IMG/VR virus record: IMGVR_UViG_3300009159_004080
Coordinates: 1-59,697 of that record
Strand: one strand, 5' to 3'
Origin: a virus
Length of the DNA: 59,697 bases
Shown: positions 1-59,697 of the stretch, one piece after another
Layout of the letters: the number at the start of each line of letters is the position of its first letter
Position numbering within the stretch: the first letter of the stretch is position 1
Made by a program: the position numbers and the translations under genes
Notes under the pieces: model-generated
Databases searched by the model: none
Seen by the model: the letters and a program-made list of their open reading frames with translations, nothing else
Told to the model about the DNA's origin: nothing

Positions 1-444
1 AATAAAATCCTCTAATGTAGCTGAATGCACTACATGGTCATCATGCGGCATATCATTGCCTTGAAGTATAACTCTAGTTCCTCTAGGAATGTTATTAAAC
101 CAATCCATAGAGTCAAAATGCTCAGTGCTGGTGTTAATTATTAGATCCGGGTTTCCAGGCAATGCTATATTACAATCTTTTGTATATGCTTTAAACTTCC
201 ATTCCTTAATAACCCAATTTTCATTTATCATATCAGCGACCGGTTCACACATGGGATCTAAGTCATAGCTTTCAATACGATCAACCATAAACTTTTCTCT
301 ACTTAATAGTAAGAATCCAGTTATACCGTACCAGCCAGCGTATATATGTGTTAGTTTACTATCCCAGCCTAAATTCTCAAGCTCACGGCATAGCCATAAC
401 TTACTATCCACTTGTCCGTTTGAAAATGCGTCTTTGTTTATCAT
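1..444 (-). CDS. Class I SAM methyltransferase-like protein (partial, cut by left edge)
   Basis: An open frame of 148 codons starts at an ATG that overlaps the stop of the upstream SGNH gene (ATGA) and runs off the left edge with no stop, so the 3' end is missing. Residues of the form IYAGWYGITGF, followed about 20 residues later by an acidic ESYDLDP and then DLIINTSTEHF, fit motif I, the acidic ribose-binding residue and the post-motif strand of a Rossmann-type methyltransferase. The substrate is unknown. Family assignment is by motif order only. Confidence 0.55.
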   Translation of the reverse strand, partial: MINKDAFSNGQVDSKLWLCRELENLGWDSKLTHIYAGWYGITGFLLLSREKFMVDRIESYDLDPMCEPVADMINENWVIKEWKFKAYTKDCNIALPGNPDLIINTSTEHFDSMDWFNNIPRGTRVILQGNDMPHDDHVVHSATLEDFI

Positions 445-1262
445 AGATTTGTTAAATTTTTGAGTATAAGATTAATATAATCTAAATAACCTTGATTAAC
501 ATAATCTAAGTATTGTTCGGTAGAAGTTATTTTTTTAATTATGTTAGTTTTAAATTTATCCATTGTAAAATGTTCTATAGATTTTGTATTGATAGTTTCG
601 TATACTAACTCAGCCAATATTTTTAAATTAGGAACAGTTAAGTGATTGGCTCTAGGATCAAATTTAGTAAATTCTACAAAGTCTCGGTACTCGTACCCTC
701 CGATAATTTCTCTTGATGTAATGTCGGTGAACAATACGGGAGGAATTAAAAAATTACTAGGATGAACAATATTAGGAATATGGTGATCCCAATTTATATG
801 TCTTATCATTATAAACGTAGCATTTGGTTTTGACCTTGCTACATTGCTTATTAGATGCACATAACTTTCAAAGTTCATGGAAATTACTGCGTGAGATGCA
901 TTAACCATCCACCATTCTATATGTTCTTTACTCTTATAGTACCAGCTATTGTCAATATGTGGTCTTGTGTCAGGGCCGTGGCAATACCCCCCGGCTGTTT
1001 CTGGATGATTTGAAATTTGAAAATCAAAATGTAATCTTCCTTTAGTACTAGGTATATAAATGACAATATCATCATCACCGATAATATTATGTTGGGCATC
1101 ATTGACAAATTGCAGGGCAGCATATTCGGTACTTCCTCCCCCAACAGCTTTATTGACTAGTGGTATTTGTAATTTTTCTTTGAGCATGACTGTCCATGAC
1201 TGTATACTCGGGTCACTATAGCTGGAACCAAAACTATCTCCGTATATTCTTAATGTTTTCAT
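441..1262 (-). CDS. SGNH/GDSL-like hydrolase
   Basis: A 273-residue protein. The N-terminal IYGDSFGSS matches block I (GDS) of SGNH hydrolases, VGGGSTEYA near residue 43 resembles the block with the catalytic Gly, and DPRANHL near residue 205 could supply the C-terminal Asp/His pair. The family includes esterases, acetyl-hydrolases and O-acetyltransferase partners, so the substrate cannot be read from sequence. It overlaps both neighbours by 4 bases (ATGA), which indicates translational coupling. A second SGNH-like protein lies at 30683-31459. Confidence 0.6.
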   Translation of the reverse strand: MKTLRIYGDSFGSSYSDPSIQSWTVMLKEKLQIPLVNKAVGGGSTEYAALQFVNDAQHNIIGDDDIVIYIPSTKGRLHFDFQISNHPETAGGYCHGPDTRPHIDNSWYYKSKEHIEWWMVNASHAVISMNFESYVHLISNVARSKPNATFIMIRHINWDHHIPNIVHPSNFLIPPVLFTDITSREIIGGYEYRDFVEFTKFDPRANHLTVPNLKILAELVYETINTKSIEHFTMDKFKTNIIKKITSTEQYLDYVNQGYLDYINLILKNLTNL

Positions 1263-2626
1263 TGTCTATACTTCGCCGTATATTCTACCCAATCACCTAA
1301 TTGAGTACTGCCATTCGTGATAGCTGAGGGATATGCTGAAAAAATCGCATCTAAAAAGTCATTGTATTTTTTGGTTATTTCTTCTAGTGTAAAATTTATT
1401 ATGGTATAGTCAGTGGCAAATATGTTACTGTAAAAAAAGAACGGAGTGTCTCCTACAGTCTTAGTCAACAAACTTTTAACTTCGTCAAGTTCAAATAAAT
1501 TACATTTTACATACTCAACATCACATGTCTTAAATCTATTCCATAGTTCCTTAAACTGTTCTTCACTACCGAAGTCTGAAAACAACAATCTTTGATTTTC
1601 TTCAACGCTACCATTGATGTATTTGTAGTATTGCTTAAAGTCATCTGACTGTTTTTCTAGATACGCTGGAAAATCATTGCCATCCCAAGTTTCTTTAAGT
1701 TGTTTGATCCAATCAAGTGATTTCTCATGAAAGTCATAAAACACAAATTTCACATTATCATTTCCATTTAATATATCAAGATACTTAAATCCCGATGCTG
1801 TGCCAAAGTAAGTATCACACTTTTTATTACCATGAAAGTAATAGCGTTCACTATTATATACCCAAATAGTAGGAGCAAGTTTGAATGTTTTTATCCATTT
1901 TTTTTGATTAGAGTTTGACACTAACTTTGTATTTCGTTTTATAAATGCGTCATATAGATTATCTGTATCTGATTCAGGATATATAAACAATCTACATTTA
2001 CGCATTTCATCAGTAAAGTTGTCTATCTTGACACCATTGGCAAACGCAGCTTTAAGAAATCCATATCCTTGGCTAGTTCTGGTGCCTACTGTTGTTCCTT
2101 CAGCACCTTTCATCCAATATGGTGTATAGCGATCATGAAAGTTTTCTTCTGAGCGTATATAGTTAGGAAGTTCTTCTGTTACTGTGTCCCACCCGCCAAA
2201 TTTAGGAGATCCTATTTCTTTCCATTTGTTGATATTAACAAACATCATTTGATGATGTATTTCAACCCACCCGGTGCCTTTCTCACTTTGCCAATCTAAT
2301 GTAAATGCCAATGTAAAAAAATCTGGATTGTCTATGCTATACTTTTCAATTTGTTCTAGTAGTATATTGCTTTTAATTAGGTTGCCAACTGATTGAATGA
2401 ATATTAAATCAAAATCCAAACTATCATTCATTGCGTCATCAATGGTGTTATAAAACATAACTTTACCTTCAACAATAGGAGTTATCATTCTTGAGGTTAG
2501 TGAAAAAGTTAAGTCACGAACTTTGTTAAACAGTTCAGTATGCTTTTCAGCAACCTTTGCTTCATCAACAACAGCAAATTTTACTTTCTTACCTTCAAAA
2601 AATCGTCTTGTATATACTACATTCAT
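1259..2626 (-). CDS. Uncharacterised 455-aa protein, possible two-domain transferase
   Basis: Not recognised with certainty. The first 250 residues are aromatic-rich and alpha/beta-like, with segments such as DFDLIFIQSVGN that resemble glycosyltransferase or Rossmann strands. The C-terminal 180 residues contain VKFVFYDFHEKSLDWIKQL followed by a WDG dipeptide region and later TPFFFYSNIFATDY, a pattern suggestive of a degenerate methyltransferase-like fold. It sits in an ATGA-coupled chain between the SGNH gene and a hydroxylase, so it probably acts in the same accessory pathway. Confidence 0.5.
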   Translation of the reverse strand: MNVVYTRRFFEGKKVKFAVVDEAKVAEKHTELFNKVRDLTFSLTSRMITPIVEGKVMFYNTIDDAMNDSLDFDLIFIQSVGNLIKSNILLEQIEKYSIDNPDFFTLAFTLDWQSEKGTGWVEIHHQMMFVNINKWKEIGSPKFGGWDTVTEELPNYIRSEENFHDRYTPYWMKGAEGTTVGTRTSQGYGFLKAAFANGVKIDNFTDEMRKCRLFIYPESDTDNLYDAFIKRNTKLVSNSNQKKWIKTFKLAPTIWVYNSERYYFHGNKKCDTYFGTASGFKYLDILNGNDNVKFVFYDFHEKSLDWIKQLKETWDGNDFPAYLEKQSDDFKQYYKYINGSVEENQRLLFSDFGSEEQFKELWNRFKTCDVEYVKCNLFELDEVKSLLTKTVGDTPFFFYSNIFATDYTIINFTLEEITKKYNDFLDAIFSAYPSAITNGSTQLGDWVEYTAKYRQ

Positions 2627-3285
2627 AAACTGTAAAACCCTTTATCGTAATTGCCATGTACAATCACATGGTATCTAACTTCATTGCTGTTATTAATAAC
2701 AATATGTTCTGTTCCAACATCTAACACTAATCCAGTGCCAGGCTCAAACGGTACTATACCTTTATTTTTAAAAACAAAATGACATCCCTCTGGATTATTG
2801 ATAGCAATATTTAATGGACTAAATGCTCTTTCAAATTTATTATCACTATGCGGCATAATATATCCACCTGGCGCAAGTCGCATAATACGTACACGATCAA
2901 ATTCTGTAAATGGTAAACTACTTAAAAATTTGTATAAGTTAGGTACACGCTCACACGCATCGGTCCAATGATATCCAGCGTCTGTTGCACTGGTAAACCC
3001 ATACTTAGTATAATGTTCTGTCTTGTGTTTGTCAATACCATGTAGCGTTAGACTTTGCCAACCTTCATGTCCATAGCCTTTTTTCTTGTCTTGTCCACGA
3101 TGATTGAAATATAAATCATCCACTGACTGGCACTCTGTTAATAATAGCGCAGTATCAAAGTCAAATTTGATAGGGTAATACGTACATTCTGGATCATCAT
3201 GTGATTCTTGAAAGTTAGTGTATGTTGGATTTGAGAAGTCTTTGTTTTGGTTGTAAAATGCGAGTAATTCTTCAGGGTAATTCAC
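2623..3285 (-). CDS. Aspartyl/asparaginyl beta-hydroxylase-like Fe(II)/2-oxoglutarate oxygenase
   Basis: A 220-residue protein with the double-stranded beta-helix signature: H146-x-D148 (PHSD), distal H194 (TEHIV) and R204, which would bind 2-oxoglutarate. This arrangement is typical of the aspartyl/asparaginyl hydroxylase family, which hydroxylates peptide side chains or free amino acids. The start appears to be GTG (cac at 3283-3285). It is coupled to the genes on both sides. It is one of nine oxygenase-like genes in the window. The substrate is unknown. Confidence 0.7.
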   Translation of the reverse strand: MNYPEELLAFYNQNKDFSNPTYTNFQESHDDPECTYYPIKFDFDTALLLTECQSVDDLYFNHRGQDKKKGYGHEGWQSLTLHGIDKHKTEHYTKYGFTSATDAGYHWTDACERVPNLYKFLSSLPFTEFDRVRIMRLAPGGYIMPHSDNKFERAFSPLNIAINNPEGCHFVFKNKGIVPFEPGTGLVLDVGTEHIVINNSNEVRYHVIVHGNYDKGFYSL

Positions 3286-4420
3286 GTTTTATCTCCCAGA
3301 ATTTTTTTGATACTGGGGAAAGTTTATCCATATCAAAAAACTCAACAATTTCTGGAAAAGTTTCTTTCCAATTTAATTTTCTATGTCTATCATGAAATTG
3401 TGCATAGTTAATCATATGCAAGCATTTTTGTAAATCAAATTCTCCTATTATTTTAACAATTCTACTGTCTGCGCCGTACTTAGATTTGACGACATTCTGT
3501 AGCTTTGGCGGAATGCAAGTCATATCTATATGATCACCTACTACTGGTTGAGGATTACTGAACCAGCTTGTTAGTTTTGTACTATTAGAATTATATTTTT
3601 TTGAAAATTGTGTTGCCCATTCAGAATATTTGTCTATATACCATATGTTAAATGGCGTTGCTGTAAAACTAGTATTCAGCGTAATATTTTTATAGTTTGC
3701 GTTAATATATTTTATCAAATTATTTTCAACTTGATGCCACTGTAACGGCCATCTTAGATAGTTAAATTGTTCTCCTACTCCATCTATACTAATTCCTATG
3801 TGAACATTTTTAAAATTTTTCCATAGTGCCCATGTTTCGGCACATGGAAATACACTGCCATTTGTTGTATACACAAGATTGACATTCTCAGGATAATTTA
3901 TCAACCGCAACATTTTCAGTTGTGTATCACTATTAAATGGTTCTCCGCCAAAAAAATGAACTTGCTTTGTTTTATCAAAGTCAATTATATTATTAACAGC
4001 ATTAATTCTTTCTTCGATAGTAGTTTTCCAACGATACGATGGCATTTTACTCTTAAGAGTTTTTGTTTCGTACTGTTGCCAAGTAGTGCTATTCCAAGTT
4101 CCGCACATTAGGCATGCGGCATTGCAATCATCATCTAATTGTAATTCAACTTTAATAGCATCTCCTAATACATCATCGTTATTGAATATTCCTTCTCGTT
4201 CTGCAGCATTTCTTGGAGATTTTGTACCTGCTAACTCTAAATCATGGCAGTAACTGCATTCTGGTATCCAATCATCTACTTGTCTTATAGTTTTTAGTTT
4301 TCCAGTAATATCTGAATCAAGAATATTAATTTGAGTTTCAGGAGTGTGTTTAATCCAACAGCATGGTTTTACATTGTCATAAGTAAAGTGATAAGTATTG
4401 GATAAAAATTTACAAAACAT
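3272..4420 (-). CDS. Radical SAM protein with N-terminal twitch-like cysteines
   Basis: The preferred start is the ATG at 4420, 12 codons inside the longest frame, because AAGGA lies at good spacing upstream and the protein then begins MFCKF; this gives 382 residues. The radical SAM cluster is C99-x3-C103-x2-C106 (DDDCNAACLMCG), and FFGGEPF is the SAM-binding GGE motif. Cys20, Cys21, Cys55 and Cys58 form an N-terminal auxiliary-cluster-like set, as in twitch/SPASM proteins. Such enzymes often modify peptides. Its 3' end overlaps the oxygenase gene, suggesting a shared pathway. Confidence 0.75.
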   Translation of the reverse strand: MFCKFLSNTYHFTYDNVKPCCWIKHTPETQINILDSDITGKLKTIRQVDDWIPECSYCHDLELAGTKSPRNAAEREGIFNNDDVLGDAIKVELQLDDDCNAACLMCGTWNSTTWQQYETKTLKSKMPSYRWKTTIEERINAVNNIIDFDKTKQVHFFGGEPFNSDTQLKMLRLINYPENVNLVYTTNGSVFPCAETWALWKNFKNVHIGISIDGVGEQFNYLRWPLQWHQVENNLIKYINANYKNITLNTSFTATPFNIWYIDKYSEWATQFSKKYNSNSTKLTSWFSNPQPVVGDHIDMTCIPPKLQNVVKSKYGADSRIVKIIGEFDLQKCLHMINYAQFHDRHRKLNWKETFPEIVEFFDMDKLSPVSKKFWEIKRELP

Positions 4421-5366
4421 TACCAATCCTTTTATTGATAGAAACATCAGTGTCACAATGGCATAAATTTACAGTACATTTGATAGGCTGTGTTGCCCAT
4501 GTTATGCTCTCTGGATCATTGATTGAGCCCAATGGACCTCCAACACAGCAATTGCCAGCAAATACTGTTCCATTGTAGTCAATATACAATGATTTTAACC
4601 CGATTTCACAGTCATAATCTTTAAAGTGTGTCAACCCACTGTTTATTAAATCAGTGGTGTTAGCATTTTCTACACTCGTGCCATCCTGAAAGAAATACTT
4701 AGCACCTAAACCTAATCCAGGAACATCTTTACGATTCAAATGCAGCATCTTATCTTTGTTAGACGGTCTGTTTTGCTCAAACCATATTTGTTGTGGAATA
4801 TTATACACATGAGCACTTGTATCCATGCCTCTTTTATCTTGAATCATCACTGGTTCTGTTGTAAATTTATCTATTTTAGATAACTTATCGTATGCTGCCA
4901 CACATTGATCCCATTGTCCAGGCAGCATTAATATACGAACATTAGTTGGTATTAGATCCGCAACAGCTAGTGTTTTTTCTAAGAAGTTTATATCAACAAA
5001 TTGCGAATGCCATGATATTGATGCGTAATTTAAATATGCTGCCAATTCTTTCCAGTATCTCACAGGTTTTGCTAGATTAGTTGTTACACCAATAGTATGT
5101 CCACGCTCGTAAAATAGTTTACAAATTTCAGGAAAGAATGGACTAACACTTGGTTCACCGCCACTAACACTACAATGTATTCTAGGATATTTTTCAAACA
5201 ACATTTCGAAAAATCTGAGTGCATTTGCCCATTCGTAATTATGATTTTTTCCCATGTGTAAGTTTGTAGCACAGTATGAGCAATGGTTTGTGCATATATT
5301 ATTAATGATCCATGTTAGATTCAGCGGAGCATTACTTGGTTGCTCTATTCTAATTATTTTGTTCAT
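4410..5366 (-). CDS. Radical SAM protein, tandem copy A
   Basis: A 318-residue radical SAM enzyme with C25-x3-C29-x2-C32 (CTNHCSYC) and SGGEP near residue 109. The C-terminal 60 residues carry several Cys (GNCCVGG, CTVNLCHC) that could hold an auxiliary Fe-S cluster. It is closely related to the next gene upstream (5363-6307): both begin MNKIIRI and share the CTNHCSYC loop and the GGEPS segment, so they arose by tandem duplication. A more distant relative lies at 38108-39052. The substrate is unknown. Confidence 0.75.
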   Translation of the reverse strand: MNKIIRIEQPSNAPLNLTWIINNICTNHCSYCATNLHMGKNHNYEWANALRFFEMLFEKYPRIHCSVSGGEPSVSPFFPEICKLFYERGHTIGVTTNLAKPVRYWKELAAYLNYASISWHSQFVDINFLEKTLAVADLIPTNVRILMLPGQWDQCVAAYDKLSKIDKFTTEPVMIQDKRGMDTSAHVYNIPQQIWFEQNRPSNKDKMLHLNRKDVPGLGLGAKYFFQDGTSVENANTTDLINSGLTHFKDYDCEIGLKSLYIDYNGTVFAGNCCVGGPLGSINDPESITWATQPIKCTVNLCHCDTDVSINKRIGNVL

Positions 5367-6307
5367 TCAATCCACTTGTTTATATTTACATCACTGGAAC
5401 AACTACATATGTCAATGTTGCATTTAATATTATCAGTTGGCCACATAATTTTTTCAGGTTTGTTAATGTTACCAATCTTGCCTCCAACTAAGCAATTACC
5501 TAGATATATTATTCCATTGGGTCGTACAAATAATGATTTTAATCCAATCTCACATTTGTATCCATTGAAGTTAGTAAATCCACGATTAACCCAATCGCTA
5601 GCGTTAGCATCATGTACTACAGTTCCATCATCAAAGTGATAGTTTGCCATTATATTCGCCGGCATAATTGGCATAAGATGTCTTAAGCTACGTTCTTTTT
5701 GATTCCCATGATTATCATTAAACCATGCTAACTGTTCTTCTGTATATACGGAAGCATTAGGGTCAGTATCGTTATATGGTATAATTTTTACTGGTTCGGT
5801 AATAAATTCCCAACGTGCAGATGCTTCATTGAACATAGCTATGCTTTCTTCCCACTTACTTGGCAACATCATTACACGAACTGTGACTAAAATTTGTCTA
5901 GCTGCCGCCACCACTTTTTCTAAAAAGTTTTTATCAGGAAATTCAGGATGCCATGAGAAACTAATATAATCCAAGTAAGGCGCAATGTCTCGCCAATAGC
6001 TAGCTGGTTTAGCTGCATTTGATGTTAGACCTATAGTATGCCCTGCTTCGTAAAACAATTTACAGATATCTGGAAAGAATGGACTTAGACTGGGCTCTCC
6101 ACCACTAACACTACAATGAATCCTTGGGTATCTTTCAAACAGCATTTTAAAAAAACGTTGAGCGTTCTCCCACTCATAATAGTGATTTTTACCTTCATGT
6201 AAGTTTGGAGGGCAATAGCTGCAATGGTTAGTGCATATATTATTAATCATCCATGTAAGATGCATGGGTGCGGTATCGGGTTGTTGTATTCTAATTATTT
6301 TGTTCAT
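5363..6307 (-). CDS. Radical SAM protein, tandem copy B
   Basis: A 314-residue paralogue of the downstream gene, with C25-x3-C29-x2-C32, SGGEPSLSPFF and a Cys-rich tail (GNCLVGG, CNIDICSCSS). The stop overlaps the ATG of copy A (ATGA). It is the first gene of the leftward run; a short divergent intergenic region separates it from the plus-strand gene at 6420. Keeping both copies suggests that they act on different substrates or as a pair. Confidence 0.75.
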   Translation of the reverse strand: MNKIIRIQQPDTAPMHLTWMINNICTNHCSYCPPNLHEGKNHYYEWENAQRFFKMLFERYPRIHCSVSGGEPSLSPFFPDICKLFYEAGHTIGLTSNAAKPASYWRDIAPYLDYISFSWHPEFPDKNFLEKVVAAARQILVTVRVMMLPSKWEESIAMFNEASARWEFITEPVKIIPYNDTDPNASVYTEEQLAWFNDNHGNQKERSLRHLMPIMPANIMANYHFDDGTVVHDANASDWVNRGFTNFNGYKCEIGLKSLFVRPNGIIYLGNCLVGGKIGNINKPEKIMWPTDNIKCNIDICSCSSDVNINKWIE

Positions 6308-6419
6308 TGTTGTGTAAATTAATTTATGAATGCAAAATACAGTAGTATTCTGATTGACTGATAAAACTATTTAGCTATGCTATTTTATTAAAAATAATTT
6401 ATTTCTAATAAATAGTGAT
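6308..6419. promoter_or_regulatory. Divergent intergenic region with candidate promoters
   Basis: This AT-rich gap separates leftward radical SAM genes from a rightward gene. On the plus strand an AATAAATA octamer at 6407-6414 sits just before the ATG at 6420 and resembles a T4-type late promoter. TTGACT at about 6350 with TATGCT 16 bp downstream is a weak sigma70 candidate. The leftward side has CATAAATTA, one mismatch from the late octamer. No RNA gene is seen. Confidence 0.35.
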
Positions 6420-7040
6420 ATGATTACTTCTCTGCCTAGTATTGCCATTCTAATAGATTGTTGGAAAAGTCCCAAACCAGGGGTCACGACTGACAAATGT
6501 TTTAACGACATTACACGTTTCATAGATGCCACGGAGTCTATTACAACTGTAATATTGGCTACGTATAGCTGTAAAACAGAACGAGACGCTGATTCTATTT
6601 GGTCTGATAATGCCAGATTGCTGTTTAACAATACAAAAAGAAAAAAAATTATTGATTTAAAATGGGCTTTTGATACGTTATATACCCACCATAATGATTT
6701 TAAATTACAGCAGACAGATCCTATTATATGGAATTATAGAAACCCAACAAAATATCAAATATCTATGCATTGGTTGTGGCAGTTAGAATACTATTTGTCA
6801 TTACATCCTGAGATAAAAAATATATATTTTTTTGGTGCTGCGTGGGAAGACTGTGTGCGATACCGTTCTTTGGGATATGAATCTATATCAAACGAAATTC
6901 CCAATCTTAATATATTGACCAATAGTAAATGTCTTATATCTAAATTTAATATTGATTCTATTAATATGGAAAATGAGCCTGATTGGAAGTCGCTTGGTAA
7001 TGACATATATCATTACCAGCCTATATCACACAGTATCTAG
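6420..7040 (+). CDS. Uncharacterised protein, possibly isochorismatase-like
   Basis: A 206-residue protein on the plus strand inside a minus-strand block. The opening SIAILIDCW could hold the catalytic Asp of the isochorismatase/cysteine hydrolase fold, and FFGAAWEDCVRYRSLGY resembles that family's G-x4-x-x-C-V nucleophile segment; a clear catalytic Lys is not evident. The match is weak and the protein could instead be structural or unknown. Its 3' end overlaps the convergent neighbour by a few bases. Confidence 0.45.
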   Translation: MITSLPSIAILIDCWKSPKPGVTTDKCFNDITRFIDATESITTVILATYSCKTERDADSIWSDNARLLFNNTKRKKIIDLKWAFDTLYTHHNDFKLQQTDPIIWNYRNPTKYQISMHWLWQLEYYLSLHPEIKNIYFFGAAWEDCVRYRSLGYESISNEIPNLNILTNSKCLISKFNIDSINMENEPDWKSLGNDIYHYQPISHSI

Positions 7041-8045
7041 TATCTGTATATTAACTATTTTATTAAACTTACTCCATACATTAATATTCCATTCCTTGGC
7101 GTCTTTGTGAGAGTATGTAGCAGGCACCGTAATTGATTCACCATTGCCAATTTTATAATCTGATATTCTAGCCACTGGTATATAACCCAATGCTAACTCA
7201 GATAGTTTCATATTGGGATTTTGTATTTCTGATAGTTTATTTTTCATCCACCAGTTATAGAACTTTACTCTGTTGACATAGGTAAGTGATGGACGACCAA
7301 AGTGCATGTAGAACTCAGCCGCAAACCTTGCTTGTGGCCGAACAGCATGTCGTCTCACGACATCAATATCATTTTCATTTAGTACACTTGACCAATGTTT
7401 ACCTAATGTGTTGTATCCTAGATACATCCAGCCCCATTGTAAATCTGAACCAAACAAAAAGAAATCTTCTGGTTTAAGATCCTGATGTATACCTGCTGGC
7501 AAGTAATCAACTAAACAAGTACATAGACCTTGATCAGGAGTTTCCCAATTTCTAAAGATAGCTTCAAAGTTATGTATCTGCTCGTTCAACCTTAAAAATC
7601 TATCATGCAGCTCAAAGTTTTGCCGTTTACCTGGCCATATTGCGTTTGCTAACTCAGGCTTATTATCAGGATTATTAAAATATTTTGTATCCAATAATTC
7701 CTGTAGTCTGTCACCGTATACTTCAAATTCTTCATGTAAATCGTTGAGTACATCTTGATTAGTGTGTAAGTGTTCCAGTGATATAATGTCATCTAACACA
7801 ACATCATACATAGAGTTAATTTTTAATATGTTGTCCCTAAACTCAGCAAAGTTTTCCTTACGATCTTCTGTACTTAAGATTCTTCTATAGTTGGCTTGTA
7901 TAGTATGATTGGCTTCTTGATTCTGCTCGATCATTGCCAACCATCTATCGCCTATGTCAGTATCTAAAATTTTAAATTTAATATGTAACTGCTCATTGTT
8001 TTTATTACTGGCCGTTACAACTAAACTTCGATCATTCTTCCACAT
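7026..8045 (-). CDS. Uncharacterised 339-aa phage protein next to radical SAM gene
   Basis: No family recognised. The protein is mostly helical in character in its first half (many E/N/L residues, residues 30-160) and aromatic-rich afterwards (GSDLQWGWMYLGYNTLG). It overlaps the downstream end of the radical SAM/twitch gene upstream by 14 bases, so it is probably co-translated with it and may be its partner or substrate-delivery protein. That role is inferred from position only. Confidence 0.5.
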   Translation of the reverse strand: MWKNDRSLVVTASNKNNEQLHIKFKILDTDIGDRWLAMIEQNQEANHTIQANYRRILSTEDRKENFAEFRDNILKINSMYDVVLDDIISLEHLHTNQDVLNDLHEEFEVYGDRLQELLDTKYFNNPDNKPELANAIWPGKRQNFELHDRFLRLNEQIHNFEAIFRNWETPDQGLCTCLVDYLPAGIHQDLKPEDFFLFGSDLQWGWMYLGYNTLGKHWSSVLNENDIDVVRRHAVRPQARFAAEFYMHFGRPSLTYVNRVKFYNWWMKNKLSEIQNPNMKLSELALGYIPVARISDYKIGNGESITVPATYSHKDAKEWNINVWSKFNKIVNIQILDTV

Positions 8046-9315
8046 TCAAAGCTACCTTCACGGAACGTAATTCTGGTATTACCTCATACGTGTTTTCTCC
8101 GCGCAAGTCATCTAATTTTTTAGTCTGTCTTACAAAGTGTTTTGCAGCAGCAACGTCAAAGGGTTTAGTTAATTCGAACAAAATGTGTTCAAATAATTTA
8201 CTGATGTTGGTGCTGTATTTTTCATTAAATTCTTCTACAAAGTTTTCCAGCTTAAGAATAATTTCATGTTTAAAGTCGTCCGGTAATATACATACATGAT
8301 AATACTTGGGGCTTTCCAACAGGTTAATAAAGAAGTTGTTATAGTTTAGGCTCCTACGTTTAGGATCACGCTTAACGACACCAATGTCCACCAAATGTGT
8401 AATTATTTCCGGTAATCGGAATACATTAAATGCACCGATAGTGAGTCCGGGTCTAAGTATAATGTTATCCAACGTAGAAAGAGTCTTTAAGTTTTCTTCT
8501 ACTTTGCGCCATACTGTTCCTGCACGGATTAGTTCAGCACGTTCACCAACCTCATCTATACTGGGCCATATTTCCAATTTACCAAACTGCCACTTGCTCC
8601 AATAATCTACAATATTTTTCTTACCGTACGATAGTGTGGAGCAATTAGTGTTGTAGCTTAGTTTTACGTCAAAACGTTCCTTGGCGACCAACATATCCAA
8701 TATTTGCCAGTGTTCGGGCATTAGTAATGGCTCGCCACCAGCAAAGTAGATCCTACGTACATTATCTATCTGTTCGATTAGAAAATCATAGTTAGTTTGC
8801 TCACCAACTGAGTCAATACTCCAAACTTTGTCCTGATCCGCGTACCCTAGTTTAGTGGCGTCGGGAACCCAGGCTGAACTATATGCTGGTCCGCAGCTAC
8901 GGCATTTAAAATTACATAAGTTACTGAAACGAAAATCCCAATACTTCATGTCCATTGTAGTGCAAGTACCATCGGGTTCAGTAATATCGGGAATAGCATC
9001 TAGCACGTCTTGAAAATCTCTACGATGGTACGTTCTGGCACTCTCGCCAGTTACACGTTCACGGTCAAAACATTTGGAACATATCTTTGGCTCTCGACCT
9101 TCGATCATATCCTTTCGAATGGATTTTTGTTGATCACTGTTCCATATTTCTTCTAGTGACATTGTTTTAAGATCACCTGAAAATACTTTATGTGACGCAG
9201 TTAAGCAGCATGGCAGTACTTTACCACTAGGTTCAAATGCAAGATGCATCCAGGGTACAGCGCACAGCGTGGGACTTTCTGAAATAATAGGTATAATTTT
9301 TTGTTCTTGTGTCAT
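8032..9315 (-). CDS. Twitch/SPASM-type radical SAM protein
   Basis: A 427-residue protein with two parts. The N-terminal 90 residues carry Cys18, Cys36, Cys37, Cys79 and Cys82 (CAVPWMHL, GKVLPCC, ICSKCF), the usual auxiliary-cluster segment of twitch/SPASM enzymes, here placed before the core. The radical SAM core has C134-x3-C138-x2-C141 (SNLCNFKCRSCG) and a FAGGEPL motif. Related proteins modify peptides or install cross-links. A promoter candidate lies at 9348-9376. Confidence 0.75.
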   Translation of the reverse strand: MTQEQKIIPIISESPTLCAVPWMHLAFEPSGKVLPCCLTASHKVFSGDLKTMSLEEIWNSDQQKSIRKDMIEGREPKICSKCFDRERVTGESARTYHRRDFQDVLDAIPDITEPDGTCTTMDMKYWDFRFSNLCNFKCRSCGPAYSSAWVPDATKLGYADQDKVWSIDSVGEQTNYDFLIEQIDNVRRIYFAGGEPLLMPEHWQILDMLVAKERFDVKLSYNTNCSTLSYGKKNIVDYWSKWQFGKLEIWPSIDEVGERAELIRAGTVWRKVEENLKTLSTLDNIILRPGLTIGAFNVFRLPEIITHLVDIGVVKRDPKRRSLNYNNFFINLLESPKYYHVCILPDDFKHEIILKLENFVEEFNEKYSTNISKLFEHILFELTKPFDVAAAKHFVRQTKKLDDLRGENTYEVIPELRSVKVALNVEE

Positions 9316-9347
9316 GTGATATTTTAAGACGTTAATGTCGTGTAGGT

Positions 9348-9376
9348 ATTATACACTAATGAGAATAGGAAAACAA
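9348..9376 (-). promoter_or_regulatory. Candidate sigma70 promoter for the twitch radical SAM gene
   Basis: Read on the minus strand, TTGTTT is followed after 17 bp by a perfect TATAAT, about 30 bases upstream of the ATG at 9315. The -35 box is imperfect. Confidence 0.4.
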
Positions 9377-9402
9377 CCGTAATGGAATTTAATAGTAGAA
9401 CG

Positions 9403-11220
9403 TCAACTATCAATTGTATTCACCATACTTTCACTAAATTTTGATTTAAGCCAGTCATAGTCATTTATCAATTGCAATGTTTCTTGATTAGATGCATTAT
9501 CCTCCCCAAATTTCCTTCCGGCTATGGCACCAGCAATAGCATAGTCACCAAAGGGGTTATCCGCTCCAAGAGTACACCAAATGTCCAATCGTTTTTCTGT
9601 TTCTCGAACTAATTGGCCTTTTACTACTTTACTGGCTAACTTAGCACATTCCCTAAAACCGCTACGCCAAGCACTGAACGCATCACTATTAAAAGCAGTA
9701 GTGTTGCTGATTTTGGGCATTAATTTAAATTTTTTGCTTAGACTGGTAGTCATGTCAGTATTATTAGGGTCAGCTGCTAATACTAACTGTGTGGGAAATA
9801 ATTTTACTCCACCGTACCCGTATTTTAAATCGTTTATAGGATTAACACTGCGCCAAACGTGAACACAATCACGGTCAAACAAATTCGGTTGAAATTTAAA
9901 ATCCCAATAATCAGCTATCTCAGCATCACCGTCTACTACATAGAACATATCAGTGGTAACTATGCTTGCTGCTTGTTTATGCGCGGCTACTATTCCTTTC
10001 ACACCCGACACTCGTTTGGCATACGGTGCTTTTCTCAACACTCGTTGCCAATTGTCCTCGGCGTTGGGTTCATTATAACTGATAAAAACGACATCCAAGC
10101 GGTCTGGTAAGTTACAGTTAATTACACCTGCGACCTTGGATCCCTCAGGATTATGCGGAATAATTTTAGCAGCCCACACTTCATTAAAATTGTTAACTAA
10201 TCTTTCGTCAATTACCCACACTTGCTCATATACTAGATCATAGTATGGAATTTTCTCTGTAATAGTATATTTTAAATTAGGTAGTTCTGGATTGAATACT
10301 ATCTTGGGACTAACATATCCCATGTCTTTTATAGGTTTGGGTATTCCATTTGCTATTTTAAATTTAATAGCCCAAACTTTATCCTCTGTGGGATTGAATC
10401 GTTCATCTAGATACCATACATACTCATAATTTAGTTCATACCACGGTATTGATAAATTTAAATCAAAGTCTATTTTAGGTATATCTGGGTTGTATTTTAA
10501 TCTATATCGTGGGGTAAGATATCCCATATCTTTAACAGGCTTAACTACGCCATTACGCAATTTTACTTTAACCGCCCAAACTTTATCCTCAGTGGGATTG
10601 AATTGTTCATCTAGATACCATACATGTTCGTAATTTAACTCATACCAAGGTATCACTACATTGAAATCATACTTCACATCTTTAATATCAGGATTATATT
10701 TTATTCTAACTTTGGGACTAATATATCCCATGTCCTTTGTCCCTGCGACAGGGCAATCTTTCAATGAACATTTCATCACCCAAACTTTATCGTTAGTTGG
10801 ATTATATTGCGGATCTAAGTACCATATCATTTGGTAAGATAAATCAACTAAATCTTGTGTAGGTAGCTTTGATGGATCGTTTAAAAACGGTATTGATTCT
10901 GGAATGTCTGGATTTCTTTCCCATACTATATCATTATGAATTACTGCTGGCCAATGTCCTTGTTCAGGAGTCCATGACTTATTAAAGTATTTTGCTATCC
11001 ACTTGCCATTACATTTCCACACTATGCATTTAATGCTTGGTGTAGGCGGAATACTTTCAATAGTTTTGTATAATTCAGTCTCCTCAAATTCAGGATTTAC
11101 CACTAAAAACTCTTCATGCCCATTGCCTAGCTTAGATAGTTGACGATCATATTCTAGAAAGTCGCCATTCCATTCAATCTTCTCAATTTCTTCTTTAGGT
11201 ACTTGGTAGATGTTTAGCAT
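9403..11220 (-). CDS. Tandem-repeat protein with C-terminal glycosyltransferase-like domain
   Basis: A 605-residue protein. Four degenerate repeats of about 68 residues start near 131, 200, 268 and 334; each carries a core like VWYLDEQFNPTEDKVWAVK and, apart from the last, KDMGY followed by an NPDI-like stretch. The remaining 230 residues begin RLDVVFISYNEP and contain VVDGDAEI at 428-435, a DxD-like element typical of GT-A glycosyltransferases, so sugar transfer is plausible. The repeats could bind a glycan or scaffold partners. Repeat copies two and three are the most alike, pointing to recent internal duplication. Confidence 0.55.
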   Translation of the reverse strand: MLNIYQVPKEEIEKIEWNGDFLEYDRQLSKLGNGHEEFLVVNPEFEETELYKTIESIPPTPSIKCIVWKCNGKWIAKYFNKSWTPEQGHWPAVIHNDIVWERNPDIPESIPFLNDPSKLPTQDLVDLSYQMIWYLDPQYNPTNDKVWVMKCSLKDCPVAGTKDMGYISPKVRIKYNPDIKDVKYDFNVVIPWYELNYEHVWYLDEQFNPTEDKVWAVKVKLRNGVVKPVKDMGYLTPRYRLKYNPDIPKIDFDLNLSIPWYELNYEYVWYLDERFNPTEDKVWAIKFKIANGIPKPIKDMGYVSPKIVFNPELPNLKYTITEKIPYYDLVYEQVWVIDERLVNNFNEVWAAKIIPHNPEGSKVAGVINCNLPDRLDVVFISYNEPNAEDNWQRVLRKAPYAKRVSGVKGIVAAHKQAASIVTTDMFYVVDGDAEIADYWDFKFQPNLFDRDCVHVWRSVNPINDLKYGYGGVKLFPTQLVLAADPNNTDMTTSLSKKFKLMPKISNTTAFNSDAFSAWRSGFRECAKLASKVVKGQLVRETEKRLDIWCTLGADNPFGDYAIAGAIAGRKFGEDNASNQETLQLINDYDWLKSKFSESMVNTIDS

Positions 11221-11250
11221 AGTCTAGTATTTAACTGTATATATTATAGA

Positions 11251-12126
11251 TCAAAAATATTTTGCAGTATGTTGTTGCCATTCATGATGAGTAAGATGAT
11301 CTATGTTAATTCTGTAAAATTTTCTTAGTTCAGTATCACTATTGAATTTTAATTCAGTCCTACTGTGTACAAAAGGCCAATTATCATAAATTGATATGTC
11401 ATAAGTATCCCAGATGTGGGTGTAGGTCAACTCAGGTATCTTTTCTAAATAGGTTAACCATTCTCGTATCAAAGAACAATCTGGTTGGATTACGTCATCA
11501 ATTTTTACACCGCATACCCATGCTTCTACATTTTTTCCCCAGTTGTAATAGTTCAGGCGTAGTGATTGCTTTCCAGTTATAGGATGAGTCTTTAACAAAT
11601 CAAATTCTTTAATATCTGTGCCAGGAGTATACCAACTTTGTTGTATAATTTTTACACGGGGCAACAGACTTTTCATTTCTGGAGTAAGGTAATCTATGGC
11701 ATGTTCAAGATTTAGCCAAGATGTCTTGCCTGATTCTGTTGGGTTTGGATTTGCCACAATCCACAAACTTCTAAATGGAAATGGCTTATATGTTCTATTT
11801 GGTATGTCAGCATGCCATGGCATTTCACTCATGCCTAATCGTTTTGCTGTATTAGTTATTGGACTTAATGTCATTTCACCGTGTTCAGTATCTACGGACT
11901 CTACGCTTTCTCTAGAGTAGGCATAATCATCAGGTTGCCACGGTGATCCAAAGTGTAAACTAAACTCTGCGTATTCAGTATTGGTAAATTTAACTTGTTT
12001 AAAGAATATTACTTTTCGTTTGTATATTAAATTACGCCAATAGTCAGCATCATATAAAAAGAATTCGGCTGGCGATTCTAATTGTATAATTGAACCCCAA
12101 CTGCTATGTATATCAGTTATTTTCAT
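11251..12126 (-). CDS. TauD/TfdA-family Fe(II)/2-oxoglutarate dioxygenase
   Basis: A 291-residue protein. The early KVIFFKQVKFTNTEYAEF segment is characteristic of TauD/TfdA enzymes, the iron ligands are H105-x-D107 (MPWHADIP) and a distal His in FVHSRTEL near residue 255, and a downstream Arg may bind 2-oxoglutarate. Family members oxidise sulfonates, amino acids, carnitine precursors or natural-product intermediates; the substrate here is not evident. Its start overlaps the stop of the hydroxylase upstream. Confidence 0.75.
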   Translation of the reverse strand: MKITDIHSSWGSIIQLESPAEFFLYDADYWRNLIYKRKVIFFKQVKFTNTEYAEFSLHFGSPWQPDDYAYSRESVESVDTEHGEMTLSPITNTAKRLGMSEMPWHADIPNRTYKPFPFRSLWIVANPNPTESGKTSWLNLEHAIDYLTPEMKSLLPRVKIIQQSWYTPGTDIKEFDLLKTHPITGKQSLRLNYYNWGKNVEAWVCGVKIDDVIQPDCSLIREWLTYLEKIPELTYTHIWDTYDISIYDNWPFVHSRTELKFNSDTELRKFYRINIDHLTHHEWQQHTAKYF

Positions 12127-12731
12127 GATAACCTTGCATCTATGATAAAGTTTATTCTGTCCTCATTGCTGCGATTTTCTAACCAGTGCGGCACATGATT
12201 ATTAACCCAGAATAATGAATCGTTTTCTAAAGTACATTCTTCATTCCTAATTACAAAGATGTTTTCTTCAGCAGCAGTAACAGTAAAATGAAATCTGTCA
12301 TAGTAACTAAAATATTTTCCGCTATCAGTATGCGTGTCAATAGTGGATTTAGCTGCTAATTTGCTGATAAAAATTCTACCAAATTCAACATGTTCTGCTC
12401 CGGTGGTTAATAGAATTTTTTCGAACCAAGTTATAGCTTTTTTAAAAACATCAATATCGGCTTGTTCCAGCGGTTGTATATCCATCCATTGATTAGCTTG
12501 TGTAGTATCTGAACCATCTGGGAGATCTTTTAACGCATATAAATGTATAGTTTCGGTAAATCGTAGTGCATGTGTTAATCTCTGTCTATTTGTAACTAGT
12601 TTCCATAAGTCACTGTTGATAGTATCAGAAAAATAAGTTCTTAGTTCTTCACCTAATTCTTTGTTTTCTCCTATTCTGAAATAGTTTAGATCACCGACAA
12701 ATAGTTTGAACGGACTAACTAAGCTGTTCAT
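12123..12731 (-). CDS. Aspartyl/asparaginyl beta-hydroxylase-like oxygenase
   Basis: The start is placed at 12731 because GGAGG lies 8 bases upstream and the ATG overlaps the upstream stop (ATGA); this trims 18 codons from the longest frame and leaves 202 residues. H134-x-D136 (DTHTDSG), a distal His in NNHVPHW near residue 183 and an Arg in NEDRINF give the 2-His-1-carboxylate and 2-oxoglutarate sites of the hydroxylase family. The substrate is unknown. Confidence 0.65.
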   Translation of the reverse strand: MNSLVSPFKLFVGDLNYFRIGENKELGEELRTYFSDTINSDLWKLVTNRQRLTHALRFTETIHLYALKDLPDGSDTTQANQWMDIQPLEQADIDVFKKAITWFEKILLTTGAEHVEFGRIFISKLAAKSTIDTHTDSGKYFSYYDRFHFTVTAAEENIFVIRNEECTLENDSLFWVNNHVPHWLENRSNEDRINFIIDARLS

Positions 12732-13246
12732 ATATTGCCTCCAATTGGTAGTAATCTTCTGTGCTTTTGTTTTAGGAATGAACAACGCACTACTGTATCT
12801 CTTTCTGGTAACATGCGATTGTATAGTATTTGCCAGTAATTATTGTACAAACATCTTGTTTTTGCCGGGACGACACATTCATCAACGTACTTGTACCTTA
12901 AATTAAACAAAATATCCACGGACCCAATATCATCAGCATCAATAAGTGAGTAAAACTTCAGCCTACCCATTCCTTCATTATGCGCTATTGCTGCGCCTAT
13001 TAATGTGCGAAGTTCGTCTTTGGTATCATTCGATTTTACATCGGTAATATACCAGCAAGCGTCATCACGGCTCATATAAAATGATATAAAAGAAGTTATG
13101 CTGCCATCTTCTTGTTCTATGCCCAATGCCTTATAACTAGTTAACCCTGATAGATAAGTATCAACAAATCGCTGATATAAAGCATCTACTGTAAACAAAG
13201 GTTTAATAAGTTCTCTGTATAATAAATTTAATTCTACGATTTTCAT
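12728..13246 (-). CDS. GNAT-like acetyltransferase, divergent
   Basis: A 172-residue protein whose order of strands and helices (GIEQEDGSITSFISFY, then ACWYITDVKSND, then LRTLIGAAIAHNEGMGRLKFYSLID) fits an N-acetyltransferase fold, but the acetyl-CoA R-x-x-G-x-G/A loop is not clear. The overlap with neighbours on both sides shows co-expression with the hydroxylase and the PP-loop protein. Function is inferred from fold pattern only. Confidence 0.45.
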   Translation of the reverse strand: MKIVELNLLYRELIKPLFTVDALYQRFVDTYLSGLTSYKALGIEQEDGSITSFISFYMSRDDACWYITDVKSNDTKDELRTLIGAAIAHNEGMGRLKFYSLIDADDIGSVDILFNLRYKYVDECVVPAKTRCLYNNYWQILYNRMLPERDTVVRCSFLKQKHRRLLPIGGNI

Positions 13247-14160
13247 GCCAATCCCTTTAATTGCTGTATTACTGTATCATAATGTATGCCATCTACATTG
13301 GCTTCTAGCCTTTTGATTTGAGTCCTTCCTAATTCTTTGTATACTTCTTGATTAAAGTCTAGTAGCTTTTCAAATCCATGTGTTTTTGATTTAGGTCTAG
13401 TTTTGTATAGTGTGGATAAAATTGAGTTCTTGCTGCTGGCAGAGTTTAGCTTGTAATTGTAACGATTAGACACAAGTTCTTTTACTAAAGGATTTTCTAA
13501 CCAATATAATAGCAACTCAGGCGTATAGCTAAACCATTCATTCACCAATGGCACTCCAAATTTATTAGAGAACCGCATAGCACTAGCATCTTCATTTTCT
13601 CTAAGTGTATAATACCAATAACTATCATTAAGATTTACTTGTCTAGTAAGTAATGCTTCTCCGCCCATTACTGCCGGAGCACCTAGTTTTAATACACTTC
13701 TGTAAACCATAATATAAGTTATCTGAGTACATTGTATTTGCTCGCCAAACTCTTTAGCTTCACCTGAATAGTAAAAATCCTCAATATCTATATCAATAAT
13801 ATCTAGCTTAACGCCCAACTCATCGGCTATTGCTTGCGCTTCGACTAAATCACTGGCATTGTAGTCATTTTTGAATCTAAGAGTAACACAGCGTGGTTTG
13901 AATCCTGTTGCTACGAAATTTCTTAGTACTATTTCGCTGTCAGTGCCACCTGATAAAAATAATACAAGATCCTTGCCAAAATCACTTCTTACTAGCCGAG
14001 CAGTACGATGTAATTCTTCTGCATATGAGCTAGCAGCATATCGTTCTGGATCTATTGCACCAACTCTTACTGAATACTTTTCTATTGAATTTGTTCTATA
14101 GTCATAATCACGCCCGCCTATGCTGTATACAAGATGATTATTGTGAGTGAAGTTTATCAT
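13243..14160 (-). CDS. Asparagine-synthase-like PP-loop ATP pyrophosphatase
   Basis: The start at 14160 is chosen because the protein then begins MINFTHNNHL, matching the start of the paralogue at 26143-27099 (MPIFSHNNHL); it gives 305 residues. LFLSGGTDSE is the SGGxDS pyrophosphate loop of the AsnB/GuaA superfamily, which activates carboxylates by adenylation for amide bond formation. There is no N-terminal glutaminase domain. The distal half (WFSYTPELLLYWLENP) is conserved with the paralogue. Possible roles include amidation of a small molecule or peptide. Confidence 0.65.
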   Translation of the reverse strand: MINFTHNNHLVYSIGGRDYDYRTNSIEKYSVRVGAIDPERYAASSYAEELHRTARLVRSDFGKDLVLFLSGGTDSEIVLRNFVATGFKPRCVTLRFKNDYNASDLVEAQAIADELGVKLDIIDIDIEDFYYSGEAKEFGEQIQCTQITYIMVYRSVLKLGAPAVMGGEALLTRQVNLNDSYWYYTLRENEDASAMRFSNKFGVPLVNEWFSYTPELLLYWLENPLVKELVSNRYNYKLNSASSKNSILSTLYKTRPKSKTHGFEKLLDFNQEVYKELGRTQIKRLEANVDGIHYDTVIQQLKGLA

Positions 14161-14971
14161 TACGCTCTCGCCAAATTTTCTGTCTGCTTTCTTTAGTTGC
14201 AATCAATGGTAAAAAGATTAAACTAAAATCCCACTCACTTGATTTGCCACTTACGCTGGAACCGAAATCATAGCTACTTGCTTTTTCATGATGATTGTTG
14301 TGCCATCCCTGACCCCATGTAATCCAAGCTAGTAATGATACATTACGACTTTGATCTTTTGTATCAAAATTTCTATAACCATAGCCTGGACTGTGGCAAA
14401 ATATATTAATGTTACTTTCCATGTATAAGCTCAGTGCCGCTGGTACAATGAAACCAAATAGCAACAATTCCCAACTAATTAAACCTATTATAACATACGT
14501 TGCAAGAATAATATAGTTATAATGTTTTGCAATCCATACGTGCATGGGATCTCTAACCAAATCTATTGCGTACTTGGGATTAAAGTATTTGACCCAGTCA
14601 TGTAACCATACGTGCCACGCATACCACCAGCCTTTGGCAGGGGTGTGGGCATCTTTTTCTGTGTCACTGTATCTATGATGACTACCTCTGTGTACTGCTG
14701 CCCAACCAAGCGGACTGCCCTGTAGTGACAAACAACTGATCCATAGTAAGATTGGTTTTAATCCTGGACGTAGCTCAACAGCTTTATGGCTAACATATCT
14801 ATGCAGCACTACCGACACGCCAAGCCCCTCTATTATGATCCAACCAATTAGCAATTGCCAAAAGTTAGTCCATGTAAAATCAAAGAATGTAAGAAATAAT
14901 ATTGTGCCTATCCATGCTATAGCATGTATTGGATAGAGTATGTAGTATAAGAATGAATTTATTTTAGGCAT
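14138..14971 (-). CDS. Membrane fatty acid desaturase (acyl-CoA/acyl-lipid type)
   Basis: A 277-residue membrane protein with the three His boxes of the desaturase family: H57RYVSH, H94RGSHH and a later GWHNNHH. Hydrophobic helices flank the boxes (around 8-30, 38-55, 73-85 and 155-185). The enzyme would insert a double bond into acyl chains using a di-iron centre and an electron donor supplied by the host. A phage copy could change membrane fluidity or build a lipid moiety for one of the accessory pathways here. Confidence 0.8.
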   Translation of the reverse strand: MPKINSFLYYILYPIHAIAWIGTILFLTFFDFTWTNFWQLLIGWIIIEGLGVSVVLHRYVSHKAVELRPGLKPILLWISCLSLQGSPLGWAAVHRGSHHRYSDTEKDAHTPAKGWWYAWHVWLHDWVKYFNPKYAIDLVRDPMHVWIAKHYNYIILATYVIIGLISWELLLFGFIVPAALSLYMESNINIFCHSPGYGYRNFDTKDQSRNVSLLAWITWGQGWHNNHHEKASSYDFGSSVSGKSSEWDFSLIFLPLIATKESRQKIWRERNDKLHSQ

Positions 14972-14996
14972 AAGGTATTTAATTAAATATAGTACG

Positions 14997-15572
14997 ATGA
15001 AAAAAATAGTTGATTTTGCTACAAATTTTGATACACATCTGTGGGAACAATATCAAGAATATCTCATTAACACAACCGACGAGCTTAAAGAAAATTATGT
15101 AGGATTAAATCCTAAAGATTTTTTATCATTTCCGGTTGTTATTATAAATGATAAAATTGTATGTTTCAGTGCGTTACAAATTAGTGATGAACGTTGGGCA
15201 AAAGGTATTGGAAGATGTAGTACTAGGATGTGGATACATCCAGACTATAGACATGGACTATCTAAGTTTGGCGGCGGCGATAAGTTCCTTAATACAACTT
15301 ACTGCTTACCCATACAATTCAATGTAGCCAAACTAAACAACCTTGACTGTTTATTTATTAGCCGAGAACATAACTTAACTGCGTTCAAAAAATATGGCGG
15401 GCTCATAACTGTCAACTGTGGAGTTGATTTTGTTATGGAGCCCGCCAAATATAATGTGTGTGGATCACAAGATCCTGTTCCTGAAAGTTGTAAACAGTGG
15501 GTTATGCTACACCATTTGACCACTAAAGGTGCTGCGTTGTGGTATGACTCAATGAGTCAGTACATATTATAA
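14997..15572 (+). CDS. Uncharacterised protein, possible GNAT fold
   Basis: A 191-residue plus-strand gene, convergent with the epimerase and divergent from the desaturase. Segments such as PVVIINDKIVCFSALQISDERW, RMWIHPDYRHGLSKFGGG and CLFISREHNLTAFKKYGG follow the beta4-alpha3-beta5-alpha4 order seen in GNAT proteins, but no catalytic residue can be named. It is listed as a gene because it fills its interval and overlaps the next gene by only 6 bases. Confidence 0.5.
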   Translation: MKKIVDFATNFDTHLWEQYQEYLINTTDELKENYVGLNPKDFLSFPVVIINDKIVCFSALQISDERWAKGIGRCSTRMWIHPDYRHGLSKFGGGDKFLNTTYCLPIQFNVAKLNNLDCLFISREHNLTAFKKYGGLITVNCGVDFVMEPAKYNVCGSQDPVPESCKQWVMLHHLTTKGAALWYDSMSQYIL

Positions 15573-16508
15573 TTTTAATTGTTTAAGCCAATCATAATAT
15601 TCACGTAACCCTTGTGCCAGGTCAATTTCAGGATAATAACCGAAATCTGTTTTTGCCTTTTGTATGCTTAGTTGCCCGCGTGTTGGAAATGCTTCATCAC
15701 GTTTCCCCACTAGTACAGTACCTTTTCCCACGATTTCAGTTACCAATTCCGCCGCAGATAGTAAGGAATGCGATTTTCCACGTGATATATTATAAGTAGA
15801 ATTCACAGAATTGTCACTTATTGCTGCCAGAGATATGCCGGTAGCAGTATCGTCAACATAGGTAAAATCTAATTGCTCATCCGCCCCATGTACTTGTAAT
15901 TTTTCTCCACGCATCGCAGCAGCAAAAAACTTGCTGATAACTCTATCGGTCACGTCATAAGGGCCGTATACAGCCGAGGGACGAACAATAGTATAATCTA
16001 ATCCGTATTGTCTGCTATAGTCTTTCACCAGCCATTCTCCGGCCAATTTCATTATTCCATATTGACCTATAGGTGCGCACTCATCATTTTCATCGACAGT
16101 ATGATGGAAGTTACCATACACCATGCTTGAGCTAGCATACACAAATCTTTTAACTTTATGCTTAACCGATAGTTCAAGTAAGTTAAGTAATCCTTCGCTC
16201 ATTACTCTACTACCCAGTACAGGGTTTTTGTTTACAACTTTTTGTCGTGGAAAACTGGCTAAGTGTATAACAACATCGACTCCATCGAATATTTTATCAT
16301 CTAATGGACCAGAGATATTGGCATATGTGATGTTGCGAGTATGTATTCTACAATACCTTTCCAACATTAGGTATTCTAACTCGGCTCTGGGAATGACTCC
16401 ATAATCAGTTTGGTTATCTATAATTCTAACTTTATGGTTAAAATTTTCCAGTACACGGACTACATTATGTCCTATGAAACCCAACCCACCTGTAATTAGT
16501 ATTTTCAT
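15567..16508 (-). CDS. NAD-dependent epimerase/dehydratase (extended SDR)
   Basis: A 313-residue protein beginning MKILITGGLGFIG, the dinucleotide-binding glycine motif. It carries YASSSMVYG and a catalytic Y-x3-K (YGIMK), and RPSAVYGPYD and DFTYVDD downstream, as in UDP-glucose 4-epimerase-like and sugar dehydratase enzymes. It would act on a nucleotide sugar. A second extended SDR sits in the sugar operon at 54179-55078. The start overlaps the stop of the small upstream gene. Confidence 0.75.
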   Translation of the reverse strand: MKILITGGLGFIGHNVVRVLENFNHKVRIIDNQTDYGVIPRAELEYLMLERYCRIHTRNITYANISGPLDDKIFDGVDVVIHLASFPRQKVVNKNPVLGSRVMSEGLLNLLELSVKHKVKRFVYASSSMVYGNFHHTVDENDECAPIGQYGIMKLAGEWLVKDYSRQYGLDYTIVRPSAVYGPYDVTDRVISKFFAAAMRGEKLQVHGADEQLDFTYVDDTATGISLAAISDNSVNSTYNISRGKSHSLLSAAELVTEIVGKGTVLVGKRDEAFPTRGQLSIQKAKTDFGYYPEIDLAQGLREYYDWLKQLKL

Positions 16509-16828
16509 TTAATGTCTTTCCACTTTAGTGTCCAAAAGGTCAAATCTTGTTCTTTAAGACGAGCTAGAATATAAAACTTGTGCCCGTATGTTATGGGTTC
16601 TTGAACTCGGTACCATTCTGGAGTTATTACAGAATTTTTCATGACCCATTTACCCATATCACTTGTTTGCCACTCCCACAGTGGATTTGCTGCATATATA
16701 TCAGGGTCGTCTACGTCTCCCATGGTAAACGAATGAACAACTACCGGTGTAATTTTGACAGATTCACCGTTAATTATTTTCCACTCTGTTCCTTTAGATG
16801 TACCCTCTTGATGCTTGGGTAACATCAT
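16505..16828 (-). CDS. Small uncharacterised protein (107 aa)
   Basis: No family recognised. It is rich in Trp and beta-prone residues (WEWQTSDMGKWVMKN, EWYRVQEPITYGHKFYILARL), consistent with a small beta-sheet protein. It lies between ThyX and the epimerase with one base to ThyX and a 4-base overlap downstream, so it is part of the same transcription unit. Confidence 0.5.
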   Translation of the reverse strand: MMLPKHQEGTSKGTEWKIINGESVKITPVVVHSFTMGDVDDPDIYAANPLWEWQTSDMGKWVMKNSVITPEWYRVQEPITYGHKFYILARLKEQDLTFWTLKWKDIK

Positions 16829-16829
16829 A

Positions 16830-17507
16830 TTAAACTACCAGGAATTCGGTTATCATGGGGAATACAGGTTCTATCGCTGCTGCACAGGCTTGGGCTACTA
16901 GTCTATGCTCTTTTTGTGTTTCAGGCCCGCTACGAAGCTCTATGTAGTGCAACCAGCTACGTAATGTACCTTGCATATACAATCTGCTAAGGGTAAGTCC
17001 CTCTGGTAATACAGCACGAGCTTGTTCCTTGGCAATACCATTTGTAATAGCCCAATTATAAGAATGTTCCACAGCAGAAATAACTTCCTCCTGTTTCCAT
17101 TTCCATTGTTCCATTAGGTTTTGTTCTGTAAGTGATGCTCCGGATAATGCAATACTATTCTGACGGTTTTTGGTATCTTGTAAACGTGTTTCTTTAAATT
17201 CCCAGCCTAGGTCAGCTACAGCGTATCGTTGACTAAATTCCTGAAAACTAAAACTACGATGACGCAATATTTGACGAGCAATATCACGAGTTACTTCAAT
17301 TTCTAAACAAGCACTGACCATCTCAAGAGGTGACCAGTGATTGTGTTTAATAAGGTAGCGAATAAGTTTTTCGCTGGTGTCTGTGTTATTTTGATTAGCA
17401 GGATTGCTAACTCTGGCACAGTAAGCAACTAGTTCTTGGGCGTTAAAGATACCCTGGTTAACTAGTTCCTGACTGGGCTGGCTTGATGATACCAATGTTA
17501 CTTTCAC
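16830..17507 (-). CDS. thyX: Flavin-dependent thymidylate synthase ThyX
   Basis: A 225-residue protein with the diagnostic ThyX motif R-H-R-x2-S-F-x3-S-x-R at 82-94 (RHRSFSFQEFSQR) and a C-terminal RSWLHYIELRSG segment. It methylates dUMP to dTMP using methylenetetrahydrofolate, FAD and NADPH and helps supply thymidylate for phage DNA replication. Length is normal. It overlaps the small gene upstream by 4 bases. Confidence 0.9.
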   Translation of the reverse strand: MKVTLVSSSQPSQELVNQGIFNAQELVAYCARVSNPANQNNTDTSEKLIRYLIKHNHWSPLEMVSACLEIEVTRDIARQILRHRSFSFQEFSQRYAVADLGWEFKETRLQDTKNRQNSIALSGASLTEQNLMEQWKWKQEEVISAVEHSYNWAITNGIAKEQARAVLPEGLTLSRLYMQGTLRSWLHYIELRSGPETQKEHRLVAQACAAAIEPVFPMITEFLVV

Positions 17508-17809
17508 AGTTTTCCTAATAGTTTATCTGTTTCGGGTTGTACTAACGCTGCTACACTTTTGATGTCGACTATAAACTCGACGTCCTTGATTTCTGTATCC
17601 AATTCACCAAATGTTCTATTGACCACTTGTTCAAGGTCTTCGAGGTTTAATCCCTGTTTGATGAGTGTATGTATATTGATTGTACGTTGTCGACCACTGG
17701 TCAACTTGAATACAATTTTTTTAATACACTCCAGTGGGACGTCTGTTTTGTTTACTTCCGCAACAATACTTTCCCACTGTTCCATCAACCGATCAGTTGG
17801 TTGCATCAC
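17504..17809 (-). CDS. Small uncharacterised phage protein (101 aa)
   Basis: No family recognised. Acidic and probably alpha/beta, with a basic central stretch (KLTSGRQRTINIHTL). It overlaps the C-terminus of the AT-hook gene upstream and the ThyX start downstream, so all three are translated from one message. Confidence 0.5.
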   Translation of the reverse strand: MMQPTDRLMEQWESIVAEVNKTDVPLECIKKIVFKLTSGRQRTINIHTLIKQGLNLEDLEQVVNRTFGELDTEIKDVEFIVDIKSVAALVQPETDKLLGKL

Positions 17810-18551
17810 TCACCGCAGATTCTGCCTTAGGTGGACGACCGCGACGTTTTGGTGCTTCGGCTACTGGAGGAGTCCAGGTAGCTTCTGCTGGGTTAACGCC
17901 AGGCACCATACGTTCAGCATCCTTTTTCATACGCGAAGCTTCGGCGATCATAGAGTTTGCTTCTTGTTCCATGCGTTTGGCTTGAGCCACCATATTAGCT
18001 GCTATAGCGCGATCACTTAACACACCGTCTGCTGGTGCAACGAAGGTTTCAACTGGATCAATATAACGATTTTGTGCCGCTGTTTGTTTGGCCAGTTGTT
18101 CATCTTTATAGCGAGCTTCGGCTGCACGTTTAACTGATGGATCAACCATTCCACGTGATGCTTCGTTCTCTTCCATTTTTTTGCGAGCTTCTTCGCCTTT
18201 GTTCATTTCATTGACCATCTTGTTCATTTCATCTAGACGAACAGAAGCAGTACCGCCCGGAGTAATTAAAACATCAGCGCAGCGAATTTTCTTAATCATA
18301 CGCTCGCTGTGTAATGTTTCAAGAATAGGACGACCATCTGGAAGTAATGAACGATGCAAAGCATTGGCTAAACTATTTTCATTTTGACCTACTGGACTTT
18401 CCACTACTCGTTGAATAGCATCTTGCCATGTTGCGTTTAGCACTTCTGGATAGATTACTAAACACATGTGTTCTTCATTTGGTACTTCACGATATAGTAC
18501 CAATACTTTACGATCTCCGTGCTTTCCTACATGTTTAATCATTTGTGCCAT
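17793..18551 (-). CDS. Uncharacterised coiled-coil protein with C-terminal AT-hook
   Basis: The start at 18551 (MAQMIKH) is supported by AAGGAG a few bases upstream; the longest frame would begin 17 codons earlier. The 252-residue protein has a folded N-terminal third (RKVLVLYREVPNEEHMCLVIYPE), a long charged helical stretch (about 105-225) likely to form coiled coils, and a C-terminal KRRGRPPK AT-hook that could bind the minor groove of AT-rich DNA. Function is unknown; a DNA-associated or structural role is plausible. Confidence 0.5.
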   Translation of the reverse strand: MAQMIKHVGKHGDRKVLVLYREVPNEEHMCLVIYPEVLNATWQDAIQRVVESPVGQNENSLANALHRSLLPDGRPILETLHSERMIKKIRCADVLITPGGTASVRLDEMNKMVNEMNKGEEARKKMEENEASRGMVDPSVKRAAEARYKDEQLAKQTAAQNRYIDPVETFVAPADGVLSDRAIAANMVAQAKRMEQEANSMIAEASRMKKDAERMVPGVNPAEATWTPPVAEAPKRRGRPPKAESAVSDATN

Positions 18552-18552
18552 G

Positions 18553-18792
18553 TTATACTCCTTGTGTTGTATCGCCAGTTGGCTCGGCGATATTTTTTTC
18601 ACTTACGTCAGCAGCAGACTGTGCTTCTGCCAATGCTGCGATAAGAAAAGCTGTGAGCTTGTCATAGACTGCTCCAACTTGTGATAATTCTGCTCCCTGA
18701 AATGCACCACGGGTAGCTGCAAGATTAACGATAGCTCTAAGTGCATCAAGATCTGCTACGGTAATTGGTTGAGGTTGAGTTGTGTTTTCCAT
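18553..18792 (-). CDS. Small phage protein (79 aa)
   Basis: Reads ADLDALRAIVNLAATRGAF followed by VGAVYDKLTAFLIAALAEAQ, two amphipathic helices and a disordered tail. Proteins of this type occur in T4-like marine phages but no function is known to me. It begins a message that runs on into the AT-hook gene, downstream of a terminator hairpin. Confidence 0.5.
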   Translation of the reverse strand: MENTTQPQPITVADLDALRAIVNLAATRGAFQGAELSQVGAVYDKLTAFLIAALAEAQSAADVSEKNIAEPTGDTTQGV

Positions 18793-18822
18793 GTTGATAT
18801 TTAATAAAGAAATTACCTAACC

Positions 18823-18853
18823 AAAAATAAAAATGCCCCAGTTAAGGGGCATT
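18823..18853 (-). terminator. Intrinsic terminator
   Basis: Minus strand: AATGCCCC, six-base loop, GGGGCATT, then TTTATTTTT. It follows the small gene ending at 18892 and closes the leftward unit that begins upstream of the VWA gene. The hairpin is followed by T on both strands, so it may be bidirectional. Confidence 0.75.
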
Positions 18854-18891
18854 TTGGTAACATTGGCCCAGTAATTTACTTATTCAACACA

Positions 18892-19074
18892 CTAAATTGC
18901 GTCAGTATCTAAATCACTAGGGTCTAAATTATCTACAGGTTTTTGGGTAACCGGAGTTACGGTAATTACATAGTGTTCGGATATGCTAACTGCAAGAAAT
19001 CGAATCATATGTGCTATGTGGTCAGCGGTTACTGTGAGCGTAGGATATCCGTCCTGATCTTGTCCAAAACTCAA
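18892..19074 (-). CDS. Small protein, paralogue of the gene upstream (60 aa)
   Basis: A 60-residue protein whose whole length matches the C-terminal half of its upstream neighbour: SFGQDQDGYPTL / TFGQDSTMKNTL, then HMIRFLAVSISEHYVITVTPV / RMIQLLAVNISDNFVVTVTPV. This is a tandem duplication. Function unknown. It overlaps the upstream gene by 4 bases and precedes the terminator. Confidence 0.55.
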   Translation of the reverse strand: MSFGQDQDGYPTLTVTADHIAHMIRFLAVSISEHYVITVTPVTQKPVDNLDPSDLDTDAI

Positions 19075-19385
19075 TCTACTTCTCCTGTCGTTTCTTCTGA
19101 TTGGTTATCCTGTACTACCGGAGTTACTGTAACTACAAAGTTGTCAGAGATATTAACAGCCAACAGTTGAATCATACGTGCCACAGCACCATCACCCATT
19201 ATTAGTGTGTTTTTCATGGTGCTATCTTGCCCAAAAGTGACTTGGGTACGACCATCGGATGTTATTCCAATAGTGTAGTGCGCTGACTCATCTTTCCTTG
19301 GCGCCTTAACAACCTCCACAGTTGGAATAACCTCCGCAGTTGGAGTGGGCGAGAGATAAGGTGTTTTGTTGAAAAATCCAAACAT
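19071..19385 (-). CDS. Small uncharacterised protein (104 aa)
   Basis: The start at 19385 (MFGFFNK) is chosen because GGAGG lies 8 bases upstream and the ATG overlaps the stop of the VWA gene (TAATG). The N-terminal 45 residues are Pro/Val-rich and probably disordered; the rest is the domain shared with the next gene. Function unknown. Confidence 0.55.
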   Translation of the reverse strand: MFGFFNKTPYLSPTPTAEVIPTVEVVKAPRKDESAHYTIGITSDGRTQVTFGQDSTMKNTLIMGDGAVARMIQLLAVNISDNFVVTVTPVVQDNQSEETTGEVD

Positions 19386-20653
19386 TATGCATCCTCCTCG
19401 TAATATGCCCATTGCCCAAATGGGGGCTCAATGCTGTCGTTACCATGAATAATAAACACAGTATCACAGTACAATTCATCACCCCAACTACCACAGGGGT
19501 ATCCATCTGTAAACATAATATGACGCTTGGGTTCAATTTCTTCACGTTTGAAATAATTAAATACGCAATCAAAATCTGTACCACCTCCGCCTTTAATCTC
19601 ATAGTCACAAATAGTATCCAGGTTATCGCTGTTGTACTGTTGTGGATTGTAAGTTTCAGTGTCAAAGGTTACAATATGAATTCTAAATGCGGGGAACGAA
19701 TCCATAATGCCCTGTACTTCACCCAAGAAGTCTTTAAGCATTTTATGACTGATTGATCCAGATGCGTCAATGCTAATAGCAATATCAATCATAGGATCTA
19801 GTTTCATACCCGGCATTACTGCATCCATATCCCAACCTTTACGGCTAGTGCGCATCCAAGTAAAATCCGATTTAATAGTAGACTCAAGTTGCATACGGAT
19901 TAGCTCACGCCAATTCATCTTGGGTTCAGTTAAATCCTGGATCATCCGTCGAATACCTGCTGGAATATTACCTGCATCGTTTGTGGCTGCGGCCGCAGAT
20001 AACACAGCTTCCTTGATTTCATCGCGGATAGCGTCTTTCTCAGCTTGGGTCAGTTTCTTCGGACCCTTACCATCTTCACCAGAACCGTCACCGGAACCTT
20101 CGCCATCTAAGTGATCGTCCAGTAATTGATCAATTAGGTCTTGCAGATTAATCTTCTTAACGTTCTTGTATAAGATATCATATACTTCTTCGGCACACAT
20201 ACCATCGTACTTGGGATCGTATAAGCAGGGTACTGTGGTGATCTTTTCGCCTACACGGTGTTTGATCAAGTCAGAGTTTACACAATAGTCATCTGCAATG
20301 TTCCATAATTGTGGATCACGGTCAGCTCGCCGACCCATGTGATCGTATACACAATGCAACACTTCGTGCCCAAATAAGAATTCAATTTCCTTGGGACGCA
20401 ACATATCAATGAAGCGGCTATTGTAGTAAAAGTTACGCCCATCTGTAGCAGCAGTCGTAAGCCATTCATCTGCGTTCACCAGTTTAAGGCGAGTAGCTAG
20501 GTTGCCAAAAAAGCTGGCACGTAATAGTAGTCCAACCCGTGCTGTAATAAGTTTTTCACGGACTAGTGAATCCAATTTGGGATCCATAGGTCCCAATAGG
20601 TCTTTAAATTTGTCACTTTCTTGTTTATTTGTGGTAGTTCCTGACGTAGCCAT
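19385..20653 (-). CDS. VWA-domain protein with putative metallopeptidase N-terminal domain
   Basis: A 422-residue protein. H96-E-V-L-H100 is an HExxH zinc motif in the N-terminal domain; an acidic Gly-rich linker lies around 180-200; D296-A-S-G-S300 is the MIDAS motif of a C-terminal von Willebrand factor A domain. This architecture usually pairs with a MoxR-type AAA ATPase, present at 23253-24338 in the same direction. Such pairs act as chaperone-like remodelling systems. A perfect sigma70 promoter lies just upstream. Confidence 0.8.
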   Translation of the reverse strand: MATSGTTTNKQESDKFKDLLGPMDPKLDSLVREKLITARVGLLLRASFFGNLATRLKLVNADEWLTTAATDGRNFYYNSRFIDMLRPKEIEFLFGHEVLHCVYDHMGRRADRDPQLWNIADDYCVNSDLIKHRVGEKITTVPCLYDPKYDGMCAEEVYDILYKNVKKINLQDLIDQLLDDHLDGEGSGDGSGEDGKGPKKLTQAEKDAIRDEIKEAVLSAAAATNDAGNIPAGIRRMIQDLTEPKMNWRELIRMQLESTIKSDFTWMRTSRKGWDMDAVMPGMKLDPMIDIAISIDASGSISHKMLKDFLGEVQGIMDSFPAFRIHIVTFDTETYNPQQYNSDNLDTICDYEIKGGGGTDFDCVFNYFKREEIEPKRHIMFTDGYPCGSWGDELYCDTVFIIHGNDSIEPPFGQWAYYEEDA

Positions 20654-20682
20654 ATGCTATCCTTTAGCGTTAGTATACATGT

Positions 20683-20711
20683 ATTATATTATTTTGCGAT
20701 TTAATTGTCAA
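20683..20711 (-). promoter_or_regulatory. Consensus sigma70 promoter for the VWA gene
   Basis: TTGACA, 17 bp, TATAAT, all consensus, ending 29 bases before the ATG at 20653. It should use unmodified host RNA polymerase and drive the VWA gene and the two small paralogues up to the terminator at 18823. Confidence 0.85.
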
Positions 20712-20995
20712 CTGACAAATTTTAAACGGAACAACATTAATTCTTCGTCACCACGTAGGTAAATTCGACGCCGATTATTTTCCGAATCCCACACCCAATG
20801 TGGATTATTGTATTCAGATAGGTACATTTCGAGAGATGGCCCCCAAGTTGCCCAACACCATGATCTAAGAGTAATAAAACTTCTATCATATGTTACCTGC
20901 ATGGGACTTGGTGGCTCCCATACGGGGTCAATAGCGTATTTAAAATCGTTGTACCCTTTAAATCTTCGATCCAACTTTGTAACTTCATATGACAT
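20708..20995 (-). CDS. Small Trp-rich phage protein (95 aa)
   Basis: No known function. It ends in ELMLFRLKFVS, a C-terminal F-x-L-K-aromatic signature shared with several other small proteins in this window (22171, 20999, 53396). The middle is Trp-rich. Its 3' end overlaps the promoter of the VWA gene. Confidence 0.5.
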   Translation of the reverse strand: MSYEVTKLDRRFKGYNDFKYAIDPVWEPPSPMQVTYDRSFITLRSWCWATWGPSLEMYLSEYNNPHWVWDSENNRRRIYLRGDEELMLFRLKFVS

Positions 20996-20998
20996 AAT

Positions 20999-21274
20999 TT
21001 AATCTTCTATATTGATATATTTGAGCATAAACCAGGATTGGTTTGCTTCGTTAAAAAAATCAAGATGAACTTGTGTTTGATAATGACATATATCACTGTT
21101 ATGGTACTGTTTGAGTTCTTTGTGATACCTAACAGTAAATCCAAGCTCACGTTTAAGTCTCCAGGAGATAGCAAATATAGTTTGCCCGTAATTTTGTTTG
21201 ATCTTCTCTCGAACATATGCCCAATCTCCAACACTTTCGAAGATAATAAGATTCGATTTAACTTTAATTTTCAT
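20999..21274 (-). CDS. Small phage protein (91 aa)
   Basis: Function unknown. Begins MKIKVKSNLIIFES, has a YVREKIKQNYGQ helix and ends NQSWFMLKYINIED, a variant of the F-x-L-K signature of neighbouring small proteins. Packed with a few bases between flanking genes. Confidence 0.5.
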   Translation of the reverse strand: MKIKVKSNLIIFESVGDWAYVREKIKQNYGQTIFAISWRLKRELGFTVRYHKELKQYHNSDICHYQTQVHLDFFNEANQSWFMLKYINIED

Positions 21275-21546
21275 TATTTGCTATGTTTTAGTAAAAAAAT
21301 AAGATGCTTTTGTTCATCTACAATAGTGTATGTTGGTAAAGTAAAGCCTTGCGCATCTGCTTCCATTTCAACTCCATATACATCACGCATGTATTGTTTG
21401 AAGCTAGGCAAAGTGGGATCATATGGGTTATGTGCTAGCATATTGTGGTATTCAACCTTGGCAGATTTTAACCGTAGCCAATAAGCATTTCTACCCATTA
21501 CAGTATCTAATCTTGCCGCCGCGGAGTTATAGAAATCGTCTTTCAT
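21274..21546 (-). CDS. Small phage protein (90 aa)
   Basis: Function unknown. It contains RLKSAKVEYHNMLAHNPYDPTLPSF-type residues in the middle and ends VDEQKHLIFLLKHSK, again resembling the shared C-terminal signature. Its stop overlaps the start of the next gene. Confidence 0.5.
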   Translation of the reverse strand: MKDDFYNSAAARLDTVMGRNAYWLRLKSAKVEYHNMLAHNPYDPTLPSFKQYMRDVYGVEMEADAQGFTLPTYTIVDEQKHLIFLLKHSK

Positions 21547-21929
21547 AAAAGCAATACGCCAGTCTTATCCCTTGGATAAGGCGATGGCCGCCATCCTAGC
21601 CGAGCAAGATCCGCTAGGATTTCATCAGTGACCTCACCCTCCGGGACATATTTGTGCGCTCTGTGATCGGCTGGTAGATCGTCTCCAACAATTCCGCTAC
21701 AATACCAGTCCATATAACCCTCTCCGCAATCACGCAGATCGGCGACAATTCCACCGGCACTACGCCAGCTACATGACCAGTATTCATCTTTGAGTACACT
21801 CCACACTTCGTGTGGTTGCCAGCGCATGTTACACATGGCGGCGTATAAATTCTGTGCGTATACCTCGTCCTGTACCTTAGCCATTATCGCAGGATCATTC
21901 TTTATATCTTCTTCTAAATCTCGAATCAT
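21543..21929 (-). CDS. Small phage protein (128 aa)
   Basis: The start at 21929 (MIRDLEED) overlaps the upstream stop (TGATG), preferred over a frame four codons longer. Residues 10-40 form an acidic helix; the middle contains WQPHEVWSVLKDEYWSCSWRSAGG; the tail has EILADLARLGWRP. Function unknown, although such proteins are common in T4-like phages. Confidence 0.5.
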   Translation of the reverse strand: MIRDLEEDIKNDPAIMAKVQDEVYAQNLYAAMCNMRWQPHEVWSVLKDEYWSCSWRSAGGIVADLRDCGEGYMDWYCSGIVGDDLPADHRAHKYVPEGEVTDEILADLARLGWRPSPYPRDKTGVLLL

Positions 21930-22174
21930 CACGGCCCCCATTTCATTAAAAAGTTTAAACGATCAAAATCATTTTCAAATACCAGCACCATACCTTCCAG
22001 ATGTTCAATACCCCGCGGTAATCGTTCCTGCATCCAGTTCATTATTTCTCTTTCGTTATCTGCCCACCACATGTAATCAACCACCAGCAGACATTTATCT
22101 GAGTCCATGGGGTTATTCATAAGTTGAAACCTATTGGTGCTTAACCGAGCTGATGGATCCAGTCTTTGTATCAT
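21929..22174 (-). CDS. Small phage protein (81 aa)
   Basis: Function unknown. It has LLVVDYMWWADNEREIMNWM and ends VFENDFDRLNFLMKWGP, a further variant of the C-terminal signature. Coupled to both neighbours by overlapping start and stop codons. Confidence 0.5.
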   Translation of the reverse strand: MIQRLDPSARLSTNRFQLMNNPMDSDKCLLVVDYMWWADNEREIMNWMQERLPRGIEHLEGMVLVFENDFDRLNFLMKWGP

Positions 22175-22431
22175 TCTTGAAACTTTAACCTAAACCAAGC
22201 AAACTCTTCATCATTTCGTAAGTAAAACATATACGTTAGGTATCTAAGAACATACCCCCATCGTATTTCTTTATCGACACCGTCCAGAGATTCTAATTTG
22301 TCAATATCAACTCCGTACCCATAACTTTCTACCAACCATTTCCGTGTATTATGGAAATCTATCATGGTGAGAACTTGTATACCATATTTAAAGTGTCTAT
22401 GGTCTTTTGTACGGTGAAACGTGTATTTCAT
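22171..22431 (-). CDS. Small phage protein (86 aa)
   Basis: Function unknown. Rich in aromatic and charged residues; ends NDEEFAWFRLKFQE, the clearest form of the shared C-terminal signature and close to that of the gene at 20708. It directly follows the FkbM methyltransferase. Confidence 0.5.
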   Translation of the reverse strand: MKYTFHRTKDHRHFKYGIQVLTMIDFHNTRKWLVESYGYGVDIDKLESLDGVDKEIRWGYVLRYLTYMFYLRNDEEFAWFRLKFQE

Positions 22432-23186
22432 TACAGATCAATTTTGTTAGCGTTGTTTATGGCAACATTGGTTTCTGATGGAAGGAATATCCAGTTATCA
22501 TGCGTATGCGTGTATGCTACATATTTCATATTCTTAAAGATTTGTTTTACTCTATCAGTATCAGTCTTATACATTTCTAAAAAGCAAATAGGACGATGTT
22601 TTGTCAGTGTTTCAATGCCTCCAACTAACGCCATGTGCTCCATTCCTTCAATATCCATTTTGATAAAGTCAACAGCTTCATCAAAGCTATCTATTGTAAC
22701 GCAATTAACTGTTTCACTGCCAGTTTTGGTCATGTATTGATTGTCTGAGATACGGGGCGCCATCAACTCCAATCCACCAAAGTTATTGGGCAGATGATAG
22801 TCAGGCAAGTCAATTTTGATAGTATTATCGCTATCATCACAAACCGCAGCATGTACGCACTCAACATTTGTAAGTCCATTAATGGCTACATTGCCACATA
22901 ACATATAATAAACCTGTCGTTGTGCTTCAAATGATCTAATGGAGATCTTATCTCCAAAAAGTTTTGACATTGCCACAGTATGCGTACCGATATTTGCGCC
23001 AATGTCATAAAATTTAATACAGGACTTTTCCAAAAGTAGTACATCTATAATTGACTTGATTAGGTCAATTTCATCTTGCCCCCAAAAACCAGATTGCTCA
23101 ATACTACGTCCAATATATTGATCATTAGCATTAATAATCATAGGGCCGTATGTGGAATTAACTACTTTAGTGGGTATTAAGTTCAT
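22431..23186 (-). CDS. FkbM-family methyltransferase
   Basis: A 251-residue protein. KFYDIGANIGTHT is motif I of a Rossmann methyltransferase, SFEAQRQVYYML carries the acidic residue that binds the SAM ribose, and DFIKMDIEGMEHMAL is the diagnostic FkbM motif (K-x-D-I/V-E-G-x-E). Family members O-methylate sugars and polyketides. In a phage it could decorate a surface glycan. Confidence 0.8.
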   Translation of the reverse strand: MNLIPTKVVNSTYGPMIINANDQYIGRSIEQSGFWGQDEIDLIKSIIDVLLLEKSCIKFYDIGANIGTHTVAMSKLFGDKISIRSFEAQRQVYYMLCGNVAINGLTNVECVHAAVCDDSDNTIKIDLPDYHLPNNFGGLELMAPRISDNQYMTKTGSETVNCVTIDSFDEAVDFIKMDIEGMEHMALVGGIETLTKHRPICFLEMYKTDTDRVKQIFKNMKYVAYTHTHDNWIFLPSETNVAINNANKIDL

Positions 23187-23208
23187 GTTTTCTTTATAAT
23201 AAGTTGGT

Positions 23209-23228
23209 GGGCTGTGAGAACACAGCCC
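23209..23228. other. 8-bp perfect hairpin between MoxR and FkbM genes
   Basis: GGGCTGTG, four-base loop, CACAGCCC. It lies between the MoxR stop and the FkbM start. No T-run follows on the minus strand, so it is not a standard terminator; it could stabilise or process the message. Confidence 0.4.
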
Positions 23229-23252
23229 TGTACTACCGCACAGCCGTTACGC

Positions 23253-24338
23253 CTAAGCTGAAGCGTTAAGAATGTACCTTCCGTATTTCTTATGGAACTC
23301 GTCGAAATTCTTCAACTTAGTTGGTTGGAATGGTAAGTCATATACGGTAAGAGCTATACGAGCACCCATAATAACCAGTTCTTGTTCAAAGTTCTTCATC
23401 ATGTAGGCAAAGAAGTGATCGGACATTGTGTGAAACTCTTTGTCACTTACTTTCTTCTCCATTGCATCTTTCAACTCGTAACACATAGAAATAACCAATG
23501 AGTACATAGCTGAAATTTCCTTAACATCAAGGGTTGTAACTTTACCTGACAAGATATCTTCAGGCTTGGGCATACGACCAGAAATCTTACGGTGAGCGTT
23601 AAACTTAATAGCAAGTCCTTCCCCAACTGTACCTGAAATCAGGTTAAGCAATGTTTCTTCATCACCATCTTCATCTGACAATAGTTCACTTACAAAGAAC
23701 CAGCTACGTGGAGTAGGGAAAGCACGGCTAGCTGATTTAATATCACGCTCATGCAGATCCTGTTTGTTGGAACCTAGGAAACCAATAACATCTTTATGGA
23801 TGTTATGCATAACTGCCCAATCTTGCCAGGAATCGAAATCCACCTTTAATTCTTGATGCAGGAAACGATTTGACAACGGAGTAGGCATGCGGTAAGTAAC
23901 ACCTTTGTCACTTTCGCGGTTACCAGCAGCTACCATAACAACATTCTTTGGCAGTTTATATTTGCCCACACGTCGATTAAGAATCAACTGATATGCAGCT
24001 GATTGTACGCTAGGCGGAGCAGAGTTCATCTCGTCCAAGAACAATACGATGATAGGATATTGTTCTGCTAATTCCTCGTCGGGCAAATCAATTGGCGGAG
24101 CCCAATCCATTTTACCATTGTCGCGATTATAAAACGGGATACCACGAATATCTGTTGGTTCCATTTGACCTAAGCGTAGGTCAATCATATACCCGCCCAA
24201 TTCTGCGGTGATATCGGCTACCAATTCTGATTTACCGATACCAGGAGGACCCCACAAGAACAGTGGGCGTTGATGTTTAAAAGCCTTGAGCAATGAGCGG
24301 CGGGCTTGTACTGTTGTTACTTGTCGAGATTCTGACAT
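23253..24338 (-). CDS. MoxR-type AAA+ ATPase
   Basis: A 361-residue protein with Walker A GPPGIGKS at 30-37, Walker B-like IVLFLDEMNSAPP and PSVQSAAYQLILNRRVG, the MoxR signature region. MoxR proteins form hexameric rings and work with VWA proteins to remodel or activate targets. Its partner candidate is the VWA/HExxH protein 2.6 kb downstream. A strong promoter lies at 24401-24428. Confidence 0.8.
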   Translation of the reverse strand: MSESRQVTTVQARRSLLKAFKHQRPLFLWGPPGIGKSELVADITAELGGYMIDLRLGQMEPTDIRGIPFYNRDNGKMDWAPPIDLPDEELAEQYPIIVLFLDEMNSAPPSVQSAAYQLILNRRVGKYKLPKNVVMVAAGNRESDKGVTYRMPTPLSNRFLHQELKVDFDSWQDWAVMHNIHKDVIGFLGSNKQDLHERDIKSASRAFPTPRSWFFVSELLSDEDGDEETLLNLISGTVGEGLAIKFNAHRKISGRMPKPEDILSGKVTTLDVKEISAMYSLVISMCYELKDAMEKKVSDKEFHTMSDHFFAYMMKNFEQELVIMGARIALTVYDLPFQPTKLKNFDEFHKKYGRYILNASA

Positions 24339-24400
24339 TAGCTGTATTTCCTTAAAAAGTTTAGACTACAAAAATTAACTAATTTACTAGTGTAAAGCTA

Positions 24401-24428
24401 TTATAATTTACGACTTTTTAATTGTCAA
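24401..24428 (-). promoter_or_regulatory. Strong sigma70 promoter for the MoxR gene
   Basis: TTGACA, 16 bp, TATAAT about 60 bases upstream of the MoxR ATG. It drives MoxR, FkbM and the run of small genes downstream. Confidence 0.8.
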
Positions 24429-24442
24429 CAACAAAATGTCAG

Positions 24443-24607
24443 TTATCTACCACGTCCGGCGGATCTAGTGGGAGGTTTTTTGCCCGGAGTCATCGCGGGT
24501 GCCTTTTTGGCTTTCTTTTCCACTACGGGGGTACCATCGGGTTCCATGTGATGGATGCCACGTTTCTTGTCCAATGCTTGTTTAAGTAAGTCTGATGTTT
24601 TGCTCAT
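24443..24607 (-). CDS. Small basic protein (54 aa)
   Basis: A short gene starting MSKTSDLLKQALDKK, with the ATG overlapping the carbamoyltransferase stop (ATGA) and AAGGAA as ribosome site. The C-terminal half is rich in Lys, Pro and Arg (PGKKPPTRSAGRGR), suggesting nucleic acid contact. Function unknown. It ends just upstream of the MoxR promoter. Confidence 0.6.
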   Translation of the reverse strand: MSKTSDLLKQALDKKRGIHHMEPDGTPVVEKKAKKAPAMTPGKKPPTRSAGRGR

Positions 24608-25509
24608 TTTTGTTCCTTTACTTTTTGTTTGGTATGATAAGCCACGGCTCCGATACTACTACTTGGATCACCTGGATTAGGTAGTGTCCACACTTTTGCG
24701 TAGTCAATCATTTTTCTAGCACCCCGATTCATAGCACATCCACCCATGAATACTAAGTTATCGGAATTGATAAACCATCGGGCCATGCCGACTATCCCAC
24801 TTATCTCTTCCTCAAATACTCTCTGTACCGCAGCCGCTATATCTTTGATATCTTGTTCGTCTTCGATTTCATATGGCCAATCTCTAACACCACGATGTAA
24901 ATTTCGGGTAAGTATAAGATCGCTTCCTATGTAATCTTTCACTGTGTCATAGTATTGCGCAGGGTCACCTTCGGCGCTTAACTTTTCTAATTTGCCTTCG
25001 TCTTGTACAGGCGTGAATCCGCATAGGTGGGTAAAGGCACTATAGAACAGTCCTAGACTATTTGGGTAACTGCGACTCCATACTTTCTTTAGTTGATTGT
25101 CACTACCATGCCAGATCGTTGCTGACTCAAACTCACCTATTGCATCCAATACTATCACCGCGCATTCGTCATATGGGCTTGTGTAGTATCCAGCAGCAGC
25201 ATGACTAGCATGATGCGGAGTGTATGTAACTGGAATATGTCCTAAATCCCACTTAGCAAGTTGAAATCTTGGAATTGTTGATGTATCAAATGCCGTTTTA
25301 TATTGCCCAGCATAAAGTTGTCTAGCTTTCTTTATCCAAGGCCGTTCATACCAAAAAATATGATCTGGTTCGCCGTGTTTACGAAACAAATCATGTATTT
25401 CTCCGATACTTAGTGTATCACTATTATATGTGTATTGTGTATATGTATTGTCGTTAAAAACGGCAATACTACTACCATGATTAAGAGCGTTGATTCCCCA
25501 GTATTTCAT
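24604..25509 (-). CDS. Carbamoyltransferase-like protein, N-terminal (Kae1-like) domain only
   Basis: A 301-residue protein. GINALNHGSSIAVF, the HHASHAAAGYYTSP iron/substrate His cluster, CAVIVLDAIGE and FMGGCAMNR match the NodU/TobZ carbamoyltransferase N-terminal domain. Full family members are about 550-600 residues with a YrdC-like domain that makes carbamoyl-adenylate; that part is absent here, so it either uses a partner protein or has changed function. Coupled to small genes on both sides. Confidence 0.65.
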   Translation of the reverse strand: MKYWGINALNHGSSIAVFNDNTYTQYTYNSDTLSIGEIHDLFRKHGEPDHIFWYERPWIKKARQLYAGQYKTAFDTSTIPRFQLAKWDLGHIPVTYTPHHASHAAAGYYTSPYDECAVIVLDAIGEFESATIWHGSDNQLKKVWSRSYPNSLGLFYSAFTHLCGFTPVQDEGKLEKLSAEGDPAQYYDTVKDYIGSDLILTRNLHRGVRDWPYEIEDEQDIKDIAAAVQRVFEEEISGIVGMARWFINSDNLVFMGGCAMNRGARKMIDYAKVWTLPNPGDPSSSIGAVAYHTKQKVKEQK

Positions 25510-25619
25510 TTGTAAATAAACGGATCTTGGTCTCGTAATTCTTTAAGCCGTTTCTTAAATGCTTGTTTTTCTTTGTATCTATGATATGGCGTTAACAGCC
25601 AATTGATAAGTTTTCTCAT
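25506..25619 (-). CDS. Very small basic protein (37 aa)
   Basis: A 37-codon gene, MRKLINWLLTPYHRYK to a DPFIYK end, with AAAGG upstream and a stop that overlaps the carbamoyltransferase ATG (ATGA). It is highly charged after residue 14. The tight coupling and ribosome site support it as a real gene; function unknown. Confidence 0.5.
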   Translation of the reverse strand: MRKLINWLLTPYHRYKEKQAFKKRLKELRDQDPFIYK

Positions 25620-25636
25620 ATACTACCTTTTTTTAA

Positions 25637-25712
25637 TGGCTGGCCAGGGTGGGCACGATCCACCGACCCACAGATTAACAGTCTGTTGCTCTACCAACTG
25701 AGCTACTGGCCA
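25637..25712 (-). tRNA. tRNA-Asn (GTT)
   Basis: 76 nt with encoded CCA, 7-bp acceptor TGGCCAG/CTGGCCA, anticodon loop CTGTTAA (anticodon GTT). The T-loop is ATCGTGC instead of the usual TTCRANN: position 54 is A and 58 is T. Confidence 0.9.
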
Positions 25713-25729
25713 ATTGTACTACTAAAACT

Positions 25730-25804
25730 TGGTGCCCAGTGAGAGAATCGAACTCCCGATATCCTCATTACAAGTGAGGCGCATTACCACTCTGCTAACT
25801 GGGC
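25730..25804 (-). tRNA. tRNA-Thr (TGT)
   Basis: 75 nt with encoded CCA, acceptor GCCCAGT/ACTGGGC, anticodon loop CTTGTAA, canonical T-loop TTCGATT. Transcribed with tRNA-Asn from the promoter at 25821. Confidence 0.92.
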
Positions 25805-25820
25805 ATTAACTACTTTAACT

Positions 25821-25849
25821 ATTATACTATAAAATAAAAACAGAGTCAA
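25821..25849 (-). promoter_or_regulatory. Sigma70 promoter for tRNA-Thr/Asn, embedded in a terminator
   Basis: TTGACT, 17 bp, TATAAT. The -35 box is formed by the inner part of the terminator stem at 25831-25866, so one stretch ends the upstream transcript and starts the tRNA transcript. Confidence 0.7.
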
Positions 25850-25866
25850 CCGTTAGATTGACTCTG
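25831..25866 (-). terminator. Intrinsic terminator
   Basis: Minus strand: CAGAGTCAA, loop, TTGACTCTG, then TTTTTATTTT. A 9-bp stem directly after the small basic gene ending at 25883. Confidence 0.85.
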
Positions 25867-25882
25867 CCGGCTCCACCACCTC

Positions 25883-26098
25883 TTACGAGGACACTACGGG
25901 TACTGCTTCGACGAACCCTTTACGTGATTTAACCATACGAATATGATTTTTAATTTTAGCTTTGTCTTTGGGACGACTTGACTTGCTTAATAATTCTTCC
26001 AACTGATGTATACCCAATGGACCTAACCGAGTTTTACCTGTTTTGGTTTTCATTGGATCTGCTATTTGATTTCTTTGATTGCCGCCTTTCGCTGCCAT
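25883..26098 (-). CDS. Small basic phage protein (71 aa)
   Basis: Lys/Arg-rich throughout with a central GPLGIHQLEELLSKSSRPKDKAKIKNHI-like helix-turn-helix-length stretch. No function known; possibly nucleic acid binding by charge. AAGGAA precedes the ATG, and a late-promoter octamer lies at 26119, so the gene is a monocistronic unit ending in the terminator at 25831. Confidence 0.6.
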   Translation of the reverse strand: MAAKGGNQRNQIADPMKTKTGKTRLGPLGIHQLEELLSKSSRPKDKAKIKNHIRMVKSRKGFVEAVPVVSS

Positions 26099-26118
26099 GT
26101 TATTTCCTTGTTGTAATT

Positions 26119-26126
26119 ATTTATAT
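26119..26126 (-). promoter_or_regulatory. T4-late-type promoter octamer
   Basis: TATAAATA on the minus strand, 21 bases upstream of the ATG at 26098. The octamer is the -10 element recognised by T4 gp55-type late sigma factors. Confidence 0.5.
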
Positions 26127-26142
26127 TGCAAAGTTACGATGA

Positions 26143-27099
26143 TTAAATTTCTTTTGGCAACAACATATCTAATAAATTATCTATCGTAATGACCATATAT
26201 GATTTATCATCATTATAAAAATCATTGTTGCACAATTCATTATAACCTGGTAAATTTTCAAATCCCATGAATTTTGGTCTAATTTCCATATCAGGCCAAA
26301 TTTTATATAGTATAAATGATTTAATTGAATGTATGTTCATCCATCCATGTGGCCCCATTAGCGCCTTTTCATATTTGATCCAATGTTGTATATCAGCATC
26401 TAATAACCAAGCTAGTAACAATTCCGGGGTATAGCAAAAGAATCTGGTAAGGTTAATTGATTCCCTAGCTGATAATTCATATGCCGATAATGCCGAACCT
26501 GAGAAAGATTTTCCTGCGTATACTCCGTATTGAATTGGGCCTGGCTGATTGTACTTTCTATATGCATCGATAACCAGGTCTCCATTGCCAGTAACACAAT
26601 AATAATCGTCACAAAATTGTTCGATCATCATAATTATATTGAGAAACACCATGGAAACTTTATAGTATGGCTCAGCGGGATTATTTGTCAACCGTATCTC
26701 TTTTAATCTAGTTATCAAATCAATAAAATTAATGTCTATAGTGTGTACTGTAAGGTTATATTTTTTAATAAATGACATCGCATATACGGTGTCATGTTCA
26801 TTTATAATTTTACCATCATGTGTGATATTTGTGGTAGCTACTTCAAATGGTACCCCGGCTTCCAAGAATGATCTTGCCGTTACTTCCGAGTCTACCCCAC
26901 CAGATAAGAATAATAGAATTGGTTTGTCAGCAGCCTCACCGATCAATCTAGCCGACCTAATGCACTCAGTTTTGAAAGATGTTGGAATGTAATCTGCTTG
27001 CCCAAATTCTACCCATAGTTGTTTGTCTTTATCGTTAAAATTATAAACACCATCGCCCCATCCAAATTTTAGATGATTGTTGTGTGAAAATATCGGCAT
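26143..27099 (-). CDS. Asparagine-synthase-like PP-loop protein, second copy
   Basis: A 318-residue paralogue of the gene at 13243-14160. Both begin with an FxHNNHL segment, carry SGGxDSE (ILLFLSGGVDSEVTA here) and share CYTPELLLAWLLD-type residues near 225. No glutaminase domain. It lies next to a run of oxygenase-like genes, as the first copy lies close to two others, so amidation or adenylation and hydroxylation may be linked steps. Confidence 0.65.
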   Translation of the reverse strand: MPIFSHNNHLKFGWGDGVYNFNDKDKQLWVEFGQADYIPTSFKTECIRSARLIGEAADKPILLFLSGGVDSEVTARSFLEAGVPFEVATTNITHDGKIINEHDTVYAMSFIKKYNLTVHTIDINFIDLITRLKEIRLTNNPAEPYYKVSMVFLNIIMMIEQFCDDYYCVTGNGDLVIDAYRKYNQPGPIQYGVYAGKSFSGSALSAYELSARESINLTRFFCYTPELLLAWLLDADIQHWIKYEKALMGPHGWMNIHSIKSFILYKIWPDMEIRPKFMGFENLPGYNELCNNDFYNDDKSYMVITIDNLLDMLLPKEI

Positions 27100-27122
27100 A
27101 CTATAATTTCCTTTTTGTTTTC

Positions 27123-27130
27123 TATTTATA
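27123..27130 (-). promoter_or_regulatory. T4-late-type promoter octamer
   Basis: TATAAATA, 23 bases upstream of the PP-loop gene start and overlapping the end of the preceding gene. Confidence 0.5.
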
Positions 27131-27761
27131 ATGCTGTTATTTCGTCTAATGTTTTATCTAACGCCACTGTAACTATTAATCTAGGTTGTCCACTTGTATA
27201 GATTGTGTGAGCGCAGTCGGTGCGCACAAACGCACTAGGAGTTAGCAGATTTGTAACTTCTTCTGAGGGTTTACCTAAAAATTCCCATCGTTCATCAGGT
27301 GTAGTTCCAGGTATGGCTTTACTTACATAAGACTTTCCTGTGATAGTGGTAAAAGGATGATTAATTAATCGCTCATCTCCCCATCGCATTGTATCCCACC
27401 ATACCATGTTATCCTCTGGGTTTCCTAAGACCATTACATTGAACCTAGATTTAATTTTAAAAATATTACCATTGTTAAATTTCGCATCAATGTGTGGATT
27501 ACCCTTGACTACTTCTCTTGTGTTGCTGAGAAATACATTTATGCCATAGTAGCTAGTATCACAATTATATCCTAATAAAAAAGACCTTAATTCTCTACCG
27601 GGTAAACTTGCTTGCCATTCTGCTTGACTTTTGGGATCACTTTGTGTGATATCTAGATCATGAAAAAAGATATCATTATACCTATGCTGATATCTATGTA
27701 ATATCCAAGTTATTGCTGCGTTGCTGAACTTAAATTCTGTTTTGTGATAAAAATTACTCAT
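27126..27761 (-). CDS. Fe(II)/2-oxoglutarate oxygenase-like protein
   Basis: The start at 27761 overlaps the upstream stop (ATGA) with GGAAAA before it; the longest frame would need a TTG. The 211-residue protein has NPHIDAKF (HxD) in mid-sequence and DCAHTIYTSGQPRLIVTVAL near the end, giving the distal His and the 2-oxoglutarate Arg. The first of six consecutive oxygenase-like genes. Substrate unknown. Confidence 0.55.
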   Translation of the reverse strand: MSNFYHKTEFKFSNAAITWILHRYQHRYNDIFFHDLDITQSDPKSQAEWQASLPGRELRSFLLGYNCDTSYYGINVFLSNTREVVKGNPHIDAKFNNGNIFKIKSRFNVMVLGNPEDNMVWWDTMRWGDERLINHPFTTITGKSYVSKAIPGTTPDERWEFLGKPSEEVTNLLTPSAFVRTDCAHTIYTSGQPRLIVTVALDKTLDEITAL

Positions 27762-28357
27762 TTTTTCCAATAGGCGCTGAGGTCTTCTGGCATGGTATGA
27801 ATAGACCGATCCATTAGTAAATTGATATTATCATAACTATCATTGCCAGTCCACGGCGCACCTAATGCTAATGTAACTTTGACTTCGTTGGAAGTGTTAA
27901 TCATGCCATGCGGCCAACCACCATCCATAATAAATGATCCTTCAATATTAGGAGCATGGACATTTCCTTTATCTGTTATGAAGTAAAGAGTGTCGGTTCT
28001 GCCTTGTAATACAATTCTAAATTTATGTTGTCTAGTGTTTAATTCATGTGGATCACAATCTATGTGTTCATAGTTTGAAAAATTTGATTGTGTAATCAAA
28101 GCCATAACTCTAGCCTTAGTGCCCAACCAGGGAAACACACAGTCATCAAACCAATCCATAATAATCTTAGGAGCATGATCATTCCATTTGAATTCTCCAG
28201 GAATGCTGTTAGATGCTATCATGCCGCCTTTGCTCATAAGTGGAATCATTAGGGTATTACGGTAGTCATCCCAAAAGCTAAATTTTTTAGGAATAGCTAG
28301 AATTTCCGCGGCAGCAGTAATTTTATCCAATACTGGAAAATTTACTTCAGCAAACAT
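27758..28357 (-). CDS. Aspartyl/asparaginyl hydroxylase-like protein with Lys at the 2OG site
   Basis: The start at 28357 (MFAEVNF) is preferred; a GTG four codons earlier is possible. Residues include YEHIDCD (HxD), GGWPHGMINTSNEV (distal His) and then KVTLAL, where relatives usually have Arg for the 2-oxoglutarate carboxylate. The Lys could still bind it or mark altered chemistry. About 199 residues. Confidence 0.55.
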   Translation of the reverse strand: MFAEVNFPVLDKITAAAEILAIPKKFSFWDDYRNTLMIPLMSKGGMIASNSIPGEFKWNDHAPKIIMDWFDDCVFPWLGTKARVMALITQSNFSNYEHIDCDPHELNTRQHKFRIVLQGRTDTLYFITDKGNVHAPNIEGSFIMDGGWPHGMINTSNEVKVTLALGAPWTGNDSYDNINLLMDRSIHTMPEDLSAYWKK

Positions 28358-28368
28358 TATGTTATCCA

Positions 28369-28956
28369 CTAGTCTTTTCCACTGGTTAATAATAAATGAA
28401 CTCGATACTTGGATGAATCGTTATAAAATGCGTGCTCAATGGCATTTGGATTTAAATACCAAACCTTTTCATCAGCCGCCATATGTAATTTGTATTTCTC
28501 TTCACCCTTGTTTAGTATCCAATAACACTCTTCATTGGTAATCAGTGGAATATGGTATCTTGATGTAGTATGAGTATCACGATGTGGAGCCAATGCTCTT
28601 CCTGCCCCGATACAATTTATCTGGCAACGCCCTTGGAATGTTCCCTCGTGTTGTGTATAAATGTCCTTGATCACTTGCCCTATGTACAAATCTTCTGTTT
28701 CGGATAATAGTTCAATGAAATCAGTTTCATCAATTCCTATTTGTTTAAGTGCGTGGTGTGAAGCCGAATAATTTTCCCATCTAGCTGTACCCGTTAGCCC
28801 AGGTAAATGTGTGAGATTAATGGCAAAGTGCGACGTATCATTGTAGACTATACTTAATCTATGCAATAGTACATCAAAGCTATTATCTAATTTTTCCCGG
28901 TCTATAGTATAATTTATGGGATAACAATACGGTGCTAGTGAGTCAACGGTATTCAT
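28369..28956 (-). CDS. Aspartyl/asparaginyl hydroxylase-like oxygenase
   Basis: A 195-residue protein with APHRDTHTTSRYHIPL (HxD), NAIEHAFYND (distal His) and SKYRVHLLLT (Arg). All three sites are intact, so it should be an active Fe(II)/2-oxoglutarate enzyme. A TATAAATA octamer sits at 28962-28969, immediately before the ATG. Divergent from the plus-strand oxygenases that start at 29000. Confidence 0.65.
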   Translation of the reverse strand: MNTVDSLAPYCYPINYTIDREKLDNSFDVLLHRLSIVYNDTSHFAINLTHLPGLTGTARWENYSASHHALKQIGIDETDFIELLSETEDLYIGQVIKDIYTQHEGTFQGRCQINCIGAGRALAPHRDTHTTSRYHIPLITNEECYWILNKGEEKYKLHMAADEKVWYLNPNAIEHAFYNDSSKYRVHLLLTSGKD

Positions 28957-28961
28957 GTTGA

Positions 28962-28969
28962 TATTTATA
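28962..28969 (-). promoter_or_regulatory. T4-late-type promoter octamer
   Basis: TATAAATA six bases upstream of the ATG at 28956, which would make a very short leader. Confidence 0.45.
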
Positions 28970-28987
28970 TTTAATATTTTGACATAT

Positions 28988-28995
28988 AATAAATA
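28988..28995 (+). promoter_or_regulatory. Late-type octamer variant, plus strand
   Basis: AATAAATA five bases before the ATG at 29000; one base from TATAAATA. Forms a divergent pair with the octamer at 28962. Confidence 0.35.
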
Positions 28996-28999
28996 CCAT

Positions 29000-29566
29000 A
29001 TGAGACATTATAAGCCAATAACTGGGCTCAATATTCCTGTAGCACAAATTTTAGATATTATTACACTGGGTAATCCAGAGCTTGAACGAGTCGAGCCGTT
29101 AGATAAGCCCACTCAAGAAATAATAGCTAAAATGCTAAACATTGACCCAACCAGATGCGAGGGTTATAAGATAATGCTGGTATATATTCCGGCCGGCAAA
29201 AAATTATGGATACATTCAGATAAACCAACTGAAACTATGGATCGTAACAAATTGGCACAAGCTGTATTTTTGCCATTAACCAGTTGCAAAAATTTATATT
29301 GGTCTTGGTTTGAGTGTATAGATCCTTCGAAAATATTTTATCATGGGCAAGGCAACAAGTGGCAAACCGTACCAATGCTACCATATGATGCCGCTAAAGA
29401 AATAGAAACAGTTGCCGCAGATAACGCTATGGTAACCGACATTGCAACATGGCATTCTTTAAGAAATGAAAGTGATACTCCGGCAATTGCTTTGAGTTTC
29501 AGGTTAGTGCCCTGGAGTTGGGAAGAATTTTCTACTTGTGTAGACTTACCTCCTATTAATTTATGA
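29000..29566 (+). CDS. Fe(II)/2-oxoglutarate oxygenase-like protein
   Basis: The start at 29000 (MRHYKPI) is chosen over a frame 15 codons longer that would cross the divergent promoter region. The 188-residue protein has KLWIHSDKPTE (HxD), IATWHSLRNES (distal His) and IALSFRLVPW (Arg). First of three plus-strand oxygenases followed by an SGNH gene; overlaps the next by 4 bases. Confidence 0.55.
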   Translation: MRHYKPITGLNIPVAQILDIITLGNPELERVEPLDKPTQEIIAKMLNIDPTRCEGYKIMLVYIPAGKKLWIHSDKPTETMDRNKLAQAVFLPLTSCKNLYWSWFECIDPSKIFYHGQGNKWQTVPMLPYDAAKEIETVAADNAMVTDIATWHSLRNESDTPAIALSFRLVPWSWEEFSTCVDLPPINL

Positions 29567-30099
29567 AATATTACAAATATCTAGATATAGATTGTTCCAA
29601 AGTCAGTCCTAAGTTAGCACAATATATTCTCGACAATTCTGAATCAATATTAGCATCGCATCAAAATTCTGCATGGAAATCCGTAGATACACAAGATGTG
29701 TTGTATAAGGTGCCCGAACTCGACGAAATGGTTGCTCCTTTGGATATTACTATAAAATATCTTGCATTTTTTGTCACCAACACACAGTATGGTACAATAC
29801 ATATTGATCACGATATGCAATCTAACTGTAGAATAAATATTCCAGTAATGAATTGCGAAAATAGTGAGACTAGGTTTTTTACAGTAAGTGAAGAACCGGT
29901 TAAGGTATTACAAAAAAACGGAATACCATTATTAAAATTGAATCCGTTAGCCTGCTTACAAGTTGATAAATTCGAGCTTACTAGACCTGTCGTGTTTAGA
30001 AATGATCAACCGCATCAAGTTGTTAGTTATAATGAAATACAACCACGTGTATCGTGTACAATTGGGTTTCATGAAAATCTAGAATTTTTATTTGAATAA
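29563..30099 (+). CDS. Fe(II)/2-oxoglutarate oxygenase-like protein
   Basis: A 178-residue protein with GTIHIDHDMQ (HxD), NDQPHQVVSYN (distal His) and QPRVSCTIGF (Arg), in the order of the double-stranded beta-helix fold. ATGA-coupled to the gene before it. Substrate unknown. Confidence 0.55.
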   Translation: MKYYKYLDIDCSKVSPKLAQYILDNSESILASHQNSAWKSVDTQDVLYKVPELDEMVAPLDITIKYLAFFVTNTQYGTIHIDHDMQSNCRINIPVMNCENSETRFFTVSEEPVKVLQKNGIPLLKLNPLACLQVDKFELTRPVVFRNDQPHQVVSYNEIQPRVSCTIGFHENLEFLFE

Positions 30100-30100
30100 T

Positions 30101-30667
30101 ATGACAAAATATTGTGTTGATCTTGATTTACCTATACCATTGTTTAAATCTACATTGGCTCCGTTTGAATTTTTAAAAGAAAACAATAAAAATTTATCTA
30201 GACATTACCAACTTGACAGAGATCTGTTAAGTGATGATATCATTGCATTTTTTGCGGACCATGGATTTATAGTTACGTTTGTTGATATTTTTTACCGACC
30301 TGCAGGAGTAGGTAGTCGCATACACAGTGATACAGAAAAACGTGGTGATTATGCCAAGTTAAATTGGGTGTATGGCGGAGAAGGAAGTATCATGAATTGG
30401 TATACGCCCAACCAAAATGAAATGGGTATTACCGATGAAACAGTTGTTTCAACTTATGCTGTGTATTATAAGCCAGAAGAGGTTACATTAGCGCACAGTC
30501 AAATAATAGGAACTCCCACTCTTGTGCAGGTAGGTGTACCACATAGTGTTGACAATAATGTCATTGCTGACAGGTATTGTGTCAGCATAGCTTATAACTA
30601 TACGGAACCTAGAAATCGTCCTACTTTTAATGAATCATATGAAATTTTTAAAAATTACGTTAGATAA
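30101..30667 (+). CDS. Fe(II)/2-oxoglutarate oxygenase-like protein
   Basis: The start at 30101 (MTKYCVD) is the first ATG; the frame opens at a TTG three codons earlier. The 188-residue protein has SRIHSDTEKRG (HxD), VGVPHSVDN (distal His) and ADRYCVSIAY (Arg). The third of the plus-strand trio. Confidence 0.55.
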   Translation: MTKYCVDLDLPIPLFKSTLAPFEFLKENNKNLSRHYQLDRDLLSDDIIAFFADHGFIVTFVDIFYRPAGVGSRIHSDTEKRGDYAKLNWVYGGEGSIMNWYTPNQNEMGITDETVVSTYAVYYKPEEVTLAHSQIIGTPTLVQVGVPHSVDNNVIADRYCVSIAYNYTEPRNRPTFNESYEIFKNYVR

Positions 30668-30682
30668 TCAGGGAAATACTTT

Positions 30683-31459
30683 ATGTTTACTAAACTTGTG
30701 ATAGTAGGTGATAGTTATTGTGCTGAGAGATATCAAGACACCGATTGGCCTTTATTTTTAGCAAATAAATTAAAAGTACCGTTGTATGGATCGGGATATG
30801 GAGGAAGACCATGGTGGACTACTCGACGTTGGTTGATTGAAAACTCCTCGTTGCTTGATAAACAAACATTAGTTATCGTATGCCATACAAATTATAGTAG
30901 ACTGCCTTCTATTTTGGATTTTCCTATTAATCCAGGATTGTTACGGTCAGAAATTAATTCTGACAAATCAGATATAAAGCACCTTGAGCCAACAGGAAAA
31001 TTACACAGGCTGGTTAAAGATTTTTATGAATCTGATTTATATGTAGTTGACTTTTATAAATGGGCAAAAGCACAATGGTTGACAGAATTAAACGTCATGT
31101 CAGAAAATTTTTATCGGTTAATTCATATAAATTGCTTTGATGATTACGATCATGTGCCCGACCGTAATTCATGTGCTATACAGATTTCTGAAGAGTTGAC
31201 TTCATTATATAAAGCATCGCAGAAAGAACTTATCCCACATACCGGCGACCCATCTAATGGCAATTACGGTCCAGATATGAGACGGAATCACTTTAGAGAA
31301 CACAATAATATAAAACTAGGTGAAGGCATTGCTGATATAATCAGCAAGTCAAATTATGAAGTTATAAACTATCTTAATAATGTAGACGAATGGGATTTCA
31401 CTCCTGTGGAATTTATTCCATCTGTACCGCCTACTAAATGGAAGATGCCATGGCAATAA
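30683..31459 (+). CDS. SGNH-like hydrolase
   Basis: A 258-residue protein beginning FTKLVIVGDSYCAE, with GDS as block I, followed by GSGYGGRPWW (oxyanion Gly region) and LVIVCHTNYSR (block III Asn-like). NHFREHNNIKLGEG may provide the terminal His. GGGAAA before the ATG acts as ribosome site. It follows three oxygenase genes and, like the SGNH gene at 441, could remove or transfer an acyl group in the same pathway. Confidence 0.55.
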   Translation: MFTKLVIVGDSYCAERYQDTDWPLFLANKLKVPLYGSGYGGRPWWTTRRWLIENSSLLDKQTLVIVCHTNYSRLPSILDFPINPGLLRSEINSDKSDIKHLEPTGKLHRLVKDFYESDLYVVDFYKWAKAQWLTELNVMSENFYRLIHINCFDDYDHVPDRNSCAIQISEELTSLYKASQKELIPHTGDPSNGNYGPDMRRNHFREHNNIKLGEGIADIISKSNYEVINYLNNVDEWDFTPVEFIPSVPPTKWKMPWQ

Positions 31460-31471
31460 GTACAGCCGTTT

Positions 31472-32092
31472 TTATATAGTACCAGGATCAGTTAATCCTA
31501 ACTGTGAAAATCCCCAGGCTCGCTCGTTGCACCCGTTGCATTTATGGCAACGACCTACTTTAAACTTGTTACAAGTATGTGTAATGTAAAATAGGTCTTC
31601 TTGTTTGCATTGTATGACTAGATCTATTATATGTGTTTTGTTTAGATCTTTAAGTGGTGTTTTAAATCTTTTAGTTTCTTTAGCTTCGGGAGGAGTCCAT
31701 CCTACCATATGTGCAGGCTGTTGTTCAATTACGCCACAATACGTTAGGTCAAACCCAAGATCATATGCGTGTAATACACCTGACTTGACTTGCCGATCAT
31801 CTGGTAGTGAAGGATTTCCAACTATAATAGCATCCTGCTTGATTAAGTTAAATTTCTCATTCATGTTTGCCACTACTAGCTTACTAAAGTATTCAGATCC
31901 TTCTGAACGCATAATAGATATAGGCCGTATGTCATGCCTATAACCTGTGTCTTTATTTTCCTGCAACATTAAGTAATACAGTATAGCACTATCTATGCCG
32001 CCACTGATAAGGACTGCTATCTTAGTTCTTTCTTCTGGAAGTTTTAATTTAAGGGTACGTTGGTTACCAACGGGGCCGCACGTTATAATCAT
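31472..32092 (-). CDS. queC: QueC-like 7-cyano-7-deazaguanine synthase
   Basis: A 206-residue PP-loop enzyme: ISGGIDSA at 29-36 is the pyrophosphate loop and the C-terminal HTCNKFKVGRCHKC followed by NGCNER supplies the four-Cys zinc site of QueC. QueC converts 7-carboxy-7-deazaguanine to preQ0 with ATP and ammonia. QueE (51268) and QueD (59260) are in the same window but far away. Phages use this pathway to make preQ0-derived bases in DNA or to feed queuosine tRNA modification. Confidence 0.7.
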   Translation of the reverse strand: MIITCGPVGNQRTLKLKLPEERTKIAVLISGGIDSAILYYLMLQENKDTGYRHDIRPISIMRSEGSEYFSKLVVANMNEKFNLIKQDAIIVGNPSLPDDRQVKSGVLHAYDLGFDLTYCGVIEQQPAHMVGWTPPEAKETKRFKTPLKDLNKTHIIDLVIQCKQEDLFYITHTCNKFKVGRCHKCNGCNERAWGFSQLGLTDPGTI

Positions 32093-32097
32093 AATTT

Positions 32098-32105
32098 TAT
32101 TTATA
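32098..32105 (-). promoter_or_regulatory. T4-late-type promoter octamer
   Basis: TATAAATA on the minus strand five bases upstream of the QueC ATG. Confidence 0.5.
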
Positions 32106-32106
32106 A

Positions 32107-32712
32107 CTATGCCGTGGGCCCGTTACCATTTTTAAAACCAACTGCACCACCTTCTTCTTCAATTCGTTTGACAACATCTTCAAACAAGATTGGGGCAAAG
32201 TCTGTCTGCTCAACACAAACACAGTGGTACCTGGTATCAATCTCTGATTCACTGTAAACAATCTCACCAGTGGGGTAATTAATACCCTTCGCCCGCATAA
32301 CACGATTGGAATGAAGATGACCGTGGATGTTAACACCAAAACGACCAAGGCTTGATTCATGTAGGGGAATATGACTAAGAATCATTCCGTTAAGTACATG
32401 GTACGCCCGAAGCTCACGAAAGTGTTCACGGTATTCGTCATCACGGAAGATATCGTGATTGCCACGAATAAGAACCTTGTCACCATTGAGACGCCGCATA
32501 ATACCAAGTGCCTTTCGGTTAATAACCACATCACCAAGATGATATACTTTGTCATTTGGACGAACAGTATCGTTCCAACGCTTAACCATTTCTTCATCCA
32601 TTTCCTCTGCGGTATCCCATGGACGAAGCTTGGTCTCACCGTCACTACGCATGAAACGGCATACACCTGCGTGTCCAAAGTGCGTGTCGCTTACCAGAAA
32701 TACTCCAGGCAT
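32107..32712 (-). CDS. Calcineurin-like metallophosphoesterase
   Basis: A 201-residue protein with all five blocks in order: LVSDTHFGH (DxH), YHLGDVV (GDxx), IRGNHD (GNHD), ILSHIPLH and NIHGHLHS (GHxH). These bind two metal ions and hydrolyse phosphomono- or diesters. The substrate could be a nucleotide, RNA terminus or phosphoprotein. GGAG precedes the ATG and a promoter lies 24 bases upstream. Confidence 0.8.
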   Translation of the reverse strand: MPGVFLVSDTHFGHAGVCRFMRSDGETKLRPWDTAEEMDEEMVKRWNDTVRPNDKVYHLGDVVINRKALGIMRRLNGDKVLIRGNHDIFRDDEYREHFRELRAYHVLNGMILSHIPLHESSLGRFGVNIHGHLHSNRVMRAKGINYPTGEIVYSESEIDTRYHCVCVEQTDFAPILFEDVVKRIEEEGGAVGFKNGNGPTA

Positions 32713-32735
32713 ATCGTTCTCCTATCTAAAAATAT

Positions 32736-32764
32736 ATTATAACATAAGTCAAATAAAATAGCAA
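32736..32764 (-). promoter_or_regulatory. Candidate sigma70 promoter for the phosphoesterase
   Basis: TTGCTA, 17 bp, TATAAT upstream of the ATG at 32712; the -10 box is perfect and the -35 partial. Confidence 0.5.
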
Positions 32765-32787
32765 TCAAAGTTTGTTGAACTAGTGAA

Positions 32788-33738
32788 TTATTGTGGGTTT
32801 TTTGTACTATTTTTGCGATTAAGATAATCATCAACTGCTTTGTACACCAATGTACCATAGCGTTTTAAAAGTGTACGCTCTTGATAGTTATTTCTATCTC
32901 TGAAATAATCACCAAGATAGTTTTGTAAATTTGCCATTGTAGCTGTATCAGCTTTGGCATCTGGCATATTTAATTTATTATCTTTGATAAATTTTGCTGC
33001 GGCTTGGTTAGCAAACGCCGTCATTTCTTGTGGACTAGCTCGAAATATTCTATAGTTTTCGGGATTATCAAGTGCTCCTGGTGTGTCTACCATTTTCGTA
33101 AATTCTTTCTTATTGGGTACTTCTTTTGTCTTTATATAACTGCCGTAATCGGTACCACTATCAGGTACGCCCTTGGATATTTGTGGCATATGCTGTCGAG
33201 CATGAACTAGTTCATGTATAAAGGTACTAGCGCAATTGTCAAGCACCGGAATAGGGGTATCAAACAAAGTTTTTTTAAAAGTGTTTATAATCTTTTTTGC
33301 AGTTTTTGTATAATCAAACGGGTCGCCGACTCTATTGGCCACCACTGCTTTTGTCCATCTAGCCCAAATCGGGTTTGCTATTCCATTAATATACGCAATG
33401 TTTAATCTGACTTCCAACAAGTAACATTCACCGTTGGCATCGGCTAACGGTTCAAAAATAACGTCAGATACCGGCACTTTCATTTTATTGACAGCTAGCT
33501 TTTTTAATTCTTTCTCGCACTGATCTTTTATCAATCCTGCCAGTTCAACTGCTTGTCTTACCGAACCAAATGTTTTTGTCTGTGCTATATCTGCTTTCAT
33601 CGCCGGGGTAATAGCCACTGTGGCCAGGGCAGTACATGCAGTCAAAATACCTTTTTTCATGGCATTTTCGGCATCATCAATATATCTAGTGTAGTTGATA
33701 GCCTCATCAACAGTTTGTTCTATCTCATATAATCTCAT
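32788..33738 (-). CDS. Putative zinc metallopeptidase
   Basis: A 316-residue protein with an HELVHARQH motif (HExxH plus further His) just past mid-sequence, the likely zinc site. The N-terminus MRLYEIEQTVDEA resembles the leaders of several marine phage proteins, including the gene just upstream. It could process a phage or host protein. The stop of the upstream gene overlaps the ATG. Confidence 0.55.
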   Translation of the reverse strand: MRLYEIEQTVDEAINYTRYIDDAENAMKKGILTACTALATVAITPAMKADIAQTKTFGSVRQAVELAGLIKDQCEKELKKLAVNKMKVPVSDVIFEPLADANGECYLLEVRLNIAYINGIANPIWARWTKAVVANRVGDPFDYTKTAKKIINTFKKTLFDTPIPVLDNCASTFIHELVHARQHMPQISKGVPDSGTDYGSYIKTKEVPNKKEFTKMVDTPGALDNPENYRIFRASPQEMTAFANQAAAKFIKDNKLNMPDAKADTATMANLQNYLGDYFRDRNNYQERTLLKRYGTLVYKAVDDYLNRKNSTKNPQ

Positions 33739-34436
33739 GATGGTTTATATTCACCTAAGTCAATAATTTGTTGTCCTGGCCTAGGGTAATGTTTAGCGAT
33801 AATAGTCTGCGGATTTAGTTGTCTATATTCTTCTATATTGTCAATCACATATTTCATTACTGGCCACGCTTTTTCACCCCCAGTAACTTTGTATTGTGGC
33901 AATGTCTTGTCATCTATGTTGTTCACATACCACACATTTTTGAATGTGCCATGTTTTGGTTTTTGTTCAGGCTGTCTATGCTCTGGTGCAGTACCTTTTT
34001 CCATGGCAAATAAGTATCCACCACGAGCCATGGCATCTTGGTACTTGGGATCTTTTATTATATCATCATGCGGAACTACATGCCACCCTAAATCTGGAGT
34101 TATTCGTTTAATTAATGTGTCATAGGCTCTAGCACGGCTTTTTTCGTTTGCTGTTAATGTAATAGTATGTAATTTGGGATTATTGAATACAAACTCTGTT
34201 ATTCCTTGTATAACTGTGGCAAATATTTGATCTGCGTTTCCGAGCCCAGTTATTCTAAATTCACGATCCACATTAAAAGCTATGTCAACATATCCAGTGG
34301 CTTCAGGCGTAAAATGTATTTCTATCTCACGCCCAGACGGTAATTTAGACCTAGCAATACTAGGATTAACCCAAGTTATAGGTTGGGCAAGTTTTTTGTC
34401 AATTAGCTCTGATAGGAATTCTGTTGCTCTCATAGC
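33735..34436 (-). CDS. Uncharacterised phage protein with MRATEFL N-terminus
   Basis: The start at 34436 (MRATEFLSEL) is chosen: longer frames run into tRNA-Met, the MRxxEF opening is a frequent phage N-terminus, and a CATAAATA octamer is placed just upstream. The 233-residue protein has one clear core (REIEIHFTPEATGYVDIAFNV, then a DQIFATVIQGITEFV helix) and a Pro/Lys-rich linker. Function unknown; it may be a virion-associated protein. Confidence 0.5.
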   Translation of the reverse strand, partial: AMRATEFLSELIDKKLAQPITWVNPSIARSKLPSGREIEIHFTPEATGYVDIAFNVDREFRITGLGNADQIFATVIQGITEFVFNNPKLHTITLTANEKSRARAYDTLIKRITPDLGWHVVPHDDIIKDPKYQDAMARGGYLFAMEKGTAPEHRQPEQKPKHGTFKNVWYVNNIDDKTLPQYKVTGGEKAWPVMKYVIDNIEEYRQLNPQTIIAKHYPRPGQQIIDLGEYKPS

Positions 34437-34438
34437 TT

Positions 34439-34446
34439 TATTTATG
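34439..34446 (-). promoter_or_regulatory. Late-type promoter octamer (CATAAATA)
   Basis: CATAAATA two bases before the chosen ATG at 34436, one base from the T4 late consensus. If it is the true promoter the message is leaderless, or the octamer is coincidental. Confidence 0.3.
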
Positions 34447-34458
34447 TGCTGCATTGTT

Positions 34459-34535
34459 TGGTAGCGAAGAGTGGATTCGAACCACCGACCTTGTGAATAT
34501 GAGTCACCTGCTCTAACCAACTGAGCTACATCGCC
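34459..34535 (-). tRNA. tRNA-Met (CAT)
   Basis: 77 nt with CCA; loop CTCATAT gives anticodon CAT; canonical T-loop TTCGAAT. One mismatch in the acceptor stem. It resembles elongator Met more than Ile2. Confidence 0.85.
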
Positions 34536-34536
34536 A

Positions 34537-34612
34537 TGGTCCGGCCAGCAGGAATCGAACCCACAATAAGGGAGTAGAAATCCCTAGTTATATCCATTTA
34601 ACTATGGCCGGA
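34537..34612 (-). tRNA. tRNA-Arg (TCT)
   Basis: 76 nt with CCA, acceptor TCCGGCC/GGCCGGA, anticodon stem AGGGA/TCCCT, loop TTTCTAC. Confidence 0.92.
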
Positions 34613-34614
34613 TT

Positions 34615-34694
34615 ATTATATTGAAACACACTCTGGCTACGTCCGATAAGACCTAGCGTTGGCATGCCTACTTAAATGTGCTTCAATATAATAA
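34615..34694 (-). repeat. Inverted-repeat module E1 (TATTGAA/TTCAATA stem)
   Basis: Arms at about 34615-34632 and 34676-34692 form an imperfect stem of about 15 bp around a 43-nt interior. The arm ATATTGAAxxxxxxT recurs in modules E2-E4 at 43.2-44.3 kb with different interiors. It lies between tRNA-Arg and tRNA-Lys. It could be a processing or folding module. Confidence 0.7.
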
Positions 34695-34696
34695 TA

Positions 34697-34771
34697 TGGT
34701 GTGACCGGAGAATTTCGAAATCTCGACCTTGGCGTTAAAAGCACCCTGCTCTTCCTCTGAGCTACGATCAC
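34697..34771 (-). tRNA. tRNA-Lys (TTT)
   Basis: 75 nt with CCA, acceptor GTGATCG/CGGTCAC, loop CTTTTAA. Confidence 0.9.
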
Positions 34772-34779
34772 ATTAAACT

Positions 34780-34808
34780 ATTATAGTTGAACTTCAATTA
34801 ATTGTCAA
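34780..34808 (-). promoter_or_regulatory. Consensus sigma70 promoter for tRNA-Lys and following RNAs
   Basis: TTGACA, 17 bp, TATAAT; the -10 box ends 8 bases before the tRNA-Lys 5' end. It overlaps the spacer after tRNA-His. Confidence 0.85.
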
Positions 34809-34809
34809 C

Positions 34810-34886
34810 TGGGGTGTAGGACGGAATTTGAATCCGCATAGGCAAGATCCACAATCTTGGGCTTTACCGATTAAGCTACCTACACC
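34810..34886 (-). tRNA. tRNA-His (GTG)
   Basis: 77 nt counting the extra 5' G (G-1) opposite C73, the His identity pair. Anticodon stem CAAGA/TCTTG, loop TTGTGGA. Confidence 0.92.
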
Positions 34887-34892
34887 ATTGAT

Positions 34893-34968
34893 TGGTCCAC
34901 CCTCCTGGTTACGCTCCAGACTATCCAGTTCTTCAAACTGGCGCTTTCACTAGATTAGCTTAGGGTGG
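34893..34968 (-). tRNA. tRNA-Phe (GAA)
   Basis: 76 nt with CCA, acceptor CCACCCT/AGGGTGG, loop TTGAAGA. The T-loop is AGCGTAA, with A54 and T58 in place of T54 and A58, and G at 55. Confidence 0.85.
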
Positions 34969-35010
34969 TAATTTAAAAACTTAATGACATTATAACATAT
35001 AAGTAGTAGC

Positions 35011-36546
35011 ATGGCTAATATTATAATTTTTGCTGATACCACAGCCGATGATATAGTTTTTCAACCAAGTCATCCAAAACTGGGGAGACGTTCTCCAAGT
35101 AAATCTATCGGTGCATATCGAGTAGCAACTGAAATAAGAAAAGTAGGATTTACTTGTCAAGTAATACAATTAGTTACAGCATTTACTTCGGAAGAACTAT
35201 CACAGGCATGCAACAAATTTATTGGCTCGGATACTGTGGCAATTGCTTTTAGCACATCGTTTTGGCTTAGGGTTCGTTTTAAGGTTATAGGAAATCTTGT
35301 TTCACATATTATTAGTCAAGCCAAACATATAAACAACAATATTCAAATACTATTTGGTGGGCCAAACGGTGTAGATTTATTGGAGAGTGTTAAAAATGTA
35401 GACGCTGTATTTTTAGGATATAGTGAAAAACAATTTACCGACTACATAGTATCTATACGTGATAAAACTACAATACCTGTACCCACAAGAAAACAAGATA
35501 ACACGTTAATATATGATGTAACTGCATCAGATAAAACATTTAACTTTTGTCGTTGCCAAATTATATACCAACCAGAAGATTGCGTTGATCCTGGCGAATC
35601 AATTACGCTAGAAGTGAGTAGGGGTTGTATTTTTAAATGCAAGTTTTGTGCCTATCCATTGAATGGTAAGAAAAAATTAGATTTTATTAAAGATTATGAT
35701 GTACTGACCGAAGAGTTAATATACAATTATGAAAATTTTGGAATTTATAAATATCTGATAAGTGATGATACGTTCAATGATAGTAATGAAAAATTAGCAC
35801 ATCTACATAAAATTTTTACTTCGTTGCCATTTAAAATTTATTTTGCATGTTATCTCAGACTTGATCTATTACATGCACATAGAGATCAAGTTAGGTTGTT
35901 AAAAGAAATGGGGCTGCGTGGTTGTCATTTTGGAGTAGAATCATTTCATGATCGGGCTGCAAGTTCGATAGGTAAAGGACTTGGTGGGGTTAAATCTAAA
36001 AAATTTTTGCAAGAATTAAAAAATGAATTATGGGGCGATGACGTCAAGATTAGCATTAGCGTAATAACTGGGTTACCGCACGAAACCTATGAATCATATA
36101 TGGAAACTAAGCAATGGATTTTGGATCCCAACAATCTAGTGGATGGGGTTCGCATCTTTCCATTATTGTTGGTTAATCCGATACATGATAATTTACCATA
36201 TAAGAGTGAGTTTCAACTAAATGCCTCAAAATACGGATATTATTGGCCTGATCCAAAACAACCACGAATATGGAAAAATTTATCTAGTCCAATCAAACAT
36301 TACAGTGAAGCAGAATCTCTAGCTCACGAATTAACGGAAGCAGCGCGGTCCGTGAACAGAGGAGAATTTGGCGGGTTTGATTTTCTCTTGACAGATTCCA
36401 TGGTAAAATATTTCGATGATCCTCAGCCATTAGAAGAACAATTTAAAATGAATAGATCTGAATATATGATGTGGGTAGATAGAAATTACAAAAAAGCCAC
36501 AGTTGATTATGTGCAAAATTATATCAATTCAATATTAAATTTATAA
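35011..36546 (+). CDS. B12-binding-type radical SAM protein (plus-strand copy)
   Basis: A 511-residue protein. The first 150 residues resemble a cobalamin-binding Rossmann domain (LFGGPNGVD, DAVFLGYSEK), although the DxHxxG base-off motif is not clear. The radical SAM cluster is C206-x3-C210-x2-C213 (SRGCIFKCKFC). GLRGCHFGVESF follows the usual core strand. Relatives methylate or rearrange diverse substrates. A paralogue of similar length lies at 41086-42561 on the other strand. Confidence 0.7.
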   Translation: MANIIIFADTTADDIVFQPSHPKLGRRSPSKSIGAYRVATEIRKVGFTCQVIQLVTAFTSEELSQACNKFIGSDTVAIAFSTSFWLRVRFKVIGNLVSHIISQAKHINNNIQILFGGPNGVDLLESVKNVDAVFLGYSEKQFTDYIVSIRDKTTIPVPTRKQDNTLIYDVTASDKTFNFCRCQIIYQPEDCVDPGESITLEVSRGCIFKCKFCAYPLNGKKKLDFIKDYDVLTEELIYNYENFGIYKYLISDDTFNDSNEKLAHLHKIFTSLPFKIYFACYLRLDLLHAHRDQVRLLKEMGLRGCHFGVESFHDRAASSIGKGLGGVKSKKFLQELKNELWGDDVKISISVITGLPHETYESYMETKQWILDPNNLVDGVRIFPLLLVNPIHDNLPYKSEFQLNASKYGYYWPDPKQPRIWKNLSSPIKHYSEAESLAHELTEAARSVNRGEFGGFDFLLTDSMVKYFDDPQPLEEQFKMNRSEYMMWVDRNYKKATVDYVQNYINSILNL

Positions 36547-36622
36547 TGGTAGGGGGTACCGGGTTCGAACCGATGACATTCTGCGTGTAAGGCAGACGCT
36601 CTACCAACTGAGCTAACCCCCT
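36547..36622 (-). tRNA. tRNA-Val (TAC)
   Basis: 76 nt with CCA, acceptor AGGGGGT/ACCCCCT, loop CTTACAC, T-loop TTCGAAC. Confidence 0.93.
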
Positions 36623-36628
36623 AATATG

Positions 36629-36704
36629 TGGCAGGAGATACAGGGTTCGAACCTGTGTATGACGGAATCAAAATCCGTTGCCTTACCAGCTTGGCTAATC
36701 TCCA
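36629..36704 (-). tRNA. tRNA-Gln (TTG)
   Basis: 76 nt with CCA, anticodon stem/loop CGGA-TTTTGAT-TCCG, discriminator G, open first acceptor pair (T1-T72) fitting the weak 1-72 pair of Gln tRNAs. Confidence 0.92.
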
Positions 36705-36710
36705 ACTGAA

Positions 36711-36965
36711 CTATCTATATTTTTTACTTTGTTTTTTTGCCTGTACTGATTCGATCTTCATCAAATACTCTTTGGCATCAACACGCCCTTCTTGGATATC
36801 CAGCAGAACTTCTGACAACCGTGTAATTTTATCTGTGCCCAATCTATGGAATCGTAACTCCCGCATTTTGGCCGCAGCGATCAACACCAAGTCATAACGC
36901 TTATTGCCGACTTGTTCACAGCAAAGGTTGACATCGATAAGACTGGCTACTGTTTTGACTGACAT
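36711..36965 (-). CDS. rpoZ: RNA polymerase omega-subunit-like protein
   Basis: An 84-residue protein containing VGNKRYDLVLIAAAKMREL at about 19-37, matching the conserved omega motif (N-R-F/Y-x-L-V-L-x-A-A), followed by KITRLSEVLLDIQEGRVD in place of the usual TVIALREIEEGL helix. Omega helps assemble RNA polymerase around beta'. A phage copy could replace host omega or stabilise a modified polymerase. AGGAAA precedes the ATG. It is embedded among tRNA genes. Assignment rests on this motif and the length. Confidence 0.65.
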   Translation of the reverse strand: MSVKTVASLIDVNLCCEQVGNKRYDLVLIAAAKMRELRFHRLGTDKITRLSEVLLDIQEGRVDAKEYLMKIESVQAKKQSKKYR

Positions 36966-36993
36966 ATATTTCCTAAAGTTGAACTAAGTTAAT

Positions 36994-37070
36994 TGGTCGG
37001 AGATGTAGGATTCGAACCTACGGTTTTCTGCTCCCAAAGCAGACGGATTACCAGACTTTCCCAATCTCCG
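36994..37070 (-). tRNA. tRNA-Pro (TGG)
   Basis: 77 nt with CCA, acceptor CGGAGAT/ATCTCCG, anticodon stem TCTGC/GCAGA, loop TTTGGGA. Confidence 0.93.
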
Positions 37071-37091
37071 ATAGAGTTGTAAAACTATTTC

Positions 37092-37289
37092 CTACCTACA
37101 AACACGAACATTATAATACTGTCTGGTGTATCCATTCCACTGCGTTACATAAGAACAACGAACAGGTGGTGCCACATATACAGGCCTAGGTTGAACATAC
37201 ACCGGCCTTGTCTGAACATAATATGGATCAGCAACAATACAACCAGTAAGTACTAATGACGCCACACCAATTGCTAAAACTGCTTTCAT
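37092..37289 (-). CDS. Small lipoprotein (65 aa)
   Basis: MKAVLAIGVASLVLTGC is a lipoprotein signal peptide with lipobox LTGC, so Cys17 would be lipidated. The mature part has repeats of Tyr/Val/Pro (YVQTRPVYVQPRPVYV) and two further Cys. AAGGAG lies 7 bases before the ATG. Phage lipoproteins of this kind may block superinfection or affect the envelope. It lies between tRNA genes in the same transcript. Confidence 0.75.
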   Translation of the reverse strand: MKAVLAIGVASLVLTGCIVADPYYVQTRPVYVQPRPVYVAPPVRCSYVTQWNGYTRQYYNVRVCR

Positions 37290-37309
37290 GTCAACTCCTT
37301 GTTATAAAA

Positions 37310-37388
37310 TGGTAGCGGAGGAAGGATTTGAACCAACGATCTCTAGCTTATGAGACTAGCGGGGACGACCAGACTCCCCTACTCCGCA
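37310..37388 (-). tRNA. tRNA-Met-type (CAT), second CAT tRNA
   Basis: 79 nt with CCA, anticodon stem CTAGT/GCTAG-like, loop CTCATAA (CAT). The first acceptor pair is open (T1-T72), as in initiators, but the three G-C pairs of initiator anticodon stems are missing. It could be Met or Ile2. Confidence 0.8.
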
Positions 37389-37407
37389 ACAGGCTTACTA
37401 TACAAAC

Positions 37408-37436
37408 ATTATATATTGTATTGTATTTAATGTCAA
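37408..37436 (-). promoter_or_regulatory. Consensus sigma70 promoter for the CAT tRNA unit
   Basis: TTGACA, 17 bp, TATAAT. From the -10 box on, 20 bases (37394-37413) are identical to those at the promoter of the large RNA region (44287-44306). Confidence 0.85.
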
Positions 37437-37441
37437 TTAAT

Positions 37442-37517
37442 TGGTGGAGGATAACGGGATCGAACCGTTGACCTACTGGTTGCAAACCAGTCGCTCTCCC
37501 AGCTGAGCTAATCCCCC
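37442..37517 (-). tRNA. tRNA-Ala (TGC)
   Basis: 76 nt with CCA, acceptor GGGGGAT/ATCCTCC, loop TTTGCAA. A G3-T70 wobble pair, the alanine identity element, is present. Confidence 0.95.
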
Positions 37518-37539
37518 ATTGGTCCATCAACATTATTTG

Positions 37540-37670
37540 GTGAACAAGCTGTTATCACTGCCACGCCCAGTTCATTCGGCAGGGGTACGTCATGATGACG
37601 ATTGTACGTTCACTGACGGTTAGGAAAGGTAACCCGTGTGCATTTAACACTGCTCAAACAACTTGTTCAC
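37540..37670 (-). ncRNA. Candidate structured ncRNA E5 (131 nt)
   Basis: Closed by a 14-bp stem (arms 37540-37553 and 37657-37670, one wobble) and containing hairpins: GGTTA-loop-TAACC, CGTCA-TCA-TGACG and TGCC-loop-GGCA. It lies between tRNA-Gly and tRNA-Ala in one transcript, with no reading frame. The stem sequence differs from modules E1-E4. Function unknown. Confidence 0.55.
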
Positions 37671-37680
37671 TTAATAATAC

Positions 37681-37756
37681 TGGAGCGGGTGATCGGGTTC
37701 GAACCGACGACAATCACGTTGGCAACGTGGCGCTCTACCAGCTGAGCTACACCCGC
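37681..37756 (-). tRNA. tRNA-Gly (GCC)
   Basis: 76 nt with CCA, acceptor GCGGGTG/CACCCGC, loop TTGCCAA, discriminator T. Confidence 0.94.
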
Positions 37757-37765
37757 ATAACTTGT

Positions 37766-37888
37766 TTAATGAAACAGGTAAAGTATAAAACTCAATACGA
37801 TCAATCCACTTAAAAACTTAATTGATGTATGATGAAATTCTCTAACTGCTTCTGGTTCTGTTTGGTATTCAATTATATATTCTTTCAT
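37766..37888 (-). CDS. Small single-span membrane protein (40 aa)
   Basis: A 40-codon gene between two tRNA-Gly genes; the ATG at 37888 is taken because longer frames enter the tRNA. An acidic N-terminus (MKEYIIEYQTEPEAVREF) is followed by a hydrophobic C-terminal helix (FLSGLIVLSFILYLF). It could be a membrane-active phage peptide. Expression depends on the tRNA transcript. Confidence 0.45.
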   Translation of the reverse strand: MKEYIIEYQTEPEAVREFHHTSIKFLSGLIVLSFILYLFH

Positions 37889-37909
37889 AATGGTTGCACT
37901 CTTATAAAA

Positions 37910-37983
37910 TGGAGCAGGGTAGGAGAATCGAACTCCTTTGACCAGCTTGGAAGGCTGGGACACAACCAATATGCCAACCCTGC
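37910..37983 (-). tRNA. tRNA-Gly (TCC)
   Basis: 74 nt with CCA, acceptor GCAGGGT/ACCCTGC, anticodon stem CCAGC/GCTGG, loop CTTCCAA. Confidence 0.94.
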
Positions 37984-37985
37984 TT

Positions 37986-38070
37986 TGGTGCGAAAGGAGG
38001 GACTTGAACCCTCAATCCATAAGGCGCAAGATTTTAAGTCTTGTGTGTATACCAATTCCACCACTCTCGC
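37986..38070 (-). tRNA. tRNA-Leu (TAA)
   Basis: 85 nt type II tRNA with CCA, acceptor GCGAGAG/CTTTCGC, loop CTTAAAA, long variable arm. Confidence 0.94.
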
Positions 38071-38078
38071 ATGTTACT

Positions 38079-38107
38079 ATTATATAGTGCTTTACTATTA
38101 CTGTCAA
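38079..38107 (-). promoter_or_regulatory. Consensus sigma70 promoter for the Leu-Gly tRNA unit
   Basis: TTGACA, 17 bp, TATAAT; it abuts the stop of the radical SAM gene ending at 38108. Confidence 0.85.
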
Positions 38108-39052
38108 CTATTTTGACACTATCTTGGGATTATATTTGTTAAGAAAAATATCCCCGGGACACACACAACTAGGTCTAGGACAAGTCAAATACTCATCAAG
38201 CAAATTAAAATTTGAAATAGTCCCTAATAGTCTAGCATTACAAATTCCTGCTCTAACTTCACCGTTGGCGTATACACATATACCTTCACTACCCGCAGCA
38301 CACCGCCAGTTATGAAAATAATGTAAACCTTCTGCCATAATTGTATTGGGAACAGCACGATTAATATCGCCATTCGAATAAACTGCCTTAACGTCCCATG
38401 CTATATTTGAATCTAGTTTGGTGGGGTAGCTTTTAATAAAATCTAATTGCTCGGATGTATATGAATACATATCTCTGTTAAACGTGTCTTGATCCTGTAT
38501 AACTTTTGGAATGATAAATGGTTTGAATCTAACATCAACGTCATTAACTATTTCCATTACCGTATCCCACATACCCGGATGGCACATAAGATTAAACTGT
38601 ATATCCACTCCATTGTCTTTTAAAAATTCGCATAGTTGATTGATTTTTAATTTTTTGGAGTCATAGTATTCTGGATGCAATGACAAAATTACTAGTTGTG
38701 GTTGTTTGGACAATGATTGCCACCAGCTGACGCTTCTAGCACCATTTGTTGTAACGGTAATAGTAGCGTAATCATGTAGGCGTTCAATTATGTCTGCGAA
38801 TTTATTATGTAAGGTAGGTTCACCACCTGATATATTAACCACCAATCTCTTTTTAGTCTGTTGTTGTATAGCGATTAGCTTATCGAGAAACAAATCAATG
38901 TCACTATCACTCGGAAATAGAGGGCTATTTGCATATGCTCCAAGATTTAATGATGAGGGACAGTATGTACAATGCTGATTACAAAAATCAGTCAATATCC
39001 AATAGACAAATATCTCATTGTTTAAATTTTTAATCTCTATTAATTCTTTCAT
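38108..39052 (-). CDS. Radical SAM protein related to the 4410/5363 pair
   Basis: A 314-residue protein with C24-x3-C28-x2-C31 (CNQHCTYC), NISGGEPTL and a Cys-containing C-terminus (CAAGSEGICV, CPRPSCVCPG) that may hold a second cluster. Same length and layout as the tandem pair at 4.4-6.3 kb, but the opening is different (MKELIEIKNL). It lies between tRNA genes. Substrate unknown. Confidence 0.72.
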   Translation of the reverse strand: MKELIEIKNLNNEIFVYWILTDFCNQHCTYCPSSLNLGAYANSPLFPSDSDIDLFLDKLIAIQQQTKKRLVVNISGGEPTLHNKFADIIERLHDYATITVTTNGARSVSWWQSLSKQPQLVILSLHPEYYDSKKLKINQLCEFLKDNGVDIQFNLMCHPGMWDTVMEIVNDVDVRFKPFIIPKVIQDQDTFNRDMYSYTSEQLDFIKSYPTKLDSNIAWDVKAVYSNGDINRAVPNTIMAEGLHYFHNWRCAAGSEGICVYANGEVRAGICNARLLGTISNFNLLDEYLTCPRPSCVCPGDIFLNKYNPKIVSK

Positions 39053-39065
39053 ACTATCCTGTGTT

Positions 39066-39149
39066 TGGTGGGCTAGGAGAGACTCGAACTCTCACGCCTT
39101 TCGGCAATGGCTTCTAAGACCATCATGGCTACCGTTACATCACCAGCCC
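39066..39149 (-). tRNA. tRNA-Leu (TAG)
   Basis: 84 nt type II tRNA with CCA, acceptor GGGCTGG/CTAGCCC, loop CTTAGAA, variable arm TGCC-GAAA-GGCG. Confidence 0.94.
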
Positions 39150-39150
39150 A

Positions 39151-39612
39151 TTACTCATTTACTTCCATCCAAGAGTGATCTCCTAGATAACGAACCTGTA
39201 TCAAATATTCATAATTTTCTGGAACGCCACTAGTCCAATCGGTTGGTGACATGGCGGTTAGTATAGTTACATCATTGCGTGTATCTTTAACTACCCAATA
39301 TACATGACCCATGCTTAATTGAAACTCATATTTACAACTGTGTACTAAGTCAGTCATGTCTAATCGACGCTTAATATCTCCTGCTTGTCTTTCTAATACT
39401 GCTACTAGTTCCATTATTCTATCATATTCTTGTTGGGCAAACAAGCGGGCATTATTAATCATAATGTCTTTTTGTTGCGTAACTGGAACTAGATCAAACT
39501 TAGTACCACCAGCCTCAGTGGGGTAAGGCGTCACATTACGATTAAAGAACGGCACTACGGTGTTACCCATAGTACTGTCATAACTCTTACGACCTTTTGT
39601 GATGTTACTCAT
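39151..39612 (-). CDS. DUF2452-like phage protein
   Basis: A 153-residue protein with an ARLFAQQEYDRIMEL helix, RRLDMTDLVHSCKYEF and YWVVKD then LGDHSWMEV, a pattern I associate with DUF2452 proteins, which are uncharacterised. It directly follows (by transcription) the small gene at 39605 and precedes tRNA-Leu. Confidence 0.5.
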   Translation of the reverse strand: MSNITKGRKSYDSTMGNTVVPFFNRNVTPYPTEAGGTKFDLVPVTQQKDIMINNARLFAQQEYDRIMELVAVLERQAGDIKRRLDMTDLVHSCKYEFQLSMGHVYWVVKDTRNDVTILTAMSPTDWTSGVPENYEYLIQVRYLGDHSWMEVNE

Positions 39613-39850
39613 TGGCTGCCTTTAAACAATATATTAGATATTCTTGTTCGGTTATCCATATCCATTTTGAGTACTGAGTATCACCATATCCAACCCACTG
39701 CTGATATCTACGCCCCCACCGTAACCATATTACGCAGTTACTTTGAGTACACCGATGTGGTAACCAAGCAAAACACTTATCATAAACTGGAAATCGGGGC
39801 ATCCACACATCTTCTTGCATGGTGGGATACATACTACGATCTAATGGCAT
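39605..39850 (-). CDS. Small Trp/Tyr-rich protein (81 aa)
   Basis: Function unknown. Many Trp and Tyr (IWLRWGRRYQQWVGYG) and a tail EYLIYCLKAANE, loosely like the F-x-L-K tail of other small proteins here. Overlaps both neighbours by a few bases. Confidence 0.45.
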   Translation of the reverse strand: MPLDRSMYPTMQEDVWMPRFPVYDKCFAWLPHRCTQSNCVIWLRWGRRYQQWVGYGDTQYSKWIWITEQEYLIYCLKAANE

Positions 39851-40320
39851 TATTCGTTAACCACTTTCAAACTTTTAAATCTGTCAGCAGCATAACTAGC
39901 AGCAAAACCATGCGGTTTAACACGAGGTTCTACATTACAAGTACCACGAATGTATCCAATCGCTTGCGCTACTACATTACTACTTTTGAATTCGTCATCA
40001 GGATTAATATCAAGGTGCACCTCCACCACACGATTTTCCAGAACTTCTGCTAGTTTAAGATACAGTTCACTTACCTTAAACACTTCAGTCATTAGCCTAG
40101 TGTTAGGTTTGTCAACACGATCATAATCTCTTTCACGAGTTACCTCGCCAAACAGCTTACACCCATGTTTTCCATCTAAGTGAACAACGATAGCCGCCGT
40201 ATAGTCAGCATACCACTGCGTACCTTTTTTAACTCGTTCTGAGTCAACACCAATATAAATTTTAGTGTCGGGACCTTGTTTATCTATGAACTCTTTGATT
40301 TGTGGTATGTTGAACTTCAT
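39850..40320 (-). CDS. RNase H-like YkuK/DUF458-type protein
   Basis: A 156-residue protein with IYIGVDSERVKK near the start, a Glu-containing VSELYLKLAEVLENR helix, EVHLDINPDD and HGFAASYAADR, matching the order of acidic residues in the YkuK family of predicted RNase H-fold nucleases. Role unknown; RNA processing would fit its position beside tRNA genes. Confidence 0.6.
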   Translation of the reverse strand: MKFNIPQIKEFIDKQGPDTKIYIGVDSERVKKGTQWYADYTAAIVVHLDGKHGCKLFGEVTRERDYDRVDKPNTRLMTEVFKVSELYLKLAEVLENRVVEVHLDINPDDEFKSSNVVAQAIGYIRGTCNVEPRVKPHGFAASYAADRFKSLKVVNE

Positions 40321-40340
40321 TACGACCTCTTTGGTTATTT

Positions 40341-40415
40341 TGGCATCCCCCGAAGGATTTGAACCCTCACCAGCTGATTTGGAGTCAGATGTGCTGCCGT
40401 TGACACTAGGGAGAT
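40341..40415 (-). tRNA. tRNA-Trp (CCA)
   Basis: 75 nt with CCA tail, acceptor ATCTCCC/GGGGGAT with one T-G wobble, loop CTCCAAA, discriminator G. Confidence 0.92.
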
Positions 40416-40435
40416 ATATTACTACTATTTACTGT

Positions 40436-40512
40436 TGGTGCCTCGACCAAGATTTGAACTTGGGACTTCCACCTTATCAAGATGGCACTCTGACCAACTG
40501 AGTTATCGAGGC
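40436..40512 (-). tRNA. tRNA-Ile (GAT)
   Basis: 77 nt with CCA, acceptor GCCTCGA/TCGAGGC, loop TTGATAA. Confidence 0.94.
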
Positions 40513-40519
40513 ATTTCAT

Positions 40520-40596
40520 TGGTGCGTCCGGAGAGATTTGAACTCCCAACCTCAAGTTTCGAAGACTTGCTTTCTATCCAGTTGAATTACGGACAC
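40520..40596 (-). tRNA. tRNA-Arg (TCG)
   Basis: 77 nt with CCA, acceptor GTGTCCG/CGGACGC with one wobble, anticodon stem CAAGT/ACTTG, loop CTTCGAA. Confidence 0.92.
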
Positions 40597-40602
40597 AATA
40601 TT

Positions 40603-40697
40603 TGGTACTCCTGGGTGGATTCGAACCACCGACGCTCCCTAATCTGGGGACATATGCCGGGTATAAGCCGGGTGTTTTACCGCTAAACTACAGGAGC
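40603..40697 (-). tRNA. Type II tRNA with TAT anticodon (Ile-TAT or mis-identity tRNA)
   Basis: 95 nt with CCA, acceptor GCTCCTG/CAGGAGT, D-stem GTTT/AAAC, T-arm GGTGG-TTCGAAT-CCACC. The anticodon stem is only CCGG/CCGG around loop CTTATAC, so the anticodon is TAT (reads ATA). A variable region of about 25 nt with a TCCC/GGGA stem makes it type II, which is not expected for Ile tRNAs. Discriminator A. Confidence 0.7.
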
Positions 40698-40704
40698 AAA
40701 TCTT

Positions 40705-40799
40705 TGGCAGTGAGTGTGGGATTTGAACCCACGGACCCTGGGGTTACCAGAGTCAACACCTTAGCAGGGTGCCGATTTAAGCCACTCATCCAACTCACT
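40705..40799 (-). tRNA. tRNA-Ser (GCT)
   Basis: 95 nt type II tRNA with CCA, acceptor AGTGAGT/ACTCACT, loop CTGCTAA, discriminator G. Confidence 0.94.
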
Positions 40800-40808
40800 T
40801 TAAAACTT

Positions 40809-40901
40809 TGGCGAGTAGCAGAGGAGTCGAACCCCATCCCCATTACAGAGAACCCAGTTTTCAAGGCTGGTCGCAGGACCAACCCCGCTGCATTACTACT
40901 C
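40809..40901 (-). tRNA. tRNA-Ser (TGA)
   Basis: 93 nt type II tRNA with CCA, acceptor GAGTAGT/GCTACTC, loop CTTGAAA, discriminator G; one mismatch closes the anticodon stem. Confidence 0.9.
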
Positions 40902-40909
40902 TTTAAAAC

Positions 40910-40984
40910 TGGTACTGCATACGGGTTACGATCCCGTCTGGTCACCTTGAAAGGGTGATGACCTCACCAGAAGTCGAATGCAGC
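40910..40984 (-). tRNA. tRNA-Glu (TTC)
   Basis: 75 nt with CCA, acceptor GCTGCAT/ATGCAGT, anticodon stem TCACC/GGTGA, loop CTTTCAA. T-loop ATCGTAA with A54 and T58. Confidence 0.88.
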
Positions 40985-40990
40985 ATTACT

Positions 40991-41074
40991 TGGTGGAGGT
41001 GGTAGGGATCGAACCTACCTGCACAAGTGCCAGAGATTTACAGTCTCCTGTCCCACCGTTGGAACATCACCTCC
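40991..41074 (-). tRNA. tRNA-Tyr (GTA)
   Basis: 84 nt with CCA, acceptor GGAGGTG/CACCTCC, loop CTGTAAA, short variable arm with a GCAC/GTGC stem as in bacterial Tyr tRNAs. Confidence 0.94.
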
Positions 41075-41085
41075 GTTGATTTTTA

Positions 41086-42561
41086 CTAAGTGTACTTCTT
41101 AACTGTAAGTATAGCACGGTCTCGGGCTACTTGTCTACCGCGACCATCTAATTTTAATTGATCTCGTGTTTTATGTTCAATATCGAAATCCGATTCTCCA
41201 TTGTGCCACGCTGAGCCAATTAGCCAGCCACCACACCGAACAACTCCGGCCGAGTCTTTGAGTAATTTGAATGCTGCATCAAATGCCTGCTCAGATGTCA
41301 TAAATTCATTCTTCCATGCACTATTTTCGCCTGGCTTTCGATCAACAGTATAACCATATTTTTCTGGATCACGTTCCAGGGCACTCATTAATGTTGTTTC
41401 TTTTTCAATGTCATTATAAGTATAGATTCCAAGGGCACTAAACTGCCAGGTTCTAAATAAGTTTGGATTATTTTTACAAAACTCGGCTGTTTTAAATGAA
41501 TCATCTATTGTGTCGCCCGGCAGTCCTACAATAAAGCCTGCACTTAATTTAACTTGATTACTACCGCTAGTTAACATATTAAGTGCATGTAGAACCTTCT
41601 CAATGTTCATTCCTTTATTCATAACTTTTCTAGCATGGTTGTTCATGCTTTCTATTCCAACAAATCCACCTACTAGCCCCATTCGCAACAACTGCGGAAT
41701 CATTTCGGGTTTGGTTACTAGTAACTCTGGTTTAAGATAACATTGAAATTCAAAGTTGGGTATCTTTGCTAATTCTATGGCTCGCTCAAGTCTATTTAAC
41801 TTCTCCACACTATCATTGAATGTATCATCCATCAATGAATATCTGGTAGTACCAAACAATTCATAATTGCGACGAAGTTCGTTGCTTATGCTTTCAGGAG
41901 TTCTCATGTAAGATTCGTAATCTTTTGCTCCTTGAAACGGATGAGTACAGTACGCACATCTAAAAATACACCCCCTGCTGGCTTCCAATGGTATTGGTTG
42001 ATGACTAAGAAAGTTATCTTCTGGTTTTAATACAGTTTCTATATCATCTGGATTTGCGATATGATGGAATTTATTACTATCCACCGTTTTTTTGCCATTG
42101 CTGTCAATAAAATACTTTAACTGATGTCCTGTCTTGCCTTCTAATAACATTAGAAATCTAGGAAAACTGTCATCGCTAAATCCACCAATATGCCAATCTG
42201 CTGCGTCATAAAGACCACGAGCACCTGGCATTCGTAATATACCATTACCACCTGCGACAATTTTTAATTTTGGATGTTTGGCACGAATTCTATTAAAAAA
42301 ATCTTCGTTAATCCATTCAATGTCGGCATGTCCATTATGTGGACGATCTAGCCAAACTGTGCTGACGCCCAAAAATAATGTTTTATCTGTAATAACGTTG
42401 CTGAGTACTAGTTCTAGTTCTGCTTCCGTCATTGCAGTAGCACAATCAATAACTAAGTTATTGTATCCGAATTTTTCAGCAGCGGTACGTAATCTATATC
42501 CAGCAATATTTCTACCGGAAAGGTCGTTTCTACTGCCACATAAAATTATTCCATGATACAT
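41086..42561 (-). CDS. B12-binding-type radical SAM protein (minus-strand copy)
   Basis: A 491-residue paralogue of the plus-strand protein at 35011. Cluster C198-x3-C202-x2-C205 (SRGCIFRCAYC); the N-terminal 130 residues have a cobalamin-domain-like layout (KIVAGGNGILRMPG, DWHIGGFSDD). The two share YSLMDDTFNDS / YLISDDTFNDS and a GIES/GVES strand. A CATAAATA octamer lies upstream at 42570. Possible roles are methylation or ring chemistry on a peptide or cofactor. Confidence 0.7.
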   Translation of the reverse strand: MYHGIILCGSRNDLSGRNIAGYRLRTAAEKFGYNNLVIDCATAMTEAELELVLSNVITDKTLFLGVSTVWLDRPHNGHADIEWINEDFFNRIRAKHPKLKIVAGGNGILRMPGARGLYDAADWHIGGFSDDSFPRFLMLLEGKTGHQLKYFIDSNGKKTVDSNKFHHIANPDDIETVLKPEDNFLSHQPIPLEASRGCIFRCAYCTHPFQGAKDYESYMRTPESISNELRRNYELFGTTRYSLMDDTFNDSVEKLNRLERAIELAKIPNFEFQCYLKPELLVTKPEMIPQLLRMGLVGGFVGIESMNNHARKVMNKGMNIEKVLHALNMLTSGSNQVKLSAGFIVGLPGDTIDDSFKTAEFCKNNPNLFRTWQFSALGIYTYNDIEKETTLMSALERDPEKYGYTVDRKPGENSAWKNEFMTSEQAFDAAFKLLKDSAGVVRCGGWLIGSAWHNGESDFDIEHKTRDQLKLDGRGRQVARDRAILTVKKYT

Positions 42562-42569
42562 AATAGTTT

Positions 42570-42577
42570 TATTTATG
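42570..42577 (-). promoter_or_regulatory. Late-type promoter octamer (CATAAATA)
   Basis: CATAAATA eight bases before the ATG at 42561; one base from TATAAATA. Confidence 0.4.
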
Positions 42578-42582
42578 ACAGT

Positions 42583-43032
42583 TTAAATCCATTCAATTGT
42601 TCTGTAATAATCTAAACTTATGCCTTTTTTAATAGTGGCTTTGATCATTTGGTGATTCTTTGTGGAGACTATACTTCCGATTGAAAGCCCACCACGTTTT
42701 TTAATTGTTTTAATTAAGTAGTTGTGACAGATTTGATAAAATCCTTTCCCGCGAAATTCTGGCGCAGTAAATCCCAACATAATCCAACCTTCTTTCCTAT
42801 CGTCGATATATTCATATACCTGTCCGGTTACGACTTCGGAGTGTGAATTCTCAATCCAAATTACACCACTGCCATTTCTAAATGGCATTCCAGGTAAGGC
42901 CATACCACTTTGCAAAATTTCAAGATAACATTCAAACATTAACTCAAGTGGTGGCACAGCGACTAATGTATCGCTGTGCCATACTGTTAACTCGTCGTCA
43001 TCTTTTACAATCGTGTCTATTATTTGTTTCAT
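42583..43032 (-). CDS. GNAT-family N-acetyltransferase
   Basis: A 149-residue protein with GWIMLGFTAPEFRGKGFYQICHNYLI, where F-R-G-K-G is the acetyl-CoA pyrophosphate loop (R/Q-x-x-G-x-G/A), followed by SIVSTKNHQMIKATIKKGI, the alpha4 Asn-type segment. It would acetylate an amine on a small molecule, peptide or tRNA-linked substrate. It is at the 3' end of the RNA-rich transcript, just after the tRNA-like gene. Confidence 0.7.
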   Translation of the reverse strand: MKQIIDTIVKDDDELTVWHSDTLVAVPPLELMFECYLEILQSGMALPGMPFRNGSGVIWIENSHSEVVTGQVYEYIDDRKEGWIMLGFTAPEFRGKGFYQICHNYLIKTIKKRGGLSIGSIVSTKNHQMIKATIKKGISLDYYRTIEWI

Positions 43033-43051
43033 ATATTACCTTATGTAAACT

Positions 43052-43129
43052 TGGCCCTCGTCCTGTGGATTCTAACCACAGCTTAAAGTGTAGTCAAACA
43101 CCCGACCATAACACTGGATCTCAACGAGG
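43052..43129 (-). tRNA. tRNA-like gene with atypical anticodon loop
   Basis: 78 nt with CCA, acceptor CCTCGTT/GACGAGG, D-stem GATC/GGTC, T-arm CTGTGG-TTAGAAT-CCACAG (6 bp). The anticodon arm pairs GGTGT with ACACT around a six-base loop TTGACT, or eight bases if the top pair opens, so no standard anticodon can be assigned. It could be a frameshift suppressor, a degenerate tRNA or a tRNA mimic. Confidence 0.55.
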
Positions 43130-43136
43130 ATAACTT

Positions 43137-43214
43137 TGGCGACCAATATGGGTAACGATCCCATCGATATCCCGCGTGACAGGCGGGCGACCACACCATG
43201 CAGTCCCATTGGCC
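43137..43214 (-). tRNA. tRNA-Asp (GTC)
   Basis: 78 nt with CCA, acceptor GGCCAAT/ATTGGTC, anticodon stem CCCGC/GCGGG, loop CTGTCAC. T-loop ATCGTTA with A54 and T58. Confidence 0.9.
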
Positions 43215-43224
43215 TAATTCTTTA

Positions 43225-43333
43225 TTACCATATTGAAATATATTAAATCTCTTGCACCGTCAAACGCAACTTCGCCCAGTTGACGCTGGACCGCCTTCTT
43301 CTTGTTGGCGTTTAATACACTTCAATATGGTAA
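43225..43333 (-). repeat. Inverted-repeat module E2
   Basis: Arms 43225-43244 and 43314-43333 pair as TTACCATATTGAA with TTCAATATGGTAA and partly beyond. The 69-nt interior has an AAACGC/GCGTTT stem. Same arm family as E1, E3 and E4. Confidence 0.75.
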
Positions 43334-43378
43334 CAGTCCATCCAAGCAAGGGCGTGTGACCATTGCACTTGGACAGGG

Positions 43379-43453
43379 TTACCATATTGAAATACACTCC
43401 GCTCGTTTCCTGGTTTATCAAATTTATACCACCAGAATGTACTTCAATATGGT
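43379..43453 (-). repeat. Inverted-repeat module E3
   Basis: Arms 43379-43397 and 43437-43453 pair through ACCATATTGAA/TTCAATATGGT and several more bases. The interior carries CTGGT-loop-ACCAG. The arms are nearly the same as those of E2, 45 bases away, so the two modules could also cross-pair. Confidence 0.75.
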
Positions 43454-44168
43454 GTAGGCTACCGAATCCCTTCGGCCCCTACCGGAGTTGTCTACCCTGT
43501 CCGTCTGATTATTCTCTATGAGTATGGGCATGTTCAGCAACACCCTACGATTTTTTCAGGCTCCCGACAGAGGGACTCTAAGGTAGATCGTAAGCACCCT
43601 TAACTTTATCGTGGAGTTAATTCACGCCCTGTTAATAACGGCTAGGGACGCCGGGATTCCTATAAGTGAATGCTATCTGCTATTATACTATAGCCACCAT
43701 TGTCATTAGTTGTATTGTCTCGTTATGGACAACAATAACCCTATTGTCGTTTGCTTTTATCGCTGAACTCTTATACAAGGGCATTGGCCAATGCTGATCT
43801 TGCTTTCGTTTCAGGCAACAGTTTAGATCGCGCTAGCTAGACGGAGGATCCATCGCCTGTGCATTTTCCAAGTGAACACTGGAATTTTCCAAAACAATAC
43901 AACTAATAACAACTAAGTGCTTTCTCCCTGCGGCGGTAACTATAGCATAGAGAAGTTGACTAACTATGCCTTCCATCCGCTTCACCGACCAAGGAGAACT
44001 CTCGTGTGCAAACGCCGGTTAGGTTAGACCGCAGCTTTCGCTGGAGCAGATTCTTCATCTCCGTTACCAGAGGTAGACCCTTGCTCGAACCACCCGTAGC
44101 CATCACAGCTACTTCATCGTCTGGGCTCAGACTAGGCACTGATTAGGTTGCCGTGGACTTTTTGCTTA

Positions 44169-44256
44169 CGCAATATTGAAGTGTATTACACGATATGACC
44201 TCTGCAATGCTATTGCTAATTCGGGACTAGTTCGTGTAATACACTTCAATATTGCG
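44169..44256 (-). repeat. Inverted-repeat module E4, 25-bp perfect stem
   Basis: Arms 44169-44193 and 44232-44256 are perfectly complementary over 25 bases and include the shared AATATTGAAGTGTATT core. The loop is 38 nt. It lies near the start of the transcript from the 44301 promoter. A stem this long is a likely RNase III target or a structural cap. Confidence 0.85.
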
Positions 44257-44300
44257 TCTGTTTTTTAAAGAACGTTTACTGCATTTCTTACTATACAAAC

Positions 44301-44329
44301 ATTATAGCTGTAGTTGAATTAACTGTCAA
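44301..44329 (-). promoter_or_regulatory. Consensus sigma70 promoter for the large RNA region
   Basis: TTGACA, 17 bp, TATAAT. Expected start near 44294. The 20 bases at 44287-44306 are identical to those at the 37408 promoter. Confidence 0.88.
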
Positions 44330-44352
44330 CTACTGTGCTAAAATACAACAAT

Positions 44353-44430
44353 TGGAGGTGAGGGTCGGAGTCGAACCGACGGTTTTCCGGATTTGCAATC
44401 CAGTGCAATGGACCACTCTGCCACCTCACC
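44353..44430 (-). tRNA. tRNA-Cys (GCA)
   Basis: 78 nt with CCA, acceptor GGTGAGG/CCTCACC, loop TTGCAAA, discriminator T as usual for Cys. Confidence 0.93.
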
Positions 44431-44560
44431 TTATATTATACCATTTTACACATTCCCGTTATCGCCAGGAACTTATCATCCGGTATTCCGCCCACATTAA
44501 TAGTAGCATGTTTAAAGTGCGCTACAGGCTCGCGTTACCCATCACACTCACTACAAAAAC

Positions 44561-44591
44561 AAAAAACCCTGGAGTATTTCTAGTCCAGGGT
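44561..44591 (-). terminator. Intrinsic terminator of the small transcription unit
   Basis: Minus strand: ACCCTGGA, loop, TCCAGGGT, TTTTTT. An 8-bp stem and T-run. It ends the transcript that begins at the 44787-44815 promoter. Confidence 0.85.
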
Positions 44592-44619
44592 CCTTAAAGT
44601 TTACGATGTTAGCTATTGC

Positions 44620-44778
44620 TTAACCATCACATCCTTCTCGAACCCCACTATACTCCTTGCCTGTTTCAATCATATTAAATACTGAATCATTTCCTGAGCG
44701 TAAGGCCACCACTGGACTCCAGCATAATGCTAGTGTCTGGGGCAACTGATACGATATGGAATGGCTTGTGTTTTTCAT
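44620..44778 (-). CDS. Candidate small protein (52 aa) in its own transcription unit
   Basis: A 52-codon frame starting MKNTSHSISYQLPQTLALCW, between a strong promoter and a strong terminator. The -10 box ends only 8 bases before the ATG, so translation would be leaderless or nearly so; the unit may instead make a structured RNA of about 200 nt. No family is recognised and codon bias gives no clear answer. Confidence 0.35.
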   Translation of the reverse strand: MKNTSHSISYQLPQTLALCWSPVVALRSGNDSVFNMIETGKEYSGVREGCDG

Positions 44779-44786
44779 GTTAAGTT

Positions 44787-44815
44787 ATTTTAATGCTAAG
44801 TGATTTAATTGTCAA
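44787..44815 (-). promoter_or_regulatory. Sigma70 promoter of the small transcription unit
   Basis: TTGACA, 17 bp, TAAAAT, with start expected near 44780, almost on the ATG of the 52-aa frame. Confidence 0.8.
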
Positions 44816-44920
44816 CTTCTTTTTAGGAAGTTTGTAAAGTTATTTAGTCAATGTATAAATTATACGCAAATAACCGTATAAAAGCAAGCATTTTGATAAA
44901 AATAGTTGCGTTATTACAAC

Positions 44921-44940
44921 AAAAAGCCCCGAAGGGCTTA
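44921..44940 (-). terminator. Intrinsic terminator of the AAA ATPase gene
   Basis: Minus strand: AAGCCC-TTCG-GGGCTT then TTTTG, directly after the stop at 44944. Confidence 0.85.
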
Positions 44941-44943
44941 TTA

Positions 44944-45999
44944 TTAAAACGCATATGGGTTATAAGTTTTTGCCTTAATGCGAGTTAGCATCAACCGAAT
45001 GCCGTTGTTCTCAAAAACAAATCTGGCACCGTTGTTATCCACCTTGACTAAATCTTGTGGGCTAAAGCGATTGCGTGTCCATGTGCTATCACCATCCTCG
45101 TCCTTCTCCCCATCATACTCAATCTGAACAGTATTGGCAAGTGGGTTACCTTCAAAAACTTCAGGATAAGTTGTAACATCAAGTACTTTACCTTCAACAA
45201 TCAATGAAATATCATACCGGCATCCTGAATCAAATTCAGGCTTGGTGTTTAGAATTTTCATTGCGTCCTGCGGAGCTTCGTTGTAGCGATTCATTTCTTC
45301 AACAAGTGCTTTAAGCATGTCAAAGTTAAACTCAGCGAACAAGTTAGTCAATGAACAAATACGTTCAATGTGTTCCTTGTGTTTAAGATTATCTTCGCAG
45401 TATTCAACGATAAATTCTTGTGACAACCCAGTAAAGTCAATCATGTAAAAAATACGACCAGGACGATTACGCATATGTTGATCAACACGCCACTTGTCAT
45501 TACAAGTTAGAATAAACAATTTCTTACCTGAGTACACTCCATCCAGTAGGGTAAGAATAGCTTCTTGCTCGTCTTTGTCATAGACCTTTTCAAACTCGTC
45601 AAACAAGATAACACAAGGTTGACTAATAGTTTGTAATAGTGTGTTAAACTTCTCGCCTGTAAACGCATCGTTAATAACAATGGTTGGTACCTCTTGCTTA
45701 GCCAGCTCAATGCTGATCTTTTTGCTTAGTAATGTCTTCCCCGACCCTTTCTCTCCTGTCAGCATTACGCCAGTAGAACTAGGACGTTCCCAGAATGTGT
45801 TGATAATACGATCTGTATTCTTAAGTGTATCACCGTAAATCTTACCTGATACCGTAAAGCTATCAATGTGTTCAAGGTACAAGTTTTCAAACATGTCAAT
45901 CTTGATTACATAGTTGCCAGCTGGCAATGTAGAATGAATATCCATTGCTTCTTCTGAAGCGACTTTGTATGTATTACCTGATTTTAAAAAGTGTGCCAT
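44944..45999 (-). CDS. AAA+ ATPase
   Basis: A 351-residue protein with Walker A GEKGSGKT at 82-89, Walker B CVILFDEFEKV at about 129-139, sensor 1 LFILTCND and an arginine-rich RNRPGR segment, the layout of classic AAA proteins of the BCS1/ClpX-like type. An N-terminal beta-rich domain (1-75) and a C-terminal beta-rich domain (260-351) flank the motor. A target is not evident. It is a single-gene unit with its own promoter (46028) and terminator. Confidence 0.75.
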   Translation of the reverse strand: MAHFLKSGNTYKVASEEAMDIHSTLPAGNYVIKIDMFENLYLEHIDSFTVSGKIYGDTLKNTDRIINTFWERPSSTGVMLTGEKGSGKTLLSKKISIELAKQEVPTIVINDAFTGEKFNTLLQTISQPCVILFDEFEKVYDKDEQEAILTLLDGVYSGKKLFILTCNDKWRVDQHMRNRPGRIFYMIDFTGLSQEFIVEYCEDNLKHKEHIERICSLTNLFAEFNFDMLKALVEEMNRYNEAPQDAMKILNTKPEFDSGCRYDISLIVEGKVLDVTTYPEVFEGNPLANTVQIEYDGEKDEDGDSTWTRNRFSPQDLVKVDNNGARFVFENNGIRLMLTRIKAKTYNPYAF

Positions 46000-46027
46000 G
46001 ATTTTCTTTAAATGGTTGTGTGTAACT

Positions 46028-46056
46028 ATTATAAGCTATACAAGGAATAATGTCAA
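46028..46056 (-). promoter_or_regulatory. Consensus sigma70 promoter for the AAA ATPase
   Basis: TTGACA, 17 bp, TATAAT 29 bases upstream of the ATG, directly after the tmRNA terminator. Confidence 0.85.
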
Positions 46057-46065
46057 TGATTTTGG

Positions 46066-46092
46066 TATAAAAATAGGGACCGAAGTCCCTAT
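46066..46092 (-). terminator. Intrinsic terminator of the tmRNA gene
   Basis: Minus strand: ATAGGGAC-TTCG-GTCCCTAT then TTTTAT. It marks the 3' end of the permuted tmRNA precursor. Confidence 0.9.
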
Positions 46093-46468
46093 TGCTATTT
46101 TCTGTTACTAGGTATAACTACCCTACGCCAGTGATTAAACTGCGAAAGTTTCGGCTTTCACTGAACCACGAGCAGAGAAACGAATTCCTTTGCCAGCTGA
46201 TACAGTTACTTCGCCTTTAGATGCGTTTGCGTCTAGGTTTTTTGCTTGATTTGCGGTCATCGCCTACCGTGTAGATCTCCTTGATACTAATCACCCCGTC
46301 GAATCTAAGTCGGGCCCATTAGGAAGAACTCTCTTGTCGTTCATAACATACACCTAGCTGTTTATGTATATTACTAATTCCACTAGCTTACAGATCACTA
46401 GGGAGAGTTCTTTCTGGTGGACCCGGGGAGGCTCTGCCCCTCCCGTCCGAAGCACCTTTCTCTTAAAG
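46093..46468 (-). ncRNA. ssrA: Circularly permuted two-piece tmRNA
   Basis: The precursor has the acceptor piece first: TTCGGACGGG at about 46452 (conserved in one-piece tmRNAs), T-arm GGGAGG-GGCAGAG-CCTCCC and CGGGTCC-ACCA ending at 46415. An intervening segment (46318-46414) is closed by AAGAACTCTC/GAGAGTTCTT. The coding piece starts at 46317 with GGGCCCG, which pairs with CGGGTCC, then TAGATTCGACGGGG, the tmRNA hallmark. TAGAC-GCA-AAC at 46228-46235 mirrors the TAGTC-GCA-AAC resume site of E. coli. The tag frame runs 46230-46135: 31 residues beginning ANASKGEV and ending ETFAV. The outer limits are approximate. Confidence 0.85.
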
Positions 46469-46470
46469 CA

Positions 46471-47229
46471 TTAAACTACAATTCTATTTTGTGGCATACT
46501 CTTCCTTAGTCTACCACTACTAAACCCATTATTTAAGTATTCCTGCTTTTTACTTAAATCTATAAAATGTTCTTTGATACCATTATTTACCCAACATTCC
46601 TTGGCAAGGTGTCCTTTTTTACCTCTAACCCAACCTTCTGGAATAATATCACTTATTCTAATACGTTTCACTTCCTTTGTCAATATATTAGATATCCATA
46701 TTCTCCCAAACTGCGAATTTTTTTCACCTTGACTATGTCCTATTTTTAAAAATGTAGTTTTTCGTTTAGCTTTTGCTTCTGGCGTAGTTGCTTTTTGTCC
46801 TATCGTTTTCATTCTATCAGGAGCCCTTGACCATTCTACTGTTTTTTGAAACTCAGGATCTTTAAATGGATTATTAGATCTACTAGCACTTTTCTTTCCA
46901 CCTAATCTAGATTTTTCAAGATGTTCATCACTACCATTCCAGTGATCCCATCCTCCGAGGCCACCTTTGTGCATATTGTAAGTATCGTGTCTTTTCACAA
47001 AATCTTCTGTAACGATTTCTGCTTCTTTGACGGCCATTTCTTCCAATGAAGAGCAATAGTATAAGACTTCTTTATTAAAGTTTTCTATGCCATATTTTTG
47101 TATGGCAGACATTATCTGTTTGCCGGATCCATAATATCCGTTTATAGATGGATGTAGTGATGATTTATGTTTTCCGACATAAATCTTACCATTCGTTAAA
47201 TTAGTGATTTGGTAGATATAATAATACAT
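46471..47229 (-). CDS. GIY-YIG homing endonuclease
   Basis: A 252-residue protein. YYIYQITNLTNGKIYVGKH at 3-21 is the GIY-YIG catalytic motif, with later Asn/Glu residues of the same domain. The middle is Lys/Arg/Gly-rich (LGGKKSASRSNNPFKDP), typical of NUMOD-type DNA-binding segments, and the C-terminus KECWVNNGIKEHFI is frequent in phage SegE-like enzymes. It lies directly upstream of the tmRNA gene, a likely homing site neighbour. A CATAAATA octamer lies at 47235. Confidence 0.8.
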   Translation of the reverse strand: MYYYIYQITNLTNGKIYVGKHKSSLHPSINGYYGSGKQIMSAIQKYGIENFNKEVLYYCSSLEEMAVKEAEIVTEDFVKRHDTYNMHKGGLGGWDHWNGSDEHLEKSRLGGKKSASRSNNPFKDPEFQKTVEWSRAPDRMKTIGQKATTPEAKAKRKTTFLKIGHSQGEKNSQFGRIWISNILTKEVKRIRISDIIPEGWVRGKKGHLAKECWVNNGIKEHFIDLSKKQEYLNNGFSSGRLRKSMPQNRIVV

Positions 47230-47234
47230 AATTG

Positions 47235-47242
47235 TATTTATG
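47235..47242 (-). promoter_or_regulatory. Late-type promoter octamer (CATAAATA)
   Basis: CATAAATA five bases before the endonuclease ATG, one base from the T4 late consensus; late expression is usual for homing endonucleases. Confidence 0.4.
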
Positions 47243-47335
47243 TAGGACGAGAGTTCGGCTCTGTCTTTTCAGGCAAAGCCGGAACACTTTTTACTTTACT
47301 TCATACAACAATTCTTCAATACTATTTATTAATCT

Positions 47336-47411
47336 TGGTGCCCCCGGAGGGATTTGAACCCCCGACCAAGCGATTATGAGTCGCCTGCTCTCACCACTGA
47401 GCTACAGGGGC
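47336..47411 (-). tRNA. tRNA-Ile2 (CAT, lysidine type)
   Basis: 76 nt with CCA, acceptor GCCCCTG/CGGGGGC. The anticodon arm AGGCGACTCATAATCGCTT equals that of bacterial Ile2 tRNAs, so C34 is probably modified to lysidine to read ATA. Confidence 0.85.
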
Positions 47412-47423
47412 AACTTAAACACT

Positions 47424-47452
47424 ATTATAACTACATTAACTATAATTGTCAA
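47424..47452 (-). promoter_or_regulatory. Consensus sigma70 promoter for tRNA-Ile2
   Basis: TTGACA, 17 bp, TATAAT 13 bases upstream of the tRNA; the same transcript could continue into the endonuclease and tmRNA, since no terminator is seen between them. Confidence 0.85.
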
Positions 47453-47819
47453 GGAATTTTTGTATATTCCCGTACAATATAGCCAACATAGCTTCCTTAC
47501 TATCAAAAAACATCATGGTAATAACTGTAGGGTTTACTGTGAAATTTATGTTGTCAATATAATATGGATACTTTAATTTGCGATCCAGTGTCAGTAAAAT
47601 CTTTGACTCATAAAAATCTATTGCATCAAGTTTGACCTTGTGATTCTCCAACTCCAAATAGTTAGACAGTAAACTATAACCCTCGGTAGTTAACCGAAAC
47701 CCACCCTCTTTTCTTGTATTTTCCCAAATAATCTGATACAGATCTTTAGCTGTAGTCATATCCGAAAATCCTTCAAAGTGCTTGTATAGCTCTGCTGTAA
47801 ATTTTCGCTTATCTCGCAT
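47436..47819 (-). CDS. Uncharacterised protein (127 aa)
   Basis: Starts MRDKRKFTAELYKHFEGF; the middle (RKEGGFRLTTEGYSLLSNYLELE) resembles a winged-helix-like turn, followed by ILLTLDRKLKYPYYID and a FFDSKEAMLAILYG helix. This order is reminiscent of small phage transcription-related proteins, but no family is certain. It overlaps the tRNA promoter at its 3' end. Confidence 0.5.
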   Translation of the reverse strand: MRDKRKFTAELYKHFEGFSDMTTAKDLYQIIWENTRKEGGFRLTTEGYSLLSNYLELENHKVKLDAIDFYESKILLTLDRKLKYPYYIDNINFTVNPTVITMMFFDSKEAMLAILYGNIQKFLDNYS

Positions 47820-47827
47820 ACCAATCC

Positions 47828-48112
47828 CTAGGGATAAACTTGCTGGCCTTCTTTCAACAATATTACTGAAAATTTATCAGTCTTGAATTGTATATTGAGT
47901 TTTTTGGCAAGATTAATAGCGTGCCCGGGATTGGAGAACGATACCTTCTTATACTTGGGTCCGGGATACTGAACCAGTATATTGGCCGTTTTAATATTGA
48001 TAGGTTTGCTATCAAAATAAACAGCCCAGATTCCGGCGGATGCTAGAATCTGTTCTGATTTGTATTGCTTATTAGTAAGTTCAGCAAGAACTTGAGGTTT
48101 AGGTCTAGACAT
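47828..48112 (-). CDS. Small phage protein (94 aa)
   Basis: Function unknown. LASAGIWAVYFDSKPINIKTAN, then YPGPKYKKVSFSNPGHAINLAKKLN and DKFSVILL suggest a small alpha/beta domain. Separate start, 8 bases from the next gene. Confidence 0.5.
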   Translation of the reverse strand: MSRPKPQVLAELTNKQYKSEQILASAGIWAVYFDSKPINIKTANILVQYPGPKYKKVSFSNPGHAINLAKKLNIQFKTDKFSVILLKEGQQVYP

Positions 48113-48142
48113 AGTCTATTATTTAGCAATAATATACTGCTA

Positions 48143-48352
48143 TTAAAACTTACCGCCCGACAGTTTAATCTCAATAACCTCTTCTTTTTGGGGCTGCAAT
48201 GCTGATTCCTTTAGAGTCCTAAGCTCTAACAGTAATTCAGTCAAATCAGCCGCCATTCCCTTGGCATCTTTCATGGGCATGACAAAATCTTTGCCTCCCC
48301 TTGCATCGTTCCCACGTACCCGTTCAATGAACTTTTGTAAGTGTATACTCAA
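48143..48352 (-). CDS. Small helical protein (69 aa)
   Basis: Function unknown. A basic N-terminus (FIERVRGNDARGGKDF) is followed by an ADLTELLLELRTLKES helix that could form a coiled coil. The start overlaps the stop of the MazG-like gene. Confidence 0.5.
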   Translation of the reverse strand: MSIHLQKFIERVRGNDARGGKDFVMPMKDAKGMAADLTELLLELRTLKESALQPQKEEVIEIKLSGGKF

Positions 48353-48723
48353 TGTTCTCTCTTTAGGAAGTTTTTCAGATTAGGTGGAGTCCAACCTTCT
48401 GGCTTGAGAATTTTTCCATCCTCCCTGCGGCGAACCTTACCCAACTGACGATCAATTTTAGAAAGATTTGACGCCATCACTTCACGCCATGCGCCTTCAC
48501 CATCGGCACCCATACTATTGATAGCACCAATGGTAACTACTAAAATATCTACTAGTGCATCAAGCGTTTCTACTGGATCACCAGCAGCGATAGCTTCTGA
48601 TAGTTCGGTATATTCTTCTGTAATTAAATTACAATACATCTTAAACTGCTCATCATTCATGCCTGTGATGGTTTGCTCACATGCTGTCATGAATTTGTCT
48701 TGATCGTGAAATGGATTGGTCAT
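48349..48723 (-). CDS. MazG-like nucleotide pyrophosphohydrolase
   Basis: The start at 48723 (MTNPFHD) is chosen: AGGAAAA lies at proper spacing and it follows the upstream stop; the longest frame starts 17 codons earlier inside that gene. LITEEYTELSEAI and ALVD ILVVTIGAI carry the E-x-x-E and D residues that bind Mg in all-alpha NTP pyrophosphatases. Such enzymes lower non-canonical nucleotides or (p)ppGpp precursors. 124 residues. Confidence 0.7.
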   Translation of the reverse strand: MTNPFHDQDKFMTACEQTITGMNDEQFKMYCNLITEEYTELSEAIAAGDPVETLDALVDILVVTIGAINSMGADGEGAWREVMASNLSKIDRQLGKVRRREDGKILKPEGWTPPNLKNFLKREH

Positions 48724-48724
48724 T

Positions 48725-48952
48725 TTAATTTTCCTGTGGTAATTTGTAAGTAACTCGTTGTGTGTTAGTGGCACCAGTCATTGGAGATGTCAATTCAGGT
48801 AATGTTCCGCCTAACTCTAATACTTGTTTTCTTAATTCTGTAATTTCTTGTAAGGCTGCTATGTACAATGTTTCCCATGGTGGTCCATAGTTGACAGCAT
48901 TTTCTAGTACAGCAACTATGTCTTGATCTCGTATGTTCTTTACTGTATTCAT
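48725..48952 (-). CDS. Small helical protein (75 aa)
   Basis: Function unknown. DIVAVLENAVNYGPPWETLYIAALQEITELRKQVLEL is a predicted helical hairpin, the rest is disordered. Overlaps the upstream gene by 4 bases. Confidence 0.45.
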   Translation of the reverse strand: MNTVKNIRDQDIVAVLENAVNYGPPWETLYIAALQEITELRKQVLELGGTLPELTSPMTGATNTQRVTYKLPQEN

Positions 48953-49395
48953 TTAGGTTCTGCCTCTTGTTTAGTATGATATGGTCCCTGATAAGGGTAT
49001 CGTTTGAGAACGATTAGTTTAGGATCTTGTTCAGCTGTCCAATGGCGACCTTTCTTAACGGTATACCAACCGGCAGCATACCAGCTTTTACTTTTCTTTT
49101 GTTTGTTGTACACGGGTAACTTATGCTGTACGTCCCACATGGGATTATGTACTCGACCTGCTGCTTGATAACCATGTACTATGTTTGAAGTTTTCTTTTC
49201 TGGCTTGGGTATGGTTTCAAAAGTAACATTGATATTGCGTTCAACTAATTTGATAGTTTTATATTGCGCTACTACTTGATTATTAATTTTAACCTGATAT
49301 CCGCCATCACATGCTTCGATATTGCCGATCTTGTTGTTATCTTGTTGCAAGATCCAAAATTGTTTGTCTATTACAGGTTTGGCAATTAAACTCAT
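48949..49395 (-). CDS. Uncharacterised protein (148 aa)
   Basis: Function unknown. The first 60 residues are beta-rich (QFWILQQDNNKIGNIEACDGGYQV), the rest is Lys- and Trp-rich (KSKSWYAAGWYTVKKGRHW). ATGA-coupled to both neighbours. Confidence 0.45.
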   Translation of the reverse strand: MSLIAKPVIDKQFWILQQDNNKIGNIEACDGGYQVKINNQVVAQYKTIKLVERNINVTFETIPKPEKKTSNIVHGYQAAGRVHNPMWDVQHKLPVYNKQKKSKSWYAAGWYTVKKGRHWTAEQDPKLIVLKRYPYQGPYHTKQEAEPK

Positions 49396-49601
49396 TCTCC
49401 ATCTCCGTCTTTATATAGAGATAATTCTGATTCAAACCAAAGTCCAAAATCTTCGGCATTTGCGGCTACATACATATGGGTATCTGGTGAGTGCTTTGTA
49501 AGATCATACACTACCTCTGTTATTGTAAAAGTTTCAGTAACCCATGGTACTCTTACTACATCTCCTACTTTATATTTTGATTCTCTAATATTATCTTTCA
49601 T
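49392..49601 (-). CDS. Small beta-rich protein (69 aa)
   Basis: Function unknown. YKVGDVVRVPWVTETFTITEVVYD and a final acidic stretch look like a small SH3-like barrel. Coupled to flanking genes. Confidence 0.45.
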   Translation of the reverse strand: MKDNIRESKYKVGDVVRVPWVTETFTITEVVYDLTKHSPDTHMYVAANAEDFGLWFESELSLYKDGDGE

Positions 49602-49789
49602 TACTTTATCCTCTTTTTACATTCTTCCATTACTGCTATTGGAAAATCTGGATGCCAGTTTCCCTGCAACATACGGCAATCATATGTTATCGTAACACGA
49701 TCTTTATCTTGTTTTGCTAGTATAAAAGTTAACGATATTACAAATAACGCTATAATAAGTGTCCCTATACCAAACAAAAAATTAAGCAT
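49601..49789 (-). CDS. Small membrane protein (62 aa)
   Basis: An N-terminal transmembrane helix (LFGIGTLIIALFVISLTFIL) is followed by a soluble tail with two Cys (YDCRMLQGNWHPDFP, EECKK). Topology and function are not known. Overlaps the exonuclease stop. Confidence 0.55.
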   Translation of the reverse strand: MLNFLFGIGTLIIALFVISLTFILAKQDKDRVTITYDCRMLQGNWHPDFPIAVMEECKKRIK

Positions 49790-50783
49790 TTAATATTCCA
49801 CTATAAGTTTTATTCATCCAACTGCCAAATGCTTCGGCATTTTCACTACATTTAACTAATTCGTATTTCCCACAAAACTGTAAGAAACGTACTCCTACTT
49901 GACCCACATCCTTGTGACTAACCTGTTCCTTGATACTGGTATCAATAGTCAGCTTAACATCTTCGGGTTGTGCAGTCAAGTCAACTAATGTTACATTACG
50001 ATTGTAGTCATCCAGCACACGATGTTCTGCACCATCTGGATCAGTCCAACGTTGTAACATCATGTTGTTCCAAGCGTATCCTTTTTTGCCACGGTCCTCG
50101 AATGCTTCCGTAAGTCCAATCTTCTTCTTAGTACCATTAACTCGTACTCCCGGGTATGCTGAGAAGATGTTATCCGTTGAATCGCCGCGCATACACTTTT
50201 CGAAGAGTAGCCACTGCGGTTTAGCTGGCGGCTTAGGTTCTTTAGTTTTCTTATCGATAACAATTTTTCCTTTATCATTAAAGGTTCCTTCAAGGGTGAT
50301 TAGTTCGTCGGTTATACCGTTATATTGTTTGACATTGGGTGCTACTAACTGAACGAAGTCGGTATCACTACTGATAATGACATGTTCATCTTCAGGGTGT
50401 AATGCTATCCAGCGAGCTATAATATCATCGCCTTCTGCGGTGGGACATCGTATAACACTACAATTGGTCTTCTCGCCCAAGTATTTAGTTAATGCATCAT
50501 ACGTTTCCCAGAACATTTTATCCTCGTCGGATTCCTGCTCTGTGAGTGCTTGTTTAGCCACTGCACGGTTAGCTTTATAGGGCTTATAAAAGTCCTTGCG
50601 CCAGCTACGCCCCTCTAGGGCAAAAACTACATGGTCAGCTTCAAAGCGGCGTGCCATTTTATTAGCAGCCATTAGTGTGACGTGTAGGGCGAATCCTACC
50701 TTTTCCCAAGTGTCGCCCGCACGGAAAGCACCATGCCTAGCACGAAAGAAAAGGTTAGCTGTGTCGATAAGAATATATTTCAT
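49782..50783 (-). CDS. 5'-3' exonuclease (T4 RNase H / FEN type)
   Basis: A 333-residue protein. YILIDTANLFFRARHG, DHVVFALEGRSWRKDFY followed by KANR, PTAEGDDIIARWI and VIISSDTDFVQL hold the clustered acidic residues of FEN-type nucleases, and MRGDSTDNIFS the helix-hairpin-helix segment. Such enzymes remove RNA primers and process flaps in phage replication. A TTGACT/TATACT promoter lies just upstream. Confidence 0.85.
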   Translation of the reverse strand: MKYILIDTANLFFRARHGAFRAGDTWEKVGFALHVTLMAANKMARRFEADHVVFALEGRSWRKDFYKPYKANRAVAKQALTEQESDEDKMFWETYDALTKYLGEKTNCSVIRCPTAEGDDIIARWIALHPEDEHVIISSDTDFVQLVAPNVKQYNGITDELITLEGTFNDKGKIVIDKKTKEPKPPAKPQWLLFEKCMRGDSTDNIFSAYPGVRVNGTKKKIGLTEAFEDRGKKGYAWNNMMLQRWTDPDGAEHRVLDDYNRNVTLVDLTAQPEDVKLTIDTSIKEQVSHKDVGQVGVRFLQFCGKYELVKCSENAEAFGSWMNKTYSGILNA

Positions 50784-50788
50784 ATGTT

Positions 50789-50817
50789 AGTATAGCAGTC
50801 CAAGTATTAAAAGTCAA
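50789..50817 (-). promoter_or_regulatory. Sigma70 promoter for the exonuclease
   Basis: TTGACT, 17 bp, TATACT; the -10 box ends 5 bases before the ATG, so the leader is very short. Confidence 0.55.
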
Positions 50818-50840
50818 ACTACATTTAGAATTAGTTGATA

Positions 50841-51224
50841 CTATCCAACCTCACTCATACCACCACCAACATCTTTAGACTTAACCACACGATTATTCAT
50901 GGCTTCGTACTGTTCATATGTTTCCAATACTACATTGCGGCATACATTAGTAAACCAACGATCTACAATGTCAGCATCAGTATCATTTTGATCCATCATG
51001 TAACCATGTCTAACTAGATCAGCAATAAACTTTTCGTTCCAATCTAGTTCGAACGACCCCATGCCCATGCCATTTGGATCAATATCCATGCTGACGATAT
51101 TGACATATGACTCACCTCGTTCAGTGGCAATATCCTTAGCCGTCTTAACTGGTGTTGACGGTGCTTCTGGTGCTGCTTGTTCTACTGGCTTCTTTTTAAA
51201 CCAATTTTTAATCATGTTGTACAT
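50841..51224 (-). CDS. Uncharacterised phage protein (127 aa)
   Basis: The start at 51224 (MYNMIKNWFKK) is taken since AGGAA precedes it; the longest frame overlaps QueE. A Pro/Ala-rich linker (20-40) separates a basic N-terminus from a domain with MGMGSFELDWNEKFIADLV and DRWFTNVCRNVVLETYEQ. The pattern is known from marine T4-like phages; function unknown. Confidence 0.5.
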   Translation of the reverse strand: MYNMIKNWFKKKPVEQAAPEAPSTPVKTAKDIATERGESYVNIVSMDIDPNGMGMGSFELDWNEKFIADLVRHGYMMDQNDTDADIVDRWFTNVCRNVVLETYEQYEAMNNRVVKSKDVGGGMSEVG

Positions 51225-51267
51225 ATCTATTATTCCTAATGCTGCGTCTGGCGTTAATAAAAACACC

Positions 51268-52110
51268 TTAAGTTCCCCACTCATTTTTAAAGAGTGGAAC
51301 TTGTAAACGATCACTGTAACGTAATCCGTTCGCCATGGCTAGTTCTGCTACACGACGATTGTTAAGTGCATATACACTTTCAACCCCGCCGACTGGCATC
51401 AAATAAACTGGACCTTTAAATCCTGCTGTTTGATAAATCTGTGTAACTGCCAGGGCTTCCTCGACATCTTCTTCAGTAGCCACTACAAACTTTAGGTAAG
51501 CATAGCCTGTGTCTTGATATTCCAGTACAACTTCAGGTTTAATAGCATCTTCACGTAACTCGCCTGAATTACTAAGTTTAGCACTGATCGAGAATGTAAC
51601 TTCTCTATGCCAATGTTCAGCAGTCCATTCACCTAGAAAATGTTTGAACTCTGGCGTTAACGGCTGAGTGCCATTAGTTTCAAAAGTAATTTCACGCAAG
51701 TCTTTCATCTTATCATGGTTAAGCAAGTTTGGATAAGCACGTTGCCAACCTAACAATGGCTCGCCACCTGTAATGACTAGATGTTCCATTGCCCATTGTT
51801 TATACGGTAAGATCTCCATAATGCGATCTACGATGCCATCAGTTTCCATTAATGGACTTAGATTCTTAAATTCCGGCATCCAGGAGGCATATGAGTCACA
51901 GCCAGAACTCACTAATGGCAGCTCATTATATGTTTGGTAATTAGCTACTACAATATTATGTCTTTCTTGACTTTTCTCTCCGCGTGGCATACCAAAGCCA
52001 TCGCAGGTAAAATTACAGCCGAATGTACGTAGGAAGATTGAGGGTACTCCCATATATCTGCCTTCACCTTGAATACTATAAAACAACTCTGCTACTTTTA
52101 ATTTACTCAT
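51268..52110 (-). CDS. queE: 7-carboxy-7-deazaguanine synthase QueE
   Basis: The start at 52110 (MSKLKVAELFYSIQGEG) overlaps the upstream stop and gives 280 residues. YSIQGEGRYMG and FLRTFGCNFTC match the QueE N-terminus; the cluster cysteines are C32-x3-C36, with the third at C71 (GCDSYASW) after a 34-residue insert. VITGGEPLL follows. QueE makes CDG from carboxytetrahydropterin, the product of QueD, and QueC acts next. Confidence 0.8.
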   Translation of the reverse strand: MSKLKVAELFYSIQGEGRYMGVPSIFLRTFGCNFTCDGFGMPRGEKSQERHNIVVANYQTYNELPLVSSGCDSYASWMPEFKNLSPLMETDGIVDRIMEILPYKQWAMEHLVITGGEPLLGWQRAYPNLLNHDKMKDLREITFETNGTQPLTPEFKHFLGEWTAEHWHREVTFSISAKLSNSGELREDAIKPEVVLEYQDTGYAYLKFVVATEEDVEEALAVTQIYQTAGFKGPVYLMPVGGVESVYALNNRRVAELAMANGLRYSDRLQVPLFKNEWGT

Positions 52111-52303
52111 TTTTAAATTCCATATGTGGTAATATATCGTTATCAAATATCTGCGCCATTTGACGCCATAGTGATTCGCGCTCTGCCTGTGTGGTGCCTG
52201 ATGATAACTTACTAGCAAAGTTATCTCCAGTAGGTTTTTCGAGCCCATAGTCATGTCTATAAGTATAACACATACTAGTTATGATTTGTTCTCTGGTTTT
52301 CAT
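52103..52303 (-). CDS. Small phage protein (66 aa)
   Basis: Function unknown. ITSMCYTYRHDYGLEK followed by SLWRQMAQIFDNDILPHM suggests two helices. Its stop overlaps the QueE start. Confidence 0.5.
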   Translation of the reverse strand: MKTREQIITSMCYTYRHDYGLEKPTGDNFASKLSSGTTQAERESLWRQMAQIFDNDILPHMEFKNE

Positions 52304-52637
52304 ATTTTCTTTCCCATTCTAAGTGGTTATGCATCGCTGCACCGGAGAAGAACTTATTACCTACTTCAAATTTAATCCCATTTAAAGTAAATGATTTTAG
52401 TACACGGTCGCCGTTCCACCAGCCACGCTCACAATTGATATAACCTTCCGATTCCAGTTGGGTTCGTAGTGCTTTAAACTCAGGACTGTCATCATTTCTG
52501 ACACTGGTCATAGGTTGGTAACCTTTTAAAATTCTAACTAAGTCATCAGCAGTAGGATTCTCTGGATTTTCCAAACTACTGATGACTTCACGTATAGTTA
52601 CATCAAAGGGTTTTGATTCGTCAATTGTAAAATTCAT
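52275..52637 (-). CDS. Uncharacterised phage protein (120 aa)
   Basis: The start at 52637 (MNFTIDESKPFDV) is just after the stop of the membrane protein gene; the longest frame is 7 codons more. DDLVRILKGYQP and a C-terminal FEVGNKFFSGAAMHNHLEWE are recognisable from T4-like phages. Function unknown. Confidence 0.5.
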   Translation of the reverse strand: MNFTIDESKPFDVTIREVISSLENPENPTADDLVRILKGYQPMTSVRNDDSPEFKALRTQLESEGYINCERGWWNGDRVLKSFTLNGIKFEVGNKFFSGAAMHNHLEWERKYENQRTNHN

Positions 52638-52638
52638 G

Positions 52639-53343
52639 TTAGTCGTTTTTATTGCCAAACAAGTTTAACAAATTGAGGAAAATGTTAATAAAGTCCAGGT
52701 ATAATGTCAACGCACCGGTTACTTCAACTACTGAACTAGAGTCAACACTGACCATTTCACGGATTTGTTGTGTATCATACGCAGTTAATCCAAGAAAGAT
52801 AATGATAGCTAACGCACTAATAACCATTTGCATTACAGTACTACCAATAAAGATATTAACGATACTGGCAATAACAATGGCGATTAATCCAATAAACATA
52901 AACTTACCAAGACTATCTAGACTCTGTTTAGTAAAATAACCATAAAAACTCATAGTGCCAAATAATACAGCAGCACCCATAAATGCACTGACAATACTTC
53001 CCATGGTGAACACAGCAAAGATTGTAGCAAAGCTCAGGCCCATTAGTGCCGCAAAACCATACAGGCATAGTAGAGCAGTACTTTTGCCCGGGCTACGTGC
53101 CAATATCATAGCAATACCAAATACTGCTGCTAGTGGAGCAAAGATTACGATCCACTTTGTAATACCCGTGAAAAAGAATTTTAGTAACTCCGGGCTAGTT
53201 CCCACAAAGTAACTTACCAACATTGATACAATTACTGCTAACCCCATATATCCATAGACGCGACTCATTGCGTTATTGACTTCTTCTGCTGACCGAAAAC
53301 TTAATTCTACTGTATTAGTATCTATCTGATTTGTATTAAACAT
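52639..53343 (-). CDS. Bax inhibitor-1/YccA-like membrane protein
   Basis: A 234-residue protein with about seven hydrophobic helices, an N-terminal VYGYMGLAVIVSMLVSYFV and a late GLTAYDTQQIREM, the motif with the Asp residues of the BI-1 family. In bacteria YccA binds the FtsH protease and limits its action; BI-1 relatives are pH-sensitive calcium leak channels. A phage copy may guard membrane proteins from host proteolysis. GGAG precedes the ATG. Confidence 0.8.
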   Translation of the reverse strand: MFNTNQIDTNTVELSFRSAEEVNNAMSRVYGYMGLAVIVSMLVSYFVGTSPELLKFFFTGITKWIVIFAPLAAVFGIAMILARSPGKSTALLCLYGFAALMGLSFATIFAVFTMGSIVSAFMGAAVLFGTMSFYGYFTKQSLDSLGKFMFIGLIAIVIASIVNIFIGSTVMQMVISALAIIIFLGLTAYDTQQIREMVSVDSSSVVEVTGALTLYLDFINIFLNLLNLFGNKND

Positions 53344-53395
53344 AATAATCTCCTATTTTAAAAATCAATTACTCACCAGTTTCCTGGAAAGTGCT

Positions 53396-53572
53396 TTATA
53401 ACCATTTCAATCTAAAAAACATCGCATCACACGAGTTCTTAAAATGAAATTTACCCGGGCCCATATAGACCCATTCGTTATTACGCCCCCACGTACTCAG
53501 ACACCATTTATAACAGTCGCTCCACAGACACAGGTTGTGTGAGCAGGTAATGGTGATCCAATCTGTTTTCAT
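53396..53572 (-). CDS. Small Trp/Cys-rich protein (58 aa)
   Basis: The start at 53572 (MKTDWITITC) overlaps the upstream stop (ATGA). It has five Cys and ends KNSCDAMFFRLKWL, the F-x-L-K-W signature shared with small proteins at 20.7-22.4 kb. Function unknown. Confidence 0.5.
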   Translation of the reverse strand: MKTDWITITCSHNLCLWSDCYKWCLSTWGRNNEWVYMGPGKFHFKNSCDAMFFRLKWL

Positions 53573-54123
53573 ACCCACCAATTTTCCCAGGGGAATACAC
53601 ACCAAACATCTTCTTCGGCTTTATTGATCTCAGTGCCCGTGTAGTCAACATCATGAAATTTACTGTCCAAATTGTCCACCAGCACAGCAAAGCGAACATT
53701 CTGTCCCCAAATCTCATTCCACGCAGGATCATCGGGCAAACAACTACCGGGCCAATCTTTCTTGATCCAATTAAGTGTAGCACCAGTATCATTGATGTCA
53801 TCTACAATAAGAATTTTTTTGCGACGGCTGGGATCTGTAGTAATGGACTCTTCTGGCCTGGGGATAACAGCAGTATCCACGTACCCAAAAGCATCTTCCG
53901 ACATCCAGCAATTAGTTTCGGATTGTGTGCTGCTGTCACGTAAACTGACCTTTAAACATTCCATGGGGATTTCTAAATATTGACTCAGCATGTTAGCTGG
54001 TGTAAGACCGCCGCGAGTGAGTCCTACGATGTAATCAGGTTGCCAATTATCACGACGCATATCACGGATAATTTTATGAACAAAACTGCGAATATCTTGA
54101 TCTGTGTAATGAACTTTTTTCAT
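53569..54123 (-). CDS. Phosphoribosyltransferase
   Basis: A 184-residue protein. YIVGLTRGGLTPANMLS is the N-terminal PRTase core and KILIVDDINDTGATL the PRPP-binding signature (V-D-D-x-x-D-T-G). A middle insert (about 75-105) and the C-terminal hood differ from host HPRTs; it could salvage a purine or a modified base such as a deazapurine. It has its own promoter. Confidence 0.75.
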   Translation of the reverse strand: MKKVHYTDQDIRSFVHKIIRDMRRDNWQPDYIVGLTRGGLTPANMLSQYLEIPMECLKVSLRDSSTQSETNCWMSEDAFGYVDTAVIPRPEESITTDPSRRKKILIVDDINDTGATLNWIKKDWPGSCLPDDPAWNEIWGQNVRFAVLVDNLDSKFHDVDYTGTEINKAEEDVWCVFPWENWWV

Positions 54124-54153
54124 TAGAGCTCCTATGGGATAATGTATTTAGAA

Positions 54154-54182
54154 ATTATACATTACCCATAGATTTTTGTCAA
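54154..54182 (-). promoter_or_regulatory. Consensus sigma70 promoter for the PRTase
   Basis: TTGACA, 17 bp, TATAAT upstream of the ATG at 54123; it overlaps the end of the epimerase gene. Confidence 0.85.
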
Positions 54183-55078
54183 CTTAAAATTTGCCGAATA
54201 CCTTCTTCAAAACTCATGGGCGAATAATCGGGCATAATTTCACGTAGTTTGGTAATGTCAGGACGCCGATTAGCAACCGATCCCGACATGCTGGGCAATT
54301 CTTCGAATACAGCATCAGGATGCCCAAGTTCGGTTGCTATAACACGAACCGCATCACCAATTGATATTTCACGATCATTACCAATGTTTACCAGTACACG
54401 ATTGGCATTTTCAGCAACATAGATACTGGCACGAATAGCATCGCTCACATGACAGAACGAACGTGTTTCATGTGAACCTATAACCGAAAAGACACCATTT
54501 TTAATCTTGTCAATTTGGTCACCGAGAAAATGCCCCTGCTTTGAATTTGCACCATACACATTAAAATAACGTATCATAACATATGGTAGATCAGAATTAG
54601 CCAAAAAGTTTTCACTGGTAATTTTGGCCAGACGATAACTCCAACGTGCGTTATGTATATCCTTGATGAATACATCTGAGTTTTCTGGTACGGGACTAAC
54701 TGGATCATCTGCTACCACTTCCGAACTTGAGGCGTATACCAATCGTTTAAGATTAGTACACTTCTTGGCAAAGTTGAAAATATTGATATCACTGACAAAG
54801 TTGTTTTCCAATACCTTGTTGGGCATCTTATAAAAGTTAGTAGTGCCGTTGATTGCACCATAGTGATAAATGTAGTCAAAGTCACGGGGCAATGATGCTA
54901 GTCCAATAAATCTATCATTTGCCAATAGATCCATCTTATGCCATTCGTCACATGGAGGGATAGTCGAACTACGGCTATGATTATCTACTGCCCATACTTC
55001 ATGTCCAGCTGCCTTAAGTTGGTGACAAAATTCCGTCCCTAACAGTCCACTAGCACCTGTGATTAAGATTTTACTCAT
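54179..55078 (-). CDS. NAD-dependent nucleotide-sugar epimerase/dehydratase
   Basis: A 299-residue extended SDR: ILITGASGLLG binds NAD, YASSSEV precedes the active site, and YRLAK provides Tyr and Lys. YFNVYGANSKQGHFLG follows the family pattern of GDP/UDP-sugar epimerases. It is last in a six-gene sugar operon (58897 to 54179). The product sugar is unknown. Confidence 0.78.
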   Translation of the reverse strand: MSKILITGASGLLGTEFCHQLKAAGHEVWAVDNHSRSSTIPPCDEWHKMDLLANDRFIGLASLPRDFDYIYHYGAINGTTNFYKMPNKVLENNFVSDINIFNFAKKCTNLKRLVYASSSEVVADDPVSPVPENSDVFIKDIHNARWSYRLAKITSENFLANSDLPYVMIRYFNVYGANSKQGHFLGDQIDKIKNGVFSVIGSHETRSFCHVSDAIRASIYVAENANRVLVNIGNDREISIGDAVRVIATELGHPDAVFEELPSMSGSVANRRPDITKLREIMPDYSPMSFEEGIRQILS

Positions 55079-55847
55079 TGTTCACCTTTGCGTTGTCATC
55101 AATTAGGGCTTGGATCATTGAAAACTCTAGCCCTAAACTTTTAACTAAATTGTTCCAAGCACTGGTATCCTTGGGCAAACAATGACCGCCAAATCCACGC
55201 AGATTCTCATTACACATTAGGTAAGCTGGATTAATACTATCACGCTGAATGATAGCGTTATATACATTGTCATAGTCAACACCCAGCTTCTTACATACAG
55301 CATAGGCAATATTGGCAAATATAATTTGTGTAGCGTGATTAACGTTGTTAAAGTATTTTACAACTTCTGCTTCTGCTGGCCTAACACAAGCCACATTCTT
55401 AGGCAAGTTGCCATGTATTTTTCTCATCATGACATAATCTTCATCACGAGTGCTGCCGATAATTAGTAAATCATGGTTATACATAAAGTCAGCTAATGCT
55501 GTCTTGGCACGGAGAAATTCTGGTACTGAACAAATACGTAGTTTAGGATATGCTGCTGATAAACGATCACAAGTGCCGGGAACTACTGTACTTTTGATAC
55601 TGACTAGTCCTGTATATTCGGCTGCGTGTAATGCTGAAATAACACTTTCCACGATACTGGTATCACAATCTCCATTTGCTGCTTGGTTAGTTGGTACACT
55701 GATAAACACACAATCTGTACCCAACACATCACCGAGTGTTGACCCATCATACGCAGGATCAAAGAAACTCATTTCATGTCCCAAGTGATTAAGCCCTTCG
55801 TATACTGCCTTGCCTACCGTTCCCTTGCCTATAATTCCAATTTTCAT
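55071..55847 (-). CDS. UDP-glucose/GDP-mannose dehydrogenase-like protein, C-terminal domain missing
   Basis: A 258-residue protein. MKIGIIGKGTVGKAV is the NAD site, VSIKSTVVPGTCD and SVPEFLRAKTALADF fit the substrate region and GFGGHCLPKDTSAW carries the catalytic Cys. Typical enzymes have about 400 residues with a third domain that binds the nucleotide; it is absent here. It would oxidise a sugar alcohol to a uronic acid, or have a changed role. Confidence 0.75.
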   Translation of the reverse strand: MKIGIIGKGTVGKAVYEGLNHLGHEMSFFDPAYDGSTLGDVLGTDCVFISVPTNQAANGDCDTSIVESVISALHAAEYTGLVSIKSTVVPGTCDRLSAAYPKLRICSVPEFLRAKTALADFMYNHDLLIIGSTRDEDYVMMRKIHGNLPKNVACVRPAEAEVVKYFNNVNHATQIIFANIAYAVCKKLGVDYDNVYNAIIQRDSINPAYLMCNENLRGFGGHCLPKDTSAWNNLVKSLGLEFSMIQALIDDNAKVNNE

Positions 55848-56440
55848 TTTGTTTCCTCTGGATACTTCATATCAACCAGTTCGTTACCACTGACTGATGT
55901 CATATTTAAAATTGCTTGTGCTACATCCATTGGCTCTAGACAAATATCTTTAGTTGACATATCTATCATCGGTGTACGAGTTCTTACTGGGTTAATCAAA
56001 CCTAATGACACATTTGACCCCGTAAAATGCTCGCAAGCGCCTTGCCACATATTATATAGTGCTGCCTTACTAGCAGCGTACAAAATATAGGCCTTTCGAC
56101 CGGCCTTGTAAGCACTGGAACCCACCATGATAATTTTAACTGGCTTGGTACTAACGTTTTCTATGTAATGTTTAATGATACTCCAGTTAGAGCCTACGTT
56201 AATGTTCATTGTTTTAAAATGAGGCTCTTTGTTGGCGTCATCAAAATGCCCAACGCAGTTGACCACCACGTCGGGCAAAATTTGTTTCAACAAGTTATCT
56301 ACTTGAAATTGACTTTGTTCCCATAAAAAGTCAATTTGTTTACTACTAACAGGGTGTACTGTATACCCAGCCGCGGCAAAGACTTCACATGTGGCTTTAC
56401 CTATCCCACCACTTCCTCCAAATATAACTACTGTTTTCAT
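55844..56440 (-). CDS. Short-chain dehydrogenase/reductase
   Basis: A 198-residue classical SDR: VVIFGGSGGIGKAT (cofactor), NCVGH (in place of NNAG), a Ser in IMVGSSAYKAG and YAASK. It is short for the family. ATGA-coupled to the dehydrogenase downstream and the cupin gene upstream. It could reduce a keto-sugar. Confidence 0.75.
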   Translation of the reverse strand: MKTVVIFGGSGGIGKATCEVFAAAGYTVHPVSSKQIDFLWEQSQFQVDNLLKQILPDVVVNCVGHFDDANKEPHFKTMNINVGSNWSIIKHYIENVSTKPVKIIMVGSSAYKAGRKAYILYAASKAALYNMWQGACEHFTGSNVSLGLINPVRTRTPMIDMSTKDICLEPMDVAQAILNMTSVSGNELVDMKYPEETK

Positions 56441-56844
56441 TCAGGAATAATAGAATCAACTCTTACTGTATCTGTTTCGTAATCTTCGCCACCACGTGGG
56501 CCTTCGGCAAAGGCTATAAAAACACATCCAAACTCACCAGCTTTCATAGCATGAATTTCTTTGGGATCACTGATAATGACGTCTCCAGTAACTGCCACGT
56601 AAGTGGATACTGGTTCGGATTTGTCTGCTGGTTGTGAGTAATAAGTTAGGTCACCTGCAATAACATAGGTATACTGTACAGTATGATTATGATAGTGATT
56701 ACCACGAACGGCACCGGGATTATTACTAATGATACATCCGTGATTGATGGCCTTTTTATAAAAGATATCTACGATAGATCCACGATCGTCTTGGAATGAG
56801 CCTAGTCCGGGCTCGGTGTTAATTGCGACATTATAATATTTCAT
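56437..56844 (-). CDS. Cupin-type sugar isomerase/epimerase (WxcM-like)
   Basis: A 135-residue single-cupin protein. RGSIVDIFYKKAINHG, NNPGAVRGNHYHNHTVQYTYVI and EIHAMKAGEFGC fit the FdtA/WxcM group, where RGxHYH His residues act in ketoisomerisation or 3,5-epimerisation of dTDP-keto-sugars. Second member of the chain from the methyltransferase. Confidence 0.7.
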   Translation of the reverse strand: MKYYNVAINTEPGLGSFQDDRGSIVDIFYKKAINHGCIISNNPGAVRGNHYHNHTVQYTYVIAGDLTYYSQPADKSEPVSTYVAVTGDVIISDPKEIHAMKAGEFGCVFIAFAEGPRGGEDYETDTVRVDSIIPE

Positions 56845-58070
56845 TGTGATATGAACCTTGTGTTGGGATTAATTTTTAATAATGCTTGTTTAAGTGGTTC
56901 TCCAATGTTCCAGCTTAACACCAATGCATATGGTTTTTCGTGTAGCGCAAACTCATCATCACTTTTAATTGGGATACGTGATAGTGGGGTGTACTTACCC
57001 TGTTTGAATTCACTAGCATCAGTAATACAATGCAGTAATGTTTTATCTAATTTATGCCAGGTAAGCCAGGTATTGGCCTTGGCTGCGGCACCGACTCCGA
57101 TAATGACAGCATCAGGTTCATCAGCCAATATTTGATAAAAGTTACGGAGCCAGGTATTACGTTGTTGTACAAATTTAGCCTGCAACTTCTTGTAGAACTT
57201 ATGATTGAATAACCCCATGGCCGTTTCTCGTTCAATAGCCGACTGCACAAGAATAGGTGTTCCATCACCAGTATCCATTTTGGCTATCACACGTAGGCTA
57301 CCACCATGATAATCGACTACATCGTAGTCCGCGATAGTTAAGCCAACTTGTTGCAATAAATTCCAAACACTTTTAATGGTAAAGTAAGAAATGTGTTCGT
57401 GGTATACCATATCCACAAAGCGGCCGCTTTCTACCATACTGGCCCAGTAAGGGACTTCAAAAACAAATATACCATCTTTGTCCAATAGGTGTGTTATGCC
57501 AATAGCAAAGTTAATGGGATCGTTAGCGTGATTAAACACGTTGTTGGCCATGATCACCTTGGCAAGGCCATGTTTTTCTTTCAATTTATCAGCTAGCGAT
57601 ATGTCAAACAGACCTTTGACTGTTTTAACACCTGCAGCTTTGGCAATGTCACACATGGCTTTGGATGAGTCAACACCTAATGCGGTTACCCCGTCATCTT
57701 GAAATTGTTTAATTAGGTATCCATCATTACTGCCGATCTCCACCACCAAGCCCTGGGGCTTGAATCGACCTTTGATTGTTGCAGCATACTCGTCCCAATG
57801 ATTCCTGGCGGTGGTGGAGTTTGAACTGGTGTAGCTATAGCTGTATAAGTTATATCTATCCTTAGCATCGCTCACGTAGCCCAGTTGCAATCCGCCTGAT
57901 TCGGTATTTAGATGTACTTCTAATGGGAATACAGGTTCAGCTAATTTTAACTGATCCTCGGCGATAAAGGTATCGGCGTAGGCATGCTGCCCAAAATCCA
58001 ATACCCTTGTCACCGGCGCCCCAGTAATTAGGCATTGCCACATATGGTTACTTTCTGTAATTTTACTCAT
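56841..58070 (-). CDS. Sugar C-methyltransferase-like protein
   Basis: A 409-residue protein with the three-part layout of NovU/TylC3 C-methyltransferases: an N-terminal segment (CLITGAPVTRVLDFGQHAYADTF) that in relatives binds zinc with four Cys but keeps only one here, a SAM core (VVEIGSNDGYLIKQF, MANNVFNHANDP), the hallmark VYHEHISYFT and a C-terminal Rossmann-like domain (DAVIIGVGAAAKANTWL). It methylates a keto-deoxysugar carbon. The loss of the zinc ligands is odd. Confidence 0.78.
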   Translation of the reverse strand: MSKITESNHMWQCLITGAPVTRVLDFGQHAYADTFIAEDQLKLAEPVFPLEVHLNTESGGLQLGYVSDAKDRYNLYSYSYTSSNSTTARNHWDEYAATIKGRFKPQGLVVEIGSNDGYLIKQFQDDGVTALGVDSSKAMCDIAKAAGVKTVKGLFDISLADKLKEKHGLAKVIMANNVFNHANDPINFAIGITHLLDKDGIFVFEVPYWASMVESGRFVDMVYHEHISYFTIKSVWNLLQQVGLTIADYDVVDYHGGSLRVIAKMDTGDGTPILVQSAIERETAMGLFNHKFYKKLQAKFVQQRNTWLRNFYQILADEPDAVIIGVGAAAKANTWLTWHKLDKTLLHCITDASEFKQGKYTPLSRIPIKSDDEFALHEKPYALVLSWNIGEPLKQALLKINPNTRFISQ

Positions 58071-58897
58071 TATCTCTTTACCGGTGTTTGTGTCATTTGT
58101 TTGTTGATATCATTGGCCCTAAGTTTTTCCCAGGGATCTTGTTTTCCCAGTTTAACATTGTGCCAAAAAGTAAGATCTACACCTTTTGCGGCTAAATGCG
58201 TAGAGATATGTTCAGCGTCCATTAGTCTGCCATTTCCATATGATTTATGATGAAAGTCCAGTGGATTATTAGGATTACCTTCCAGCATATCACGTTTTTG
58301 ATATGTAGTGTCGTTATTATTGCCAGTTAAATCATGTCTATCATGTGTGGCATAAATTTCCACAATTTCCATAATGTCCAGCATATATGCAATTTGACTA
58401 AGTTCGGCATCGGTCATTTGGTGACGTGACACGAATCCAAATAAGTCATACCATTCCTTGGGATAGATGGGGAAGATGGAATACGGATGTTCACGATGTA
58501 CGTGAATTTTAAGTAGTTTGAACTCGCCAGTATGGCTGGTTACAACTTTGTCCCAGCCTGTTGTCTCCATGAGTGCATCATCATTCCATACAAATAGCCA
58601 ATCGGCGGTTGCCTGCGCCGCCAGCCCATTGTAGTAACGATTTAGACCGTTATATCCCATGGGTTCAAAAACCATTACCGTATAGTTGATTCCTTTTTCT
58701 TCCATCCAGGGTTGAATATCTGTGGAGAAATAACCTAACCCAACTTCGTCATCATTATCGAATCCCAGTAATAGTTGGACTCCATCTAGGTCAAGTACAC
58801 GGTTAAAAATACTAATAATACTGAGCTTTAGTGCTGTAGTTCTACCTCTGGTGGGTAATAATACTGCTATTTTATATTCATTTGTGGACTTGGCCAT
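58070..58897 (-). CDS. GT-A-type glycosyltransferase
   Basis: A 275-residue protein. IAVLLPTRGRTTALKLSI is the GT2-like start, LLGFDNDDEVG and LFVWNDDALMETTGWD give the nucleotide and DxD-like metal sites. It likely transfers the sugar made by the operon, or another sugar, to a phage or host acceptor. First gene of the operon. Confidence 0.72.
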   Translation of the reverse strand: MAKSTNEYKIAVLLPTRGRTTALKLSIISIFNRVLDLDGVQLLLGFDNDDEVGLGYFSTDIQPWMEEKGINYTVMVFEPMGYNGLNRYYNGLAAQATADWLFVWNDDALMETTGWDKVVTSHTGEFKLLKIHVHREHPYSIFPIYPKEWYDLFGFVSRHQMTDAELSQIAYMLDIMEIVEIYATHDRHDLTGNNNDTTYQKRDMLEGNPNNPLDFHHKSYGNGRLMDAEHISTHLAAKGVDLTFWHNVKLGKQDPWEKLRANDINKQMTQTPVKR

Positions 58898-58954
58898 TGA
58901 TATCCTTTCTGTAATTGAACTATTTACTGTTTAATATATGCACTTAACAATTTT

Positions 58955-59263
58955 CTAATCTTCAAAGATCTTGGACCATCGTTTAAGTTTTTCTCTTTTA
59001 CGTTCCCTGGCCAGAATCAGTTCAGCTCTATCAATTACACCCTGCTCAACCAATATATCCACCATGCACATTACATCGCCGATCTCCTGTGCTAGCATAT
59101 CTTTGTGCAGTTCTTTGGTAGTATAATGTTCACTGTCGATTCCAAATCTCCGACATTTACTAACTTCAACTATAACCTCAGCACACTCCTCTTGCAGTAT
59201 GCCCAGAGCTTCCATTACCCTACGATCGAGTTGTAGGGTTTCGTCATATTCTTTGGAACTCAT
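58955..59263 (-). CDS. MazG-like nucleotide pyrophosphohydrolase
   Basis: A 102-residue all-alpha protein. LQEECAEVIVEVSK and EIGDVMCMVDILV carry the E-x-x-E and E-x-x-D metal ligands of MazG-type enzymes. It follows QueD by an overlap. A second MazG-like gene lies at 48349. Confidence 0.75.
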   Translation of the reverse strand: MSSKEYDETLQLDRRVMEALGILQEECAEVIVEVSKCRRFGIDSEHYTTKELHKDMLAQEIGDVMCMVDILVEQGVIDRAELILARERKREKLKRWSKIFED

Positions 59264-59697
59264 ATTAATAAATCCTCATGCCATTCTCTATGTCCTTCTC
59301 TGTAAGCCATATTGCTTTGTGTTTCGCGTACTTCTACACGATAGCACCAAAGTCTATCTGCTTCTGCCGTTCCCCACATGTCAGGAATATAAACGCCATT
59401 AACATACCGGTACAGCATGTCAGCTAATCCTTCACAACCTAAACGTGGCAAAATAGTCAGCTTGGCCATGTTCTTAGATTGCAGCAGTTTAAATGTCTCC
59501 AGTTCTGGATCATCTTCTGCTACTAGCAATGTATGATCAAACTGATCTTCTAGTGTGTCTTTTAGCTCTTTGAGTCCACCGTAGTCTGCTGCCCAGTTGC
59601 GTACATCCAGGTCGTTGGTGCCAAAGTAAAACTTCATACTAAAGCTGTAGCCATGTATTAAATTACAGTGGCTATCTGCTCGCCACTGTCTGTAGGC
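59260..59697 (-). CDS. queD: 6-carboxytetrahydropterin synthase QueD (partial, cut by right edge)
   Basis: The frame is open to the right edge, and the residues before the first internal Met (QWRADSHCNLIHGYSFS) belong to the family: Cys is the nucleophile and the usual HGH zinc motif reads HGY, as in a variant group of QueD-like proteins. Downstream LEDQFDHTLLVAEDDP and LPRLGCEGLADML match the catalytic Asp-His and Glu regions. QueD makes the QueE substrate from dihydroneopterin triphosphate. The true start lies outside the window. Confidence 0.75.
   Translation of the reverse strand, partial: AYRQWRADSHCNLIHGYSFSMKFYFGTNDLDVRNWAADYGGLKELKDTLEDQFDHTLLVAEDDPELETFKLLQSKNMAKLTILPRLGCEGLADMLYRYVNGVYIPDMWGTAEADRLWCYRVEVRETQSNMAYREGHREWHEDLLI

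Follow-up and report, generated by a model that had tools for sequence, protein, structure and literature searches.

A Modular Array of Structured RNAs and Exchangeable Hairpins Anchored at tRNA 3' Ends in a T4-superfamily Phage tRNA Operon

RESULTS

Organization of the Region between tRNA-Cys and tRNA-Asp

The DNA analyzed here (the window) is the whole 59,697-nucleotide stretch of the IMG/VR virus record IMGVR_UViG_3300009159_004080. Positions 43215–44294 on its minus strand are flanked by tRNA-Cys and tRNA-Asp and lie in the tRNA operon of a T4-superfamily phage. In agreement with the initial annotation, which had described this region as free of reading frames of 60 codons or more, no ORF of at least 60 amino acids overlaps it in any frame, and no tRNA was called within it by ARAGORN or by Rfam RF00005. 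The perfect promoter that had been placed at the start of the region was likewise recovered: a sigma-70 promoter, TTGACA-17-TATAAT, lies at 44301–44329 (minus strand), matches at 12 of 12 positions, and has been kept ahead of the array by at least six relatives (L004, L008, L012, L156, L253, and L417).

A boxA-like element, GTTCTTTAA, of the kind found in the antitermination leaders of rRNA operons, lies at 44265–44273 on the minus strand and is common to seven array leaders. In all seven, the promoter and GTTCTTTAA are followed, after a constant gap of 12 nt, by ATATT(G/A)AA, which is the ATATT of the first hairpin. A search for unique strings combining promoter and boxA returned 26 others, which overlap with the seven leaders, compared with 5 raw matches when boxA was reversed. 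Four leaders (L423, L392, L395, and L436) hold a small hairpin (GTTAAGAAATTAAC or GTTAAGCAATTAAC) between the promoter and GTTCTTTAA, an order that resembles boxB-boxA.

The array ends at its 3' side in tRNA-Asp (43137–43214, minus strand), which is apparently co-transcribed; no terminator-like site was found on the minus strand from the promoter to this tRNA. Position 43215, given initially as the 3' boundary of the region, is merely where tRNA-Asp starts. Directly past tRNA-Asp, at 43052–43130 (minus strand), is a tRNA-like element (TCCTCGT...ACGAGGGCCA) that includes a T-arm-like TGTGGTTAGAATCCACA and perhaps a GAC anticodon loop; it was called by neither ARAGORN nor Rfam, and its 5' part also occurs in L004 and L010. 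Upstream of tRNA-Cys, at 44555–44829 (minus strand), an 11/12 promoter precedes a short transcript unit with a terminal hairpin and T-run, either a small RNA or a short peptide gene. The window also carries a permuted tmRNA gene adjoining a SegE-type GIY-YIG endonuclease gene (46189–47229, minus strand) and three radical SAM proteins (8032–9315, 35011–36546, and 41086–42561), one of them with a SPASM domain.

Folding and Modular Layout of the Array

The minus strand of 43215–44294 has a minimum free energy of -378.5 kcal/mol, compared with -296.0 ± 10.3 kcal/mol for 30 dinucleotide shuffles (z = -8.0). The corresponding z was -5.9 for the plus strand and -1.9 for two neighbouring genes. This low energy is owed largely to three hairpins with shared arms, H1 (z = -10.7), H2 (z = -8.8), and H3 (z = -6.8), and to module B (z = -4.4). 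The energies of modules A (z = -0.3) and C (z = -0.8) are unexceptional, and these two are supported by covariation. Folding energy and covariation together bear out the earlier view of a structured non-coding RNA on the minus strand near tRNA genes.

The loci of close relatives, retrieved through the neighbouring AAA ATPase, are mosaic versions of the region. From their comparison, the region would comprise modules A, B, B'', C, D, E, F, and G, with the same-armed hairpins between them, and the order appears constant although middle modules may be missing in relatives. Modules A, B, B'', C, and G and the hairpins differ in distribution, having been gained, lost, and swapped among relatives. 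The region is an array of separately inherited modules and not a single RNA, and the original proposal of one RNA of about 1 kb did not hold.

Module A (43919–44167, minus strand) was identified by its core motif in 13 viral contigs, and a comparison of ten sequences revealed compensatory changes in 13 of 48 predicted pairs. The GNRA-loop hairpins reported previously are real and conserved in this module, where GAAA, GCAA, and GTAA replace one another on covarying stems. Downstream of module B (described below), module B'' (43504–43669, minus strand) is structured with weaker support; its own folding energy is unexceptional, and it has homologues in L156, L010, and L008 and partial ones in L171 and L174. 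Module C (43454–43502, minus strand) has at its end a covarying hairpin followed by ACCA, with homologues in L004, L008, L010, L156, L201, and L176 and pair changes among GGCCG/CGG, GGCTA/TAG, and GGCAG/CTG. Module G (43334–43380, minus strand) is a small hairpin with homologues in L004, L010, and L156.

Module B Is a Discrete RNA Class

Module B (43692–43914, minus strand) was found in about 27 viral contigs by a core motif search. Like module A, it occurs elsewhere in different surroundings, yet in tRNA arrays wherever tRNAs were callable. In an alignment of 18 sequences and 49 pairs, 92.7% of the cells were paired, compared with 77.6% in shuffles and 32–56% when the structure was slid, and 32 of the 49 pairs showed changes on both sides. 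The covariation score was 0.462 against 0.191 for shuffled alignments, and none of 500 shuffles reached it. A covariance model of 220 positions, R1, scored the window copy at 206.8 bits and also detected remote members (L228, L252, and L233) that had escaped the motif search. The covariation and the retrieval of remote members establish module B as a separate RNA class. Its closing helix of ~21 bp begins at the tRNA discriminator/CCA in L427, L428, and L436. In L004, L008, and L010, a small ORF that has a ribosome-binding site (MKNYVVEYQTE...KFLG...LFH) stands in the place of module B, between C and module A or the leader.

These data bear on two other explanations of the region. An ordinary non-coding spacer or a degraded gene would account for the absence of an ORF, but it is refuted by covariation that no shuffle equalled, by the conserved promoter, and by the broad distribution of the modules, and we give it practically no weight. 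We consider it quite improbable that the modules form a single large ornate RNA, a GOLLD- or ROOL-type machine or cage of ~1 kb with the hairpins as peripheral expansions. Such an RNA would suit the size of the region, its site in a tRNA array, and its very stable fold; a possible long-range GGACAGGGT/ACCCTGTCC pairing of module C with G and the presence of GOLLD in the related array L428 would also agree with it. However, A alone and B alone occur in other phages, the small ORF substitutes for B in three relatives, the pairing of C with G is mismatched in L004 and L156, and Rfam provides no match.

A search of the window against Rfam (4227 families) returned only tRNA and tmRNA at the gathering threshold, and extending it to E values of 10 added sub-threshold chance hits. 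Blastn against INPHARED phages and PLSDB plasmids yielded only tRNA genes or chance pieces. GOLLD (RF02032) gave no match at gathering or at E values up to 10, and ROOL, whose profile is included in Rfam (PMC12286853), no match at E values up to 10. The GOLLD model does work on a related array, scoring 201 bits in L428, where a GOLLD RNA at 7549–8012 encloses a tRNA and a copy of module B stands in the same tRNA array. In another phage tRNA array, a group I intron match was observed (L186:13185–13378).

The covariance-model search suggested in the initial annotation found no convincing match in the region; homologues were gathered and covary, and no match to an rRNA, an intron, or a degraded gene emerged. 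Of its two alternatives, a member of GOLLD or ROOL or a new class, the former failed for lack of an Rfam match; the region is not a single new 1-kb class, and module B is by itself a new class. Its remark that the shared arms lie outside known classes also stands, the arms being real and without an Rfam match.

A Family of Hairpins with Shared Arms

Hairpin H1 (44168–44257, minus strand) has a perfect 26-bp stem (inverted repeat 26/26) and occurs in relatives in versions with different interiors. H2 (43381–43453, minus strand) stands at a junction that other interiors fill in L004, L008, L010, and L201, and H3 (43225–43333, minus strand), directly upstream of tRNA-Asp, is also present in L010 and L098. 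A further member (34612–34695, minus strand; pattern match 34618–34689) occupies the whole spacer from tRNA-Lys to tRNA-Arg, and its stem begins at the 3' end of tRNA-Lys. The general form of the arms is ATATTGAARYRYATT...AGTGTRTTTCAATAT. A degenerate hairpin pattern matched the window eight times (four places, both strands) and 100 shuffles not once.

In viral contigs, the degenerate arm pattern was found in at least 120 stretches, whereas the reversed pattern had zero matches across 37 records. A search of viral contigs with the plain arm 15-mer returned 67 stretches and was for the most part at chance level. A scan of about 85,000 cellular genomes in GTDB gave five matches, of which only L272 and L273 are credible; L274–L276 were rejected for their resemblance to coding or AT-rich chance sequence.

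Removal of copies more than 80% alike left 107 oriented hairpins among the matches listed. The family stem is 19 bp long and extends from three positions outside the fixed ATATTGAA (N73) through +16; its first eight positions were fixed by the search pattern and hence are not evidence. The outer three positions are paired in 85, 94, and 102 of the 107 hairpins (shuffle maxima 82, 89, and 89) and +16 in 93 (shuffle maximum 60). These four positions as well as +10 and +12 exceeded all 1000 shuffles, and -4 did not rise above chance. A T.G wobble at +14 is conserved in the main family. The hairpin interiors fall into 143 clusters.

A canonical T-arm was present in 14 of the 107 non-redundant hairpins (13%), mostly 15–19 nt from the hairpin 3' end, and in none of the shuffled interiors, which makes part of the family tRNA-like or tRNA-derived. 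The same finding would fit tRNA mimics or decoys, in which the hairpins and modules imitate parts of a tRNA (an extended acceptor stem with T-arm, or other arms) and keep host factors or tRNA-cleaving defence enzymes engaged while the tRNAs of the phage function. Some defence nucleases are known to cleave tRNA tails (PMC12851939), the 3' hairpin of T4 rnaC is also T-arm-like, and the diversity of the interiors would suit an arms race. Because 87% of the hairpins have no T-arm, no target is known, and modules A and B are not tRNA-like, we regard decoys as an unlikely explanation.

The Hairpin Stems Begin at tRNA 3' Ends

For 54 of the 169 hairpins, an upstream tRNA ended 10 nt or less away. The A of CCA mostly coincides with the first A of ATATTGAA; the three outer stem positions are the discriminator base and CC. 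We also searched from the tRNA side with no arm sequence and found at least 14 Watson-Crick pairs starting from the 3' end in 77 of 1743 phage tRNAs, which is not a population frequency since the loci were picked because many hold the hairpin. At a control point 200 nt downstream, stems of at least 14 pairs were present in 14 of 1694 cases, and shuffles gave 0. In the window, one of the 25 tRNAs has an anchored stem.

Among 87 anchored stems of at least 11 pairs, 34 lack ATATTGAA at the tRNA end; a few of these retain the family inner half or an offset copy, and many differ in sequence. This result indicates that the anchored duplex is constant and its sequence changeable. Read from the T.G wobble, hairpin orientation follows the strand of the closest tRNA in 132 of 135 cases, with 36 symmetrical hairpins left unoriented. 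Cassettes are exchanged: a given interior may follow different tRNAs (Asn and Gly in L254; L201; a 14-member cluster), and one junction holds different interiors among relatives.

This exchange would also be expected of selfish palindromic elements, MITE-like or moved via their arms by phage recombination, whose targets are tRNA 3' ends and which do nothing for the phage. A MITE keeps its arms as DNA and has no gene polarity, whereas here 132 of 135 hairpins are tRNA-oriented and the arms covary; strict strand polarity and compensatory changes in the arms are expected of a functional RNA and not of terminal inverted repeats. Furthermore, the interiors are conserved with covariation of their own, and other anchored stems have other sequences. 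We consider selfish elements quite unlikely.

Of the named phages inspected, T4, KVP40, Aeh1, S-SSM7, and Pumpernickel lack an anchored stem, and that of DSL-LC03 is marginal (11 pairs). In the cultivated Ochrobactrum phage vB_OspM_OC (MT028491.1:154745–154951; L484), the spacer from tRNA-Leu to tRNA-Gly is one long hairpin, with a stem of ~22 bp straight after CCA and a T-arm-like element within.

Phages That Carry the Hairpins

Nine hairpin-bearing records of 156–344 kb share a T4-type DNA polymerase, major head protein, portal, baseplate wedge, and late sigma factor, as well as SbcD. Their major head proteins have the closest named counterparts in T4-like cyanophages, at about 64%. A comparison of gene co-occurrence between hairpin-bearing and hairpin-lacking genomes, the latter being partial contigs, revealed no candidate partner gene. 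A DnaB-like helicase and a PD-(D/E)XK nuclease were present in 7 of 9 versus 0 of 5 but were rejected as partners, being missing from G002 and G019.

DISCUSSION

The region is a promoter-led array of covarying RNA modules and exchangeable hairpins whose stems are anchored at CCA ends and follow the strand of the tRNAs, and we are nearly certain of the array, its structure, and its tRNA anchoring taken together. To account for them, we propose an rrn-like co-transcribed array whose stems are cut by host RNase III to release small stable RNAs. RNase III is double-strand-specific. Transcription would run through the array from the strong promoter and the boxA-type leader, and a host RNase III-type enzyme would cut the hairpin stems. 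Each cut would free the CCA end of the upstream tRNA for exonuclease trimming and recognition by RNase P, and would at the same time release the hairpin interior as a small stable RNA, in the manner of T4 rnaC and rnaD, which the phage could then use. We give this whole account an even chance of being correct, an estimate that reflects the conjectural processing step.

Several observations bear on that step. In rRNA operons, boxA is followed by a leader-trailer helix with an RNase III site, and the 16S helix needs more than 17 bp (PMC10250234). A paired tRNA 3' RCCA is an anti-determinant for RNase P (PMC9433436), so a helix that starts at nucleotide 73 must be opened. The rrn-like order of promoter, boxA, and helix, taken together with this block on RNase P, leads us to propose cutting of the RNase III type. 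RNase III substrates are duplexes of about two helical turns, and the conserved stem is of 19 bp, with individual stems of 17–26 bp. No phage RNase III was detected in 27 phage records, which counts for the host enzyme.

Other observations count against the proposal. The sequence conservation of the main family, including T.G at +14, goes beyond the known need of RNase III; such strong conservation of the stem hints at a specific protein. About 95% of phage tRNAs have no anchored stem, indicating that the stem is not required for processing, and its presence at a single tRNA in the window also weighs against the proposal. A pure processing signal would need neither the size and diversity of the interiors nor their degree of conservation within families. 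We put forward, tentatively, a further reading in which the hairpins are exchangeable RNA cassettes. Each may insert its own structured RNA into a standard helix starting at nucleotide 73 of the preceding tRNA, coupling tRNA maturation to the release of the cassette RNA, and the cassettes may together form a large, fast-exchanged repertoire of anti-host small RNAs, with module B as one conserved class among them.

The RNA parts have no sequence match in Rfam or in the named phages and plasmids searched, and by this measure they are new RNA families. We found no papers on CCA-anchored hairpins in phage tRNA arrays, with preprints and most subscription papers lying outside our coverage, and the arrangement as anchored, exchangeable cassettes could represent a separate kind. 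The stable RNAs of the T4 tRNA cluster, GOLLD, and ROOL are long-standing puzzles. Isolated examples here become a family of more than 100 members with defined boundaries, polarity, interiors that can be exchanged, and a shared rule of anchoring at the tRNA 3' end. These features give precise predictions of cleavage sites, and the cultivated phage vB_OspM_OC has a related anchored hairpin. Should the RNAs act on the host, the tRNA arrays of phages would double as small-RNA libraries.

Among known systems, GOLLD is also a structured phage RNA of tRNA arrays, and the L428 array holds both it and module B; GOLLD is one RNA with a conserved 3' domain, in contrast to the modular array described here. 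ROOL likewise is a phage RNA by tRNA islands with an elaborate fold (PMC12286853). T4 rnaC and rnaD (the species 1 and species 2 stable RNAs) are expressed late and their functions are unknown (PMC9697503). In the T4 tRNA cluster they come directly after tRNA-Arg; the hairpins and module B similarly are non-coding and abut tRNA 3' ends in a T4-superfamily tRNA cluster. Homology to these two RNAs was rejected, as no T4 record was among the BLAST matches listed and R1 misses the T4 region (L444). Unlike the array, T4 has two RNAs and not exchangeable cassettes, and its tRNA 3' ends carry no anchored stem of at least 17 bp.

The array shares with rRNA operons a promoter, a boxA-like element, and a long helix in that order, but it contains no rRNA, and its helices enclose small variable RNAs and begin at tRNA CCA ends. 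Extended acceptor stems are found in tRNAs of Aeh1 and KVP40, where leader and trailer form a long helix around the tRNA, akin to the stems of the array. The body enclosed by that helix is an intact tRNA, whereas in the array the body is mostly non-tRNA and it is at the preceding tRNA that the helix begins.
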